A stretch of 64,000 nt of DNA from Blattabacterium cuenoti (GTDB lineage: Bacteria > Bacteroidota > Bacteroidia > Flavobacteriales > Blattabacteriaceae): NCBI RefSeq assembly GCF_014252015.1, contig NZ_CP059206.1, positions 434,001 through 498,000 of the forward strand, given 5' to 3'. Below, piece after piece: positions 1 to 64,000 of this stretch. Position 1 is the stretch's first letter, and each line of letters opens with the position of its first letter. Both the position numbers and the translations under genes were made by a program. The notes under the pieces were generated by a model. That model had not been told where the DNA came from, ran no database searches, and saw only the letters and a program-made list of their open reading frames with translations.

Positions 1-155
1 ATGTAGGTTTTCCTTCTATGAACATAGTTATAAAAATGGTAAAAGCCTTTCCCAAAAAAAAATGGATATCAGTGGTAAAACTTTCTAATGTTAAAGAAAA
101 ATCTACTGGAAAAAAAAATATGATTCTTTTAGCAAAAAAAATCCTTCACATATAA
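1..155 (+). CDS. 3' end of an unidentified gene (5' end outside window)
   Basis: An open frame (codons starting at position 3) runs from the window edge to a TAA at 153-155 and encodes about 50 basic residues ending in LLAKKILHI. Lysine-rich composition and the absence of stops match real genes here, and the next gene lies about 75 bp downstream on the same strand. Too little is visible to name a family. The only internal starts are methionines 6 and 12 of the visible part, so I treat it as a truncated C-terminus rather than a small gene. Confidence 0.5.
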   Translation, partial: VGFPSMNIVIKMVKAFPKKKWISVVKLSNVKEKSTGKKNMILLAKKILHI

Positions 156-170
156 AAGATAATTTTATTC

Positions 171-185
171 ATGACATAATGACAT
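171..185. promoter_or_regulatory. Near-copy of the groESL upstream palindrome
   Basis: The sequence ATGACATAATGACAT differs at one base from the perfect palindrome ATGTCATAATGACAT at 3579-3593. It lies between the preceding gene end (155) and miaB (231), the first gene of the transcription unit that includes the sigma-54 activator. I infer a possible autoregulatory binding site. No -24/-12 promoter is visible between it and miaB. Confidence 0.35.
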
Positions 186-230
186 TTTATATTTTTATTG
201 TATATATATGTATATGTAAAAAATACAAAT

Positions 231-1580
231 ATGAAAAAAAAAATTTTTTATATTGAAAATTATGGTTGTCAAATGAACATATCAGATAGTGATCTTATTA
301 CTTCTATTTTATTAAATAATGGTTTTATTTTATCTGAAAACTTAGATCAAGCAAACATAATTTTATTAAATTCTTGTTCTATTCGAGAAAAAGCAGAATT
401 AACTTTAAAAAAAAAATTGGAACAATTAAAATTTTTAAAAAAAAATAAAAAAATTTTGATTGGAATTATAGGATGTTTTTCAACAATAATCAAAAATTTC
501 TTTTTACAAGAAAAAATGGTAGATTTTTTTGTAAATCCTGATTCTTATAGAGAAATACCTAATTTTATTTATTATTCTATAAAGGGAAAACAGTATTATC
601 ATACTCCTAACAAAAATGAAACTTATTCGGATATTAGTTTTGCAAAAACAAAACAAAATAATAATAAAATAACAACTTTTTTAAGCATAACAAGAGGTTG
701 CAATAATATGTGTACATTTTGTATCGTTCCTTTTACTAGAGGAAGAGAAAGAAGTAGTGATCCATATTCCATAATTAAGGAATCTAAACATTTATATCAG
801 AATGGATATAAAGAAATAACTCTATTAGGACAAAATGTAGATTCTTATCTATGGAAAGAAGAAAAAGAAAGTATGATACAAAATAGAGAAAATATTGTAG
901 ATTTTTCCAAACTTTTAGATCTCTTAGCTCAAGAAATTCCCCTGATGAGAATTAGATTTTCTACATCTAATCCTCATGATATGTCCAGTAAGGTATTAGA
1001 AGTTATTTCTAAACATGAAAATATATGTAAACACATACATTTACCTGTTCAATCTGGTAGCAACAAAATATTAAAATTAATGAACAGAAAATATACACGA
1101 GAAAAATATCTTTTTCTGATTAGAAAAATTAGAAATATTATACCTAATTGTTCTATATCTCATGATATTATGACTGGATTTTGTAATGAAAATGAAAAAG
1201 ATCATCAAGAAACTATAAGTTTAATGAATGAAATTAAATATAATTATGGATATATGTTTTCTTATTCACCTAGACCTGGAACTTATGCATATAGAAAATT
1301 AGAAGATAATGTTCCTAAACATATAAAAAAAAGACGATTAAAAGAAATTATTGATTTACAAATCAAACATTCATTTTATAGAATGCAAGAGCATTTGGGA
1401 AATGTAGAAGAAGTATTAATTGAGGGTGAATCAAAAAAAAATAAACAATATTGGTACGGAAGAAATACACAAAATCTAATTGTAGTTTTTCCTAAAAAAA
1501 GCCTAAATATAGGAGATTTAGCTAATGTAGAAATAATAGATACCACATCTGCAACTTTAATAGGAAGAATTTGTAAATAA
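231..1580 (+). CDS. miaB: tRNA-2-methylthio-N6-dimethylallyladenosine synthase MiaB
   Basis: Radical SAM methylthiotransferase that adds the 2-methylthio group to i6A37 of tRNAs reading UNN codons, completing ms2i6A. The N-terminal UPF0004 domain begins with YGCQMN and has further cysteines in NSCSIRE and GCF. The radical SAM motif is CNNMCTFC within RGCNNMCTFCIVPFTRG, and a C-terminal TRAM-like segment ends the protein, so both [4Fe-4S] sites are present. An in-frame TTG exists at 198, but ATG 231 gives the usual start just before the first conserved block and about 449 residues, the normal length. It leads a same-strand run with the sigma-54 activator, lptE and secG. MiaA, which makes its substrate, is also in the window (20747-21678). 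Confidence 0.96.
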   Translation: MKKKIFYIENYGCQMNISDSDLITSILLNNGFILSENLDQANIILLNSCSIREKAELTLKKKLEQLKFLKKNKKILIGIIGCFSTIIKNFFLQEKMVDFFVNPDSYREIPNFIYYSIKGKQYYHTPNKNETYSDISFAKTKQNNNKITTFLSITRGCNNMCTFCIVPFTRGRERSSDPYSIIKESKHLYQNGYKEITLLGQNVDSYLWKEEKESMIQNRENIVDFSKLLDLLAQEIPLMRIRFSTSNPHDMSSKVLEVISKHENICKHIHLPVQSGSNKILKLMNRKYTREKYLFLIRKIRNIIPNCSISHDIMTGFCNENEKDHQETISLMNEIKYNYGYMFSYSPRPGTYAYRKLEDNVPKHIKKRRLKEIIDLQIKHSFYRMQEHLGNVEEVLIEGESKKNKQYWYGRNTQNLIVVFPKKSLNIGDLANVEIIDTTSATLIGRICK

Positions 1581-1591
1581 TGTAAAAAAAC

Positions 1592-2839
1592 ATGGAATCC
1601 GTTTCTATCCAAAATATAAAACAAAAGTTTGGGATCATTGGATATGATTATGCTTTGCATAGAGCCTTAGAAAAGGCTATACAAGTTGCTCCTACTGATA
1701 TTTCTGTGCTAGTTCTTGGAGAAAGCGGAGTAGGAAAAGAATTTATACCAAAAATTATTCATCAATATTCTTCTAGAAAACATCATGCTTATATTGCCGT
1801 AAATTGTGGAGCTATTCCAGAAGGAACAATTGATAGTGAACTTTTTGGACACGAAAAGGGGTCTTTTACAGGAGCCACAAGCATGCGGAAAGGATATTTT
1901 GAAGGTTCTAATGGAGGAACTATTTTTTTAGATGAAGTAGGAGAACTTCCTTTAACTACACAAGTACGTCTTCTTAGAATATTGGAGTCTGGAGAATTTA
2001 TTAAAGTCGGATCTTCAAAAATTCAAAAAACTAATATACGTATTGTTGCTGCTACTAATTTAAATATGATAGAATCCATACAACATGGAAAATTTAGAGA
2101 AGATTTATACTATCGTCTAAATACAGTACAGATTAATGTTCCTCCTTTACGTTTTCGTAAAAATGATATTAAATTTTTATTCAAAAAATTTTCGAATGAT
2201 TTTGCAGAAAAATATCGTATGCCTCCAGTAACATTTACTGAAGACGCTTTAAAATATTTAGAAGATTATTCTTGGCCTGGTAATATCAGACAATTAAAAA
2301 ATCTCACAGAACAAATTTCTGTAGTGGAAACTAAACGTGAAATTTCTATAGAAAAATTAAAAGAATATATACCAGAAAATATACCATCAATATCTTTTTC
2401 TAATCCAAATGTACATATAGAAAGATCTTTTCATGATAGAGAAAGAGATTTTTTTTATAAAATATTATTTGATATGAAAAAAAATTTTAATGATTTGAAA
2501 AATATTACTTTTCAATTAATTAAAAATAATTCAAATACTAGATTTATTGAAGAAAATCAAGAACTTATGGAAAAAGTTTTTGGAAAAATGATTTATAATA
2601 GAGACGATTCTATTTTTCAATTAGAAGATTCCTCTAAATCTGAGGATGATTTAGATTATGAAGAAGTAGAAGAGGATTTATCTAAAAATGAATTGTCTTC
2701 TTTTTCATTGCAAAAAAAAGAAATTGAATTTATTCAAAAAGCTTTGAAAAAAAATAATGGAAAAAGGAGAAAAACTGCAAGAGAATTAGGGATTTCAGAA
2801 AGAACATTATATAGAAAAATTAAACAATATGGTTTATAA
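1592..2839 (+). CDS. Sigma-54-dependent transcriptional activator (AAA+ with Fis-type HTH)
   Basis: Bacterial enhancer-binding protein that remodels RNA polymerase-sigma-54 by ATP hydrolysis. The AAA+ domain starts almost at the N-terminus: Walker A GESGVGKE near residue 45, the sigma-54 contact loop GSFTGA (variant of GAFTGA), Walker B-like TIFLDEVGEL, and the conserved SWPGNIRQLKN. An acidic linker (SSKSEDDLDYEEVEEDL) precedes a C-terminal Fis-like helix-turn-helix ending RTLYRKIKQYG. There is no receiver, GAF or PAS domain, so activity must be controlled through a partner, through its level, or constitutively. It starts 11 bp after miaB and overlaps lptE by 11 bp. groESL, which carries a sigma-54-like promoter, lies about 850 bp downstream. 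The match to this family is firm; control of groESL is inference. Confidence 0.95.
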   Translation: MESVSIQNIKQKFGIIGYDYALHRALEKAIQVAPTDISVLVLGESGVGKEFIPKIIHQYSSRKHHAYIAVNCGAIPEGTIDSELFGHEKGSFTGATSMRKGYFEGSNGGTIFLDEVGELPLTTQVRLLRILESGEFIKVGSSKIQKTNIRIVAATNLNMIESIQHGKFREDLYYRLNTVQINVPPLRFRKNDIKFLFKKFSNDFAEKYRMPPVTFTEDALKYLEDYSWPGNIRQLKNLTEQISVVETKREISIEKLKEYIPENIPSISFSNPNVHIERSFHDRERDFFYKILFDMKKNFNDLKNITFQLIKNNSNTRFIEENQELMEKVFGKMIYNRDDSIFQLEDSSKSEDDLDYEEVEEDLSKNELSSFSLQKKEIEFIQKALKKNNGKRRKTARELGISERTLYRKIKQYGL

Positions 2840-3317
2840 AAAGTTTTTTTTTGTTTTTATTTTCATTTTTTTTATGATTAGTTGTTATCATCCTTCTATT
2901 TCATCCTTTTTTGATATAAAAAAAACAATAGAGATAGGAGAATTTTCAGAAGTAGTTAATATACCTAGGAGATCTTTTTCCTTTGACTTTAAAAAAAATA
3001 TTGAAGATTATATAATGAAGCATAATCCTTCCAATTTGGTACTAAAAAATGGAGATGCTGTTTTGAAAAGTGTATTTTTAAATTATGCTATTATTCCATT
3101 GGAAAATTATCCATTGAAAAAAATTAAGGTTACTGTGAAAATATCTTATAAAGATAATTTTGAACCAAAAAAAAATTGGGAAGAATATTTTGTTGTCTCA
3201 GAAGAGTTTTACAATAAAAAAAATCTTTTTTCAAAAGAAATTATTGATAAAATTATAGAAAAATTAACAATTCAAGTATATCAAAAAATATTTCATGATC
3301 CTAATAATAATTGGTAA
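2829..3317 (+). CDS. lptE: LptE-like LPS-assembly lipoprotein
   Basis: Predicted outer-membrane lipoprotein. A short basic N-terminus and a phenylalanine-rich hydrophobic segment end in the lipobox FMISC, giving Cys18-19 as the acylated residue. The remainder of the 162 residues resembles the Bacteroidetes LptE family, which partners LptD in moving LPS to the cell surface. The family assignment rests on size, lipobox and the position between the sigma-54 activator and secG; sequence similarity to characterised LptE is low. The start overlaps the activator gene by 11 bp, suggesting translational coupling. lspA (37496-38152) would process its signal peptide and kdsC serves the same LPS pathway. 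Confidence 0.72.
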   Translation: MVYKKFFFVFIFIFFMISCYHPSISSFFDIKKTIEIGEFSEVVNIPRRSFSFDFKKNIEDYIMKHNPSNLVLKNGDAVLKSVFLNYAIIPLENYPLKKIKVTVKISYKDNFEPKKNWEEYFVVSEEFYNKKNLFSKEIIDKIIEKLTIQVYQKIFHDPNNNW

Positions 3318-3326
3318 ATAAAATAA

Positions 3327-3572
3327 ATGGAAAATATATCCATAATCATATTCAGTTTTTTTATTATTGTAACATGTCTAATGCTTACATTGATAATATT
3401 AATACAAAATCCAAAAAAAGAAAGTATTCATCAATCTTTTATGGAAAAAAATTTTAGATTTTTTGGAGTTAAAAGGACAAATACATTTTTAGAAAATGTT
3501 ACCTGGTTTTTATCTATTATTATATTTTTTTTAACTCTATTTTTCAATTTTTTACTGAAATCAAAACATTGA
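3327..3572 (+). CDS. secG: Preprotein translocase subunit SecG
   Basis: Small inner-membrane subunit of the SecYEG channel. The 81 residues contain two hydrophobic helices (roughly 4-26 and 58-76) separated by a polar loop with the family-typical IQNPKKE at the end of helix 1 and a WFLSIIIF helix 2. The glycine-rich C-terminal tail of longer SecG proteins is missing, giving a minimal form. It starts 9 bp after lptE. The other Sec genes in the window are yajC (9655) and secE (35555, minus). Confidence 0.88.
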   Translation: MENISIIIFSFFIIVTCLMLTLIILIQNPKKESIHQSFMEKNFRFFGVKRTNTFLENVTWFLSIIIFFLTLFFNFLLKSKH

Positions 3573-3578
3573 ATAAAT

Positions 3579-3593
3579 ATGTCATAATGACAT
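3579..3593. promoter_or_regulatory. Perfect 15-bp palindrome upstream of groESL (candidate activator site)
   Basis: ATGTCAT-A-ATGACAT has two 7-bp arms around a central A. It begins 7 bp after the secG stop and is centred about 76 bp upstream of the start site predicted from the sigma-54-type promoter at 3635-3650. That is a reasonable place for an enhancer-binding activator. A copy with one mismatch occurs at 171-185. The role is inferred. Confidence 0.5.
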
Positions 3594-3634
3594 TTAACTT
3601 TTATTAAATGAATAAAAAATCAATTCTTTTTCAT

Positions 3635-3650
3635 TTGGCATGTTTTTGGC
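3635..3650 (+). promoter_or_regulatory. Sigma-54-type (-24/-12) promoter of groESL
   Basis: TTGGCATG-N4-TGGC matches the sigma-54 consensus TTGGCACG-N4-TTGC, with the invariant GG and GC correctly spaced 12 bp apart. The predicted start site is about 3662, giving a leader of about 31 nt before the groES ATG at 3693. A housekeeping reading is weaker: TGGCTTTG at 3647-3654 resembles TAnnTTTG, but the -33 position holds TTCT. Confidence 0.65.
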
Positions 3651-3654
3651 TTTG

Positions 3655-3670
3655 AACGATTAGAATCGTT
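3655..3670. promoter_or_regulatory. Inverted repeat centred on the predicted groESL start site
   Basis: AACGATT-AG-AATCGTT has two perfect 7-bp arms and a 2-bp spacer. It is centred at 3662-3663, exactly the +1 predicted from the sigma-54 promoter. It could be an operator for a heat-shock repressor or simply a DNA palindrome. It differs from the CIRCE consensus in sequence and in its 2-bp rather than 9-bp spacer. Confidence 0.4.
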
Positions 3671-3692
3671 AACCTTAAAAATTATTTATAAT

Positions 3693-3971
3693 ATGGTGGA
3701 AGTAAAGATTAAACCTTTAGCAGATCGTGTTCTTGTCCAACCTGATCCTGCTGAAACAAAAACATCTTCAGGTATTATTATTCCTGATACAGCGAAAGAA
3801 AAACCACAGAAAGGGACTATAATAGCAGTAGGTAAAGGAAAAAAAGATGAACCTATGATTTTAAAAGAAGGTGATAGAGTTTTGTATGGTAAATATTCCG
3901 GTACAGAATTAAAATGGGAAGGAGAAGAATATCTCATTATGCGTGAATCCGATATTATAGCTATCATATGA
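3693..3971 (+). CDS. groES: Co-chaperonin GroES (Cpn10)
   Basis: Ten-kilodalton lid of the GroEL folding chamber. The 92 residues begin with the canonical [16 protein letters not shown], carry the mobile loop [19 protein letters not shown], and end in the usual [13 protein letters not shown]. It is followed after 48 bp by groEL, the standard operon. Upstream lie a sigma-54-like promoter and two palindromes. Chaperonin is heavily expressed in many insect endosymbionts. Confidence 0.98.
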
Positions 3972-4013
3972 TTCATATTAACTTATTAATAAGGTAAATT
4001 CATTAAAATTTAA

Positions 4014-5663
<1,650 letters not shown>

Positions 5664-5668
5664 AAATT

Positions 5669-5712
5669 AAAAAAAAAAATAGTGTCTTATTTAGGGACAC
5701 TATTTTTTTTTT
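5669..5712. terminator. Rho-independent terminator after groEL
   Basis: The 8-bp stem ATAGTGTC (5679-5686) and GACACTAT (5696-5703) encloses a 9-nt loop and is flanked by an A-run on the left and about 10 T on the right. It can act for groEL (+) and also for the convergent kdsC (-). Confidence 0.85.
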
Positions 5713-5746
5713 TAATTTTTAATCTTTAATTAAGAGATGTTTTTAA

Positions 5747-6256
5747 CTAGAACCAGTTTTTTTGAATTTTTAAAGTTTGTTCAATAACATCTCTTACACA
5801 TCCTCTTCCTCCTTTTTTTGGAGAAATATATTTTGATATATCTTTAACTTCTTGAACCGCATCTATTGGAGAACAAGGTAAAGCTACAGATTTCATAATT
5901 TCAATATCAGGAATATCATCACCCATATATAAAATTTTTTTTTTCTTAATATTCAATATGTTGCAATATTCATCTAAATACTTTTTTTTATTATCTACTC
6001 CTTGATAAATATAACGAATATTCAAACCTCTCAAACGTCTAAAAACCATCAAATCGGATCCTCTTGTTATGATACATAAATTATATCCTTTTTTTTTTGC
6101 TAATTGCATTGCATATCCATCTTTAGCGAACATTTGTCTAACCAAATTACCATCTGGTAATAAATTTAAAGTAGAATCTGTCAATACTCCATCTACATCA
6201 AATATGAAAGTATTAATATTATTCATTATACTTATATAATTTTCCATATATTCCAT
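5747..6256 (-). CDS. kdsC: 3-deoxy-D-manno-octulosonate 8-phosphate phosphatase KdsC
   Basis: HAD-superfamily phosphatase that converts KDO-8-phosphate to KDO for the LPS inner core. Motif I is FDVDGVLTDS near residue 19, motif II is the ITRG segment, and motif III/IV is MGDDIPDIE. The short, cap-less length of 169 residues fits the tetrameric KdsC subfamily, and the C-terminal KKGGRGCVRDVIE is typical. Alternative starts at Met4 or Met11 are possible because the conserved block begins only at residue 15. It is convergent with groEL across the shared terminator. With lptE it shows that an LPS pathway is retained at least in part. Confidence 0.95.
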   Translation of the reverse strand: MEYMENYISIMNNINTFIFDVDGVLTDSTLNLLPDGNLVRQMFAKDGYAMQLAKKKGYNLCIITRGSDLMVFRRLRGLNIRYIYQGVDNKKKYLDEYCNILNIKKKKILYMGDDIPDIEIMKSVALPCSPIDAVQEVKDISKYISPKKGGRGCVRDVIEQTLKIQKNWF

Positions 6257-6294
6257 TAAACATAATAAAATAACTAACCATTGTTTTTTTTATG

Positions 6295-6323
6295 AAAAAA
6301 AACACTAGTTTTAAAAAAACTAG
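6295..6323 (-). terminator. Rho-independent terminator for the DUF3276 gene
   Basis: CTAGTTTT-AAA-AAAACTAG (6305-6323) forms an 8-bp stem. Read on the minus strand it is followed by TG and eight T, 30 bp beyond the stop of the DUF3276 gene. Confidence 0.7.
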
Positions 6324-6352
6324 AAATTAAAAAACATACTAAATACTAATAT

Positions 6353-6745
6353 TTAAATATCTTCAAAATTAATATTAGTGAAGTTTTTTATCTCTGAAGT
6401 CTTTTTTTGTACATCTTTAATTTCTTGATTGTATGTAGTATGATTCTTAAAATCTTTTTGATGACGTTCCGAAATAACTTCTCTTCCTTTTTCATTTATA
6501 ATAAATCGAATCATATCATCAAGTATACTTTGGAATTTTGAAAAATCTTCTTTATACAAATAAATTTTATGTTTTTTATAAGTTATTTCTCCTTTTTCGG
6601 AAAAATTTTTTTTACTTTCAGTTATAGTTAAATAATAATCACCGGCTCTTGTTTCTCTCGCATCAAAGAAATAAGTACGACTACCAGTTTTTAGAGTTCG
6701 TGAACAAATTTCATTTCTTTCTTTTATATTTTCTTTTTCGTCCAT
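6353..6745 (-). CDS. DUF3276 / PUR-alpha-like nucleic-acid-binding protein
   Basis: Small protein of the DUF3276 family, which is widespread in Bacteroidetes and related in fold to the eukaryotic single-strand nucleic-acid binder PUR-alpha. The core KTGSRTYFFDARETRAGDYYLTITESKK (quoted in parts: SRTYFFDARET, DYYLTITESKK) and KHKIYLYKEDFSKF are diagnostic for a PUR repeat. The 130 residues end in an acidic, low-complexity tail. The cellular role is not established; DNA or RNA binding is inferred from the fold. It has its own candidate promoter (TAGATTTG at 6774-6781) and terminator, so it is probably monocistronic. Confidence 0.85.
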   Translation of the reverse strand: MDEKENIKERNEICSRTLKTGSRTYFFDARETRAGDYYLTITESKKNFSEKGEITYKKHKIYLYKEDFSKFQSILDDMIRFIINEKGREVISERHQKDFKNHTTYNQEIKDVQKKTSEIKNFTNINFEDI

Positions 6746-6773
6746 TTCAAAAAATATTATAATCCTAATTAAG

Positions 6774-6804
6774 CAAATCTAAACAAAAAAAATGGGACAT
6801 CCCA
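6774..6804 (-). promoter_or_regulatory. Candidate promoter of the DUF3276 gene
   Basis: On the minus strand TAGATTTG (6774-6781) matches the Bacteroidetes -7 element TAnnTTTG and lies 29 bp upstream of the ATG. The -33 position reads TGGG, a poor match to TTTG, and falls inside the upstream gene's terminator hairpin. Confidence 0.4.
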
Positions 6805-6807
6805 TTT
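6784..6807 (-). terminator. Rho-independent terminator after the ABC exporter
   Basis: AAATGGG-ACAT-CCCATTT (6790-6807, 7-bp stem, 4-nt loop) is followed on the minus strand by a run of T. It lies about 30 bp beyond the stop of the ABC exporter gene. Confidence 0.75.
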
Positions 6808-6834
6808 TTATTATAATTATTCGAAATTAAATTT

Positions 6835-8586
6835 TTATAAAAAAATATTATGGGTTTCTATTTTTGATATTTTTCCGTTTTTCAAAACAATAAATAAATC
6901 AAAATCAGAAATATAAGAAGTATCATGAGTTATAATAATAATAGTACTATATTTTAACTCTTTTTTAATTTTAATAGAATGAATGATTAATTTTCTAGTC
7001 TTTTGATCTATAGCAGAAAAACTATCATCAAATATAAGAATTTTTGGATTTCTTATTATTGCTCTAGCTATACATATTCTTTGTTTTTGCCCTCCAGATA
7101 AAGTAATCCCTCTTTCTCCTATAATAGTTTCATATCCATTTTTGAAATTTAAAATGTCATTTTCTATCATAGCTATTTTAGCAGCTTTGTATACTTCACA
7201 TGGAGTTACTTTATTCACACATCCTAAAGCTATATTATTATAAATAGAATCAGAAAAAAGAAAAGACTCTTGAGGAACATAACCTATATTTTCTCTAAAA
7301 TCATATAAATTATGATCTTTCAAAGATAAATTATCTACTAATATTTCTCCTTGATATGGATCATACAAACGAGATATTAATCTACCTATAGTTGTTTTTC
7401 CAGATCCTGTTTCTCCCGTTAAAACCAAAGTATTTCCTTTCATTAAGGTGAATGATATTCTACTAATTGTATGATTTTGAATCTCTTGTTTAATATTTTT
7501 TTTATAACTATTATTGTGATAATAGAAAAAACTAACATTTTTAAACTGAACTTTTCCAAATATTTTTGTTTTTATAAGATTATTATTTAATATATCAGGT
7601 TTTTCTTTCAAAAATTCACTAATACGAATTTGCGATACTTTAGCTCTTTCTACAATAGAAACCACCCATCCTAATATAATAAAAGGAAAAATTAAAACAT
7701 TTATATATGTTAAAAATTCAGCAATGGTTCCAATTTCTTTTATTTCTCCTTTAAAATATTTTTTTCCACCAAAGAAAAGAATTAATAAATGACAAATTCC
7801 TATAAGAAATATAATAACAGAAGATAATATAGTATCAATTTTAGCTAATTCTATATTTTTTTTATGATATTTCAATATAATTTTTCTATATTTTTCTTGA
7901 AAAAAAGATTCTGATACAAATGATTTAATAATATGAACTCCAGAAAAAGTTTCTTGTATAAAAGAACATATAATAGATTGAAATCTTTGAACTTCTTCAC
8001 TTTTATTAGTAATATAAACACTAATATAATAAATAGAAATAAAAAGAATGGGAATAGGTAAAATAACGTAAAAAGTTAATATTTTATCGATTCGCAACAT
8101 TTGCATAAAAACCATAAAAAAAAGAACTACAAGATTCAAGAAATACATTATTCCAGGACCTATATATTGCCTTATAAAAGAAACGTCCTCTGTAAGACGA
8201 TTCATTAAGTCACCTGTAGAATTATTTTTATAAAAGGATAAACTTAATTTTTGATAATGTGAAAAAATTTCGTTTTTTATATCAAATTCTATCATTCTAG
8301 ACGTAGTAATTATACATTGACGCATATGATATTTCACAAATCCACCTATAATTGGAACAATCAATATAATGCTAGTATAAATGAAAATATCTTTTTTTAA
8401 AGATATAGAATTTGATGTATTTGAAAAGTTTGTGAATAGATTTTTTATAGTATTAACAGATTTCCCTATATAAGGAATAGGAAGTAAAGTTAAAATGTTT
8501 GATGCTAAAATTAATAGAAATCCTATACACAAACGTAATTTATATTTTTGACAATATCTTTTGCTAAAAGCAAATAAACCACTCAT
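6835..8586 (-). CDS. ABC exporter, fused membrane and ATPase domains (MsbA/MdlB-like)
   Basis: Type IV ABC exporter half-transporter of 583 residues. The N-terminal half has about six hydrophobic helices (residues 15-320). The C-terminal nucleotide-binding domain has Walker A GETGSGKTT, Q-loop YVPQES, signature LSGGQKQR, Walker B ILIFDD and H-loop ITHD. The residue after the Walker B aspartate, normally the catalytic glutamate, is aspartate (FDDSFSAID). This is seen in the degenerate-site half of heterodimeric exporters such as TM287 and BmrC. The protein stops soon after KISKIETHN, so the usual C-terminal helix is short. An MsbA-like lipid A flippase role is possible; the substrate cannot be read from sequence. 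Confidence 0.88.
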   Translation of the reverse strand: MSGLFAFSKRYCQKYKLRLCIGFLLILASNILTLLPIPYIGKSVNTIKNLFTNFSNTSNSISLKKDIFIYTSIILIVPIIGGFVKYHMRQCIITTSRMIEFDIKNEIFSHYQKLSLSFYKNNSTGDLMNRLTEDVSFIRQYIGPGIMYFLNLVVLFFMVFMQMLRIDKILTFYVILPIPILFISIYYISVYITNKSEEVQRFQSIICSFIQETFSGVHIIKSFVSESFFQEKYRKIILKYHKKNIELAKIDTILSSVIIFLIGICHLLILFFGGKKYFKGEIKEIGTIAEFLTYINVLIFPFIILGWVVSIVERAKVSQIRISEFLKEKPDILNNNLIKTKIFGKVQFKNVSFFYYHNNSYKKNIKQEIQNHTISRISFTLMKGNTLVLTGETGSGKTTIGRLISRLYDPYQGEILVDNLSLKDHNLYDFRENIGYVPQESFLFSDSIYNNIALGCVNKVTPCEVYKAAKIAMIENDILNFKNGYETIIGERGITLSGGQKQRICIARAIIRNPKILIFDDSFSAIDQKTRKLIIHSIKIKKELKYSTIIIITHDTSYISDFDLFIVLKNGKISKIETHNIFL

Positions 8587-8623
8587 ATAAAATACAAAAA
8601 TACGAACTTTTTAAGTTTTGATT

Positions 8624-8654
8624 TTTTATTTATATAATTGTACGAATAATTTTG
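8624..8654 (+). promoter_or_regulatory. Candidate nusB promoter
   Basis: TAATTTTG (8647-8654) matches TAnnTTTG. The 19-bp spacer places TTTT at the -33 position (8624-8627). The ATG of nusB is 36 bp beyond the -7 box. Confidence 0.4.
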
Positions 8655-8689
8655 TCGTGCATAAAAAATCAACATTATTATAATAAAAA

Positions 8690-9625
8690 ATGTCAATAAG
8701 ACGACACTTTAGAATAAGAAGTTTACAATTTTTATATGCTCAACATTTATCTAAAATGGATTCAAATAAAGTTGAAGAAAACATGCTTCAAAGTATTGAA
8801 ACATTACATGATCTATATATTTATCTTCTATATTTAATATTAAAAATTAGAGAAAATGCTCTAGAAAAAAATTTACATAATAAAAATAAAACAGATTTTA
8901 TACATAAATTTGTATACAATTCAGTGATCCAAATCCTATCTAAAAATAAATATTTAATAGAAGAATACCGTTCTACAAAAAATTCTAGAAAAATTTTATG
9001 GAATCAACAAGATGAATATATTTTTATCTTATTGCAAGAAATGCAAAAATCAAATTTTTGCAAAAAAGATTTTGTAAAATCTTATCCTTCTTCTTTTGAA
9101 GAAGAAAAAAGATTTATAATAAAATATTATAAAAATTTTGTCATTCCAAATAAGCAATTAATAGAATATATAGAAGACCTATATTATATTAATGGAGAAG
9201 AAAACTTGTATATAGCTCATACAATGGTATGTAAAACCTTACAATTTATTAATCATTCTACTCCTCAAAATTTTAAATTATATAATGTTTATAAAAATGA
9301 TGAAAATAAAAAATTTATTATCGATTTATATCGAAATACAATTTTTCATAAAGAAGAATTTAATAATTTAATCAATAATATATCAAGTAATTGGGATATA
9401 AAAAGAATAGCAATTATAGATTTGATTATATTGCAAATGGCTATTTGTGAATTTTTATATTTTCCAAATATACCTCCTAAAGCAACTATGAATGAATATA
9501 TAGAAATTACAAAAATATTTTGTATGGAAAAAAGCAAAACTTTTGTTAATGGTATATTAGATCAAATATTTAGATTTTTATATAAAAAAAATAAAATATT
9601 CAAAATAGGAAAAGGACTCATGTAA
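8690..9625 (+). CDS. nusB: Transcription antitermination factor NusB
   Basis: Helical factor that joins NusE/S10 at boxA to promote rRNA operon transcription. The start MSIRRHFRIRSLQFLYA is the conserved N-terminal helix, and the C-terminal NusB core includes RIAIIDLIILQMAICEF and the closing KTFVNGILDQI. At 311 residues it is twice the E. coli length, because of a large insertion between helices that is typical of flavobacterial NusB. It heads a same-strand group with yajC, coaE and bTHX. Confidence 0.93.
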   Translation: MSIRRHFRIRSLQFLYAQHLSKMDSNKVEENMLQSIETLHDLYIYLLYLILKIRENALEKNLHNKNKTDFIHKFVYNSVIQILSKNKYLIEEYRSTKNSRKILWNQQDEYIFILLQEMQKSNFCKKDFVKSYPSSFEEEKRFIIKYYKNFVIPNKQLIEYIEDLYYINGEENLYIAHTMVCKTLQFINHSTPQNFKLYNVYKNDENKKFIIDLYRNTIFHKEEFNNLINNISSNWDIKRIAIIDLIILQMAICEFLYFPNIPPKATMNEYIEITKIFCMEKSKTFVNGILDQIFRFLYKKNKIFKIGKGLM

Positions 9626-9654
9626 GTCTATTCAAAATTATAATATTATATTTT

Positions 9655-9984
9655 ATGTTTTTTTCATTACAACAAAATTCTATTACAAACACAATTTGGA
9701 TGTTTCTATTGATTTTTATTATATTTTATTTCTTTATGATACGTCCTCAAATAAAAAAGCAAAAAATTGAAAAAAAATTTCAGGAAAATTTAAAAAAAGG
9801 AAACCATATAGTAACAAATTCAGGAATACATGGGAGAATAATAGATATTACTGATCATTTTTGTATACTAGAAACTATTACAGGAAAAATAAAACTTGAA
9901 AGAAATATAATCTCTAAAGAATTAACCCAATTACGTTATAATAATAACAACATTATAGATTATGATAAAGAAAATAAGAAATGA
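9655..9984 (+). CDS. yajC: Preprotein translocase accessory subunit YajC
   Basis: Single-pass inner-membrane protein of the SecDF-YajC accessory complex. The 109 residues have an N-terminal helix (about 14-30) ending in the family signature FMIRPQIKKQKIEKKF, followed by the small domain NLKKGNHIVTNSGIHGRIIDI. It lies 29 bp after nusB, the usual Bacteroidetes order, and is followed by coaE. Confidence 0.93.
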   Translation: MFFSLQQNSITNTIWMFLLIFIIFYFFMIRPQIKKQKIEKKFQENLKKGNHIVTNSGIHGRIIDITDHFCILETITGKIKLERNIISKELTQLRYNNNNIIDYDKENKK

Positions 9985-9994
9985 AAATAAAAAA

Positions 9995-10591
9995 ATGTTA
10001 GTAGGTATAACAGGTAAAATGGGTTCTGGAAAAAGTTTATTTTCTTCCTTTTTAAAAAAAAAAGGAATACCTATTTATTATTCAGATCAAAGAGGAAAAA
10101 TATTAATGAATAAAATAAGGATTATAAAACAAAATATAACCAAATATTTTGGTAAAAATTCTTATGAAAAAGAAAAAATAAATAAATTTTATTTATCTAA
10201 AATTGTGTTCAAAAATCCTGTAGCATTGAAATTGTTATGTTCTATTGTTCATCCATGGATATCATTTGATTTTAAACAATGGAGATCGTCAATACAACAA
10301 AAAACTATATATGTAATAAAGGAATCAGCTATATTATTTGAAAGTGGTAGTTATAAGGAATGTGATTTGATTATTTCTATAACTTCATCCAAAGAAAATA
10401 TGATAAAAAGAATAATGAAAAGAGATAATTTAAATGAAAATGAAATTATAGATCGTTTAAAAAATCAAATATCTAATAAAAAAAGAGAAAAAAAATCTAA
10501 TATTATAATTAAAAATTGTTTATCAACACATCACTTACAAAAAGAAGCAGATAGAATACATAAATTGATAAAAAAACTAATTATGCATTAA
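9995..10591 (+). CDS. coaE: Dephospho-CoA kinase
   Basis: Final enzyme of coenzyme A synthesis; it phosphorylates the ribose 3' hydroxyl of dephospho-CoA. The P-loop GITGKMGSGKSLFS is at the extreme N-terminus, followed by the YYSDQRGK region, IVHPWI and ESAILFES. An in-frame ATG at 9962 would overlap yajC by 23 bp. I prefer ATG 9995, which is 11 bp after the yajC stop and places the P-loop at the usual distance. Length is then about 198 residues, normal for the family. The bTHX gene starts 2 bp after its stop. Confidence 0.93.
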   Translation: MLVGITGKMGSGKSLFSSFLKKKGIPIYYSDQRGKILMNKIRIIKQNITKYFGKNSYEKEKINKFYLSKIVFKNPVALKLLCSIVHPWISFDFKQWRSSIQQKTIYVIKESAILFESGSYKECDLIISITSSKENMIKRIMKRDNLNENEIIDRLKNQISNKKREKKSNIIIKNCLSTHHLQKEADRIHKLIKKLIMH

Positions 10592-10592
10592 T

Positions 10593-10706
10593 ATGGGTAA
10601 AGGAGACAAAAAAACAAGAAGAGGAAAAATAATAAACAAAACTTATGGAAATCTTCGTCCAAAGAAGAGAAATGCTAGAAAAAAGAAAAAAACAATTAAG
10701 AATTAA
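10593..10706 (+). CDS. 30S ribosomal protein bTHX
   Basis: A 37-residue, extremely basic protein starting MGKGDKKTRRGKI and continuing to NLRPKKRNARKKKK. This is the bTHX family, a small 30S-head protein known from Thermus and common in Bacteroidetes. It starts 2 bp after the coaE stop, so it is probably cotranscribed. Its stop codon (10704-10706) overlaps the stop of the convergent zinc peptidase gene (10703-10705 on the minus strand). It is easily missed because of its size; the start and composition match the family well. Confidence 0.88.
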   Translation: MGKGDKKTRRGKIINKTYGNLRPKKRNARKKKKTIKN

Positions 10707-11401
10707 AAATTTTCATCTTTTTTACCGGTAAAAATAGATAAAAAATATATCAATTGAGCTAAACTACCCAAAGCAGAAACTACATAAGTCATAGCGGCCC
10801 AATTTAGTGATTCTTTAGCTTTGTGATATTCTTGTTGATTTACCACATTTTTATTTCTTAGCCAAGTCAAAGCTCTATTACTTGCATCAAATTCTATAGG
10901 TAATGTAATAAAAGAAAAAATCACAACTAAAAAAAATAATCCTATTCCTAGTTTAAGGATCAAAGAATCTTTTCCTCCTGAACTATAAAAAATAGTTAGT
11001 CCAGACATAATTGCTATATTTATAAATTTAGAACTAAAATTAAGAATAGGAACTAAATGATTTCGTAACTTTAATAAATTATAACCTAATCTATGCTGTA
11101 AAGCATGCCCACATTCATGTGCTGCTACTGCAACTGAAGCAGCGGTTCTATCGTTGTAAACTTTTTCACTCAAATTAATTGTTTTATTAATTGGATTATA
11201 ATGATCAGTTAATTCCCCTTCTACAGAAAGAACATGAACATCATGTATACCATGATCTGTTAACATTTTTTCTGCTATTTCTTTTCCGCTCATATGTGAA
11301 TGTAAGTAGAGTTTAGAATAATTTCTGAACTTGTTTTTTAATATTGTATTGACAATAATACTGACCAAAAAAGTAGTCCCCACAATTAAATAGTAAGTCA
11401 T
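10703..11401 (-). CDS. Membrane zinc metallopeptidase (YugP / COG2738 family)
   Basis: Neutral zinc metallopeptidase anchored in the inner membrane. Of 232 residues, the first about 18 form a membrane helix. The zinc-binding HExxH motif is HECGH within VAVAAHECGHALQH near residue 92, and further hydrophobic helices occupy about 125-165 and 205-225. The conserved LPIEFDASNRAL, with the third metal ligand region, is present. The substrate is unknown; members are often annotated as putative membrane proteases. It is divergent from ndh, with an 88-bp spacer, and tail-overlaps bTHX by 4 bp. Confidence 0.87.
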   Translation of the reverse strand: MTYYLIVGTTFLVSIIVNTILKNKFRNYSKLYLHSHMSGKEIAEKMLTDHGIHDVHVLSVEGELTDHYNPINKTINLSEKVYNDRTAASVAVAAHECGHALQHRLGYNLLKLRNHLVPILNFSSKFINIAIMSGLTIFYSSGGKDSLILKLGIGLFFLVVIFSFITLPIEFDASNRALTWLRNKNVVNQQEYHKAKESLNWAAMTYVVSALGSLAQLIYFLSIFTGKKDENF

Positions 11402-11489
11402 AAAAATCTATTTATTTTTAACAAAATTATTAATTTATCAATTAAAATGAAAATATATATAAATTAGCTTATATGTCAAACTTTTGACG

Positions 11490-12788
11490 ATGAATATACC
11501 AAAAGTAAACAACTTAAAAAGAGTCGTTATTATTGGTGCTGGATTTGCAGGATTACAAGTAGCAAAAAAATTAAGAAGAGATAAGTTTCAAGTGGTACTT
11601 ATAGATAAAAATAATTATCATACTTTTCAACCTTTATTGTATCAAGTAGCTACGGCAGGTCTAGAACCAGATTCTATAGCGCATTCTATTAGAAATATCA
11701 TTAAAAAAACAAAAAACTTTTTTTTTAGATTAGCTTTTGTTCATTATATCAATACAAAAGAACAAAAAATATATACAAATGTAGGGAATTTACCTTATGA
11801 TTATTTAATTGTGGCAACAGGATCTGTTACCAATTATTTTGGAAATAAAAATATAGAATCTTTTGCTTTCCCTATGAAATCTATTCCAGAAGCTTTAAAT
11901 TTAAGAAGTCTTATTTTACAAGATTTTGAATCTGCTTTATTAACAAAAAATGATAAAGAAAAAAAAAGACTTATGACTTTTGTTATTGTAGGAGGAGGAC
12001 CTACTGGAGTGGAATTAGCTGGAGCTTTAGCTGAAATGAAAAAATATGTCCTACCACATGATTATCCCGATTTAGATATTCAATATATGAATATTCATTT
12101 ATTACAAGCTACTTCTAGATTATTAGATGGAATGTCTAAACAATCGGCTCAAGAAGCTTACAAAAATTTAAAGGAATTAGGTGTTATTATTTGGTTGAAT
12201 TGTTTAGTTAAAGATTATGATGGAGAAATAGTTTTTATGGAAAAAAATAAAAAAATAGAATCTTCTAATGTAATATGGGCTGCAGGAGTAAAAGGTGCTA
12301 TTATAAAAGGTTTTTTAAAAGAAGACATGGAAGGAAATAGAATTCTAGTCGATAATTTCCTTAAAGCTGTAAGGTACAAAAATATTTTCGCTATTGGAGA
12401 TGTAGCTTACATAAATGAAAATAAACATTATCCCAACGGTTATCCCATGACGGCTCAACCTGCAATACAACAAGGAAATTATTTAGCTAAAAACTTAAAT
12501 TGTTTTTTTTCAAATAATTCGAACATGAAACCTTTTATTTACAAAAATTTAGGATCTATGGCTACGATCGGAAGAAACAAAGCCGTATGTGATTTTCCTT
12601 ATTTAAAATTAAAGGGATTTTTAGCATGGATTGTTTGGATGTTTGTTCATTTAGTTAGTTTAGTAGGTTTTAGAAATAGAGCAATAGCTTTAACAAATTG
12701 GGTTATTCAATATTTTCATTATAACAAAAGTGTACGTTTAATTATAAGACCATTTTATAGAAAAAAAAATCATTTGAAAATAAGTTGA
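11490..12788 (+). CDS. ndh: Type II NADH:quinone oxidoreductase (NDH-2)
   Basis: Single-subunit, non-proton-pumping flavoprotein that passes electrons from NADH to menaquinone at the inner membrane. The FAD Rossmann motif VVIIGAGFAGLQVAKKL is at the N-terminus, YHTFQPLLYQVATAGL is the typical NDH-2 block, the second dinucleotide fold is FVIVGGGPTGVELAG, and the FAD-closing motif is IFAIGDVAYI. The C-terminus has the membrane-associating segment LAWIVWMFVHLVSLVGFRNR. An in-frame TTG at 11484 precedes ATG 11490; I chose the ATG. The 3' end overlaps the convergent menF by 19 bp. Confidence 0.94.
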   Translation: MNIPKVNNLKRVVIIGAGFAGLQVAKKLRRDKFQVVLIDKNNYHTFQPLLYQVATAGLEPDSIAHSIRNIIKKTKNFFFRLAFVHYINTKEQKIYTNVGNLPYDYLIVATGSVTNYFGNKNIESFAFPMKSIPEALNLRSLILQDFESALLTKNDKEKKRLMTFVIVGGGPTGVELAGALAEMKKYVLPHDYPDLDIQYMNIHLLQATSRLLDGMSKQSAQEAYKNLKELGVIIWLNCLVKDYDGEIVFMEKNKKIESSNVIWAAGVKGAIIKGFLKEDMEGNRILVDNFLKAVRYKNIFAIGDVAYINENKHYPNGYPMTAQPAIQQGNYLAKNLNCFFSNNSNMKPFIYKNLGSMATIGRNKAVCDFPYLKLKGFLAWIVWMFVHLVSLVGFRNRAIALTNWVIQYFHYNKSVRLIIRPFYRKKNHLKIS

Positions 12789-13822
12789 GAAAGAATATTT
12801 TTTATTTTATTCTCTGTTTCTATATATTCTTGATGAATATTGCTATCTATAGTAATTCCACTTCCAGCATATAAAATCATTTCTCTTTTATTTTCTTTTA
12901 TATTGACACATCTTAAATTAAGATATAATTCCATTTGATCTTTATGAACTGTTCCAATATATCCCGTGTAAAAATTTCTTTCATATTCTTCATTTTTACG
13001 AATAAAATTTAATGATTTATTTTTTGGAAAACCACATATAGAAGGAGTTGGATGTAAACGATTTAAAATTTCATAATAATCAGGTTTATCAAGAAAATAA
13101 AAAAAAATTAGAGTTTCTAAGTGTTTTAAATGACCTATTTTTGTAGTTTTAGTTTTCTTTATATGAATGGTTCCTTTATAAGACTTTAATAAATGAATTA
13201 TATATTTTATAACAATTTTATGTTCTTCAACTTCCTTTTTTGTCCATTTATTGGATCCCCAAATAGTACCTGCTAATGCTGAAGTTTTCAATTTTTTATT
13301 ATAACATTTCATTAACAATTCTGGAGTGCATCCTATCCAAAATCCATGATAAAAATCATACCAAAGACTAATTAAAGCATTAGGATAAGTATAAATTAAT
13401 TTTATAAAAGTACTTTTAAAGTAAAAATTCCGAAAAGGAATTTTTATAGATCTGGATAAAACTACTTTTTTAAAAAAACCTTTTTTTATATTTTCAATAG
13501 CTTTTTTTATTAAGTTTTTATATTTACAAGAGTCTATTAAAAAAGAAGAATTTTTTTCACAAAGAGAAAATAAAATGTTTTCTTTTTTATATTTATATAA
13601 TTCTTGTATATCTATATAATAAATTTCTTTTGGATATATTTTTATGGTATGATCATTATTAAAATTTTTAATTAAAAAAAATTTTTCACCTATATAATTG
13701 TAATCAGAATAAAAAAATATTTTTTTATCGTAAGGTTTTTTAAAAAGAACAAAATTATTGTGGTTGGAATAATCTTCTAAAATTTTCTTATATAAAGAGA
13801 AAACACTAATTTTTTTTGACAT
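12770..13822 (-). CDS. menF: Isochorismate synthase MenF
   Basis: Converts chorismate to isochorismate, the first committed step of menaquinone synthesis. The 350 residues carry the chorismate-binding fold: KKVVLSRS in the middle, SALAGTIWG, the LHPTPSICGFPK block and the terminal YAGSGITIDSNIHQEY. A salicylate or anthranilate synthase reading is less likely because there is no glutamine-amidotransferase partner and the next gene is a hotdog thioesterase. AroC (19665) supplies the substrate. It overlaps ndh tail-to-tail by 19 bp and follows the thioesterase by 2 bp in one minus-strand unit. Confidence 0.9.
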   Translation of the reverse strand: MSKKISVFSLYKKILEDYSNHNNFVLFKKPYDKKIFFYSDYNYIGEKFFLIKNFNNDHTIKIYPKEIYYIDIQELYKYKKENILFSLCEKNSSFLIDSCKYKNLIKKAIENIKKGFFKKVVLSRSIKIPFRNFYFKSTFIKLIYTYPNALISLWYDFYHGFWIGCTPELLMKCYNKKLKTSALAGTIWGSNKWTKKEVEEHKIVIKYIIHLLKSYKGTIHIKKTKTTKIGHLKHLETLIFFYFLDKPDYYEILNRLHPTPSICGFPKNKSLNFIRKNEEYERNFYTGYIGTVHKDQMELYLNLRCVNIKENKREMILYAGSGITIDSNIHQEYIETENKIKNILSQLIFK

Positions 13823-13824
13823 AT

Positions 13825-14265
13825 TTATTTTTTTGGAATTATGATATTAGTTAGTTTACAAAAACTAATAATATTTTTTTTTTCATCGTAAACATTAACT
13901 TGAATAAAATGTAAAGTATTTCCTTTATGAAAAATTTTAGCTTTAGCAAATAAAATTCCTTTTTTTTTTATAGATCGAATATGATTTGCAGAAATTTCAA
14001 TACTAAAAACATTTAGATCTTCTTTATTTTCATTTTTAATATTTATAAAAGAAATAGAACTTCCAACGCTTTCAGCTAAAATTATAGTAGCACCTCCATG
14101 TATATAACCAAAAGGTTGAAATATTTTATGATTTACAGGCATTTTTGCTATCAATATATCTAATTGAATAGATAAAAAAATAAATTGAATTTGCATCATG
14201 TTTATCAATGTATTTTTTTTTAAATTATTCAATTCATTTAATAGCTTTTTAGTTTTTTTTTCCAT
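13825..14265 (-). CDS. Hotdog-fold thioesterase, probable DHNA-CoA thioesterase (MenI-like)
   Basis: Hotdog-fold acyl-CoA thioesterase of the PaaI/YbdB type. The active-site helix motif FGYIHGGATIILAESVGS is clear, with the glutamate (AES) as the expected catalytic residue. An in-frame ATG at 14283 would add six hydrophobic residues; I prefer ATG 14265 (MEKKTKK). It is directly upstream of and coupled to menF, so hydrolysis of 1,4-dihydroxy-2-naphthoyl-CoA in menaquinone synthesis is the likely role. The family fold is clear; the exact substrate is inferred from context. Confidence 0.82.
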   Translation of the reverse strand: MEKKTKKLLNELNNLKKNTLINMMQIQFIFLSIQLDILIAKMPVNHKIFQPFGYIHGGATIILAESVGSSISFINIKNENKEDLNVFSIEISANHIRSIKKKGILFAKAKIFHKGNTLHFIQVNVYDEKKNIISFCKLTNIIIPKK

Positions 14266-14365
14266 AAATAAAAAACAAAACAATATAAAATTTATTATAT
14301 AATCAATTTACATTATATTATTTTATCTATTTTTTCAAGGATATTAAATCAAAAAATTAGTGAAT

Positions 14366-14917
14366 ATGAATGTTAAAAAGAAAAAACAAGATCATGAAAA
14401 TCTTATTCCTTTAATAGGAATAAAAAATCAAATTGTAGGATTCGAAAAAAAAGAAAAAATTCATACAGAGGGATTACTACATAGTGCAGTTTCTGTTTTT
14501 ATTTTTAATTTAGAAAATGATTTAATGTTGCAAAAAAGATCTTCAAAAAAATATCATTCTTCTTTGCTTTGGACTAACACTTGTTGTAGTCATCCTAGAA
14601 AAAACGAATCTGTTTTAAAAGCTGCACATCGTTGTTTAATAGAAGAAATGGGTTTTGATTGTTTTCTAGAACAAAAATTTAGTTTTACTTATCATGAATT
14701 TTTAAATAATGGTTTAATAGAAAATGAATTGGATCATGTTTTTGTTGGATTTTATGAAAAATCACCTATTATAAATTTCAAAGAAGTAGACAATTGGAAA
14801 TGGATTTCATTAAATGAATTAATTAAAAGTATTCATATACATCCAAATTCTTATACTATTTGGTTAAAAATTATTGTTAAAAATTATTTAAATCAGTTAA
14901 AATCTATTAAAATATGA
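14366..14917 (+). CDS. idi: Isopentenyl-diphosphate delta-isomerase, type I
   Basis: Nudix-fold metal-dependent isomerase that interconverts IPP and DMAPP. The motif TNTCCSHPRKNE holds the catalytic cysteine and a metal-binding histidine, EEMGFDC marks the nudix-like helix, and ENELDHVF carries the second catalytic region with glutamate. A GTG at 14360 precedes the ATG at 14366; I use the ATG. DMAPP is the prenyl donor for MiaA (20747), and isoprenoids are also needed for menaquinone. The stop overlaps the start of the pterin synthase gene by 4 bp. Confidence 0.95.
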   Translation: MNVKKKKQDHENLIPLIGIKNQIVGFEKKEKIHTEGLLHSAVSVFIFNLENDLMLQKRSSKKYHSSLLWTNTCCSHPRKNESVLKAAHRCLIEEMGFDCFLEQKFSFTYHEFLNNGLIENELDHVFVGFYEKSPIINFKEVDNWKWISLNELIKSIHIHPNSYTIWLKIIVKNYLNQLKSIKI

Positions 14918-15324
14918 TAGCTACTATAAGTCGAAAAGGATATTTTAGTGCTGCACATAGACTTTACAATAATCATTGGGATTATCAAAAAAATATCGAA
15001 ATATTTGGAAAATGTGCACATTTAAATTATCATGGACACAATTATGAATATATTGTAAGTGTTACAGGAGAGATAGATTCGGAAACAGGATTTGTTTTCA
15101 ATTTAGATAAATTAAAATATATTCTTTATAATGAAATAGAAAAACTTTTTGATCATAAAAATATTAACTTAGATATTAAAGAATTTTCATCCATCAATCC
15201 CACTATAGAAAATATTGTTGTTTTCATGTGGAATCAAATAAATAAAAAAATATCTTCCAACTTGGATTTAAAAATAACTTTGTACGAAACGAAAAATAAT
15301 TTTGTTGAATATGACGGAAAATAA
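14914..15324 (+). CDS. 6-pyruvoyl-tetrahydropterin synthase / QueD family enzyme
   Basis: Zinc-dependent enzyme acting on 7,8-dihydroneopterin triphosphate. The zinc histidines appear in FSAAHRL and in YHGHNYEY, and the cysteine of FGKCAH is at the nucleophile position. The spacing resembles classical PTPS more than short QueD, and ETGFVFN with LDHKN-like FDHKNIN completes the fold. Possible roles are queuosine precursor synthesis, a tetrahydropterin, or a folate bypass; the sequence alone does not decide. It overlaps idi by 4 bp (ATGA) and the gcvT start by 14 bp. Confidence 0.88.
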   Translation: MIATISRKGYFSAAHRLYNNHWDYQKNIEIFGKCAHLNYHGHNYEYIVSVTGEIDSETGFVFNLDKLKYILYNEIEKLFDHKNINLDIKEFSSINPTIENIVVFMWNQINKKISSNLDLKITLYETKNNFVEYDGK

Positions 15325-16435
15325 TAAAAATTTTATTAAAAAAACAATTTTATATAATCATCACATTCATTTAGGAGCTAAAATGGTGAATTATTCCGGA
15401 TTTTATATGCCACTTCAATATACCTCTTCCTTAACAGAACATATGTCTGTAAGAAATTATGCTGGTATTTTTGATGTAAGTCATATGGGAAAATTTATTT
15501 TGAAAGGAAAACATTCTATAGATTTAATTCAATATCTAAGCACAAATGATTTATATAAAATAAAAATTGGACAAGCTCAATATACTTGTTTCATTAATGA
15601 TAAAGGAGGGATTATTGATGATTTAGTAGTTTATAAAATTTCGGAAGAAAATTTTTTACTTATAGTTAATGCTGCTAATATTAATAAAAATAAAAAATGG
15701 ATAAATGATAATATTAAAAAATATAAATATAGCGATATAAAATTAATAGATACTTCTTTAAAATATTCGCTTATAGCAATTCAAGGTCCATTATCTTTAT
15801 TTCATGTTCAAAAATTAACAGATATTCCATTAAATGAAATTCCTTTTTATCACTTTAAAATAGGAAAATTTTCAGGGATAAGAAATGTATTAATTTCTCG
15901 TACAGGATATACAGGGTCCAAAGGCATAGAAATTTATGTTTCTAATGAAAATACAGAAAAAATATGGAATGATATTCTAGAACTAGAAATAGAAAATCAT
16001 AAAATAATTCCTTGTGGAATAGCAAGTAGAAATTCATTGAGACTAGAAATGGGGTACCGTTTATATGGACAAGATCTTTCTGAAGAGATAACACCTATTG
16101 AAGCGAATTTAGTTTGGATTATTAAATTCGAAAAAAAATTTATAGCAAAAAAAATATTGCAAAAACAAAAAAAAGAAGGAAAATACAAAAGGTTTATATC
16201 CTTTATTATTGAAGAAAAAAATAATATTCCTAGACAAGGATACATATTAGTAGATGAAAATGAAAAACCTATTGGTTATGTAACTTCTGGAGTATACTCC
16301 CCAGTTTTAAAAAAAGGTATTGGAATAGGATATTTAACAAATCAACAAAAAACAAATTATGTATTTCTTTTGATAAGAAATAAGAAAGTACTCATTAAAA
16401 TGGTAAAATTACCTTTTATCAGGATAAAAAATTAA
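15311..16435 (+). CDS. gcvT: Glycine cleavage system T protein (aminomethyltransferase)
   Basis: Tetrahydrofolate-dependent component of glycine cleavage, producing ammonia and 5,10-methylene-THF. Conserved blocks include MPLQYTSSLTEHMSVRNYAGIFDVSHMGK near the N-terminus (in parts: EHMSVRNYAG, FDVSHMGK), SRTGYTGSKGIEIY and the C-terminal IGYVTSGVYSPVLKKGIGIGY. In-frame TTG codons at 15302 and 15305 precede ATG 15311, which I use. The last 40 bp, including the stop, lie inside a perfect 80-bp tandem duplication (16396-16556), so a second copy of its 3' end follows the gene. Confidence 0.95.
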   Translation: MTENNKNFIKKTILYNHHIHLGAKMVNYSGFYMPLQYTSSLTEHMSVRNYAGIFDVSHMGKFILKGKHSIDLIQYLSTNDLYKIKIGQAQYTCFINDKGGIIDDLVVYKISEENFLLIVNAANINKNKKWINDNIKKYKYSDIKLIDTSLKYSLIAIQGPLSLFHVQKLTDIPLNEIPFYHFKIGKFSGIRNVLISRTGYTGSKGIEIYVSNENTEKIWNDILELEIENHKIIPCGIASRNSLRLEMGYRLYGQDLSEEITPIEANLVWIIKFEKKFIAKKILQKQKKEGKYKRFISFIIEEKNNIPRQGYILVDENEKPIGYVTSGVYSPVLKKGIGIGYLTNQQKTNYVFLLIRNKKVLIKMVKLPFIRIKN

Positions 16436-16556
16436 ATGTTGAATCTTCGTTTGTCTTATAATAATAAAATCACAATAAAATGGTAAAATTACCTTTTATC
16501 AGGATAAAAAATTAAATGTTGAATCTTCGTTTGTCTTATAATAATAAAATCACAAT
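16396..16556 (+). repeat. Perfect 80-bp tandem duplication at the gcvT/MATE junction
   Basis: Two adjacent identical 80-bp units occupy 16396-16475 and 16476-16555, with one further matching base. The unit contains the last codons and stop of gcvT, then ATGTTGAATCTTCG, the probable start of the MATE gene. Copy 1 therefore holds the real gcvT end and a dead copy of the MATE start, which reaches a stop after 17 codons. Copy 2 holds a gcvT 3' remnant and the MATE start that continues. No mismatch is visible between the copies, which suggests a recent event or conversion. Confidence 0.97.
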
Positions 16557-17921
16557 CTTATCAATAAAAAAAGCATAATATATTTACAACATATTAAAAA
16601 AAATTTTTTTTTAGCTATTCCCGTATTTTTTACTCAATTAGGCCTAATATGTGTTGGTTTATCTGATAATATAATGGTTGGATTTCTAGGAAAAAAAGCT
16701 CTAGCTTCAGTTTCATTAGCTAATGCTGTTTTTTTTATCATGATCATTTTTGGATTAGGGGTATCCACAGCCATTTCTTCTTTAATCGCATCTATAGATG
16801 CAAAACAAGAATATAAAAAAGGAGCTATTATTTTTCATCATGGATTAATTTTAAATTTTTTTTTATCCGTATTTATGTATGGATTAATACATATATTTTA
16901 TTATATTTTTCCTTATTTAGGACAACCTAAAGAAATATTAAATGAAACTATTTCTTTTTTAAAAATAATATCTATTTCTTTTATTCCTTGGATGATATTT
17001 GAAGTATTTCGAAAATTTTCAGAAGGTTTATCTTTAGTATTTCCTAGTCTTATTGTCACTTGGATATCAGCTTTTATAAACATTATATTAAATTATATAT
17101 TTCTTAATGGGATCTATGGTTTTCCTAAATTAGGAATTATTGGAGTGGCTTATGCTACTTTAATATCTCGCATAATAATGCTAATAGGTATTTTTATTTT
17201 ATTGTATAAACACAAAAAAGTACAGAATTACTACAAACAATTAAGATATTTTTTTTTATATAAGAAATATATAAAAAAAATATTAAAGATAGGAATTCCT
17301 TCTGGATTACATATGTTATTTGAAATAAGTGCTTTTGCTATTTCTTCTTTTATATCAGGAAAATGTGGAATCAAAGTATTAGCTGCTCATCAAATAGTTA
17401 TTAACTTAGTATCTTCTACTTTTCTTCTCAGTACAGGTTTTTCTGTAGCAGCTACAATAAGAATAGGAAATCAACTAGCTTTAAAAAATTATTTAGAATT
17501 AAGAAGAATAGGAAAATCTATTTTTTTTATGGGCATTATTTTTATGTTAATTTGTAGTTTTTTCTTTTTTTTCTTTAGAAGCTATATTCCTTATTTATAT
17601 ATAAAAAACGATTATGAAGTTATTCAAATTGCAGAAAAAATGATTGTCATAGCCAGTATTTTTCAATTATCTGATGGATTACAAGGAATCATTCTCGGAG
17701 CTTTAAGAGGATTACAAGATGTTCGTATTCCAATGTGTATTAGTTTTTTTTCTTATTGGATTATAGCTCTTCCTACAGCATGGTTTTTATCTATTAATAT
17801 GGGAGGAATAGGTGTGTGGATTGGATTAGGGTTAGGATTAACTATATCCGCTATGTTACTTTTTATAAGATATGAAACTATAATTAAAAAACTTATAAGA
17901 AAAAAAGTAATAAACGTTTAA
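16516..17921 (+). CDS. MATE-family efflux transporter (frame interrupted at A7 tract)
   Basis: Twelve-helix inner-membrane exporter, H+ or Na+ coupled. The uninterrupted frame from ATG 16674 (415 residues) starts inside the first helix: the homologous segment HIKKNFFLAIPVFFTQLG lies upstream in the same frame without a start codon. ATG 16516, in the second copy of the 80-bp repeat, begins a frame (MLNLRLSYNNKITIL...) that stops at 16576. One extra A in the A7 tract at 16566-16572 would join the two and give about 468 residues, normal for MATE. So this gene is either expressed by slippage, recently frameshifted, or started at a non-standard codon. The transported substrate is not predictable. 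Confidence 0.8.
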
Positions 17922-17944
17922 TATTCAAGTAAATAATTATATAA

Positions 17945-17980
17945 TATTACAGTTCATATTAAATATCTATATTTGATATG
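17945..17980 (+). promoter_or_regulatory. Candidate DEAD-box helicase promoter with overlapping inverted repeat
   Basis: TATATTTG (17968-17975) matches the -7 consensus TAnnTTTG; the -33 position, 19 bp upstream, reads TATT, a weak match. The -7 box lies within a 12-bp inverted repeat, CATATTAAATAT (17955-17966) and ATATTTGATATG (17969-17980), with one mismatch and a 2-bp spacer. The ATG is 37 bp beyond the repeat. Confidence 0.4.
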
Positions 17981-18016
17981 AGATTAGAATTTTAATAGAA
18001 TTTTTACCATTCTTTT

Positions 18017-19651
18017 ATGAAAACATTTCAAGAATACGATTTTTTTAACGATAATATAATTCAAGCTATAGAAGCTATTGGATTTAAGTATCCAACACCA
18101 ATCCAAGAAAAAGTTATTCCTTTTTTGTTATCTTCAAAGAAAGATATTATAGCATTAGCTCAAACTGGGACAGGAAAAACAGCGGCTTTTGGACTTCCAA
18201 TTATTCAGAAAATGAATTTACAATCCAATGATCCTCAAGCTTTAATTTTATGTCCTACAAGAGAATTATGTATACAAATAACTCGTGATCTTTGTCGTTT
18301 TTCAAAATTTACAATGTTTGTAAAAATTATTTCTTTATATGGAGGAGCTAATATCAATTCTCAAATAAAATCCTTAAAAAATAAAACTCATATTATAGTA
18401 GGAACTCCAGGAAGGATTATTGATTTAATAAAAAGAAAAAAATTATATTTTAATGAAATTCAATATTTAGTACTTGATGAAGCAGATGAAATGCTCAATA
18501 TGGGATTTAAAGATGAATTAGATTATATCATAGAAAAATTACCGAAGAAAAGACAAAGTTTATTATTTTCAGCTACAATGTCTAAATATATGAATGTCAT
18601 AGCACATAAATATTTAATAGATCCTGTAGAAATTGTTACAGGAAAAAAAAATATAGGGTCCGATGATGTTAAACATGTTTATTACATAATAGAAAATTTG
18701 AATAAAAAATATTTAACTTTGAAAAGAATTGTGGATATTAATCCTAATATTTATGGAATTATATTTTGTAGTACTAAAAAAGAGACTAAAGAAATAGCCG
18801 AATATTTAATCAAAGACGGTTATAATGCTGATGCTTTGTATGGTGATCTTTCACAATCACAACGTGAGTCTGTTATGAATAGATTTAGAAATAGAAATTT
18901 ACAATTTCTTGTAGCTACAGATGTAGCCGCTCGTGGATTAGATGTTAACAATATTACTCATGTTATTAATTATAATCTTCCAAAAGAAAGTGAAATTTAT
19001 GTCCATAGAAGTGGACGTACAGGAAGAGCTGGAAATACAGGGATTTCTGTTTGTATTATTCAAACAAAAGAAATCAGAAATTTAAGAGAATTTGAAAAAA
19101 AAATTGGAATAAATTTTAAACGTATTATGGTTCCCTCTGGAGAAGAAATATGTGAAAAACAACTATTCTATTTTATAGAAAAGGTAAAAAAAGTAGTTGT
19201 AGACGAAAAATTAATGAAAAAATTTCTTCCTGAAATACAAAAAAATTTAGAATTTTTTGATAAAAAAGAGTTAATAAAACGTTTTTCTTGGATTGAATTT
19301 AATCATTTTATAAATTTTTACAAAAATTCTAAAGATTTAAATCCTATTTTTTATAAAAAAACCTATAATTCTAATAAAAAAAAACTGTTTTTAAAAACAA
19401 AAAAATTAAAAAGAGAATCTTTTTCAAAACTTTTTATGAATATAGGATCCAAAGATAATTTAACAAAATTAGGGTTAATTAATTTAATCAATCAAGTAGT
19501 TAATAATTCACATATTAATATTGGACATATAGAAATTTTATCAAATTTTTCATTATTTGAAGTAGAAAAACGTTATAGAAATAAAATATTAATAGGAATG
19601 AGCAGAATAAATCATTTTGGAAGACCTATTTCAATAGAAATTAAAAACTAA
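18017..19651 (+). CDS. DEAD-box ATP-dependent RNA helicase (DeaD/CsdA-like)
   Basis: RNA helicase with both RecA domains complete. Motifs in order are the Q motif [21 protein letters not shown], Ia PTRELCIQ, Ib [26 protein letters not shown] region [21 protein letters not shown] and [12 protein letters not shown]. After residue 380 comes a lysine-rich region and a C-terminal DbpA-like RNA-binding fold (residues about 470-540), as in DeaD/CsdA proteins acting in ribosome assembly and mRNA remodelling. Length is 544 residues. A candidate promoter precedes it and aroC follows after 13 bp. Confidence 0.94.
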
Positions 19652-19664
19652 AACTTCTTTCATT

Positions 19665-20750
19665 ATGGCAGGGAATACTTTTGGTAATTTATTTAGAATT
19701 AGTACTTTTGGAGAAAGTCATGGAATGGCATTAGGAGGTGTCATTGATGGATGTCCATCAGGAATAGAATTAAATTTTAAAGAAATTCAATATGAATTAA
19801 ATAGAAGAAAACCAGGACAATCATCTATAGTAACCCAAAGAAATGAGCCTGATAAAATTAATTTTTTATCTGGAATTTTTAATAATAAGACTACAGGAAC
19901 TCCCATAGGTTTTGTCATTTATAACAAAGATCATAAATCTGACGATTATAATCATATTAGAGAAGTTTATCGTCCATCACATTCAGATTTAACATATGAA
20001 AAAAAATATGGAATAAGAGATTATAGAGGTGGAGGACGTTCTTCTGCAAGAGAAACAATATGTAGAGTAGTGGCTGGAGCTATTGCTAAACAATTAATAA
20101 AAGATATTACAATTACATCTTATGTTTCTTCTGTAGGAGATATATCTATAAATAAATCTTATCAAGAACTAGATTTATCTAGAGAATCAATAGAAAAAAA
20201 TCCTATAAGATGTCCTGACCCATATACTGCGGAAAAAATGATATATAAAATTAAAGAAATAAAAAATAAAGGGGATACAATAGGTGGGATTATCACTTGT
20301 GTTATTAAAAATCTTCCAATAGGAATTGGAGAACCTATTTTTGAAAAACTACATGCAGAGCTAGGAAAAGCTATGCTTTCAATTAACGCTGTAAAAGGAT
20401 TTGAATATGGAAGTGGATTTCATGGAACTCAGTTAACAGGTTCTCAACATAATGATTTATTTCAAAAAGATGGAACTACCAAAACAAATTTATCCGGAGG
20501 AATACAAGGAGGTATTTCAAATGGAATGGATATTTATTTTAGAATAGCGTTTAAACCTGTAGCTACAATAATGCAAAAACAAAAAACTATAGATAAACAT
20601 GGGAATTTTACCTTAATAGAAGGAAAAGGTAGACATGATCCTTGTGTTTTACCTCGTGCGGTTCCTATTGTTGAATCTATGACAGCTTTAGTTTTAGCGG
20701 ATTATTGGATGTATAATAAATTATCTAAATATTCTTCAATAAAAAATTGA
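19665..20750 (+). CDS. aroC: Chorismate synthase
   Basis: FMN-dependent last enzyme of the shikimate pathway, converting EPSP to chorismate. Family signatures are present: [18 protein letters not shown] near residue 16, [17 protein letters not shown]-like [11 protein letters not shown], the [11 protein letters not shown] block, and [16 protein letters not shown] near the C-terminus. The 361 residues are full length. Chorismate is used by MenF here and by aromatic amino-acid and folate routes elsewhere. Its stop overlaps the probable TTG start of miaA (TTGA). Confidence 0.97.
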
Positions 20751-21678
20751 ATCAAAAATTTATAATTTTTATTCTAGGTCCTACCTGTGTGGGAAAAACT
20801 CATCTTTCTTTATTTTTAGCTGAAAAATTCAAAACTGAAATTTTATCTTGTGATTCTAGACAATTTTACAGAGAATTAAAAATAGGAACTTCTATGCCAA
20901 CTTTGGAAGAAAGAACTCGTATTCCTCATCATTTTATCGGACATTTAAGTATTCATCAAAATTATAATGCAAAACTATTTGAAATAGATACCTTAAAAAA
21001 AATTTCAAAATTATTTACTAAATATTCTTTATTAATTATGGTAGGAGGATCTAGTTTATATGAAAAAGCAATAACAGAAGGATTATCTGAATTTCCTAAA
21101 ATCAATTCAGATATTAGAAATAATTTGATTTATCATTTTAAAAAAAAAGGAATTTCTTTTTTGCAAGAAAAATTTTTTAATTTAAAAAAACCAGGAGAAT
21201 CAATTGACATTTTTAATCCTAGACGTTTAATTCGATATTTAGAAATAGTTCAATCTACAGGAAAAAGTCCTTCTTTTTTTTATAAAAAAAAAAAAGAAAT
21301 TTTTTAATTTTAAAAATAGGATTGAAAATGCCTAGACATGAAATCTATTCTAGAATAAATAATAGAGTAGATCATATGATTAAAATAGGTCTATTAGATG
21401 AAGCTAAACTCTATTATCATTATAGAAATTTAAATAGTTTACAAACTATAGGATATCAAGAAATATTTGAATTTTTTTCTAAAGGAACAAAAAATTTGAA
21501 TGAAAGTATAGAAAAAATAAAAAAAAATACTAGGAGATATGCAAAAAGACAATTAACCTGGTATAAAAAAGATAAATCTATTATATGGTTTGATATCAAA
21601 GAAAAAAATAAAATTTTCAATTTTATTTTAGAAATAGTGGGCAATACTGGATTTGAACCAGTGACCTCCTGCTTGTAA
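20747..21678 (+). CDS. miaA: tRNA dimethylallyltransferase MiaA (split at A12 tract)
   Basis: Adds the dimethylallyl group of DMAPP to A37 of tRNAs reading UNN codons; MiaB then methylthiolates it. The N-terminal part (20747-21307) has the P-loop [23 protein letters not shown], and [11 protein letters not shown], and ends at a stop just after an A12 run (21284-21295). The C-terminal part in another frame carries [28 protein letters not shown] and [11 protein letters not shown]. One extra A in the A12 run joins the frames at exactly the expected place. TTG 20747 is the only possible start and overlaps the aroC stop. The last 14 codons run into the antisense of tRNA-Val, so the true C-terminus may be unusual. 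Confidence 0.88.
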
Positions 21679-21713
21679 AACAGATGCTCTAAACCAAACT
21701 GAGCTAATTGCCC
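21638..21713 (-). tRNA. tRNA-Val (UAC)
   Basis: On the minus strand the acceptor GGGCAAT pairs with ATTGCCC. D arm GCTC...GAGC, anticodon loop TTTACAA (anticodon TAC) and T arm ACTGG-TTCAAAT-CCAGT are present. Discriminator A; CCA is not encoded. It overlaps antisense the final codons of the miaA frame. Confidence 0.93.
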
Positions 21714-21720
21714 TATTTAC

Positions 21721-22995
21721 TTATTTACTCAAATGTAAGAAAAAATCCTTATAATATAACAAAATTTCAGATACAACAAACGTACTTCCACTTATCAAAA
21801 TTAAGTCGTTTTTGTTGGCTTTACTTTTAGCAGATAAGAAAGCCTTCTTTACAGAAGAGAAAAAATTTATTTTTTCATGATTTTTAAATATTTTATTAAT
21901 TAATATTGTTAAATCATGAATTGAATATTTTCTATCTATATTAGGTTGACAAAAATAATAAAAAGATTCAATAGGAAAATGTTTTAATAATTGATCTACT
22001 TTTTTTTCTTTTACAAAACCCAAAACTAAATGTAATTCTTCATATGATTCCTTTTTCAACTGCTTATTAATTACATGAACTCCTTCTTCATTATGAGCTA
22101 TATCACAAATAATTTTTGGATTTTTTTGTTGTAAAATATGCCAACGACCTTTGAAATTAGTATTATTTATAATGTTTTTTAATCCTTTTTCTATTGATTT
22201 ATTGGATACAATTATATTTTTTCTATAACGTAAAATATTTATAACTTTTAATACTACACTTCGATTCAAATTTTGATAATCTGCTTTAAATGGCATTTTA
22301 TATTGAAAATCTTTTTGAGATTTTACAGAAAAATAAATTGGAGCATTTTTTTTTATAGCTTCTTTAAGAAAAAGAAATTGAATATTTCTAGATATTTTTC
22401 TTCCTATTATTACGGATACATTTTTTTTTATAATTCCTGCTTTTTCCAAAGCAATTTCGGATTTTTTATTTCCCAGAGTTTCTGTATGATCTATGCTTAT
22501 ATTTGTAATTACAGATATTTCTGGAATTATCAAATTGGTAGAATCTAATCTACCTCCCATTCCTACTTCAATAATTGCTATATTTACCTTTTTATCTTTA
22601 AAATATTGAAAAGCTAAAGCTGTATTCATTTCAAAAAATGAAATTTTTTCTTTTTCTATAAATTTTTTATTTTTTTTTATAAAATCTACGATAAAATCTT
22701 TTTCTATTAAAACACCATTACAAGTTATTCTTTCTCTAAAATCGATTAGATGAGGAGAAGTGAATAATCCTATTTTATATTTTTCTTCTTGTAAAATAGA
22801 AGATAACATGTGTACTGTGGATCCTTTTCCATTTGTTCCACCTACGTGTATACTTTTAAAAAAATTTTGTGGATTTCCTAAATAAGAACAAAAATTTTGT
22901 ATTCTATTCAATCCTGGTTTATATGATTTTAATCCTACTTTTTGATACATAGGAAGACGTTTAAAAATCCATTGAATTGTCTCTACGTAATTCAA
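21721..22995 (-). CDS. folC: Folylpolyglutamate synthase / dihydrofolate synthase FolC
   Basis: Mur-ligase-like enzyme that adds glutamate to dihydropteroate and to folates. The N-terminal YKPGLNRIQNFCSYLG block, ATP-binding HVGGTNGKGSTVHML, FTSPHLIDFRERI and EVGMGGRLDSTN are diagnostic. Length is 424 residues, normal for the family. The start is TTG at 22993-22995. The next Met is at residue 16 and would cut into the conserved N-terminus, so TTG is preferred. It is 7 bp upstream (in transcription order) of tRNA-Val and divergent from glnS. Confidence 0.94.
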   Translation of the reverse strand: MNYVETIQWIFKRLPMYQKVGLKSYKPGLNRIQNFCSYLGNPQNFFKSIHVGGTNGKGSTVHMLSSILQEEKYKIGLFTSPHLIDFRERITCNGVLIEKDFIVDFIKKNKKFIEKEKISFFEMNTALAFQYFKDKKVNIAIIEVGMGGRLDSTNLIIPEISVITNISIDHTETLGNKKSEIALEKAGIIKKNVSVIIGRKISRNIQFLFLKEAIKKNAPIYFSVKSQKDFQYKMPFKADYQNLNRSVVLKVINILRYRKNIIVSNKSIEKGLKNIINNTNFKGRWHILQQKNPKIICDIAHNEEGVHVINKQLKKESYEELHLVLGFVKEKKVDQLLKHFPIESFYYFCQPNIDRKYSIHDLTILINKIFKNHEKINFFSSVKKAFLSAKSKANKNDLILISGSTFVVSEILLYYKDFFLHLSK

Positions 22996-23069
22996 GTCTC
23001 AATTATTAAAAATAACATAACAACAAAAATATATTTTTTTCCAAAAAATTGATTATATTCGTCCTAGAA

Positions 23070-24744
23070 TTGATTTCTAATTTTTTTTGATATAAAATCA
23101 CATCTACATTTTGTTGAAAAAATTATAGAGGAAGATATAAATAATGGATTTCCTATAAAAAAAATTAGATTCCGTTTTCCTCCTGAACCTAATGGTTATC
23201 TTCATATTGGACATGTTAAAGCGATATGTTTAAACTTTGAATTAAGTAATAAATATAAATCTCCAATCAATTTAAGATTTGATGATACTAATCCTGTAGG
23301 AGAAAATAAGAATTTTATAGATTCTATAAAACAGGACATCCTTTTTTTAGGGTTTCATTGGGATAATGAAAGTTATGCTTCAGATTATTTTTCTAAACTT
23401 TATGAATGGGCTATAAAATTAATTAAAGAAAATAAAGCTTATGTAGATGATCAATCTCAAAATATAATTCAATATCAAAGGAAAACTCCTTTTGAAATTG
23501 GTATTGACAGTGATTATAGAAATAGATCTACAGATGAAAATCTATTTCTTTTTAAGAAAATGAAAGATGGATTTTTTAAAGAAGGATCTTGTGTTTTAAG
23601 AGCTAAAATTAATATGAGTTCTTCAAATATGAATATGCGAGATCCAATTATGTATAGAATTTTACAAAAAAAACATCATAGAACTGGATATAAATGGTGT
23701 ATTTATCCTACTTACGACTGGACACATGGTTTATGCGATTATATAGAACAAATATCTCATTCTTTATGTTCTTTGGAGTTTGAAAATAGACGTCCGTTAT
23801 ATAATTGGTATTTAGATCAAATTTGTATTAATAATGAAGATTATATTAGGCCTAAACAAATAGAATTTTCAAGATTAAATTTAAGTAATACTATAACTAG
23901 TAAAAGAAAAATTCAATATTTAATTGAAAAAAAAGTAATTCAATCTTGGGATGATCCACGTCTTTTTACAATATCTGGATTACGTCGTAAAGGATACACT
24001 TCTGTTGCGTTAAAAAATTTTGTTCACAAAATAGGAGTTACAAAAAGAAATAATATAATAGATATATCTTTTTTGGAATTTTGGATTAGAAAACATTTAA
24101 ATAAAATAGCTACTAGAGTTATGGTAGTATTACATCCAATTAAATTAATTATTGATAATTATTCAAATATTACTGAATGGGTGGAAGCAGAAAATAATCC
24201 CGAAGATTTTAATTTTGGAAATAGAAAAATTCCTTTTTCTAAATTTATCTATATTGAAAAAAATGATTTTTTGGAAAAAAAAGAAAAAAATTTTTTTCGT
24301 CTTTGTATTGGAAAAGAAGTAAGACTTAAAAATGCTTATATCATAAAAGCAAATTATGTAATAAAAAATTCTAAAGGAAAAATAAAGGAAATACATTGTA
24401 CTTATGATCCAGAAAGTAAATCTGGAAAAAAAAATAAAATTGAAGAAAAAGGAAGAGTAAAAAGTACCTTACACTGGGTGTCTATAAAACATTCTTTTCC
24501 TATAGAAATTAGTTTATATAATCCTCTTTTTTTAAAAAAAAATCCGGATATAGATTTTCATATCAATCCTAAATCAAAAGATAAAATTATAGGTTATGCA
24601 GAACCTTATTTAAAAAAAGCAAAAAAAGGAGATCATTTCCAATTTCAAAGAATTGGTTATTTTTATGTGGATAGTAAAATCACAAATAATGATCAAGTCA
24701 TTTTTAATAATACGGTATCAATAAAAAATAGATATCAATCTTAA
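23070..24744 (+). CDS. glnS: Glutaminyl-tRNA synthetase (no conventional in-frame start)
   Basis: Class I synthetase charging tRNA-Gln. The frame is open from 23074 and encodes FRFPPEPNGYLHIGHVKA with the HIGH motif, then FDDTNP and, after 23560, YDWTHGLCD, GL-RRKGYTSVAL and the SKRK form of KMSKS. The first in-frame ATG (23560) is about 150 residues inside the catalytic domain and beyond HIGH, and no GTG or TTG occurs earlier in frame. TTG 23070 lies one frame away across a T8 tract (23081-23088); removal of one T gives a start MISNFFDIKSHLHFVE that fits the family. ATT 23080 as a rare start is the alternative. The stop is 5 bp from the convergent rpoC stop. Confidence 0.87.
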
Positions 24745-24749
24745 ATTGA

Positions 24750-27700
24750 TTATACAATATCTGGAGATATATTTTCATATTCTCTTAATCCTGTTCCTGC
24801 TGGTATTTTATGTCCCACGATTACATTTTCCTTTAACCCGTGTAAATAATCAGTTTTACTACTTATAGCTGCTTCACTTAAAACTTTTGTTGTTTCCTGA
24901 AACGAAGCAGCAGATATAAAGGATTTAGTTTGTAGAGCCGCTCTTGTTATTCCTTGTAGAATAGGTCTTGCTGTAGCAAAAATTGCATTTCTTATTTTTA
25001 TTAATTTTTTATTTTTATATTTCAAAACTGCATTTTCATTTCTCAAATCCCTATAACTAATAATATCTCCATTTTTAAATATTTCAGAGTTTCCAGAATC
25101 TTCAACCACTTTCATTTGAGATATTCTATCATTTTCTTCTATAAAATCATCTTTATATTCTATATTCCCCTCCAAAAATTTTGTATCTCCTACATCTATA
25201 ACTTCTACCTTTCTCATCATTTGTAAAACTATTACTTCGAAATGTTTATCATTAATCTTTACACCTTGCAAACGGTATACCTCTTGTATTTCTTTTATTA
25301 AATACTCTTGAACAGCTCTAGGTCCTCTTATATTTAAAATATCATTAGGAGTAATTGCCCCATCTGATAAAGGCATTCCTGCTTTTACGTAATCATTCTC
25401 CTGCACAAGTATTTGATTGGATAGTTTTACTAGATATTTTCTAATTTCTCCTGTCTTAGATTCTACAATAATTTCTCTATTTCCTCTTTTTATTTTTCCA
25501 TGACTAACTATTCCATCTATTTCCGAAACTACAGCTGGATTAGAGGGATTACGAGCTTCAAACAATTCAGATAAACGAGGTAATCCACCTGTGATATCTC
25601 CTGATTTAGCAGTTCTTCTTGGAACTTTAACTAATATTCTTCCTATATCTATTTTTTCTTCATCTTCTACCATTAAATGAGCTCCTACCGGTAGATTATA
25701 TACTTTTAATTCTTCATTTTTTTCATTAATAATTTTTAATGTTGGTATTAAATTTTTGTTTCTAACTTCCGTTATTACTTTTTCTTGAAAACCAGTTTGT
25801 TCATCTATTTCTATTTGAAAAGTAAGACCTTGTTCCAAATGTTGATAAGATATTATACCAGAAAATTCTGCAACAATAACTGCATTATATAGATCCCATT
25901 TGCAGATTAAATCTCCTGTTTTCAATCGATCTCCATGTTTTACATATAAAGAAGCTCCATAAGGAATATTATTAACCATTAAAACAGATGATTTTTCTAT
26001 ATTGAAAAGTTTCATTTCTGTAGATCGTGAAACTACTATTCCTATTTGATTCGAATCTTGACTTGTTGTCACAAATTTTAAATCTTCAAATTCCACAATT
26101 CCATCATATTTTGCTTTTATTTGTGAGGATTCTGTAATATTTCCTGCTGTTCCTCCAACATGAAAGGTCCGTAATGTCAACTGAGTTCCTGGCTCTCCAA
26201 TAGATTGCGCTGCAATTACTCCAACAGCTTCGCCTTTTTGAACTATTTCTCCTGTAGATAAATTACGACCGTAACATTTAGAACAAATACCCATTTTTGC
26301 TTCACAAGTCAAAGGAGATCTAACTTCTACTATTTCAATTCCAGAATTATCAATAATTTCTGCCATTTTTTCATCAATCATTTTTCCTGAAGAAATTATT
26401 AATTGATTGTCTTTATAAATATCGTTCAAAGATATACGTCCTAAAATTCTATCAAATAAAGTTTCTACTATTTCTTCATTTTTTTTTAAAGCAGAAATTT
26501 CTAATCCACGTAATGTCTTACAATCTTCTATTTTTATAATTACATCTTGTGCGGCATCTACTAAACGTCTTGTAAGATATCCAGCATCTGCAGTTTTTAA
26601 TGCAGTATCTGCTAATCCTTTTCGAGCACCATGAGTAGATATGAAATATTCTAAAATGGATAGACCTTCTCTAAAATTAGATAAAATAGGATTTTCAATA
26701 ATCTCACCTCCAGAAGATCCTGTTTTTTGAGGTTTGGCCATTAATCCACGCATTCCTGAAAGTTGACGGATTTGCTCTTTAGAACCTCTTGCTCCAGAAT
26801 CTAACATCATATATACGGAATTAAATCCTTGTCTATCTTCACGCATATATTTCATTACTTTTTCTGTAAGCATAGCATTAGTGTTTGTCCATATGTCAAT
26901 TACTTGATTGTAACGTTCATTATTTGTTATCAATCCCATATTGTAATTCATTTTTACATTATCTACTTGTTTAATTGCATAATTAACCATATTTTTTTTG
27001 TTATCAGGAATAATAATATCTCCCAATCCAAAAGATAAACCTCCTTTAAACGCGTTATAAAAGCCTAATTCTTTAATATCATCTAAAAAATTAGCTGTAG
27101 TAGGTACATCTGTAAGATGCAATATTTTTCCTATAATCTCTCTAAGAGATTTTTTTGTAAGAGATTCATTAATAAATCCTACTTTTTTGGGAACTACTTG
27201 ATTAAATAATACTCTACCCACAGTAGTTTCTATTATTTTACTAACAAATCTTTCTTTTTCACGAAGATTTACTTTAACTTTAATCAAAGCGTGCAAGTTT
27301 ACTATACCTTGATTATATGCTATTTCAACTTCTTCTGGGGAATAGAAAATAAAACCTTCTCCTTTTACTTTTACTTTTGAATTTGATAATAAAGGTTTGG
27401 TCATATAATATAATCCTAACACCATATCTTGAGAAGGAACCGTAATAGGAGATCCATTAGCAGGATTCAATATATTTTGAGAAGCTAACATCAAAATTTG
27501 AGCTTCTAATATAGCTCCATGAGATAATGGTAAATGAACCGCCATTTGATCTCCATCGAAATCTGCATTAAAAGCAGCACAAACTAAAGGATGTAGTTGA
27601 ATTGCTTTTCCCTCTATTAATTTAGGTTGAAAAGCTTGAATTCCCAATCTATGTAACGTAGGAGCTCTATTTAACAATATAGGATGCCCTCTTAAAACAT

Positions 27701-28976
27701 TTTCTAAAATATCCCATATCATGGGATCTCTTTTATCAATAATTTTTTTTGAAGATTTTACTGTTTTTACTATTCCTCTTTCAATCAATTTTCGAATAAT
27801 AAAAGGTTTATAAAGTTCTGCAGCCATATCTTTAGGTAAACCACATTCATGCAATTTCAAATAGGGACCTACTACAATAACAGATCGTGCTGAATAATCT
27901 ACTCTTTTTCCAAGAAGATTCTGTCTAAAACGACCTTGTTTCCCCTTTAATGCATCAGATAAAGATTTTAAAGGACGATTAGCTTCTGATTTTACAGCAG
28001 AAATTTTTCTTGAATTATCAAAAAGAGAATCCACTGCTTCTTGAAGCATTCTTTTTTCATTTCGTAAAATTACTTCAGGAGCTTTAATTTCTATAAGTCT
28101 TTTTAAACGATTATTTCTTATAAGTACACGTCTATATAAATCGGTCATATCAGAAGCAGCATAACGTCCTCCATCCAAAGGAACTAAAGGTCGTAATTCA
28201 GGAGGTATAACTGCTAGTACATGAATAACCATACAAGATGGATTTCCTCCATTTTTTTTACCTTCTCTAAAAGATTCAACAACTTGTAAACGTTTCAAAG
28301 CTTCAGCACGTCTTTGCTTAGAAGTTTCATCACGTGCTTGGTTTCTTAGTTCCATAGATAAAAGATCTAAATCTACTCTATTTAAAAGATTTTCTACACA
28401 TTCTGCACCCATTTTAGCAATAAATTTATTTGGATCAGAATCTTCTAATTGCTGATTTCCTTTCGGAAGTTTATTTAAAACTTGCAAATATTCTTCTTCA
28501 GTAAGAAAATCCCCTTTTTGAAAAGATGATCCATCTGAATATAAACCCATTCCTCCTTGAATAACAACATACCGTTCATAATAAATAATCATTTCAAGTT
28601 TTTTAGAAGATAATCCTAATAAATATCCAATTTTATTAGGAGAAGATCTAAAACACCAAATATGAACAATAGGAACTACAAGGCTTATATGTCCCATACG
28701 TTCTCTTCTAACTTTTTTTTCAGTAACTTCAACTCCACATCTGTCACAAACTATACCTTTATAACGAATTCTTTTATATTTTCCACATGCACATTCATAA
28801 TCTTTTACTGGTCCGAAAATTCGTTCACAAAAAAGCCCATCTCTTTCTGGTTTATGAGTACGATAATTAATTGTTTCTGGTTTTAATACCTCTCCATGAG
28901 ATTCCTTTAATATAATCTCTGGAGAAGCTAATCGAATAGTTATTTTATTGAATTTACTACTTTTTTTTCTATTCAT
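24750..28976 (-). CDS. rpoC: RNA polymerase beta' subunit
   Basis: Largest catalytic subunit of RNA polymerase, 1408 residues. The N-terminal zinc site uses Cys62, 64, 77 and 80 ([17 protein letters not shown]). The lid and rudder regions follow, then the Mg-binding [12 protein letters not shown] near residue 470, the trigger-loop/bridge-helix region including [17 protein letters not shown], and the second zinc site [15 protein letters not shown]. It is full length for Bacteroidetes, without the large gammaproteobacterial-type insertions. It is the last gene of the operon from the tRNA cluster, 36 bp after rpoB. No hairpin terminator is visible in the 5 bp before the convergent glnS stop. Confidence 0.99.
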
Positions 28977-29012
28977 TTTTTATGTTATAAAAACAATGGA
29001 ATAATAAAAAAT

Positions 29013-32000
29013 TCACTCTTCTAAACGAATATCTAATCCTAATCCCTTTAATTCATAACAAAGCACATTAAAAGATTCTGGATTATTAGGTTCAGGGATT
29101 GGATCTCCTTTTACTATGGATTCATAAGTTCTAGCTCTTCCAGCTACATCATCTGATTTAACAGTTAAAATTTCACGTAAAATATTGGAAGCGCCAAAAG
29201 CTTCCAAAGCCCAAACTTCCATTTCTCCAAAGCGTTGACCACCAAATTGAGCTTTTCCTCCTAAAGGTTGTTGAGTTATTAAAGAATAAGGCCCTATTGA
29301 ACGTGCATGCATTTTATCATCTACCATATGACCCAATTTTAACATATATATGACTCCTACAGTTGCAGGTTGATCGAATCTTTCTCCCGTTCCTCCATCA
29401 AATAAATATGTAGTTCCAAAACGAGGAATTTCTGCTTTATCTGTATACTTACAAATTTCTTCTATAGTTGCACCATCAAATATAGGTGTGGAAAATTTAA
29501 TGTTTAATTTATATCCAGCCCATCCCAATACCGTTTCATATATTTGACCTATATTCATTCTAGAAGGAACTCCTAAAGGATTTAGGACAATATCTACAGG
29601 TCTTCCATCTTCTAAAAAAGGCATGTCTTCTTGTCTTAATATTCTAGCTACTACCCCTTTATTTCCATGTCTCCCTGCCATTTTATCTCCTACTTTTAAT
29701 TTTCTTTTTTTAGCAATATATACTTTCGCCATTTTAACAATTCCTGAAGGTAATTCATCCCCAACAGTAATAGAAAATTTTTTATGTTTGAAAATACTAT
29801 TCAAATCATTTACCGCTATTTTATAATTATGTAAAATTTCTAATACCAAATTATTAATTTCAATATCATTAGTCCAATCACTAGAACAAATTTCTATATA
29901 ATTTTGTATACTATTAAGTATTTTTACAGTAAATTTGATCCCTTTTTTTATAATCTCCTGTTTTTTTTCATCAAAAACAGAATTGTGACATAATTTCCCT
30001 TCTAAAATAGATTCTAACTTTTTAATTAAAAAAATTCTAAGATCTGAAAACTTTTTTTCATATTCTTTTTCTAAACGTCCTATTTTAACTTTATCCTGAG
30101 CTCTAGATGTTTTATCTTTTATACTTCTTGTAAATAATTTAGTGTCTATAACAACTCCAAATAATGAAGGTTCAGCTCTTAAAGAAGCATCTTTTACATT
30201 TCCTGCTTTATCTCCAAAAATAGCTCTTAATAATTTTTCCTCTGGGGTAGGATCAGATTCTCCTTTTGGAGTTATTTTTCCAATGAGAATATCACCAGGT
30301 TTTACTTCTGCTCCAACTCTTATAATTCCATTTTCATCTAAATCTTTAGTAGCCTCTTCGCTTACATTAGGAATATCATTGGTTAATTCTTCCATTCCTA
30401 ATTTTGTATCACGAACATCTAAAGAATATTCATCTATATGTATAGAAGTAAACCAATCTTCACTTACCACTTTTTCGGAAATTAAAACAGCATCTTCAAA
30501 ATTATAACCATTACATGGAATAAAAGCCACTTTTAAGTTTCTTCCTAAAGCTAATTCTCCATTTTCTGTAGCATAACCTTCACATAAAATTTGTCCTTTA
30601 ACAACTTTCATTCTTTTTTTTACAATGGGTTTTAAATTTATACATGTATTTTGATTTGTTTTTCTAAATTTTATTAAATCATAAACCTTAATTTTAGGAT
30701 CGAAACTTACTAAATCTTCTTTATATGTAGTATCATAACGGATAATTATTTTCGTTGCGTCAACATATTCTACAAATCCATTTTTTTCCGCATTAATTAA
30801 TATACGAGAATCTCTTGCAACTTGCTGCTCTAATCCAGTTCCCACAATAGGTGCTTCTGGTTTTAACAATGGAACCGCTTGACGCATCATATTTGATCCC
30901 ATTAAAGCTCTATTTGCATCATCATGTTCTAAAAAAGGAATTAGAGAAGCGGAAATAGAAGCTATTTGATTCGGAGCCACATCTATATAGTCTATTTGAT
31001 CAGGTTTTACTATAGGAAAATCTCCATCTTCACGAGCTATAATTCTATTAGATAAAAAATGTCCATATTTATCTATAGCATTAGCTTGTGCTATAATTTT
31101 TCTTTCTTCTTCTTCCGCACTTAAATATTTTACTTCAGATTTTAAATTGATTTTCTTATTAGAAACAATTCGATAAGGAGTTTCAACAAATCCCATGTTA
31201 TTTATTTTTGCAAATACAGAAAGAGAAGATATCAATCCTATATTAGGTCCTTCTGGAGTTTCTATAGGGCATAATCTTCCATAATGAGAATAATTTACAT
31301 CTCTAACTTCAAACCCTGCCCTTTCTCTGGATAATCCACCAGGACCTAATGCTGAAAGTCTTCTTTTATGAGTGATTTCAGATAAAGGATTTGTTTGATC
31401 CATAAATTGAGACAATTGATTTGTTCCAAAAAAAGTATTTATTACGGAGGATAAAGTTTTAGCATTAATAAGATCTACCGGCATAAAAACTTCATTATCG
31501 CGAACATTCATTCTTTCTCTTATAGTTCTAGCCATTCTAGCCAATCCAATACTAAATTGAGTATAAAGTTGTTCTCCTACAGTCCTTACTCGCCTATTAG
31601 ATAAATGATCAATATCATCTACTTCTCTTTTAGAGTTAAACAATGCATTTAAATGTTCTACTATTGCAATAATATCTTTTTTAGTTAAAACTAAATAATT
31701 AGGTTCTATATTTAAACCAAGACGTTTATTCAAACGATATCTTCCCACAGGCCCTAAACTGTATCTAGCATCAGAAAAAAAAAGTTTATCTATAACCCCT
31801 CTAGCAGTTTCTTCATCTGGAGGTTCAGTATTTCTAAGTTGTCTGTAAATATATTCTACAGCTTCTTTTTCAGAATTAGTTGGATCCTTATGTAAAGTAT
31901 TGTAAATAATAGAATAATCTTTTTTTCTTTCTCCTTCTTTATGCAATAAAATAGTTTTTATTTCATGATGAATCATCAGATCAATATGTTCTTCTGTTAA

Positions 32001-32822
32001 AAAAACGTTTCTATCTATAAGAATCTCATTTTTTTCTATAGATAAAACTTCTCCTGTATCTTCATCCACAAAATCTTCATGCCAAATTTTTAATACTCTA
32101 GCTGCTAAAGTTCTATTTAAAATATTTTTTTCATTACTTTTTACTTTAATTTCTTCAGCTAAATCAAATATTTCTAGTATATCTTTATCTCTTTCATATC
32201 CTATTGCACGTAACAAAGTTGTCATAGGTAATTTTTTCTTTCTATCAATATATGCATACATAACATTATTAATATCCGTAGCAAACTCTATCCATGAACC
32301 TTTAAATGGAATAATTCTAGCGGAATAGAGTTTAGTTCCATTAGCATGATGAGATTGACCAAAGAAAACTCCGGGGGATCTATGTAACTGAGATACAATA
32401 ACTCTTTCCGATCCATTAAAAATAAAGGAACCAGATGGAGTCATATAAGGACATGTTCCTAAATAAACATCTTGATACACTGTTTCAAAATCTTCATGTT
32501 CAGGATCTGTACAATACAATTTTAATTTAGCTTTTAAAGGAACACTGTAAGTTAAACCTCTTTCTATACACTCTTCTATTGAATATCTAGGAGAATCTAT
32601 AGAATAACCTTTAAATTCTAAAACAAAAGAATTTCTAGCATCAGAAATAGGAAAATTTTCTGTAAAAGCTTTAAATAATCCTTCATTCTTTCTATCTTTT
32701 GATTTTGCATCTAATTGAAAAAATTCTTTAAATGATTTAATTTGAATATCCAAAAAATCCGGATATTCTACTGGTTTTGCTACTGAAGCAAAAGTAATTC
32801 TTTCTTTTTCTGTATTCACCAA
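29013..32822 (-). CDS. rpoB: RNA polymerase beta subunit
   Basis: Catalytic subunit of RNA polymerase, 1269 residues. The rifampicin region reads [28 protein letters not shown], with the residues usual for sensitive enzymes. Other marks are [44 protein letters not shown] and the C-terminal [22 protein letters not shown] moderate lineage insertion around residues 930-1010 is lysine-rich and variable. It lies between rplL (28 bp upstream) and rpoC in the conserved operon. Confidence 0.99.
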
Positions 32823-32850
32823 TTTTAATTTAAAAGAAATGTAAAAATTT

Positions 32851-33222
32851 TTATTTTAATTCCACTTCAGCTCCTATTTCTTCAAATTTGTTTTTAAAGT
32901 CTTCTGCTTCTTTTTTATTCACAGATTCTTTAAGAACACTGGGGACATTATCTACTAAATCTTTAGATTCTTTAAGACCTTTTCCAGTAATTTCTTTAAC
33001 TAATTTCACAACAGATAATTTAGAATTTCCAGATGATTTCAAAATTATGTTAAAAATACTTTTTTCCTCTTTTTCACTAGCTTTTTCTTTTTGAGGTAAA
33101 ACATTTTCCACTTTCGTTGAAGTGGGCGCTTCTATTCCATATTCTTTTTTTAAAAGAGTAGCTAATTCATTAACTTGTTTCACTGTTAAATTAACTAATT
33201 GTTCTGCTATCTTTTCTATCAT
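32851..33222 (-). CDS. rplL: 50S ribosomal protein bL12 (L7/L12)
   Basis: Stalk protein that recruits translation GTPases. The 123 residues start with the dimerising N-terminal domain ([20 protein letters not shown]), then an acidic flexible hinge, then the conserved C-terminal domain with [20 protein letters not shown] and VDNVP. The hinge is rich in K and E rather than A and G, as expected at this base composition. It follows rplJ in the operon after 73 bp. Confidence 0.97.
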
Positions 33223-33295
33223 GTTTTTTATTTATTTTTTTTTTAATATTAGTATTAGCTTAGTAAAGTAAGTAAACAATAAAATATCCAAATTT

Positions 33296-33841
33296 TCATT
33301 TTTCTTTTACAGAAGATAAAACTTCTAAAAGTTTAGATATTTTGTAATTTGTTGAATTTAAAATAGATGATATAATGTCTTGTATTGAAAATTGAAGAAT
33401 ATTTAAAATTTCACTTATAAGATCTTCCTTAGATTTTAGATTAAGCAATACATTTAAATCTTCATTTCCACCAAAATAAAAAGATTCTTGAGCATAAACT
33501 CCTTTTAAATAAGGTTTATCCGTTTTATCTTGAACATGAAAATTTTTTATAATTTTTGAAGTGATATTTGCAACATTTAAATTTGAAAATAATATAGTAG
33601 TATTTCCATATAAAATAGAAAAAAATGAATCAAATTTTTTATTCTTTATTTTATTTATAGCTTTTTTTAATAAAGTGTTTTTAGCCACTTTCATTTTAAT
33701 ATTATGCTCATAAAAACTTTTTCTAAGAATAGATATTTGATTAGAATTTAAATAGGACACATCAACTAAATATATCATTTCATTATTGGATAATATAGAA
33801 ACTAATTCCGATAATTCTTTTTTTTTATTCTCTTTATTCAT
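33296..33841 (-). CDS. rplJ: 50S ribosomal protein uL10
   Basis: Stalk base protein that anchors bL12 dimers to 23S rRNA. The N-terminal globular domain has the usual MIYLVDVSYLN and KVAKNTLLKKAI segments, and the C-terminal helix binds L12. The 181 residues are normal length. The start overlaps the rplA stop by 4 bp (ATGA), suggesting translational coupling. Sequence conservation is modest, but the position between rplA and rplL is decisive. Confidence 0.95.
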   Translation of the reverse strand: MNKENKKKELSELVSILSNNEMIYLVDVSYLNSNQISILRKSFYEHNIKMKVAKNTLLKKAINKIKNKKFDSFFSILYGNTTILFSNLNVANITSKIIKNFHVQDKTDKPYLKGVYAQESFYFGGNEDLNVLLNLKSKEDLISEILNILQFSIQDIISSILNSTNYKISKLLEVLSSVKEK

Positions 33842-34533
33842 TTTTTAACAAAACTTTTTAAATCTAACGGTAAACCATAACTCATTGTACTAGATAAGTA
33901 AATACTTTTTATATAAGATCCTTTAGATGCAGAAGGTTTATTTCTGATTATTGTTCTCATAAATTCCTTTATATTATCTAATAAATATTGATGTGAAAAA
34001 GAAACTCTTCCTACTGAAGCGTGAACAATTCCATAACGATCTGCTTTGAAAGTTATTTTTCCAGATTTAATTTCTTTTATAGATTTTTCTGGATTTATAG
34101 AAACAGTTTCCATTTTAGGATTGGGCATTAATCCTTTAGGCCCTAATATTTTTCCTATAGTTCCTAATTGATTCATAACAGAAGGTGTTGCTATAATAAT
34201 ATCAATATCTGTCCATCCAGATTTAATTTTATCAATATAACTCAACCCAACATAATCAGCTCCTGCTTTTTTAGCTTCCGATTCTTTATCCTTAGGAACT
34301 AAGGCTAAAATACAAACATTTTTTCCTGTGCCATAAGGTAATGTAACCGTTCCTTTTACCATTTGATTAGGTAAACGAATATCTATTCCTAGATGTACAG
34401 AAATATCAATAGATGCATCAAATTTAACAAAACTAATTTCTTTAACAAGAAATAAAGCTTCTTCTAAAGAATACTTTTTACTAGAAATTTTTTCTATAAT
34501 TTTCTTTTTATTTTTGGTTAATTTTTTTGACAT
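33838..34533 (-). CDS. rplA: 50S ribosomal protein uL1
   Basis: Binds 23S rRNA at the L1 stalk and, in many bacteria, represses its own mRNA. Typical blocks are KFDASIDISVHLGID near the N-terminus, TLPYGTGKNV, ATPSVMNQLGTIGKILGPKGLMPNPK (in parts: GKILGPKGLMPNPK) and KADRYGIVHASVGR. A longer frame starts with TTG 34560 inside rplK. I prefer ATG 34533, giving MSKKLTKNKKK and about 231 residues, 16 bp after the rplK stop. Confidence 0.96.
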   Translation of the reverse strand: MSKKLTKNKKKIIEKISSKKYSLEEALFLVKEISFVKFDASIDISVHLGIDIRLPNQMVKGTVTLPYGTGKNVCILALVPKDKESEAKKAGADYVGLSYIDKIKSGWTDIDIIIATPSVMNQLGTIGKILGPKGLMPNPKMETVSINPEKSIKEIKSGKITFKADRYGIVHASVGRVSFSHQYLLDNIKEFMRTIIRNKPSASKGSYIKSIYLSSTMSYGLPLDLKSFVKK

Positions 34534-34549
34534 ACTATAATGAAGTTTT

Positions 34550-34987
34550 CTATCTATCAATTTCTATACCCATAGATCTAGCTGTTCCAGAAACCATGGA
34601 CATAGCAGACTCAATCGAAAAACAATTTAAATCTTCTATCTTATTCTTTGCAATCATTTTAACTTCATTTAAGCCTATTTTTCCTATTTTAGAACGATTA
34701 GATTCTTTAGATCCTTTTTCTTTTTTTACCGCATTCAATAACTGAATAGAAACCGGAGGTTTTTTGATTAAAAAAGAAAATGATTTATCTTCATATACAG
34801 TTATTACTACAGGACATATCTCTCCTATTTTATTTTGAGTAAGTAAATTATATTGTTTACAAAACTCCATTATGTTAACTCCAGCACTCCCCAAAATAGG
34901 CCCAATGGGGGGGGCTGGACTTGCTTTTCCTCCATTGATTTTATGTATTTTAATTTTTTTTATCGTTTTTTTTCTTGTTTTAACCAT
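34550..34987 (-). CDS. rplK: 50S ribosomal protein uL11
   Basis: GTPase-centre protein of the large subunit, binding the thiostrepton region of 23S rRNA. Conserved GGKASPAPPIGPILGSAGVNIMEFCK (in parts: APPIGPILGSAGVNI, FCKQYN) and the C-terminal SMVSGTARSMGIEI are clear. The 145 residues are normal. It starts 2 bp after nusG. Confidence 0.98.
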   Translation of the reverse strand: MVKTRKKTIKKIKIHKINGGKASPAPPIGPILGSAGVNIMEFCKQYNLLTQNKIGEICPVVITVYEDKSFSFLIKKPPVSIQLLNAVKKEKGSKESNRSKIGKIGLNEVKMIAKNKIEDLNCFSIESAMSMVSGTARSMGIEIDR

Positions 34988-34989
34988 GA

Positions 34990-35544
34990 TTAAATTTTTT
35001 CTATCTGTGTAAAATTCAATTCCAAAGGAGTTTTTCTTCCAAAAATTAAAACAGCTAATTCTAATTTTCTTTTTTCTTCATTTATTTTTTCAATTGTTCC
35101 ATTAAATCCTGTAAAAGGTCCATCTATAACTTTAATTGTTTCTCCTACTATAAAAGGGATATTAATATTTTCATACTTCTCAGAAAGTTGATCAATTTTT
35201 CCTAACATTTTATTAACTTCTTCTTTTCTCATAGGAATAGGGATAGCGGAAGAACCTTTCCCTTCACTTAAAAAATTTATAACACCTGGAACATTTTTTA
35301 TCGCATGAGCAGCTTCTCCTTCCAAATTTGCTTCTACCATGACATATCCAGGATAATGAACTTTTTCTCTATGAATTTTTTTCCCTTTTCTCATTTGTAT
35401 AACTTTTTCAATAGGGACTAATACCTTTCCTATATGTTCTTGAAATCCATTATCTCTAATTTCATTTTCTATATATAATTTGACTTTGTTTTCTTGTCCA
35501 CTCATGGTTTTTATTACATACCATTTTCTTTCCAAATCACTCAT
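34990..35544 (-). CDS. nusG: Transcription elongation/antitermination factor NusG
   Basis: Couples RNA polymerase to Rho or the ribosome. The NGN domain begins RKWYVIKTMSGQENKVK and contains HYPGYVMVEA; the C-terminal KOW domain has ETIKVIDGPFTGFNGTIEKI. At 184 residues it is full length. It lies between secE (10 bp upstream) and rplK, the standard order. Confidence 0.98.
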   Translation of the reverse strand: MSDLERKWYVIKTMSGQENKVKLYIENEIRDNGFQEHIGKVLVPIEKVIQMRKGKKIHREKVHYPGYVMVEANLEGEAAHAIKNVPGVINFLSEGKGSSAIPIPMRKEEVNKMLGKIDQLSEKYENINIPFIVGETIKVIDGPFTGFNGTIEKINEEKRKLELAVLIFGRKTPLELNFTQIEKI

Positions 35545-35554
35545 TTCTATAATT

Positions 35555-35740
35555 TTATAAAGAAAACAATTTTTTAATCAAAAAAATAAAAAAACCATCC
35601 ACTCCATATAAAAATATGGATAGAAATATAGAAAAAAAAGATACAATCATTGTTGTTATTTGTAAATTCTCCCATTTAGGCCATGTTATACAATGAAAAA
35701 ATTCGTTATAAATTTCTAAAAAAAAATTATTCTTTTTCAT
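35555..35740 (-). CDS. secE: Preprotein translocase subunit SecE
   Basis: Minimal single-helix SecE of 61 residues. An amphipathic N-terminal segment with the conserved CITWPKWENLQ is followed by one membrane helix (about residues 31-56). It lies between tRNA-Trp and nusG, the conserved bacterial arrangement. It pairs with SecG (3327) and a SecY outside the window. Confidence 0.94.
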   Translation of the reverse strand: MKKNNFFLEIYNEFFHCITWPKWENLQITTMIVSFFSIFLSIFLYGVDGFFIFLIKKLFSL

Positions 35741-35742
35741 AG

Positions 35743-35815
35743 CACGGATGGTAAGGATCGAACTTACGACCTTCGGTTTTGGAGACCGATGCTCTACCTG
35801 CTAAGCTACATCCGT
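35743..35815 (-). tRNA. tRNA-Trp (CCA)
   Basis: On the minus strand the acceptor ACGGATG pairs with CATCCGT, anticodon loop CTCCAAA (anticodon CCA) sits on the stem TCGGT/ACCGA, and T loop TTCGATC is present. Discriminator G as expected for tryptophan. It lies between tuf and secE, as in many bacteria. Confidence 0.95.
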
Positions 35816-35849
35816 TTTAAAATTTTTAAATTATATTTGAATTATAAAG

Positions 35850-37037
35850 TCAATCTATTATTTGAATAACTTGTCCTGCACCCACCGTTTTTCCTCCTTC
35901 ACGAATAGCAAAACGTAAATTTTCACTTAATGCTATAGGTTGATGCAATTCAACCTCCATAGAAATATTATCTCCAGGCATTACCATTTCTACTCCATTT
36001 GGTAGATGAATTTCCCCTGTTACATCTGTTGTTCTCAAATAAAATTGAGGACGATATTTATTGTGAAAAGGAGTATGTCTTCCTCCCTCTTCTTTTGTCA
36101 GAATATATACTTCTGCTTTAAATTTCTTATGAGGTTTTACAGATCCTGGTTTTCCGACTACCATTCCTCTTCTAATATCTTTTTTTTCTATTCCACGTAA
36201 TAATAAACCCACATTATCTCCTGCTTGACCTTTATCTAATATCTTTCTAAACATTTCAACTCCTGTTACTGTGGATGATAATTTATTTTCTCCCATTCCA
36301 ATAATATCAACCAAATCCCCTGTATTAATAATGCCACTTTCAATACGTCCTGTAGCTACTGTTCCTCTTCCTGTTATAGTAAAAACATCTTCTACAGGCA
36401 TCAAAAATGGTTTATCTATTTCTCGAACTGGTTCGGGAATATAATCATCCAACACTTTCATCAAGTCTTTTATTTTTTCTATCCATTTTTCTTCTCCATT
36501 TAAAGCACCTAAAGCTGATCCTTGTATAATAGGAATATTTTCTCCATCATATTCGTACTTGGAAAGTAACTCTCTAATTTCCATCTCTACTAATTCTAAT
36601 AATTCTGGATCATCTACTTGATCTACTTTATTCATAAATACCACAATTTTTGGAACACCTACCTGACGAGATAATAATATATGTTCTCTAGTTTGAGGCA
36701 TGGGCCCATCTGTAGCGGCTACAACCAGAATCGCTCCATCCATTTGAGCTGCCCCTGTTATCATATTTTTAACATAATCTGCATGTCCAGGACAATCAAC
36801 ATGTGCATAATGCCTTTTTTCTGTTTCATATTCTACATGAGATGTATTAATAGTAATTCCTCTAGCTTTTTCTTCAGGAGCATTATCTATTGCATCAAAA
36901 CTCTTTTCTTCTGCTAATCCAATTTTTGATAATACTTTTGTTATTGCAGCAGTTAGAGTCGTTTTACCATGATCTACATGACCTGTGGTTCCTATGTTTA
37001 CATGCGGTTTGTTTCGTTTAAATTTTTCTTTTGCCAT
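35850..37037 (-). CDS. tuf: Elongation factor Tu
   Basis: GTPase delivering aminoacyl-tRNA to the ribosome. G1 [12 protein letters not shown]2 region [14 protein letters not shown]3 [12 protein letters not shown] and G4 NKVD are intact, followed by domains II and III with [21 protein letters not shown] (in parts: [14 protein letters not shown]). The 395 residues are normal. It is embedded in a tRNA-tuf-tRNA-secE arrangement and is the first protein gene after the operon promoter. Confidence 0.99.
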
Positions 37038-37071
37038 GATAAAATTATTATAATATAATGAGTTTAAAAAA

Positions 37072-37143
<72 letters not shown>

Positions 37144-37165
37144 CATGTAAATATTATTCTCATGG

Positions 37166-37238
37166 AGCGGAAGACGGGATTCGAACCCGCGACATTCAAC
37201 TTGGAAGGCTGATGCTCTACCAACTGAGCTACTTCCGC
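37166..37238 (-). tRNA. tRNA-Gly (UCC)
   Basis: On the minus strand the acceptor GCGGAAG pairs with CTTCCGC. The anticodon loop CTTCCAA (anticodon TCC) sits on TCAGC/GTTGA, with a G-T pair, and the T arm GCGGG-TTCGAAT-CCCGT is complete. The window also encodes tRNA-Gly (GCC) at 44693. Confidence 0.94.
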
Positions 37239-37250
37239 TTTATTTTAATA

Positions 37251-37334
37251 TGGGGAGAGCAGGATTCGAACCTGCGAAGGCTATGCCAACAGATTTACAG
37301 TCTGTCCTCGTTAACCAGACTTGAGTATCTCCCC
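37251..37334 (-). tRNA. tRNA-Tyr (GUA)
   Basis: Class II tRNA with a long variable arm. The acceptor GGGGAGA pairs with TCTCCCC, discriminator A. The anticodon loop CTGTAAA (anticodon GTA) sits on ACAGA/TCTGT. The 84-nt length fits a bacterial tRNA-Tyr. Confidence 0.94.
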
Positions 37335-37337
37335 AAA

Positions 37338-37411
37338 AGCCGATGGAGGGATTCGAACCCACGACCCCGAGATTACAAATCACGTGCTCTGACCAACTGA
37401 GCTACACCGGC
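37338..37411 (-). tRNA. tRNA-Thr (UGU)
   Basis: On the minus strand the acceptor GCCGGTG pairs with CATCGGC, with one G-T pair. The anticodon loop is TTTGTAA (anticodon TGT) and the T arm GTGGG-TTCGAAT-CCCTC is complete. The anticodon stem CGTGA/TCTCG has a T-T mismatch in the middle. It is the first gene after the operon promoter. Confidence 0.92.
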
Positions 37412-37451
37412 TATTCAAATTTTATTCGTAATGATGAAAATCAGGACGATA

Positions 37452-37482
37452 CAAATCTATGGAGATTTTTATAATTCTCAAA
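37452..37482 (-). promoter_or_regulatory. Bacteroidetes-type promoter of the tRNA-tuf-secE-rpo operon
   Basis: On the minus strand TTTG (37479-37482), a 19-bp spacer and TAGATTTG (37452-37459) match the Bacteroidetes housekeeping consensus TTTG-N19-TAnnTTTG exactly. The first tRNA begins 41 bp beyond the -7 element. No other promoter this good is visible until rpoC, so it may drive the whole run. Confidence 0.8.
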
Positions 37483-37495
37483 AAAATAATAAACG

Positions 37496-38152
37496 TTACA
37501 AAATTTTTACATTTTTAATTTTACGCTTAAATATGAATAGTGAAAACACTCCAATAAATATAACAACATCAGAAAAATTAAAAATCGGTTTAAAAAATTG
37601 AAAATTATAACCTCCAAAAAATGGAATCCAGAAAGGGAAACAAGTATCTATTATAGGAAAATAAAACATATCTACCACACATCCTTCCATTAAAGAAGCG
37701 TATCCACCAACATAATTTTTTTCAATAATATCAAAATTTATTTTTGATATTCCAGAATAAGGAATCCATTTTTGATATTTTTGATTATATATTGTTCCTG
37801 TATCAAATAACAAACCATATAAAGCACTATCCAAAAAATTTCCCATAGCTCCAGAAAAAATCATAGAAATAGGAATAGTTAAATATTTAGAAGACTTTTT
37901 TTTTATATTTTTGTAAAGAAAAATAAAAATGAAAAAAACTAAAAGCAAACGTAAAACACTCAATAATATTTTTCCATAATATCCTAATCCAAAATTAATA
38001 CCATAAGCCATTCCTGGATTTTCTACAAAAAAAATCCTAAAAAAAGGAAGTATAGTAATTCCACCTCCTAATTCAAAATGAGTTTTAATATAAATTTTTA
38101 AAATTTGATCTATTGATAAAATTAAAAAAATAATTAAAAAAAATTTTTTCAA
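37496..38152 (-). CDS. lspA: Lipoprotein signal peptidase (signal peptidase II)
   Basis: Inner-membrane aspartyl protease that removes lipoprotein signal peptides at the lipobox. The conserved blocks ENPGMAYGINFG, SGAMGNFLDSALYG and GCVVDMFYFP carry the two catalytic aspartates (NFLD and VVDMF), and the end FNFSDVVIFIGV matches the last helix. At 218 residues it is longer than the E. coli enzyme because of a loop between helices 3 and 4, usual in Bacteroidetes. Substrates here include LptE and the small lipoprotein at 46538. It follows the DksA-like gene by 7 bp. Confidence 0.94.
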   Translation of the reverse strand: MKKFFLIIFLILSIDQILKIYIKTHFELGGGITILPFFRIFFVENPGMAYGINFGLGYYGKILLSVLRLLLVFFIFIFLYKNIKKKSSKYLTIPISMIFSGAMGNFLDSALYGLLFDTGTIYNQKYQKWIPYSGISKINFDIIEKNYVGGYASLMEGCVVDMFYFPIIDTCFPFWIPFFGGYNFQFFKPIFNFSDVVIFIGVFSLFIFKRKIKNVKIL

Positions 38153-38159
38153 ATGAAAT

Positions 38160-38552
38160 TTATTTATTTTTTTCCATTAATCTTTTTCCTTCAATACTTA
38201 AAGTAGTGTGAGGTACAGCCATTAGACGTTCTTTAGGGATTAATTTTTTGGTTATACGACATATTCCATAATCTTTATTTTCTACTCTTATTAAAGCAGC
38301 ATTTAAACTATTTATAAATTTTTGTAAATGTGCTACAATTTTAGCATTTTGTTCTTTACTCAATGTTTCTGATCCTTCCTCAAATGCTTTAAAAGTGGGG
38401 TAAGTATCATCCGTTCCATTACTTTTATTATTGGAAAAAGATTTCTTAAAAATTGATAAATTCTTTTTTGCTTTTCTCAATTTTTCAAGTATAAGTTTAC
38501 GAAATTCTTTTCGTTCTTCCATAGAATATCTTTGTTTTACGTTTCCTATCAT
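38160..38552 (-). CDS. DksA/TraR-family protein with degenerate zinc finger
   Basis: Short DksA/TraR-like protein of 130 residues, predicted coiled coil in the N-terminal half (EERKEFRKLILEKLRKAKKN) and a C-terminal segment YGICRITKKLIPKERL-MAVPHTT at the zinc-finger position. Only one cysteine remains, so a four-cysteine zinc site is not possible; the single-cysteine form resembles other Bacteroidetes members. The acidic coiled-coil tip residues of true DksA are not clear. A role in modulating RNA polymerase is possible but unproven. The start overlaps the ileS stop by 4 bp and lspA follows. Confidence 0.83.
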   Translation of the reverse strand: MIGNVKQRYSMEERKEFRKLILEKLRKAKKNLSIFKKSFSNNKSNGTDDTYPTFKAFEEGSETLSKEQNAKIVAHLQKFINSLNAALIRVENKDYGICRITKKLIPKERLMAVPHTTLSIEGKRLMEKNK

Positions 38553-41500
38553 TTTTTTATATTTTCCACTTTTCGTATCTGCACATATAATATGAATTTC
38601 TCTTCAAAAGAGATTTTTTCTTCCTCAGACTCATATTTCATTACATTTTCTTGTAATAAAATATCTACAGAAAGAGTTTCTTTACAAAGAAAATCTTTAT
38701 TCTTTTGTAAAATAATTTGTAGTTTTTTCTTAAAACTTTCATTTTCATTTACTCTTATATATACAAGTATTTTTTCAATTACATTATATTTACGATCTTT
38801 CCTTATTTTTTGTATATATCTAATTAATTCTCTAACAAATCCTTCTTCCCAAAGAGAATCTGTAATACGCAAATCTAATGCTATTGTAAATTTAGTATCA
38901 AAAAAAACGGACCAATTTTTAATATATTCCGTACTAATTTTTACATCTTCTAAAGAGATAAAAATTTTTTCTTTTTCCAGAAAAAAAAAGCATTTTTTAT
39001 TCTTTTCTATATTTTTTATTTTTTCTTGACTAAATTTTTTTATGAATTCGGATATTTTATGAGTTTTTTTTCCAAATTTTGGACCTAAAGATTTATAATT
39101 AGGTTTAATATGTTTTATAGATTCAAGATTTTTATAAGAGGAAGGAAATTTTATTTCTTTGACATTAGCTTCTTTAAATATTATTTCAGAAAATTGTTCT
39201 AATTGAATACGAATTTTTTTATCAGGAACAATAATCAGTAATTTTTGCAAAGGTTGACGAATTTTTATTTTATTATTTTTTCTTATAGAAAAAACCATAG
39301 TAATTATTTTCTGAACTAAAAGCATCCTATTTTCTAATTCTTTATTAATCAAATTAGAATCACAACTAGGAAAATTTGTCAAATGAACACTTTTAAAATC
39401 TTCTTGTTTAGTAATAGAATTTAAATCCCTATATAACCTTTCAGAAAAAAATGGAACAATGGGAGAAATTAACTTAGACACAACAATTAAACATTTGTAA
39501 AGAATTTGATATGCTGATATCTTATTTTTTGTATATTTATCTTTCCAGAATCTTCTTCTACATAATCTTACATACCAATTGCTTAATTTATCCAAAACAA
39601 AAGACGAAATTAAACGTGCGACTTTAGTTGGATTATAGTTAGTATAATAAATATCTGTTTTTTGAATAAGAGAATTCAATTCAGAAAGAATCCAAAAATC
39701 TAATTCTGTATAATTATTAAAATATTCTTTTTCTTTATAATAAAAATTATCAATATTTGCGTATAAAGCAAAAAAAGAATAGATATTATATAGTGTTCCA
39801 AAAAATTTGTTTATAACGGTATTAACTTCTTTTATATTAAATTTCAAATTATCCCAAGGTTCAGAATTGAATATAATATACCAACGTATAGCATCAGGTC
39901 CATAATTATTTATTAAATCAAAAGGATTTATAGTATTTCCTTTACTTTTTGACATTTTACGTCCATACTGATCTAAAATTAGTCCTGTTGATATAACATT
40001 TTTATATGCTATAGAATCAAATAACAAACTACTAATAGTATGTAAAGTAAAAAACCATCCTCTTGTTTGATCTATTCCTTCTGAAATAAAATCAGCAGGA
40101 AATAAGAGATTTTTATCTATGTATTCTTTATTTTCAAATGGATAATGAAACTGAGCATATGGCATAGCTCCAGAATCGAACCATACATCAATTAAATCAA
40201 ATTCTCTTATCATAGGTTTTCCTTTAGAAGAAACCAATATAATTTCATCCAAAACATGTTTGTGTAAATCTATTTTATCATAATTATCATTACTCATATC
40301 ATCTAGGATAAAATTTTCAAACACATTATGCGACATAAACCCATGTTTAACCGATTTTTGAATCTCTAAAAATAACTCTTTAACTGACCCTACGACTATT
40401 TCCTCATCTCCTTTTTCCGTTTTCCAAATAGGAAGAGGGGTCCCCCAATATCTAGAACGTGAAAAATTCCAATCTTTTATATTTTTTAGCCAAGAATCAA
40501 AACGTTTTCTTCCTGTAGAATCAGGATACCATCGTATTTTTTTATTGAAACTAATTATTTTATTTTTTATTTCGGTTGTTTTTATAAACCATGAATTTAA
40601 TAGATAATAAAGTATTGGTTTTTCTGTTCTCCAACAATGTGGATAAAAATGGATATACTTTTCTGTTCTAAATATTTTTTGTTCTTTTTCCAGAAAAAGA
40701 ATTATTTCTTGATCTACTGAAAAAAATTTTTTATCATTTGTATTAAATTCGTTTTTAACATATTTATTAGCAAATCCATGAGGAAAATTTTTTATAAATT
40801 TTCCTTGAAAATCAACTAAAGGAACAGGGATATTTTTTTCATTTAAAACCAACATTGGAGGAATATTATATTTTTTAGCTACTATAAAATCATCTACTCC
40901 AAATGTGGGTGAAATATGAACAATTCCTGTTCCCTCATTTACATTAACAAAATCTCCTACTATAATTTGAAATGCATTTTTTTCGTTACAATAAGGTTTA
41001 AACCAAGGCAATAATTGTTCATATTTACTAAATATTAATTCTTTTCCTTTAAATTTTTCTATTATTAGATAAGGAATTTTATAATTTTTTGTCTTCTTGT
41101 TATTATAATCATCGTAAATATCTAATTCAATATAATTTGAAACAGAATAAAACTGATTTGATAATAATATTCTATGAATTAATTTTTCAGAAAAAACAAT
41201 ATTTTCTTTTAAAAAAGTATGCTGGTTATAGGTTCTAACTAATACATAATCTATATCGAATCCTATAGCTAATGCTGTATTTGAAGGAATTGTCCAAGGA
41301 GCTGTCGTCCATGATATAAAATATATTTCACCTGAAATTTTTTGAAATTTTTCAGGTAAAGTATTTTTAATTGCCTTAAATTTCAAAAATGGAGATAATT
41401 GCTTCACTTTTTTATAAGTTCCCGGCATATTCAATTCATGATAACTTAAACCTGTTCCTGCTGCAGGAGAATAAGGTTGTATTGTAAAACCTTGATAAAT

Positions 41501-42025
41501 AAGATTTTTATTATACAATTTTTTGATTAACCACCATACACTTTCAATATACTTGGCATTATAGGTAATAAACGAATGATCTAAATCTATAGAATATCCT
41601 ATTTTATCTGTAAATGATTTCCATTTTTTCAATGATTTATTCACAAAATTTTTACAAAAATCATTATATTTATTTACACTAATTTTTTTTCCTATATCAT
41701 TTTTAGTAATACCCATGTCTTTTTCTACATTTAATTCTACAGGTAAACCATGCGCATCCCAACCAGCTTTTCTAAATACTTTTTTACCTTTCAGGGTATG
41801 ATATCTACAAAAAATGTCCTTTACGGTTCTAGTTAAAATATGATGAATTCCAGGATTTCCATTTAAAGATGGAGGGCCTTCATATAAAATATAACAAAGG
41901 TCTTTTTTTATATTATAAAAATTAGAATTACTTTGAAAAATATTATTTTTTTTCCAATATTGAGATATTTCTATGGTTATCTGACTAAGATTCAATTTTT
42001 TATATTCTTTAAATATTCTTGACAT
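38549..42025 (-). CDS. ileS: Isoleucyl-tRNA synthetase
   Basis: Class I synthetase charging tRNA-Ile, with an editing domain. The HIGH-type motif is NGNPGIHHILTRTVKD near residue 57, the editing region includes FISWTTAPWTIPSNTALA (in parts: SWTTAPWTIPSNTA), and KMSKSKGN is near residue 692. The length of 1158 residues and the tRNA-binding C-terminal domain fit the longer Bacteroidetes enzyme. It heads the ileS-dksA-like-lspA run and is divergent from mutS with a 45-bp spacer. Confidence 0.98.
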   Translation of the reverse strand: MSRIFKEYKKLNLSQITIEISQYWKKNNIFQSNSNFYNIKKDLCYILYEGPPSLNGNPGIHHILTRTVKDIFCRYHTLKGKKVFRKAGWDAHGLPVELNVEKDMGITKNDIGKKISVNKYNDFCKNFVNKSLKKWKSFTDKIGYSIDLDHSFITYNAKYIESVWWLIKKLYNKNLIYQGFTIQPYSPAAGTGLSYHELNMPGTYKKVKQLSPFLKFKAIKNTLPEKFQKISGEIYFISWTTAPWTIPSNTALAIGFDIDYVLVRTYNQHTFLKENIVFSEKLIHRILLSNQFYSVSNYIELDIYDDYNNKKTKNYKIPYLIIEKFKGKELIFSKYEQLLPWFKPYCNEKNAFQIIVGDFVNVNEGTGIVHISPTFGVDDFIVAKKYNIPPMLVLNEKNIPVPLVDFQGKFIKNFPHGFANKYVKNEFNTNDKKFFSVDQEIILFLEKEQKIFRTEKYIHFYPHCWRTEKPILYYLLNSWFIKTTEIKNKIISFNKKIRWYPDSTGRKRFDSWLKNIKDWNFSRSRYWGTPLPIWKTEKGDEEIVVGSVKELFLEIQKSVKHGFMSHNVFENFILDDMSNDNYDKIDLHKHVLDEIILVSSKGKPMIREFDLIDVWFDSGAMPYAQFHYPFENKEYIDKNLLFPADFISEGIDQTRGWFFTLHTISSLLFDSIAYKNVISTGLILDQYGRKMSKSKGNTINPFDLINNYGPDAIRWYIIFNSEPWDNLKFNIKEVNTVINKFFGTLYNIYSFFALYANIDNFYYKEKEYFNNYTELDFWILSELNSLIQKTDIYYTNYNPTKVARLISSFVLDKLSNWYVRLCRRRFWKDKYTKNKISAYQILYKCLIVVSKLISPIVPFFSERLYRDLNSITKQEDFKSVHLTNFPSCDSNLINKELENRMLLVQKIITMVFSIRKNNKIKIRQPLQKLLIIVPDKKIRIQLEQFSEIIFKEANVKEIKFPSSYKNLESIKHIKPNYKSLGPKFGKKTHKISEFIKKFSQEKIKNIEKNKKCFFFLEKEKIFISLEDVKISTEYIKNWSVFFDTKFTIALDLRITDSLWEEGFVRELIRYIQKIRKDRKYNVIEKILVYIRVNENESFKKKLQIILQKNKDFLCKETLSVDILLQENVMKYESEEEKISFEEKFILYVQIRKVENIKK

Positions 42026-42070
42026 AATAATAAATTAACTATCCTCTATTTTAATAAATTATATTTTGAT

Positions 42071-44638
42071 ATGAATAAAAACGAAACTCTTTATTGCAAA
42101 AAAAAAGAAGAAACTCCATTAATCAAGCAATATAACGATATAAAAACTAAATATCCAGATACAATTTTATTATTTCAAGTTGGAGATTTTTATGAAACTT
42201 TTGGAGAGGATGCCATTAAATGTTCTCAAACGTTAAATATTGTTTTAACTAAACGATCTCATTTACATTTAGCGGGTTTTCCTTATCATTCTTTGAGTAC
42301 CTATTTACCAAAATTGATACGTTCAGGATTTCGTGTAGCTATTTGTGATCAGTTAGAAGAACCAAAAAAAGGAAAAAATATTGTTAAAAGAGGTGTAACA
42401 GAACTTGTAACACCAGGAATAGCTATTGATGAAAATATTATATCCCCTAAATCAAATAATTTTTTAGCATCAATTCATGTAGAAAAAAATAAAAATTTCG
42501 GATTAAGTTTTTTAGATGTTTCTACTGGAGAATTTTTTGTAACAGAAGATACAAAAAATAATATTTTGCAATATCTAAAACATTTTCATCCTAGTGAAAT
42601 ACTTTTTCAAAAAAAAGAAAAAAAATTTTTTGATCAATTATTAAAAGGAAAATACTATACTTTTTTAATGGAAGATTGGATATTTAATTATTCACTTGCA
42701 TATGAAAAATTAATATCACACTTTAAAATCAATTCTTTAAAAGGGTTTGGTATTAATGATTTAAAATTAGGGATTATTTCTTGTGGAGTAGTTTTATCTT
42801 ATTTACATAACACTTTACATTTCAATATAAAACATATTTCTAAAATACGAAGAATAAAAAAAGAAGAACACATGTGTATTGATGATTTTACTTTTCGAAA
42901 TTTAGAAATATTCCATCCTTTGAACAAAGAAGGTGTTTCTTTAATAAATATACTAGATCATACAATTACTCCTATGGGAGGTAGGTTATTGAAAAATTGG
43001 ATTCTTTTTCCTTTAAAAAATTTATTTCATATAAAAAAACGTCATCAAATAGTGCAAGAATTATACATTGATAATATTATACGCGCTTTTATAAAAACAA
43101 AACTTAAAAATGTTTATGATATAGAAAGAATAATTTCTAAACTAGCCATTGGAAAAATTTCTCCACGTGAAATGTATACGTTATATAAATCTTTGATTTA
43201 TATAACTGAAATACAAAAAAAATTTTTATTTCAAAAATCCAAAATTTTTAAAAATATTGGAGATTCTTTTCAAGATTGCAATTTTATATGTGAAAAAATT
43301 GCTAATACAATACAAGAAAATCCTCCACATCAAATTGAAAAGGGAAAAGGAAATGTTATAATTAAAGGATTTTCTAAAGAACTAGATGAAATTCGCATGA
43401 TGTATTTTTATCAAAAAGAATATTTAGAAAAACTTTGTTCAATAGAACAATCCAAAACAGGAATTAATAATTTAAAAATTGGATATAACAATATATTTGG
43501 ATATTTTTTTGAAGTTAGAATTTCTAAAAAAGGAAAAGTCCCTTCTCACTGGGTGCAAAAACAGACATTGACGAATTCTATTCGATATATTACTGAAGAA
43601 TTAAAAAATTACGAGTTAAAAATCTTAAATGCAGAACAAAAAATATTTTACTTGGAAAAAAAAATATTTAACAATCTCATCAATAAAATATTAGAAAATA
43701 TAAAACCTTTACAACAAAATGCAAAACTAATTGCTAAATTAGACGTATTATATTCTTTTTCTAGTTTAGCATTAGAAAATAATTATGTAAAACCAAAAGT
43801 AAATGACTCTTTAAAAATATCTATAATAAAAGGACGACATCCAGTTATTGAAAGACAATTTATAGCCAAAACTTCTTACATTCCTAATGATATGATTTTA
43901 AATAAATCAAATCAACAAATATTAATTATCACAGGTCCTAATATGTCAGGAAAATCAGCTATTTTACGTCAAACTGCTATTATTATATTGATGGCTCATA
44001 TTGGAAGTTTCGTTCCTGCTAAATATGCAGAAATAGGATTAATAGATAAAATATTCAGTAGAGTAGGTGCATCTGATAACATTTCTTTAGGAGAATCTAC
44101 TTTTATGGTAGAAATGAATGAAACTGCAAATATATTAAATAATATTTCTGAAAGAAGTTTTATCATTTTAGATGAAATAGGAAGAGGTACAAGTACTTAT
44201 GATGGAATTTCAATAGCCAAATCTATTATAGAATTTTTACATGAAAAAAATTCACGTCCTCTAACTTTATTTGCTACACATTATCATGAATTAAATGAAA
44301 TGAGTTTTTTTTTTAAAAGAATAAAAAATTATCATATTTCTATAAAAAAAATAAATGATAATATTATTTTTATGCGAAAATTAATAGCTGGAGGAAGTGA
44401 ACATAGTTTCGGAATTTATGTAGCAAAAATATCGGGAATGCCAACAGAAATCATTGAAAGAGCAAAAAAAATATTAAATGCATTAGAAAAAAATAAAAAA
44501 GAAATTAATACAAAAAAAGTTTTTTTTTTATTGAAAAAAATAATTTTTTCTTTAAAAACAATAAAAAATATTGATTCTTTATCTCTACAAGATGCTACTA
44601 TAAAAATTCACGAAATCAAAAATATATTAGATGATTAA
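42071..44638 (+). CDS. mutS: DNA mismatch repair protein MutS
   Basis: Mismatch-recognition ATPase. The N-terminal mispair-binding domain has the Phe-x-Glu motif in GDFYETFGEDA near residue 38. The C-terminal ATPase has Walker A ITGPNMSGKSAILRQ near residue 620, the STFMVEMNE block, Walker B FIILDEIGRGTST and ATHYHEL. The 855 residues are complete through the helix-turn-helix region. Retention is noteworthy because homopolymers are frequent here and slippage errors are MutS substrates; the C-terminal dimer tail after residue 800 is lysine-rich and diverged. Confidence 0.97.
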   Translation: MNKNETLYCKKKEETPLIKQYNDIKTKYPDTILLFQVGDFYETFGEDAIKCSQTLNIVLTKRSHLHLAGFPYHSLSTYLPKLIRSGFRVAICDQLEEPKKGKNIVKRGVTELVTPGIAIDENIISPKSNNFLASIHVEKNKNFGLSFLDVSTGEFFVTEDTKNNILQYLKHFHPSEILFQKKEKKFFDQLLKGKYYTFLMEDWIFNYSLAYEKLISHFKINSLKGFGINDLKLGIISCGVVLSYLHNTLHFNIKHISKIRRIKKEEHMCIDDFTFRNLEIFHPLNKEGVSLINILDHTITPMGGRLLKNWILFPLKNLFHIKKRHQIVQELYIDNIIRAFIKTKLKNVYDIERIISKLAIGKISPREMYTLYKSLIYITEIQKKFLFQKSKIFKNIGDSFQDCNFICEKIANTIQENPPHQIEKGKGNVIIKGFSKELDEIRMMYFYQKEYLEKLCSIEQSKTGINNLKIGYNNIFGYFFEVRISKKGKVPSHWVQKQTLTNSIRYITEELKNYELKILNAEQKIFYLEKKIFNNLINKILENIKPLQQNAKLIAKLDVLYSFSSLALENNYVKPKVNDSLKISIIKGRHPVIERQFIAKTSYIPNDMILNKSNQQILIITGPNMSGKSAILRQTAIIILMAHIGSFVPAKYAEIGLIDKIFSRVGASDNISLGESTFMVEMNETANILNNISERSFIILDEIGRGTSTYDGISIAKSIIEFLHEKNSRPLTLFATHYHELNEMSFFFKRIKNYHISIKKINDNIIFMRKLIAGGSEHSFGIYVAKISGMPTEIIERAKKILNALEKNKKEINTKKVFFLLKKIIFSLKTIKNIDSLSLQDATIKIHEIKNILDD

Positions 44639-44692
44639 AATTTGCTATATATATAAAAGTGTATTTAAATTAGTCATTATATATAAATGGGT

Positions 44693-44765
44693 GCGAGAAT
44701 AGCTCAGTTGGTAGAGTACGATCTTGCCAAGATCGGGGTCGCGGGTTCAAATCCCGTTTCTCGCT
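44693..44765 (+). tRNA. tRNA-Gly (GCC)
   Basis: Acceptor GCGAGAA pairs with TTCTCGC. D arm GCTC...GAGT, anticodon loop TTGCCAA (anticodon GCC) on CGATC/GATCG and T arm GCGGG-TTCAAAT-CCCGT are present. It is 54 bp after mutS and 10 bp before tRNA-Leu. Confidence 0.95.
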
Positions 44766-44775
44766 TTTTAAATGT

Positions 44776-44860
44776 GCCCGGATGGTGGAATTGGTAGACA
44801 CACAGGACTTAAAATCCTGTGATCATTGTGATCGTACGGGTTCAAATCCCGTTCCGGGTA
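44776..44860 (+). tRNA. tRNA-Leu (UAA)
   Basis: Class II tRNA. Acceptor GCCCGGA pairs with TCCGGGT with a G-T end pair, discriminator A. The anticodon loop CTTAAAA (anticodon TAA) sits on CAGGA/TCCTG, a variable-arm hairpin GATCATTGTGATC follows, and the T loop is TTCAAAT. As a UNN-reading tRNA it is an expected MiaA/MiaB substrate. Confidence 0.95.
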
Positions 44861-44864
44861 TTTT

Positions 44865-46331
44865 TTATTTACTATAATTAAAATAATTAGGAGATTCTTT
44901 AGTAATATTTACACTATGTGGATGATTTTCTTTTAACCCGGAATTAGTTATTCTTACAAATTTACCTGATTTTATCAGTTCTTTGATAGTGGAAACACCA
45001 CAATATCCCATTCCGGAACGTAGACCTCCACAAATTTGATAAATTACATCTTTCATTTTACCTTTATAAGGAACTATAGCTTCTATTCCTTCTGGAACAG
45101 ATTTTTCGTTAAATTGAAAATAACGATCTCTACTTCCTCTTTTCATAGCTATTAAAGAACCCATTCCTACATAAGTTTTAAACTTTCTTCCTTGAAAAAT
45201 AACTTCCTCTCCTGGGGCTTCATCTGTTCCAGCAAATAAACTTCCAATCATAACAGAACTAGCTCCAGCAGCAATAGCTTTTACTACATCTCCTGAATAT
45301 CTGATCCCTCCATCAGAAATAACGTTTACATTTCTTTTTTTAGCATATTCATATACATCATTAATAGCTGTTATTTGGGGCATACCTACTCCAGATATGA
45401 CTCTTGTTGTACAAATAGAACCAGATCCAATTCCTACTTTTAAAACAGTTGAACCGGCATCTATCAAATCTTTAGCTCCCTCCATAGTCACTACATTTCC
45501 TGTTAACAATGTTATTTCCGGAAAAGAATTTCTGATTAATTTTATTGTTTCTAATACTCTAAAAGAATGTCCATGTGCAGAATCTATAGCTATAATATCT
45601 ACTCCTACTTTTACTAAAGATTCTACTCTTTCTAAAGTTTTTTTGTCTATACCAACTGCTGCACCTACACGTAAACGTCCTCTAGAATCTTTGCAAGCAT
45701 TAGGATACTCAATTAAATTATCAATATCTCTAATAGTAATTAATCCTACTAATTTATTATAATCATCCACAATAGGTAATTTTTCTATTCTTTCTTTCAA
45801 TAAAATATTTTTAGCTTTTTCTAATGTTATATTTTTTCTAGATGTAATTAATTTTTCTTTAGTCATTACTTCTTCTACTAAAGTATCCAAATCCACACGA
45901 TATTTTATATCTCTTCTGGTAATAATCCCTACTAACGAATGATTTTTTTCTATTACAGGTAATCCGGAAATCTTATATTTTTTCATAAGATATTGAGCAT
46001 ATCTTAATGTTGAATTTCTGGAAAGAGTAATAGGATCATCTATCATTCCACTTTCACTTCTTTTAACTCTATAAACCTCTTCTGATTGATTTTTTATATT
46101 CATATTTTTATGAATGATACCAATCCCTCCTTCTCTAGCAATAGAGATAGCTAAAGAAGATTCCGTTACTGTATCCATAGCAGCACTTAGTATAGGTATA
46201 TTCATAATAATATCAAGAGTAAGAGAAGTTTTAAGAGAAACTTCTGATGGAAGAATTGAAGAATAAGAAGGAACAAGTAAAACATCATCAAAAGTAAGAG
46301 CTTCTTTTAAAATCTTTTTATTTAAAGACAT
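44865..46331 (-). CDS. guaB: Inosine-5'-monophosphate dehydrogenase
   Basis: NAD-dependent oxidation of IMP to XMP, the first step to GMP. The TIM barrel starts LTFDDVLLVPSYSSILPSEV, the paired CBS domains are inserted at about residues 95-210, and the catalytic cysteine is in GIGSGSICTTRVISGVGMPQ (in parts: GSGSICTTRV). The flap region carries KRGSRDRYFQ. The 488 residues are full length. It is convergent with tRNA-Leu, only 4 bp apart. Confidence 0.98.
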   Translation of the reverse strand: MSLNKKILKEALTFDDVLLVPSYSSILPSEVSLKTSLTLDIIMNIPILSAAMDTVTESSLAISIAREGGIGIIHKNMNIKNQSEEVYRVKRSESGMIDDPITLSRNSTLRYAQYLMKKYKISGLPVIEKNHSLVGIITRRDIKYRVDLDTLVEEVMTKEKLITSRKNITLEKAKNILLKERIEKLPIVDDYNKLVGLITIRDIDNLIEYPNACKDSRGRLRVGAAVGIDKKTLERVESLVKVGVDIIAIDSAHGHSFRVLETIKLIRNSFPEITLLTGNVVTMEGAKDLIDAGSTVLKVGIGSGSICTTRVISGVGMPQITAINDVYEYAKKRNVNVISDGGIRYSGDVVKAIAAGASSVMIGSLFAGTDEAPGEEVIFQGRKFKTYVGMGSLIAMKRGSRDRYFQFNEKSVPEGIEAIVPYKGKMKDVIYQICGGLRSGMGYCGVSTIKELIKSGKFVRITNSGLKENHPHSVNITKESPNYFNYSK

Positions 46332-46469
46332 ATTTTTTATTTTAAAAATATATAATTTTTTTTCAATAGTTCATAAGTTCATAAAAACATAATATTCTTA
46401 TTTTCAAACTAAAGAGAAAAAATAAAATCAACTTATATTTTATTAAAAAAAAATACAAATCATGATATA

Positions 46470-46500
46470 TTTTTTCATTCCAAATTTTTATATAAATTTG
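46470..46500 (+). promoter_or_regulatory. Candidate promoter of the small lipoprotein gene
   Basis: TAAATTTG (46493-46500) fits TAnnTTTG; the -33 position at 19-bp spacing is TTTT (46470-46473). The ATG follows 35-38 bp later, a plausible leader. Confidence 0.5.
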
Positions 46501-46537
46501 CCCAGAATATGTAATAACTGAAATACTATCGATTATG

Positions 46538-46813
46538 ATGAAAAAATTAAGAATTACAGTCACTACGATCTTGTTAGCAATATTTTTGTTTACTATCAGT
46601 TGCAACAACAAAAATAAAAATGAAAGCAACTCTACTACAACAGAAGAGGAAAAGACAGCTAATAATAATGAAAATCAAACTGATTCCACTAACTCAACTA
46701 CACCTCCTGCAACTAGTGAGGATTCCTCAAAAAACAATAATGGGAATGAGGAAAACAATACATCTGAAAAAGAAAAAGTGACAACTGAGGAGAACGATAA
46801 AAATAATAAATAA
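46538..46813 (+). CDS. Small low-complexity lipoprotein of unknown function
   Basis: I do not recognise a family. The protein (about 91 residues from the second of two adjacent ATGs; 46535 is the other) has a basic start MKKLR, a hydrophobic helix and the lipobox FTISC, so it should be acylated at about Cys22. The whole mature part is low complexity: runs of N, S, T and E with prolines (TNSTTPPATSEDSSKNN), no hydrophobic core. It looks like a disordered, surface-facing lipoprotein. Its codons are richer in G and C than those of neighbours. It has its own candidate promoter and a strong terminator, so it is probably a true, well-expressed gene. Confidence 0.75.
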   Translation: MKKLRITVTTILLAIFLFTISCNNKNKNESNSTTTEEEKTANNNENQTDSTNSTTPPATSEDSSKNNNGNEENNTSEKEKVTTEENDKNNK

Positions 46814-46816
46814 AGT

Positions 46817-46859
46817 AAAAGCGAAAAAAGAGTAATAGATTCTCTTTTTTTCGCTTTTT
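46817..46859. terminator. Bidirectional terminator between lipoprotein and rplS
   Basis: AAAAGCGAAAAAAGAG (46817-46832) pairs with CTC-T7-CGCTTTT (46842-46858) to give about 16 bp with one bulged T. It is followed by T on the plus strand and by T (from the A-run) on the minus strand, so it can serve both convergent genes; the rplS stop is at its right edge. Confidence 0.8.
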
Positions 46860-47202
46860 AGCTTTTTACTCTTGCTTTTTTTCCTTTTAGAGTTCTAAAA
46901 TAATAAATTTTTGATCTTCGTACTTTTCCTTTCTTATTAACCTCTATTTTTTGTATGTTAGGTTGATTGAAAATAAATATACGTTCTATACCTATTCCTG
47001 CACTTATTTTACGAATAGTAAATGTTTTAGTTAACCCTTTTCCTTGTTTTTTTATAACCACTCCTTTAAAAGATTGAATTCTTTTTTTTTCTCCCTCTTT
47101 AATTTCAAAAAAAACAGTGATTGTATCTCCTGAATGAAACAATGGAAAATGATTTTTAGATAAAAATTTATCTTCTGTATATTTTATAATATTTTGAAAC
47201 AT
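46858..47202 (-). CDS. rplS: 50S ribosomal protein bL19
   Basis: Large-subunit protein at the subunit interface. Conserved GDTITVFFEIKEGEKKRIQSFKGVVI (in parts: GDTITVFFEIKEGEK, QSFKGVVI), TFTIRKISAGIGIERIF and the basic C-terminus KVRRSKIYYFRTLKGKKARVKS (in parts: RRSKIYYFRTLKGK) define it. The 114 residues are normal. It lies 7 bp downstream of the glmM-like gene in transcription order. Confidence 0.98.
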   Translation of the reverse strand: MFQNIIKYTEDKFLSKNHFPLFHSGDTITVFFEIKEGEKKRIQSFKGVVIKKQGKGLTKTFTIRKISAGIGIERIFIFNQPNIQKIEVNKKGKVRRSKIYYFRTLKGKKARVKS

Positions 47203-47209
47203 AATTATA

Positions 47210-48598
47210 TTATAATTCTTTTATATCGTATATAATTTTTTTTGATAAAAAATCTGCTCTTTTCTTTGAAGAACTTTCTGTATATATTCTAATAATATTT
47301 TCAGTATTTGATTTCCTTATATGTATCCATTCATTATATTTAATATAAATTTTGATTCCATCACTAAAATCCATTTTTTTTCCTTTATATTTTTTTTTTA
47401 TTTTTTTTAATAATGTTCTGATTTTATCATGAGAAGAAAATCGAATTTTTTTTTTCGACATAAAATAATTGGAATATTTTTTTTTTAATTCAGATAATGG
47501 AATATTAGCTAGTTTAGCTATTCTCATTAAAAATAAAGCAATTCCAATCAAAGCATCTCTTCCATAACGTAAATCAGGATAAATAACACCTCCATTTCCT
47601 TCTCCACCAACAACAGCGTGTACTTCTTTCATTTTTTTTACAACATGTATTTCTCCAACAGGAGTTGAATAGTAAGGAACTCCTTTTTCTATAGAAAGAT
47701 CTTTTAATGCATGAGAAGAAGATAATGTAGAAACAATAGGTCCTAATTTATTTTCCAATATATAATCTGCTATGGATACTAAAGTATATTCTTCCCCAAA
47801 AAAATCTCCGTTTTCGCATATAAATACCACTCGATCTACATCAGGATCAACGGAAATTCCTAAATCGGCTTTTATATCCGGCACCTTTTTACATATTTCT
47901 CTTAAGTTTTTTTCAATAGGCTCAGGATTATGAACAAAATTTCCATGAGGATCACAATACATTTTAATAACATGAACTCCCAAATATTTTAATAAAATAG
48001 GAACTGCGATACCTCCTGTAGAATTAATTCCATCTATTACTATTCTTAATTTAGCTTTTTGAATTATATTTTTGTCTATGATAGGTAATGAAAGAATTTT
48101 TTCTATATGTTGATGAATATAATTCTTTTTATAAAAAAGATTACCTAATTTTTTGTATGAAGAGAAATTAAAATATTTTTTCTCTACTATAGAAAACAAT
48201 TTTTTAAAATCTTCCTCATATAAAAATTCTCCATGAGAATTAAACATTTTTAATCCATTCCAATTCTTAGGATTATGACTTGCTGTTAACATTACACCCC
48301 CATCCGCTTTCTCACATATCACAGCAATTCCAACTGTAGGGGTTGTAGATAAACCAATGTTTACTACATCTACTCCAAGACTTTGAAAAGTTATTATTAA
48401 AAATTGTTGGAATAAAACAGAAGAAATTCTTCCATCTCTACCTAATATTAAAACAAATTTTTTTTTATTTTTATATTTCCTTTTCATCCAGGAAACATAT
48501 CCTGCAGCAAATTGAATTATATCTATGGGAGATAAACCATATCCAACTTTTCCCCCCAATGTTCCTCTTATTCCAGATGAAGATTTTATAAGTGTCAA
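47210..48598 (-). CDS. glmM: Phosphoglucosamine mutase-like phosphohexomutase (GlmM-type)
   Basis: Alpha-D-phosphohexomutase of 462 residues. The N-terminal SSSGIRGTLGG substrate loop, the active-site serine loop TASHNPKNWNGLK, the metal-binding loop DPDVDRVVF and the sugar-binding loop GGEGNGGVIYP are all present, plus the C-terminal phosphate-binding domain. In Bacteroidetes this subgroup is taken as GlmM, making glucosamine-1-phosphate for peptidoglycan and LPS. A phosphomannomutase activity cannot be excluded. It is cotranscribed with rplS on the minus strand. Confidence 0.87.
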   Translation of the reverse strand: MTLIKSSSGIRGTLGGKVGYGLSPIDIIQFAAGYVSWMKRKYKNKKKFVLILGRDGRISSVLFQQFLIITFQSLGVDVVNIGLSTTPTVGIAVICEKADGGVMLTASHNPKNWNGLKMFNSHGEFLYEEDFKKLFSIVEKKYFNFSSYKKLGNLFYKKNYIHQHIEKILSLPIIDKNIIQKAKLRIVIDGINSTGGIAVPILLKYLGVHVIKMYCDPHGNFVHNPEPIEKNLREICKKVPDIKADLGISVDPDVDRVVFICENGDFFGEEYTLVSIADYILENKLGPIVSTLSSSHALKDLSIEKGVPYYSTPVGEIHVVKKMKEVHAVVGGEGNGGVIYPDLRYGRDALIGIALFLMRIAKLANIPLSELKKKYSNYFMSKKKIRFSSHDKIRTLLKKIKKKYKGKKMDFSDGIKIYIKYNEWIHIRKSNTENIIRIYTESSSKKRADFLSKKIIYDIKEL

Positions 48599-48653
48599 AA
48601 ACTAATTAAATTTTTTTTATCACAAACAAAAATACAAAATTAAATTCTGAGAT

Positions 48654-49862
48654 TTATTCAAATTCTAGAACTTTTATGGTAGGTGTTTTACTAATAAAAA
48701 ATAAAGAAGGAAAAAATATTGTTATAAAACAAGTGAAAATAATAGATAAATTGATAATGATAATATGATATATATTAAGATAGATAGGAACAAAATCAAC
48801 AAAATATTGCATTTTATTTAATAATATAAAATGAAATTTTTTTTGCACTATTAATAAAGTGATTCCAATGCTATTACCTATAATTAATGAAGGAATCAAT
48901 ATCTGTATGATATAAAACAAAAATATTTTATGTATAACTTTATTTTCAGCTCCTAAAGTTTTCAAAATTCCTATAGTTCTAATTCTTTCCAAGATAAGTA
49001 TTAAAATAAACACAATCATATTAATAGTTACAGATACAAAAATAATAAAACTAATCACAATAATATTTATATCAAAAATTTTTATCCATTTAATAATATT
49101 ATGACTATTCTGAATAGTTTTGAAAAAAAAATTTTTAGGCATTTTATCAAAAATTTTTTTCTTTATATTATCATAGGAAACAAAAATTTCAAATTTTTCT
49201 ACTAAATCTTTTTCCCACCCGTTAATTTTTTGAATGGATCTTATATTTCCGAGAATGTATACATCATCAAATTCTGGGATTCCAGTTTCATATAAACCAG
49301 AAATTCTAAATTGATTAGAAATAATAGTAGGATCACCTTTTTTATCAAAAGAAAGAAAATCTATTTTAATATTTGATCCAACATTTAATCCTAGTAATAA
49401 GGATGTTTTTTTAGATAAAATAACATTGTGATTAGATAAAAGTTTTGTTTTAAAAAAATCTTTCGTAATTAAAAAATATTGAAAAAAAATAGGATTATAA
49501 TCCTCATATAATCCTTTAAATATATATCTATCTATTCTTTTATTTGTAGCAATAAGTACATTATTTTCAGTAATTCCATGAATTTGTTTAACCAAATTAG
49601 ATTTGAAAAATTTCTTTTTTTTTACAGAAAAATTTGGATAACTTGTGGAATGATTTTTATACACAATAATTTGACCTCTAATATTTAATAGTTTATCCTT
49701 TATAATTTCTTTGAATCCAAATCCTATAGAAAAAGTTAAAAAAGCTATAATTAAACCAAAAATTATTGTTATTTGTGTTATTATAACTATTGTTCGAAGA
49801 GTTTTATTTTTTCTACAATCTTCCCAAACTGTTTTTTTGGAAAAAAACCATTCAAAATTCAA
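48654..49862 (-). CDS. FtsX-like permease, LolC/LolE-type lipoprotein export subunit
   Basis: Inner-membrane ABC permease of the MacB/FtsX/LolCE fold, 402 residues. One helix near the N-terminus (about 25-50) is followed by a large periplasmic domain (about 50-265) and three C-terminal helices (about 268-300, 315-345, 362-395). The RTIGILKTLGAENKVIHKIF segment is the typical cytoplasmic coupling loop (in parts: GILKTLGAENK). A LolCDE role in releasing lipoproteins from the inner membrane fits the lipoproteins and lspA here; the ATPase is not in the window. The start is TTG 49862, directly after an in-frame stop, and 22 bp after dnaB. Confidence 0.8.
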   Translation of the reverse strand: MNFEWFFSKKTVWEDCRKNKTLRTIVIITQITIIFGLIIAFLTFSIGFGFKEIIKDKLLNIRGQIIVYKNHSTSYPNFSVKKKKFFKSNLVKQIHGITENNVLIATNKRIDRYIFKGLYEDYNPIFFQYFLITKDFFKTKLLSNHNVILSKKTSLLLGLNVGSNIKIDFLSFDKKGDPTIISNQFRISGLYETGIPEFDDVYILGNIRSIQKINGWEKDLVEKFEIFVSYDNIKKKIFDKMPKNFFFKTIQNSHNIIKWIKIFDINIIVISFIIFVSVTINMIVFILILILERIRTIGILKTLGAENKVIHKIFLFYIIQILIPSLIIGNSIGITLLIVQKKFHFILLNKMQYFVDFVPIYLNIYHIIIINLSIIFTCFITIFFPSLFFISKTPTIKVLEFE

Positions 49863-49884
49863 TTATTCAATTTTACTGATTCTA

Positions 49885-51480
49885 TTAAATATTTTCATCT
49901 AAATAATTTTCATTATTGAAGTCCATTTCATTTTCATTATTGAAATCCATTTCATTTTCATTACTAGATTCTAATGATGTATTTTTTTCAAAATCTTCAT
50001 AAGGAGGAGACATAAAAAATTTTTCTTTATTAAGAACATTTTTTTTATAATCTTCTTCCCAAACTAATGAAACATGTTTTTTTTCTTCTAAGTTTACAAA
50101 TTGAGCTTGATCACTTATAAATTTTAAACGAAATTTATCTAGTCCTCCGTTTCTATGTTTGGCAATTATAATTTCTGCTTGACCTGTACAAGAGTCATTA
50201 TCTTCATCTGAATCCCATATTTTAAATCCATAATACTCAGGTCTGTAAATAAATAAAACTATATCTGCATCTTGCTCAATAGCTCCTGATTCTCGTAAAT
50301 CAGACAATACGGGTCTCTTACTTCCTCCTCTTGTTTCTACTGCTCTAGATAGTTGAGATAAAGCTATGATTGGAATATCAAGTTCTTTAGCTATAGATTT
50401 TAAACTTCTAGAAATAACTGATATTTCTTGTTCTCTATTTTGCAATTTTAAACTATGATCGTTAATGCCCATTAATTGCATATAATCTATAAATATCAAT
50501 TTAATACCATGTTGAGATATTAAACGACGACATTTTGCACGTAAATTAAATATAGATAAAGAAGGGGTATCATCTATAAATAAAGGAACATTTTTTAAAT
50601 TTTTTGTTTTATGTAACAAACGTTCCCAATCTAACTTATCTAAGTTAGCTCTTTTAATTTTTTCTGAAGAAATCCCGGTTTCTGATGAAATAAGTTTTGT
50701 AATTAGTTGAATAGAAGACATTTCTAATGAAAAAATTATAGTTGGTATTTTTTGATATACAACTATATTTTTAACCATGGATAACATAAAAGTTGTTTTT
50801 CCCATTCCAGGTCTAGAAGCCAATATAATTAAATCAGAATTCTGCCATCCAGAAGTAATATGATCCAATTTATGAAATCCAGAAGAAATTCCACTTAATC
50901 CTTCTTTTTCTGTTTTTTTAATTTTTTCAATAGCTTTTTGGATAAGACATTGAGTAGTCTCATATTTTTTGGCTATCAAATATTTTTGATTAATCTCAAA
51001 AAGTTTTGATTCAGCGTGATCTAAAAGATCAAAAACATCCGTGCTGACCTCATAACATTTTTGTATGATATTGGAAGATATGCTGATTAATTTTCTTAAT
51101 ATAAATTTTTGTAATACTATACGACTATGATACTCTATATGTGCAGAAGAAATAACTTTTTGTGTTAGTCCAATTAAATATAACTCTCCTCCCATTGATT
51201 CCAATTTTCCGATCTTACGAAGTTCATTTAAAACTGTGTATAAATCTATAGGATTAGAATTATGATACAATTTTTGTATTGTAAAAAATATTTCTTGGTG
51301 TTCTTTTTTATAAAAAACTTCAGGAAAAAGTATATCAATAACTTCATCTAAACCTTTTTTATCAATCATAATAGCTCCTATGATTGCTTCTTCTAAATCT
51401 AATGCTTGAGGAGGAATTCTTCCTTTTTTTGTTATGGAATCAAATGGATTCGTTTTTTCCTGTTTTTTAATGTTACTCAT
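49885..51480 (-). CDS. dnaB: Replicative DNA helicase DnaB
   Basis: Hexameric helicase of the replisome. The N-terminal primase-binding domain begins PPQALDLEEAIIGAIM, the RecA core has Walker A ASRPGMGKTTF, FSLEMSS, IFIDYMQLM, and RGGSKRPVLSDLRESGAIEQDADIV (in parts: SDLRESGAIEQDAD). The 531 residues are complete. The extreme C-terminus carries two and a half copies of an acidic peptide repeat (NNENEMDF) encoded by a 24-bp tandem repeat. Confidence 0.97.
   Translation of the reverse strand: MSNIKKQEKTNPFDSITKKGRIPPQALDLEEAIIGAIMIDKKGLDEVIDILFPEVFYKKEHQEIFFTIQKLYHNSNPIDLYTVLNELRKIGKLESMGGELYLIGLTQKVISSAHIEYHSRIVLQKFILRKLISISSNIIQKCYEVSTDVFDLLDHAESKLFEINQKYLIAKKYETTQCLIQKAIEKIKKTEKEGLSGISSGFHKLDHITSGWQNSDLIILASRPGMGKTTFMLSMVKNIVVYQKIPTIIFSLEMSSIQLITKLISSETGISSEKIKRANLDKLDWERLLHKTKNLKNVPLFIDDTPSLSIFNLRAKCRRLISQHGIKLIFIDYMQLMGINDHSLKLQNREQEISVISRSLKSIAKELDIPIIALSQLSRAVETRGGSKRPVLSDLRESGAIEQDADIVLFIYRPEYYGFKIWDSDEDNDSCTGQAEIIIAKHRNGGLDKFRLKFISDQAQFVNLEEKKHVSLVWEEDYKKNVLNKEKFFMSPPYEDFEKNTSLESSNENEMDFNNENEMDFNNENYLDENI
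49912..49959 (-). repeat. 24-bp tandem repeat in the dnaB C-terminus
   Basis: Two copies of a 24-bp unit (49912-49935 and 49936-49959) differ by one base; partial copies flank them. On the coding strand they encode the repeated acidic peptide MDFNNENE at the end of DnaB, outside the helicase core. Confidence 0.9.
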
Positions 51481-51551
51481 AAAATCATATTAAATAAAAT
51501 ACATAAATAGAAGATCTATTAGGTAGAATAGAATGTGTTAATAATTAAAAT

Positions 51552-52514
51552 TTATTTTTCAAAAAAACCAATAGAAATGTACTTATTTTTTCTGTTTTTA
51601 ATAAGAGATTCTATATTAATTTCAGATAATTGTTTATAATGTTTAATAATTTGTTTTTTTATAAGTTTATAAGCTTTTTTAGGACAAAAATGGGCTCCTC
51701 CTAAGGGTTCTTTGATTACTTCATCTATAAAATTTAATTTATGCATATTTTCTGCTGTTAGCTTCAATGCTTCTGCTGATTTTTCTTTATTATCACGATT
51801 TCCCCAAAGTATTGTAGAACAACTTTCAGGAGAAATCACAGAAAACCAGGAATTTTCCATCATTGAAATCTTATCTCCTATTCCAATACCTAAAGCTCCT
51901 CCACTAGCTCCCTCTCCTATAATTAAAACAATAATGGGTACTTTTAAACACATCATTTCATAAATATTTTTTCCTATTGCTTCTCCTTGACCTCTTGTTT
52001 CCGCTTCAATTCCAGGAAAAGCACCTGGTGTATCAATGAAAGTTACAATAGGTTTTTCGAATTTTTCTGCTAGTTTCATCAGACGTAAGGCTTTTCTATA
52101 TCCTTCTGGATTAGGCATTCCAAATCTTCTGTATTGTCTATCCTTGGTATTTTTTCCTTTTTGAGTTCCAATTAACATGAAAGTATAATCCTCTATTTTT
52201 CCAAAACCTCCTACCATTGCTTTATCATCACCAAAAAGACGATCTCCATGTAATTCAATGAAAGAATCTTTTTTTGTTATGGAATGTATATAATCTAAAG
52301 TATAGGGTCTGTTTGGATGTCTGGATAATTGTACTCTTTGCCAAGGGGTAAGATTACTGTGTAATTTTTTAATGGTTTTATCCAATTTGATTTGCAATTG
52401 TGTGCAAACTTCTTTCATATTTACCCCACTTTTTTTTTCTATAAGTACACAGTTTACATATTGATCCTGTATTTCTTGTATGGGTTTTTCAAAATCTAAA
52501 TATTCCATATTCAA
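51552..52514 (-). CDS. accA: Acetyl-CoA carboxylase carboxyltransferase subunit alpha
   Basis: Transfers the carboxyl group from carboxybiotin to acetyl-CoA for fatty-acid synthesis, as a heterotetramer with AccD. The crotonase-fold blocks [18 protein letters not shown] (in parts: [15 protein letters not shown]), [24 protein letters not shown] and [16 protein letters not shown] are present. The 320 residues are normal. It is followed downstream (minus) by dnaB after a 71-bp spacer without a visible gene. Confidence 0.97.
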
Positions 52515-52532
52515 ATAAGAAGAGAATTAGAA

Positions 52533-53300
52533 TTAGTTAGTAAATGATTGAATATACTCACGATTCATAAAAGAAATATATTCTGTGGATATTCCTTTTG
52601 GACATTCTACTTCACATGCTCTGGTATTCGTACAGCTTCCAAATCCTTCTTCATCCATTTTTTTTATCATATTCACCACTCTTTTTTTTCTCTCTATTTT
52701 TCCTTGAGGTAATAAAGCAAACTGAGAAACTTTTGCTGAAACAAATAGCATTGCTGATCTATTTTTACATGCAGCTACACATGCACCACAACCAATACAA
52801 GTTGCGGCATCAAAAGCTTTATCTGCTTGATCTTTTGGAATTGGAATTAAATTTCCATCTATTGTTTTTCCAAATGTATTTACAGAAATAAAACCACCTG
52901 ATATAATGATTCTATCGAAAGAAGATCTATCTACAATAAGATCTTTAATTATAGGAAAAGGTTTCGCTCTCCAAGGTTCTACATATATAGTTTCTCCATT
53001 ACGGAAACGACGCATATGAAGTTGACAAGTAGTAACCAAATTATCTGGGCCATGCGCTCTTCCATTAATATATAAAGAACACATTCCACAAATTCCTTCA
53101 CGACAATCATGATCAAATGATACAGGAGAGGAATCTTGATTTTCACATATAATCTGGTTGTTCAAAAGATCTAACATTTCTAAAAATGAACTGTTAGGAG
53201 ATATATTATGTATTTGATAAGTTTTAAAATAACCTTTTTCTTCAAAACTTTTTTGTCTCCATATTTTTAACTTAAAATTCATAAGTTCTTTCATGATCAT
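52533..53300 (-). CDS. sdhB: Succinate dehydrogenase/fumarate reductase iron-sulfur subunit
   Basis: Electron-transfer subunit between SdhA flavin and the membrane heme. The [2Fe-2S] domain has [10 protein letters not shown], with the fourth ligand later in TCQLHMR. The [4Fe-4S] and [3Fe-4S] centres use [13 protein letters not shown] and [15 protein letters not shown]. The 255 residues and SFLEMLD start match the Bacteroidetes type. Alternative starts at Met3 (53294) or Met7 (53282) exist; Met3 fits homologue length best. It is in the order sdhC-sdhA-sdhB on the minus strand. Confidence 0.96.
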
Positions 53301-53317
53301 ACAATCTTTTATTATTT

Positions 53318-55336
53318 TTATTTATAAGAACGTGACTGTATTTTTACAAAAGTAAAATTTAAATTTTCTTTATGCATAATCTCATCACTTATGGTAGAAT
53401 TATCCTTATATTCCCATATAGAAACATATTTATAATGAACATCATCACGAAGAGCTTCTCCTTCTTTTGTTTGAAATTCTTCACGAAAATGACTTCCACA
53501 AGATTCTTTTCTATTTAAAGCATCCATAGCCATTAATTCTCCTAATTCTAAAAAATCGGCTACACGTCCGGCTTTTTCTAATTCAGAGTTTAATCCATTA
53601 TCAATATTTCCGGGAATAAAAACATTTTTCCAAAATTCATCGCGAAGTTCTTGTATATTTTTTATAGCTTGAGATAAGCCTAAATGATTTCTACTCATTC
53701 CTACATATTCCCACATAATATTTCCAAGTTTTTTATGAAAAAAATCTACTGGTATATTTCCATTATTTTGAATAAGTTTTTTAATTCTATTTTTGACATT
53801 TTTTTCCGAAGCTTGAAAAGCTATATGTTTTGTAGATATTTTTTCTGTGATACATGAAGATAAATAATCAGCTATGGTATATGGTAAAATAAAATATCCA
53901 TCAGCTAATCCCTGCATTAATGCAGAAGCTCCTAGTCTATTTGCTCCATGATCAGAAAAATTAGCTTCTCCTATAACATAACAGCCTGGTATAGATGACA
54001 TTAAATTATAATCCACCCATAATCCTCCCATAGTATAATGTACTGCTGGATAAATCTTCATAGGAGTTTGATATGGATTATTATTGGTTATTTTTTCATA
54101 CATATGAAATAAGTTTCCATATTTAGATTCCATTATTTCTTTTCCTAATTCTTGCAATGAGTTACGTTGTTTCATTCCAAGTTCATTTGCTTTTTCTTTT
54201 CCATATTTCTCTATAGAGAAATTGAAATCTAAAAATACCCCTTCTTTAGTTTCATTATTTTCTATTCCAAATCCTTTATCACAACGTTCTTTCGCAGCTC
54301 TAGAAGCTACATCTCTTGGTACAAGATTTCCAAATGAAGGATAACGTCTTTCAAGATAGTAATCTCTATCTTCTTCACTTATGTTTTCAGGTTTTTTAGT
54401 TCCGTTTCGTATAGAAATAGCATCTTCTAATTTTTTAGGTACCCATATTCTTCCATCATTTCTCAATGATTCAGACATAAGTGTTAATTTAGATTGATAA
54501 TTTCCATGTACTGGAATACAAGTGGGATGTATTTGAGTGTAACAAGGATTAGCAAATAACCCTCCTCTTTTATGAACTTTCCATATAGCACTTGTGTTAG
54601 AACCCATTGCATTGGTAGACAAAAAAAATATATTTCCATAACCTCCTGAAGCAATTACCACAGCATGAGCTGCATGTCTTTCTATTTCTCCAGAAATGAG
54701 ATTTCTCGCAATAATTCCTTTAGCTACTCCATCCACAATTACTAAATCTAACATTTCATGACGATTATACATCTTAATTCTTCCTGTTCCTATTTGTCTA
54801 GACATAGAAGAATAACATGCCAATAAAAGTTGTTGTCCTGTCTGACCCTTAGCATAAAAAGTTCTAGAAACTTTTGTCCCACCGAAAGATCTAGTTTCCA
54901 AATATCCAGCATAATCACGAGCAAATGGAACACCTTGAGCGACACATTGATCTATAATGTTTGAAGAGATCTCTGCTAAACGATATACATTTGCTTCTCT
55001 AGATCTATAATCTCCACCTTTAATTGTATCATAAAAAAGTTGATAAATCGAATCATTATCTCCTTTATAATTTTTAGAAGCGTTAATTCCACCTTGTGCA
55101 GCTACAGAATGAGCTCTTCTTGGAGAATCTTGGTAACAAAAAGCTTTAACTTGATATCCTAATTCTGATAAAGAAGCAGCAGCTGAACCTCCGGAAAGCC
55201 CTGTTCCAACAACAATAATTTCTATATTGGATCTGTTATTAGGAGACACTAATTTTAAAGTAGATTTATGATCTTTCCATTTATGAATTAAAGAACTAGC
55301 TGGAATTTTCGAATTGAACTTAAAGGTATTTTTCAT
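53318..55336 (-). CDS. sdhA: Succinate dehydrogenase/fumarate reductase flavoprotein subunit
   Basis: FAD-containing catalytic subunit. The dinucleotide fold is [22 protein letters not shown] (in parts: [14 protein letters not shown]), the FAD-linking region is [15 protein letters not shown] with the histidine, and the active site includes HPTCIPVHG and the [10 protein letters not shown] block. The 672 residues fit the longer flavobacterial SdhA. It is 17 bp upstream of sdhB and 14 bp downstream of sdhC. Confidence 0.97.
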
Positions 55337-55350
55337 CGAAAAAAAAATAT

Positions 55351-55998
55351 TTAATTATTATTAAAAAAAAACCAAATAGCAATGATAGAAAATCCAGAAC
55401 AAATGAACCACAGATATAAAGAAGCCAATCTTTGTATCCAAATCAATCTTTTTTTGTTAGATAGTCCTAAAGATTGAAAAGAAGATTTAAATCCATGATT
55501 TAAATGAATACCTAAAATTAAAAATGAAAATATATATACAAATGTATAAAAAGGATTTTTGAATAAAGAAACTACTATATTATAATCAGAAGTTATATGA
55601 TTTGAATATTTCATGGGAATCATGAAATTAATAAGATGTAAAACTAAAAAACAGAAAATTAAAATTCCTGTATACACCATTGTACGACTACTAAATGAAG
55701 TAGATAAGTAATAGTTCATAGCATAATCAACTTCTCCTTTTATTTTTTTATTTACTAAATGTAATTTTATTCCGAATAAAATATGAATTAAAAAACCTAT
55801 GGCAAGAACATATTCCATTGTTCGAATAAATATATTTTTTCTCATAAAATAAACAGCTTCGTTAAAAGCTTTTTCTCCTGAAAAAAGAAATAAATTAACA
55901 CTCAAATGTAACAGCAAAAAAATCATTAAAAAAACTCCCGTAGTAGCCATGAGCACTTTCTTTCCAACAGAGGATTGAAAAAAATTATAATGATTCAC
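55351..55998 (-). CDS. sdhC: Succinate dehydrogenase cytochrome b556 subunit
   Basis: Single membrane anchor of a type B complex II, which carries both hemes in one subunit, so no sdhD is expected. The 215 residues contain five hydrophobic helices with histidines at membrane positions ([39 protein letters not shown]), consistent with di-heme ligation. The first gene of the sdhCAB run on the minus strand. It would reduce menaquinone, for which menF and a MenI-like gene are present. Confidence 0.93.
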
Positions 55999-56070
55999 TA
56001 ATAGTAATTTAATTTACATGTTTTAAGTAAATATAAATAAGATATTTGAAATATTTTACAAAAAATTTCC

Positions 56071-57225
56071 TTATTTTCTAATTTTTTGCAGAGCATTTAT
56101 AAGTGAATCAATATCTTCTTTTTCATTAAAAATTCCGAAAGAGATTCTAATAGGCATAGTTTTATTAAGTAAAGATTTATCCGTTATAGATTGAATAACA
56201 TGAGATATTTTTTTGATACTACTATTGCAAGAACTCCCTTTTGAAACAGCAACTCCCATAAGATCCAAATGAAAATATAATAAATGATCTTTTTTTGTGG
56301 GATATAAAAAATTTAGGATAGAAGGAATACTTTTTTCTGAATGATGTGATAATCCATTAAAAATAATATTGGAAATTATTTTTTTTAATTCTGAAATACA
56401 ATAAGATTTTAAATTTTGTATTTTTTTTATATAACTTGGAAAGTTACAATAAGATAATCGTATAGCTTCTGATAATCCTGCTATTCCATGTATATTTTCG
56501 GTTCCTGAACGAATTCCATATTCTTGAACTCCACCAGTAATAAAAGGTTTTATTTTTTTTAAAATATGACTTCTTATAATAGCTAAACCTATTCCTTTTG
56601 GTCCATAAAATTTATGTGCACTTGCAGTAGCAAAATCAAAAGATAATTTTTCCATATCAATAGGGATGTTTCCTATAGCCTGTATAGTATCTGAATGAAA
56701 ATAAGCATTATATTTTTTACATAAAAAAATGACTTTATCTACCTCTAATAAATTACCAATTTCATTATTAACGTACATTAAACTTACCAGTGTTTTTTTA
56801 GATATGTTTTTTTTCAAAATTTCTTCCATATTATTAAAATCTAATATTCCTTTTTCATCATTTAAAATAAAATTTACAGATATTTTGTATCTAATAGATA
56901 AATCTGAAATAGTATGCAATACAGAAGGATGCTCTAATTTTGATGTTAAAATATGTCTGATATTTAAATCTAATACTGAAGATCTTAATATCAGATTATT
57001 TGCTTCGGTTCCTCCTGAAGTAAAAATAATCTCATTAGGAGATACTTTAACATTTTTAGCTATACAAATTCTAGATTCCTCTAGAATCGAACGAGCTTCT
57101 CTTCCATAACTATGTTGTATAGAAGAAGGATTTCCTAATGAATATTTTAATGTATTTATCATTACTTGCATAACTTCGTTTCTTATGGGAGTGGAAGCAG
57201 CGTTATCCAAATATGCTCGTTTCAT
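56071..57225 (-). CDS. Cysteine desulfurase (NifS/IscS type)
   Basis: PLP enzyme that mobilises sulfur from cysteine for Fe-S clusters and tRNA thiolation. The start RAYLDNAASTPIRNEV, FTSGGTEANNL, the PLP lysine in SAHKFYGPKGIG and the catalytic cysteine loop KGSSCNSS are present. The 384 residues and the shorter cysteine loop suit class I NifS/IscS-like enzymes. Fe-S users in the window include MiaB, SdhB and the ferredoxin at 62214. It stands apart from sdhC by 72 bp and is divergent from rny. Confidence 0.93.
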   Translation of the reverse strand: MKRAYLDNAASTPIRNEVMQVMINTLKYSLGNPSSIQHSYGREARSILEESRICIAKNVKVSPNEIIFTSGGTEANNLILRSSVLDLNIRHILTSKLEHPSVLHTISDLSIRYKISVNFILNDEKGILDFNNMEEILKKNISKKTLVSLMYVNNEIGNLLEVDKVIFLCKKYNAYFHSDTIQAIGNIPIDMEKLSFDFATASAHKFYGPKGIGLAIIRSHILKKIKPFITGGVQEYGIRSGTENIHGIAGLSEAIRLSYCNFPSYIKKIQNLKSYCISELKKIISNIIFNGLSHHSEKSIPSILNFLYPTKKDHLLYFHLDLMGVAVSKGSSCNSSIKKISHVIQSITDKSLLNKTMPIRISFGIFNEKEDIDSLINALQKIRK

Positions 57226-57253
57226 TTATATGAAAATTTTTATATAGATAATA

Positions 57254-57261
57254 CAAATATA
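57254..57261 (-). promoter_or_regulatory. Candidate -7 element of the cysteine desulfurase gene
   Basis: On the minus strand TATATTTG fits TAnnTTTG and lies 28 bp before the ATG, but no TTTG is seen at -33 spacing. The 236-bp divergent spacer to rny otherwise shows only AT-rich DNA and a weak 9-bp hairpin at 57374-57399. Confidence 0.3.
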
Positions 57262-57461
57262 TAATGTATTCAAATTCCGTTTGTTAAAAATATATTTTAA
57301 TAAAAAATCTCATCTTTAATTTTGTATATTTATCATACTTACATACTTAATATTGGATTCAATTAAAATATTTTAAAGTTTTCATTAAAAAAAACTTTAC
57401 AACTTTTACTAAAAAAATGTTATTAAAATGTCTATTTTATTTTTATTTAAATTGAGTGAAT

Positions 57462-59033
57462 ATGAAAATAAATGTTGGATTTTCGGTACTAATGGGGTTT
57501 GTGATTGGAATTATTACATGTTATTTTTTTGGAAAAAAAACCATATTAAAAAAATATATTCAATTATTAGAAAGAGCTAATTTTCAAGCAAAAAAAATCA
57601 TAAAAAATGCAGAAAAAGAAGGAGAATCCATAAAAAGAAAGAAAATGCTTCAAGCAAAAGAAAAATTTATAGAACTTAAATCTAAACATGAAACAGATGT
57701 TCATTTAAGAGAAAAAAAAATAATTGATATAGAAAATAAAATACGAGAAGAAGAAAATAGATTATCTAAAGAGATAGAAATCTATTTTAAAAGAAATAAT
57801 CGTTTAGAAACACAAATACATGATAACGAAAAAAAATATAAAATCCTTAAGAAAAAACAAGAGGAATTTGATAATATACATATTCAACAAGTGGAATTAC
57901 TTGAAAAAATATCTAATTATTCTTCTGAAGAAGCTAAAAACGAATTAATTGAAATTCTTAAAGGAGAAGCGAAAGCCAAAGCACAAACTCATATACTAAA
58001 TATTATAGAAGAATCAGAATTAACCGCAAAAATGGAGGCAAAAAAAATAATTATTCAAGCTATTCAAAGAATTGGAACAGAACAAGCAGTTGAAAATGCG
58101 GTATCCGTTTTTAGCATAGAATCAGATGATGTAAAAGGTCGTATTATTGGACGAGAAGGAAGAAATATAAGAGCTTTAGAAAAAGCTACGGGAGTAGAAA
58201 TTATTGTAGATGATACTCCGGAAGCAATTCTTTTATCTTGTTTTAACCCCATACGAAGAGAAATAGCTCGATTAGCTCTTCATAAATTAGTTATAGATGG
58301 ACGTATACATCCAGCTAGAATTGAAGAAATAGTAGCAAAAACAGAAAAACAAATTGAAGAAGAAATAATAGAAATAGGGAAAAAAAATATTATAGATTTA
58401 GGTATTCATGGAATACATACTGAATTAATCCGAATGGTAGGAAGAATGAAATATCGTTCTTCTTATGGACAAAATCTTTTGCAACATTCTCGTGAAGTTG
58501 CTCATTTATCAGGAATATTAGCTTCTGAATTAGGATTGAATGCTAAATTGGCAAAACGTGCCGGATTATTACATGATATAGGAAAAGTCCCTGAAAATGA
58601 ATCAGAACTTCCTCATGCCATTTTAGGGATGCAATGGGCAGAAAAATATGGAGAAAATATGGAAGTTTGTAATGCTATAGGTTCACATCATGATGAAATA
58701 GAGATGAAGGGGTTAATATCTCCCATAGTACAAATTTCAGATTCTATTAGTGGAGCTCGTCCTGGAGTAAGAAGAAACTCTTTCGAATCTTATTCAAAAA
58801 GATTAAAAAATTTGGAAGATATAGCATTTAGTTTTGATGGAGTTAATAAAGCTTTCGCCATACAAGCAGGAAGAGAATTACGTGTATTAGTTGAAAGTGA
58901 TAAAATTGATGATAAAAAAGCTTTTCAATTATCTTGTGATATTACAGAAAAGATAAAAAACGAAATGACTTATCCTGGTCAAATCAAAGTGACAGTGATT
59001 AGAGAAACTCGAGCTGTACAAATAGCTAGATAA
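57462..59033 (+). CDS. rny: Ribonuclease Y
   Basis: Membrane-anchored endoribonuclease that starts mRNA decay. An N-terminal helix (about residues 3-22) is followed by a long charged coiled coil (25-165), a KH domain with [21 protein letters not shown] (in parts: [15 protein letters not shown]) and an HD domain with [13 protein letters not shown] and [15 protein letters not shown] completes the metal site. A GTG at 57456 precedes ATG 57462; I use the ATG. It is the first of three same-strand genes with the DHS-like gene and lpd. Confidence 0.96.
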
Positions 59034-59046
59034 AATAATAAAAATT

Positions 59047-60021
59047 ATGAAAGACTCTCCTATGACTTCTTTTATTAACAAATATTTTCTTCATTTTAAT
59101 GCTTTAACTTTATCAGAAGCTGCTAAAGCATATAGATATCATATTCAAAATGATGGAAAAATGATGATTACATTAGCAGGAGCAATGAGTACTGCGGAAT
59201 TAGGAAAAATATTATCTGAAATGATACGAAAAGATCAAGTTCATATTATTTCTTGTACAGGAGCTAATCTAGAAGAAGATATATTAAATTTAATAGCTCA
59301 TTCTCATTACAAAAAAATTCCTAATTATAGAGATTTAACTCCTGATGAGGAAAAGGATTTCTTAGAAAAAGGTTATTACAGAGTAACAGATACTTGTATT
59401 CCAGAAGAACAAGCTTTTAAAGAATTACAAAAACATATCTTAAATATGTGGAAAAGAGCTCAAGAAAAATCAGAACGTTATTTCCCACATGAATACATTT
59501 ATCAATTGTTATTAGAAAATATTTTAGAACCCTATTATAATATCTCTTCAGAAGAGAGTTGGGTATTAGCTGCAGCAAAAAAAAATATCCCCCTAATAGT
59601 TCCAGGATGGGAAGATAGTACAATAGGAAATATTTTTGCTTCATATTGTATGAAAAAACAGTTTCAACCTTTTCTTGTAAAGAATGGAATTGAATATATG
59701 ATGTATTTAGCAAAATGGTATCAAAAAGAATCCATTAAACATAAAATAGGTTTTTTTCAAATTGGGGGTGGAATATCCGGAGATTTTCCTATTTGTGTGG
59801 TCCCTATGTTATCTCAAGATATAGGATTTCATCCCACTCCATTTTGGTCTTATTTTTGTCAAATTTCTGATTCAACGACCAGTTATGGATCTTATTCTGG
59901 GGCTATTCCTAACGAAAAAATTACTTGGGGAAAACTTGATAAGGATACTCCAAAATTTGTCATAGAATCAGATGCTACTATAGTTGCTCCGCTCATTTTT
60001 GCATACGTATTAAATATGTAA
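59047..60021 (+). CDS. Deoxyhypusine synthase-like protein
   Basis: Member of the deoxyhypusine synthase family, 324 residues, NAD-dependent fold. Recognisable blocks are TLAGAMSTAELGKIL, HIISCTGANLEED, VPGWEDSTIGN and GGGISGDFPICVVPM at about 240-254. The position equivalent to the eukaryotic catalytic lysine (GGGVVKHH) here reads GGGISGDF, without lysine. Bacteria lack eIF5A, so the role must differ; a polyamine-related reaction such as homospermidine-type transfer is possible from family knowledge. It starts 13 bp after rny. Confidence 0.88.
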   Translation: MKDSPMTSFINKYFLHFNALTLSEAAKAYRYHIQNDGKMMITLAGAMSTAELGKILSEMIRKDQVHIISCTGANLEEDILNLIAHSHYKKIPNYRDLTPDEEKDFLEKGYYRVTDTCIPEEQAFKELQKHILNMWKRAQEKSERYFPHEYIYQLLLENILEPYYNISSEESWVLAAAKKNIPLIVPGWEDSTIGNIFASYCMKKQFQPFLVKNGIEYMMYLAKWYQKESIKHKIGFFQIGGGISGDFPICVVPMLSQDIGFHPTPFWSYFCQISDSTTSYGSYSGAIPNEKITWGKLDKDTPKFVIESDATIVAPLIFAYVLNM

Positions 60022-60066
60022 TTATAATTATGTGTGTAACTTTATGAAATATAAAATATTTTTGTA

Positions 60067-61488
60067 ATGAATAATTTATATGATCTTGTAATTATAGGTT
60101 CTGGTCCAGGAGGATATATATCTGCTATTAGAGCAAGTCAATTAGGACTCCGCACAGCTATTATAGAAAAATATCAAGAATTAGGTGGTACATGTTTAAA
60201 TGTAGGATGCATTCCATCTAAATCTCTTTTAGATTCTTCTAAATATTTTTCATTAGCTAAAAATAATTATTCTTCACATGGAATTTTTTTTGAAAAATTA
60301 TTCTTTGATTTTATAAAAATGATGGATAGAAAAAATGAAATAGTAAAAAATATAAATCATGGAATAAAATATCTAATGAGGAAAAACAAAGTTGATTTAT
60401 ATCAAGGAATAGGGTCATTTAAAAATAAAAATATTCTATCTATAATAGATAGAATATCCTTGCAAGAAAAAGAAAAAATACAATTTAAATATTGCATAAT
60501 ATCCACAGGATCTAAACCTTTATGTTTATCTAACTTAAATTTTGATATAAAAAGTAGAATTATATCTTCTACAGAAGCTATTAATTTAGAAGAAATTCCA
60601 AAAAAATTAATTATAATTGGAGGAGGAATAATTGGATTAGAATTAGGTTCTATTTTTAATAGATTAGGAAGTCAAATTATCATAATAGAAACTATGGATA
60701 AAATTATATCAAATATGGATGATTCTTTAAGTAAAGAAATGCGAAAAATATTAGAAAAATCTTCCTTTCAAATAGAAACCTCTTTATCTGTGTCTAATAT
60801 ATTTCAAGAAAATCATAAAGAAATATCTGTTATTGCAAAATATTCTAATGGAAAAAAAGTTAAATTTACAGGTAATTACTGTCTTTTATCAATAGGAAGA
60901 ACTCCATATACAAAAAATTTAGGATTAGAAAATGTAGAAATAAAAATAGATAAAAAAGGATTTATACTTGTTAATGATGATTTACAAACTTCTATTCATA
61001 ATATATATGCCATTGGAGATGTTATAGGTGGAAAAATGTTAGCACATAAAGCTGAAGAAGAGGGATTATATGCAGTAGAACATATAGTGGGACAAAAACC
61101 TAATAAATTAAATTATGATTTAGTACCATCTGTAATTTATACTTATCCTGAAGTAGCTAGTATTGGACTATCAGAAAATGAAATTAAGAAAAATAAAATA
61201 GAATATAATGTAGGAATTTTTCCTATGAAAATTTTAGGAAGAGCTCGTACCAGTGGCTGTACAGAGGGATTTTTAAAAATGATTTCACACAAAAAAACAG
61301 ATGAAATACTAGGAGTTCATATAATTGGAGATCATGCTTCAGATATGATTATGGAAGCATCTGTCGCTATGGAATTTAAATCCTCTTCAGAGGATATATA
61401 TAGAATATGTCATCCACATCCTACTTTTAGTGAGGCATTTAAAGAAGTAGCCCTACTGAATTTTGAAAATCGATCTATACACATGTAA
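60067..61488 (+). CDS. lpd: Dihydrolipoamide dehydrogenase (E3)
   Basis: FAD/NAD disulfide oxidoreductase shared by pyruvate and 2-oxoglutarate dehydrogenases and by glycine cleavage (gcvT at 15311). The FAD fold GSGPGGYISAIRASQLG, redox disulfide GGTCLNVGCIPSKSLL, NAD fold IIGGGIIGLELGSIF, and the dimer-interface HPHPTFSEAF with the catalytic His-Glu pair are present. The 473 residues are normal. It is 45 bp after the DHS-like gene and convergent with ung, 6 bp apart. Confidence 0.97.
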   Translation: MNNLYDLVIIGSGPGGYISAIRASQLGLRTAIIEKYQELGGTCLNVGCIPSKSLLDSSKYFSLAKNNYSSHGIFFEKLFFDFIKMMDRKNEIVKNINHGIKYLMRKNKVDLYQGIGSFKNKNILSIIDRISLQEKEKIQFKYCIISTGSKPLCLSNLNFDIKSRIISSTEAINLEEIPKKLIIIGGGIIGLELGSIFNRLGSQIIIIETMDKIISNMDDSLSKEMRKILEKSSFQIETSLSVSNIFQENHKEISVIAKYSNGKKVKFTGNYCLLSIGRTPYTKNLGLENVEIKIDKKGFILVNDDLQTSIHNIYAIGDVIGGKMLAHKAEEEGLYAVEHIVGQKPNKLNYDLVPSVIYTYPEVASIGLSENEIKKNKIEYNVGIFPMKILGRARTSGCTEGFLKMISHKKTDEILGVHIIGDHASDMIMEASVAMEFKSSSEDIYRICHPHPTFSEAFKEVALLNFENRSIHM

Positions 61489-61494
61489 AAACCT

Positions 61495-62198
61495 TTAATA
61501 CCAATAATACCAAGAAATAGTTTGTTTTCCTATTTTTTTTAAAAAATCATTAGTTTTTACAAAATGTTTAGATCCAAAAAAACCCATATGAGCAGAAAAT
61601 GGAGATGGATGTGAAGTTTTTAAAACGTAATGATTATGAAAAGTGTTAATTAAAGATATTTTTTTTTGCGCATATTTTCCCCACAAAAGAAAAACAATAT
61701 TTTTTTTTCGATCAGAAATCGTTCGTATGATTTGATCCGTAAAAAATTCCCATCCTATATTTTTATGAGACAAAGGAAAACCTTTTCTAACTGTTAATAT
61801 TGAATTTAGTAATAATACTCCTTGTTTTGCCCAATAAATTAACGATCCACTAGTAGGATATATATTTTTTTTTTGTTAAAATTAAAACTATTATTAACTT
61901 CTGTAAAGATATTCTTTAATGAAGGAGGAAAAGGAATTCCATCAGGAACAGAAAAACAAAGACCATCAGCTTGATTTTTTTCATGATAAGGATCTTGTCC
62001 TAGAATAACTACTTTTAATTTTTGAAAAGAACAATATCTTAAACAAGAAAATATATTTTCTTTTTTGGGAAAGCACATGAAGTGATTATACTCAACTTTA
62101 AGAAATTTTAATAATTTTATAAAATAAGATTTATGATATTCATCCTTTAAAAAGGTATTCCAATGAAAATTTATGTTTGATTGATTTTTTAGCATCAT
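61495..62198 (-). CDS. ung: Uracil-DNA glycosylase (split at A10 tract)
   Basis: Removes uracil from DNA. The N-terminal part (61839-62198) holds the catalytic VVILGQDPYHEKNQADGLCFSVP (in parts: GQDPYH, GLCFSVP) and PPSLKNIF, then stops after an A10 run (coding strand of 61865-61874). The C-terminal part in another frame holds SLIYWAKQGVLLLNSILTV, SHKNIGWEFFTD and the catalytic-His motif HPSPFSAHMGFFGS. One extra A in the run joins the parts without losing any conserved block. All catalytic motifs are intact, so it is either read by slippage or very recently inactivated. It is divergent in spacing by 15 bp from the ferredoxin gene upstream. Confidence 0.85.
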
Positions 62199-62213
62199 TT
62201 TATTAGTTAACTC

Positions 62214-62561
62214 TTAATTTCTTGAATGAAGAGTTCCATGTAAAAAAATTTTTTTTTGAAAAAGTTTTTCTTTAGTTTCATAATTATTTTGATCTGGAAT
62301 ACAACATTTAACCGGACAAATTATAACACATTGTGGTTCATCATAAAAACCTACGCACTCTGTACATTTTTCAGGAATAATAAAATATATATTGTTATCT
62401 TTTGGTTTCTGAAATATTGTTGGATCCAACATTTTATTCTTTTTCAAAGAAGTACCATCTGACATTCTCCATTTTTTTCCTCCCTCATAAATTGCTTGAT
62501 TAGGACATTCGGGTTCGCAAGCCCCACAATTTATACATTTTTCTGTAATTTTTATGGACAT
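62214..62561 (-). CDS. Ferredoxin with two 4Fe-4S clusters (YfhL-like)
   Basis: Small electron carrier of 115 residues. The first cluster motif is [12 protein letters not shown]; the second is [18 protein letters not shown], with the longer C-x8-C spacing of Alv/YfhL-type ferredoxins. The tail is lysine-rich. It is head-to-head with the LuxC-like acyl-CoA reductase gene, a neighbour pair I recall from other Flavobacteriales, and lies just upstream of ung on the same strand. Its electron partner is not known. Confidence 0.9.
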
Positions 62562-62583
62562 TGAATTTTATAGATTAAAAATA

Positions 62584-63636
62584 ATGATTAGAACTTTTGA
62601 TAATTTAGGACTATTCTTTAGAGAAGTTAAAAAATTTTATGCATATAATAAAAAATGTTTTTCTAAATATTCTAAAATATATTTTCCCTCTTTTCAAAAA
62701 ATAATGAAGGAAATAACTATTGCAAATAACTGGTTTAGAATAGAAGATTTATTAATAACATTTAACCAATGGGGAGAAACTCTTAGAAAAGAAAAATTAG
62801 AATGTTGGATTAACAAATATTCTTTTATAAAAAAGAAAAAAAAAAAATATAAAACAATTCTTGTTATTATGCCTGGAAATGTACCAATGGTAGGGTTTCA
62901 TGATTTATTATGTGTTCTTTTATCAGGACATAAGATTATAATTAAATTATCTCAAGAAGATAATTTATTACTTCCATTTTTATGTAAAATAATAATACAT
63001 GAAAAACCCACACTAAAAAATAAAATAAAATTTACAAATAACATGTTTCATGAAAAATTTGATTATGTAATAGCTACTGGAAATCATAATACAGCTCGTT
63101 ACTTTGAATATTATTTCAGGAAATATCCTCTTTTACTAAGAAAAAGTAGAACCTCTGTAGCCGTCTTGCAAGGAACTGAAACAGAAGAAGATTTAATTTC
63201 TTTAAACAAAGACATATTAACTTATTCAGGAAGGGGATGTAGGAATGTAGGAAAAATATTTATACCTTATAATTATAATGTTTACTTAATTTTAAAAAAA
63301 TCATTTATATCCGAATATATTACAAAAAATTATAAGTATATAGATAACTATAGATATTATTTGGCCATTTACACAATGAATAAAGTTTCTTTTCAAAAAA
63401 ATCATTTCCTTCTTTTAAAAGAAGAAAAAAATTACCATAGTCCAATATCTGTAGTTTATTATGAATTTTATAAGAATTTAAATCAATTAAAAAAAACAAT
63501 TATGGCAAAAAAAAATCATATACAATGTATAGTTTCTAGAAATTTTTTAAAAGAAGAAGTTCTTTTTGGAGAAACACAATATCCAAAATTGGAAGATTAT
63601 GCAGATAAAATTGATACCATTCAATTCTTATCTTAA
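62584..63636 (+). CDS. LuxC-like acyl-CoA reductase
   Basis: Aldehyde-dehydrogenase-superfamily protein of the LuxC type, which reduces acyl-CoA to aldehyde through a thioester on cysteine. The likely nucleophile is in YSGRGCRNVGKIF (about Cys219), and the nucleotide-binding region includes LVIMPGNVPMVGFHD and IATGNHNTARYFEYYF. An in-frame ATG at 62554 would overlap the divergent ferredoxin start by 8 bp. I prefer ATG 62584 (MIRTFDNLG), giving 350 residues, as in homologues. The physiological acyl substrate is unknown. The 3' end overlaps the convergent ribD by 9 bp. Confidence 0.86.
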   Translation: MIRTFDNLGLFFREVKKFYAYNKKCFSKYSKIYFPSFQKIMKEITIANNWFRIEDLLITFNQWGETLRKEKLECWINKYSFIKKKKKKYKTILVIMPGNVPMVGFHDLLCVLLSGHKIIIKLSQEDNLLLPFLCKIIIHEKPTLKNKIKFTNNMFHEKFDYVIATGNHNTARYFEYYFRKYPLLLRKSRTSVAVLQGTETEEDLISLNKDILTYSGRGCRNVGKIFIPYNYNVYLILKKSFISEYITKNYKYIDNYRYYLAIYTMNKVSFQKNHFLLLKEEKNYHSPISVVYYEFYKNLNQLKKTIMAKKNHIQCIVSRNFLKEEVLFGETQYPKLEDYADKIDTIQFLS

Positions 63637-64000
63637 ATTAAAAACTTTAAGTTGATCTTTATCAATATTTATTTTTTTATAAAAAATTCCATCTATTTCG
63701 GGTGCTTTTAATCCACTTTTTAATAGAACATCACATATAAAAACACGAGATTCATCCCAAACATTTTCTTTTATGAAACTTTCTAGTGTTTTTTTTCCTC
63801 CTTCTACTATTAAAGATAGTATCTTTTTTTTATACAAAAAATTCAATATTTGATTTATTATTTTTTTTTCGAAAGAAATTTGAATATATTCTATATTTTC
63901 TGTGTTTTTTTTGTATTTTTCTGTAAAAACAATGGTATGTTGTGATCCATCCAAGATAAAATGAGAGTTAGATATACTTAATTTTTTATCAATAAAAATT
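63628..64000 (-). CDS. ribD: Riboflavin biosynthesis protein RibD, reductase domain (5' end outside window)
   Basis: C-terminal part of the bifunctional deaminase-reductase of riboflavin synthesis. The visible frame continues to the window edge without a stop and starts IFIDKKLSISNSHFILDGSQ, so the TTG at 63952-63954 is an internal codon, not the start. Diagnostic segments are SLIVEGGKKTLESFI and VWDESRVFICD. The deaminase domain is beyond position 64000. It overlaps the acyl-CoA reductase gene tail-to-tail. Confidence 0.9.
   Translation of the reverse strand, partial: IFIDKKLSISNSHFILDGSQHTIVFTEKYKKNTENIEYIQISFEKKIINQILNFLYKKKILSLIVEGGKKTLESFIKENVWDESRVFICDVLLKSGLKAPEIDGIFYKKINIDKDQLKVFNLR

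Follow-up and report, generated by a model that had tools for sequence, protein, structure and literature searches.

In F. psychrophilum, the free-living relative that provides the closest described system, sigma-54 (SM4) transcription starts have been mapped at groESL, grpE-dnaJ, dnaK, lon, htpG, and clpB; the accessible part of that paper notes three possible sigma-54 activators, assigns none of them, and gives a different promoter type (SM5) to the activator gene located beside lptE and groES (Guerin et al. 2021, PMC9723704). A 2025 survey, in the sections available, treats grpE of B. thetaiotaomicron and F. psychrophilum and groES of B. thetaiotaomicron as sigma-54-dependent, citing the Blattabacterium genome paper of Sabree et al. 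2009 (PMC12316311). The sigma factors of Blattabacterium have been listed as two in all, RpoD and RpoN, and the same source remarks that Blattabacterium, Walczuchella, and Uzinura unusually keep rpoN, for which it tentatively suggests a link to nitrogen (PMC3971599).

Blattabacterium resembles what the accessible text describes for the F. psychrophilum SM4 promoters in having -24/-12 elements at groESL, grpE-dnaJ, and dnaK, and an activator gene beside lptE/groES. However, that text names no activator and reports no binding site or spacing, whereas Blattabacterium has one activator and at least three target operons. The prediction of sigma-54 control for Bacteroidota chaperone genes (PMC12316311) agrees with the results presented here and, in the available sections, is made at the promoter level without an activator or enhancer. 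Because the F. psychrophilum starts are mapped, the basic claim of sigma-54 chaperone promoters was already known for the order; what is new compared to the available papers is the assignment of the activator, its site, the retained regulon, and the phasing.

Among known activators, the PspF type likewise combines an AAA+ core with a C-terminal Fis-type helix-turn-helix (HTH) and lacks a sensory domain, and PspF AAA+ structures match the Blattabacterium protein, which differs in its linker of about 110 aa, its chaperone targets, and its promoter-adjacent site. The enhancer sites of NorR (GTCA-N3-TGAC) have the same half-site and spacing layout as the TGTCA-TNA-TGACA found here, but they form an upstream array at nitric-oxide genes, in contrast to a single promoter-proximal site at chaperone genes. 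The same chaperone operons are elsewhere controlled by HrcA-CIRCE or RpoH, in place of which positive sigma-54 control is proposed here.

The groESL promoter and its gene neighborhood

The window, i.e., the whole stretch of 64,000 nucleotides that was analyzed (G000:C1:434001-498000), lies within a 630-kb single-contig genome whose gene content is that of a Blattabacterium, and 48 other Blattabacterium genomes were compared. Its forward strand encodes miaB (231..1580; a tRNA methylthiotransferase with the Pfam domains Radical_SAM, UPF0004, and TRAM), which is the first gene of the activator's operon, followed by the sigma-54 activator (1592..2839; a bacterial enhancer-binding protein, or EBP, of 415 aa, recognized by Pfam), an LptE-like lipoprotein (2829..3317; no Pfam match, named from its position and weak similarity to the LptE-like genes of relatives), secG (3327..3572; Pfam SecG), groES (3693..3971; Pfam Cpn10), and groEL (4020..5663; Pfam Cpn60_TCP1). 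The preliminary description of this DNA had proposed that the proximity of activator and target explains the persistence of this gene order. This explanation does not hold, because EBP-lptE-secG-groES-groEL is the ancestral arrangement of many Flavobacteriales families and the same activator should serve the distant grpE-dnaJ and dnaK operons in trans.

Upstream of groES, TTGGCATG-N4-TGGC is located at 3635-3650 (+), 42 bp before the ATG at 3693, within the 17-mer TTTGGCATGTTTTTGGC (3634..3650, +) that constitutes the sigma-54 -24/-12 promoter of groESL, with a predicted +1 near 3662. The element shows one mismatch to TGGCAYG-N4-TTGC. Allowing one mismatch, the window contains one match (0.28 expected), a number that 26 of 100 shuffles reach; as a bare pattern match, the groES element is no better than chance. 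Its significance derives instead from conservation across genomes. The 17-mer is identical in 44 of the 48 Blattabacterium genomes and recognizable in all of them, with a mean pairwise identity of 0.976, compared to 0.61–0.64 for the 25 nt on its 5' side and 0.62 for the four-fold degenerate sites of groES in the same genomes, a difference that implies strong selection on the element. Beyond Blattabacterium, 45 groES genes of other Flavobacteriales were recovered (16 families sampled), and each of their promoter regions has [T/C]GGCA, a run of T, and then a G at position -13. This G is kept throughout (45/45), the C of the -12 GC is often A or T in free-living relatives, and TGA or TGT often replaces the -12 consensus TTGC. 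The GG/GC bases are near-invariant in the 48 Blattabacterium genomes. Two proposals of the preliminary description, a sigma-54-type -24/-12 element at this position and a sigma-54 promoter driving groESL, are borne out by this conservation, by the intact rpoN, and by the neighboring activator gene.

A sigma-70 style scan gave matches at chance level. No terminator was found between secG and groES, so that basal groESL expression could come by read-through from secG. An inverted repeat (AACGAT-TAGA-ATCGTT, 3655-3670) straddles the predicted groES start; it was considered as an operator and set aside, its enrichment being weak (arms of at least 6 in 12 of 48 relatives, about 2.8 expected). One Blattabacterium genome (G009; locus L077, 1650-1930) has an unusually long groES leader, because about 140 bp of AT-rich DNA are inserted between the conserved promoter and the start codon; over a longer extract of this genome, the palindrome described below and the promoter are intact on the 5' side of the insertion.

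RpoN and the single activator

The presence of rpoN elsewhere in the genome, on which a sigma-54 promoter depends, was verified: the gene is intact, with all three Pfam domains (activator-interacting, core-binding, and DNA-binding) and an RpoN-box-like ARRTIAKYR, and was found in 49/49 Blattabacterium genomes. It directly follows the upstream gene, and no sigma-54 site was found at rpoN itself.

The identification of the gene at 1592-2839 as a sigma-54 activator also stands, including the GSFTGA loop, the Walker A and B motifs, the Fis-type HTH, and the lack of a sensory domain. Its Sigma54_activat match scores 217 bits, and the AAA+ match begins as early as residue 15. The loop that contacts sigma-54 (1859..1876, +) reads GAFTGA in most free-living relatives, and the HTH (HTH_8; 2723..2830, +) includes GISERTLYRKIKQ, one of the parts of the protein that vary least across the order. 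The activator was present in 49/49 Blattabacterium genomes and had a match in 94 of 99 sampled genomes of the order, nearly full length in most. The Walker motifs, the G[A/S]FTGA loop, and the HTH are conserved, the HTH being near invariant across the order, and about 110 poorly conserved residues link the AAA+ domain to the HTH. An N-terminal sensory domain was absent from every lineage seen, and members of the order are similar in length. The AlphaFold model (mean pLDDT 68, linker mostly of low confidence) likewise showed no extra sensory domain. Within the variable linker, there is a conserved helical block (approximately residues 284-312) that could be an inhibitor docking site.

The genome has three other PF00158 matches, with scores of 30-35 bits; the one that was inspected turned out to be a Clp ATPase. 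A bona fide sigma-54 activator is encoded at 1592-2839 and nowhere else in the genome, and this protein is very probably the one used at groESL. Given that free-living relatives have 2-7 sigma-54 activators each, this assignment rests on the single activator of Blattabacterium together with its linkage to the promoter. One 95% complete genome (G105) has no activator match and keeps a half-site and a near -24/-12 element at grpE.

Palindromic sites, retained targets, and helical phasing

Two palindromes of the form TGTCAT-N-ATGACA, which do not appear in the preliminary description, are present in the window: ATGTCATAATGACATT (3579..3594, +), the proposed activator-binding site (UAS) of groESL, whose inner half is 43 bp from TGGCA, and ATGACATAATGACATT (171..186, +), upstream of the miaB-activator operon. 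The pattern ATGNCATNATGNCATT occurs exactly at three loci of the 630-kb genome (before miaB, groES, and grpE-dnaJ); one further locus within one mismatch is inside an ORF, and the reversed control pattern has no match in the genome. No -24/-12 element was found beside the miaB palindrome, which probably serves autoregulation of the activator operon. Each of the approximately 30 Blattabacterium loci that extend into this region has the palindrome with no more than one mismatch; some more divergent Blattabacterium genomes did not yield it.

At groES, palindrome and -24/-12 element occur together in 47/48 Blattabacterium genomes. Substitutions in one half of the palindrome are often mirrored in the other (loci L036-L084; TGCCA..TGGCA, TGACA..TGTCA), the pattern expected if a dimer binds. 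When all 5-mer classes are ranked order-wide over the 60 nt upstream of the groES -24 box, TGTCA/TGACA comes first, with 41/45 promoters containing it versus 4.6 expected; no recognizable half-site was found upstream of the free-living groES promoters L173, L290, and L294.

The grpE-dnaJ palindrome (C1:92693-92709) is followed 13 bp further by TGGCAAATCTTTTGC, a good -24/-12 element that had come up independently in the genome scan for such elements. Both are kept in 42/49 Blattabacterium genomes and were lost jointly in the other seven. At dnaK, a variant palindrome (TGGCATAAT[G/C]ATTG) accompanies ATGACTTTTTGTCAT in the 20 Blattabacterium genomes examined, usually with an extra TTGTCAT further upstream. 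In L314, the dnaK palindrome is degraded; this locus (G033:C1:87561 and 88194) also has two perfect palindromes near grpE, about 630 bp apart. The suggestion that Blattabacterium keeps sigma-54 largely for chaperonin expression is therefore upheld and extended from groESL to grpE-dnaJ and dnaK. Consensus scanning alone was not decisive. Most inspected near-matches in the genome lie inside genes: among the 29 of 30 near-matches other than groES that were inspected, only that of grpE is intergenic with half-sites. Of the remaining hits, the dnaK match alone was followed up. The single perfect TGGCACG-N4-TTGC in the genome (C1:358724) is in no long ORF, looks like rRNA, and was discarded.

An unbiased scan of 84,980 species genomes for TGTCATNATGACA-N{6,30}-TGGCANNVNNNTTGC returned 24 hits, 20 of them in Bacteroidota (including Flavobacteriales, Cytophagales, and Bacteroidales). 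Based on the N-terminal sequence of the next ORF, 19 of the 20 are directly before grpE and one is before clpB; the four non-Bacteroidota hits precede unrelated genes or none. Even though gaps of 6-30 bp were allowed, those of the 20 Bacteroidota hits were 10 bp (8 hits), 12 bp (10), 13 bp (1), and 22 bp (1).

In the smallest Blattabacterium genome (G015, 511 kb), the groES and grpE sites are degraded or lost and no clear main-type palindrome is left, yet rpoN, the activator, and the dnaK site are kept; the sigma-54 system may need no more than one chaperone target to persist. A related 345-kb endosymbiont (G064) has kept the activator, the palindrome, and the promoter at groES with a gap of 23 bp.

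The distance between palindrome and promoter varies in a regular manner. In Blattabacterium, the gap to TGGCA at groES is 42-44 bp in 36 genomes, 32-35 in seven, 46 in three, and 12 in one, and the grpE gap is 11-13 bp in 41 genomes. Order-wide, half-sites are found at 12 + 20, 23 + 31, 33 + 41, 43-44 + 51-52, and 53-54 bp from the -24 box, with almost none between those distances. The Rayleigh R at a 10.5-bp period is 0.71 for 66 promoters (reached by 0 of 20,000 random-shift nulls) and 0.69 for the 48 promoters left after removal of within-family repeats; promoters whose nearest site lies beyond 21 bp have this phase by themselves as well (R 0.72, 0/20,000). Free-living groES promoters that fall off this phase have gaps of 19 bp (L183 and L186) and 9 bp (L185). 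In free-living relatives (L176, L179, L261-L264), an intrinsic terminator before groES often contains a TGTCA/TGACA half-site in or near its loop, at a distance of 41-44 bp to TGGCA that keeps the phase of the promoter-proximal site.

This arrangement differs from a distant enhancer that acts by looping from 80-150 bp upstream: the nearest half-site is mostly 12 bp from TGGCA, and the others are one to four turns further. Judged from sequence, the phasing points to an enhancer that is promoter-proximal and face-dependent. With the palindrome next to the promoter (at about -51 to -39), or moved outward from there by whole turns, the activator would approach the polymerase from one side. Dependence on the helical face is familiar from other activators; for a sigma-54 activator, a conserved site adjacent to the promoter is unusual.

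A proposed mechanism and its alternatives

We hold it to be highly probable that the groES element is a sigma-54 promoter within a small, inherited chaperone regulon, run by the activator at 1592-2839 through the palindrome. In this mechanism, the activator would bind TGTCAT-N-ATGACA (half-sites TGTCA/TGACA) through its Fis-type HTH and remodel RpoN polymerase at the -24/-12 elements of groESL, grpE-dnaJ, and dnaK, and the palindrome before miaB would let it regulate its own operon. The site would ideally be centered near -45, or whole turns out from there (about -56, -66, and -77), with the polymerase faced from roughly one side. Because the activator has no sensory domain, a signal may act via its abundance or via a trans inhibitor, as PspA acts on PspF. 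Sequence and comparative data support the promoter, the palindrome, regulon membership, the phasing, and the sole activator as parts of this system; the binding of the palindrome by the activator, the sign of the autoregulation, and the signal are inferred.

The mapped starts of free-living F. psychrophilum and a sequence signature that spans the order argue that sigma-54 control of chaperones was inherited. The idea that it replaced a dedicated heat-shock sigma factor or HrcA-CIRCE control in the endosymbiont, as had been suggested for this locus, is thus not supported. Neither component of HrcA-CIRCE control was found, with no HrcA match in the genome and no CIRCE repeat in the window.

That the groES element is a chance consensus match can practically be dismissed: 0.28 such matches are expected per window, but the element's conservation, both in the 48 Blattabacterium genomes and at 45 further groES promoters, refutes a fortuitous match, and sigma-54 starts of groESL are mapped in F. 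psychrophilum (accessible part of PMC9723704). Somewhat less remote, and still very improbable, is that groESL is expressed mainly from a primary-sigma promoter or by miaB-secG read-through, with the sigma-54 site minor or decaying. Endosymbiont GroEL is often high and constitutive, no terminator precedes groES, and the groES site is degraded in the smallest genome (G015), all of which this explanation would accommodate; it conflicts with the strong selection on the 17-mer (97.6% identity against about 62% at neutral sites) and with the dnaK site, rpoN, and activator that G015 still has.

The most serious competitor, which we nevertheless consider unlikely, accepts the promoters as real and assigns the palindrome to another protein (a repressor or co-regulator), leaving the activator to work from solution or from another site. 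The palindrome abuts the polymerase footprint, which is a usual place for a repressor or a class II activator. However, the palindrome also heads the activator's own operon, the activator HTH is near invariant, and sites are found at +10, +20, and +30 bp besides the adjacent position with the phase kept; such phase-keeping at varied distances fits contact by an activator better than occlusion. With the palindrome read as the activator's site, a wider generalization can be formulated, which we regard as conceivable but would not yet bet on: a Bacteroidota-wide sigma-54 chaperone regulon of heat-shock type might be run by one dedicated sensorless activator from a promoter-abutting site on one helical face, without a distant enhancer or long loop, its activity being set by chaperone supply via a trans inhibitor.

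For the Flavobacterium sigma-54 chaperone promoters, to which no activator was assigned, these results offer a candidate activator and a predicted binding site. The comb of spacings represents a natural experiment on activator geometry, in which dozens of lineages changed the distance by whole helical turns; it suggests that the AAA+ activator contacts the polymerase from a fixed face at close range, a geometry that is directly testable in culturable flavobacteria. For Blattabacterium, service to core chaperones explains why rpoN and one activator were kept despite the loss of most regulation. The present data thus point to chaperones instead of nitrogen as the reason for rpoN retention, and chaperone control may be the last function keeping rpoN in the smallest Blattabacterium genomes.
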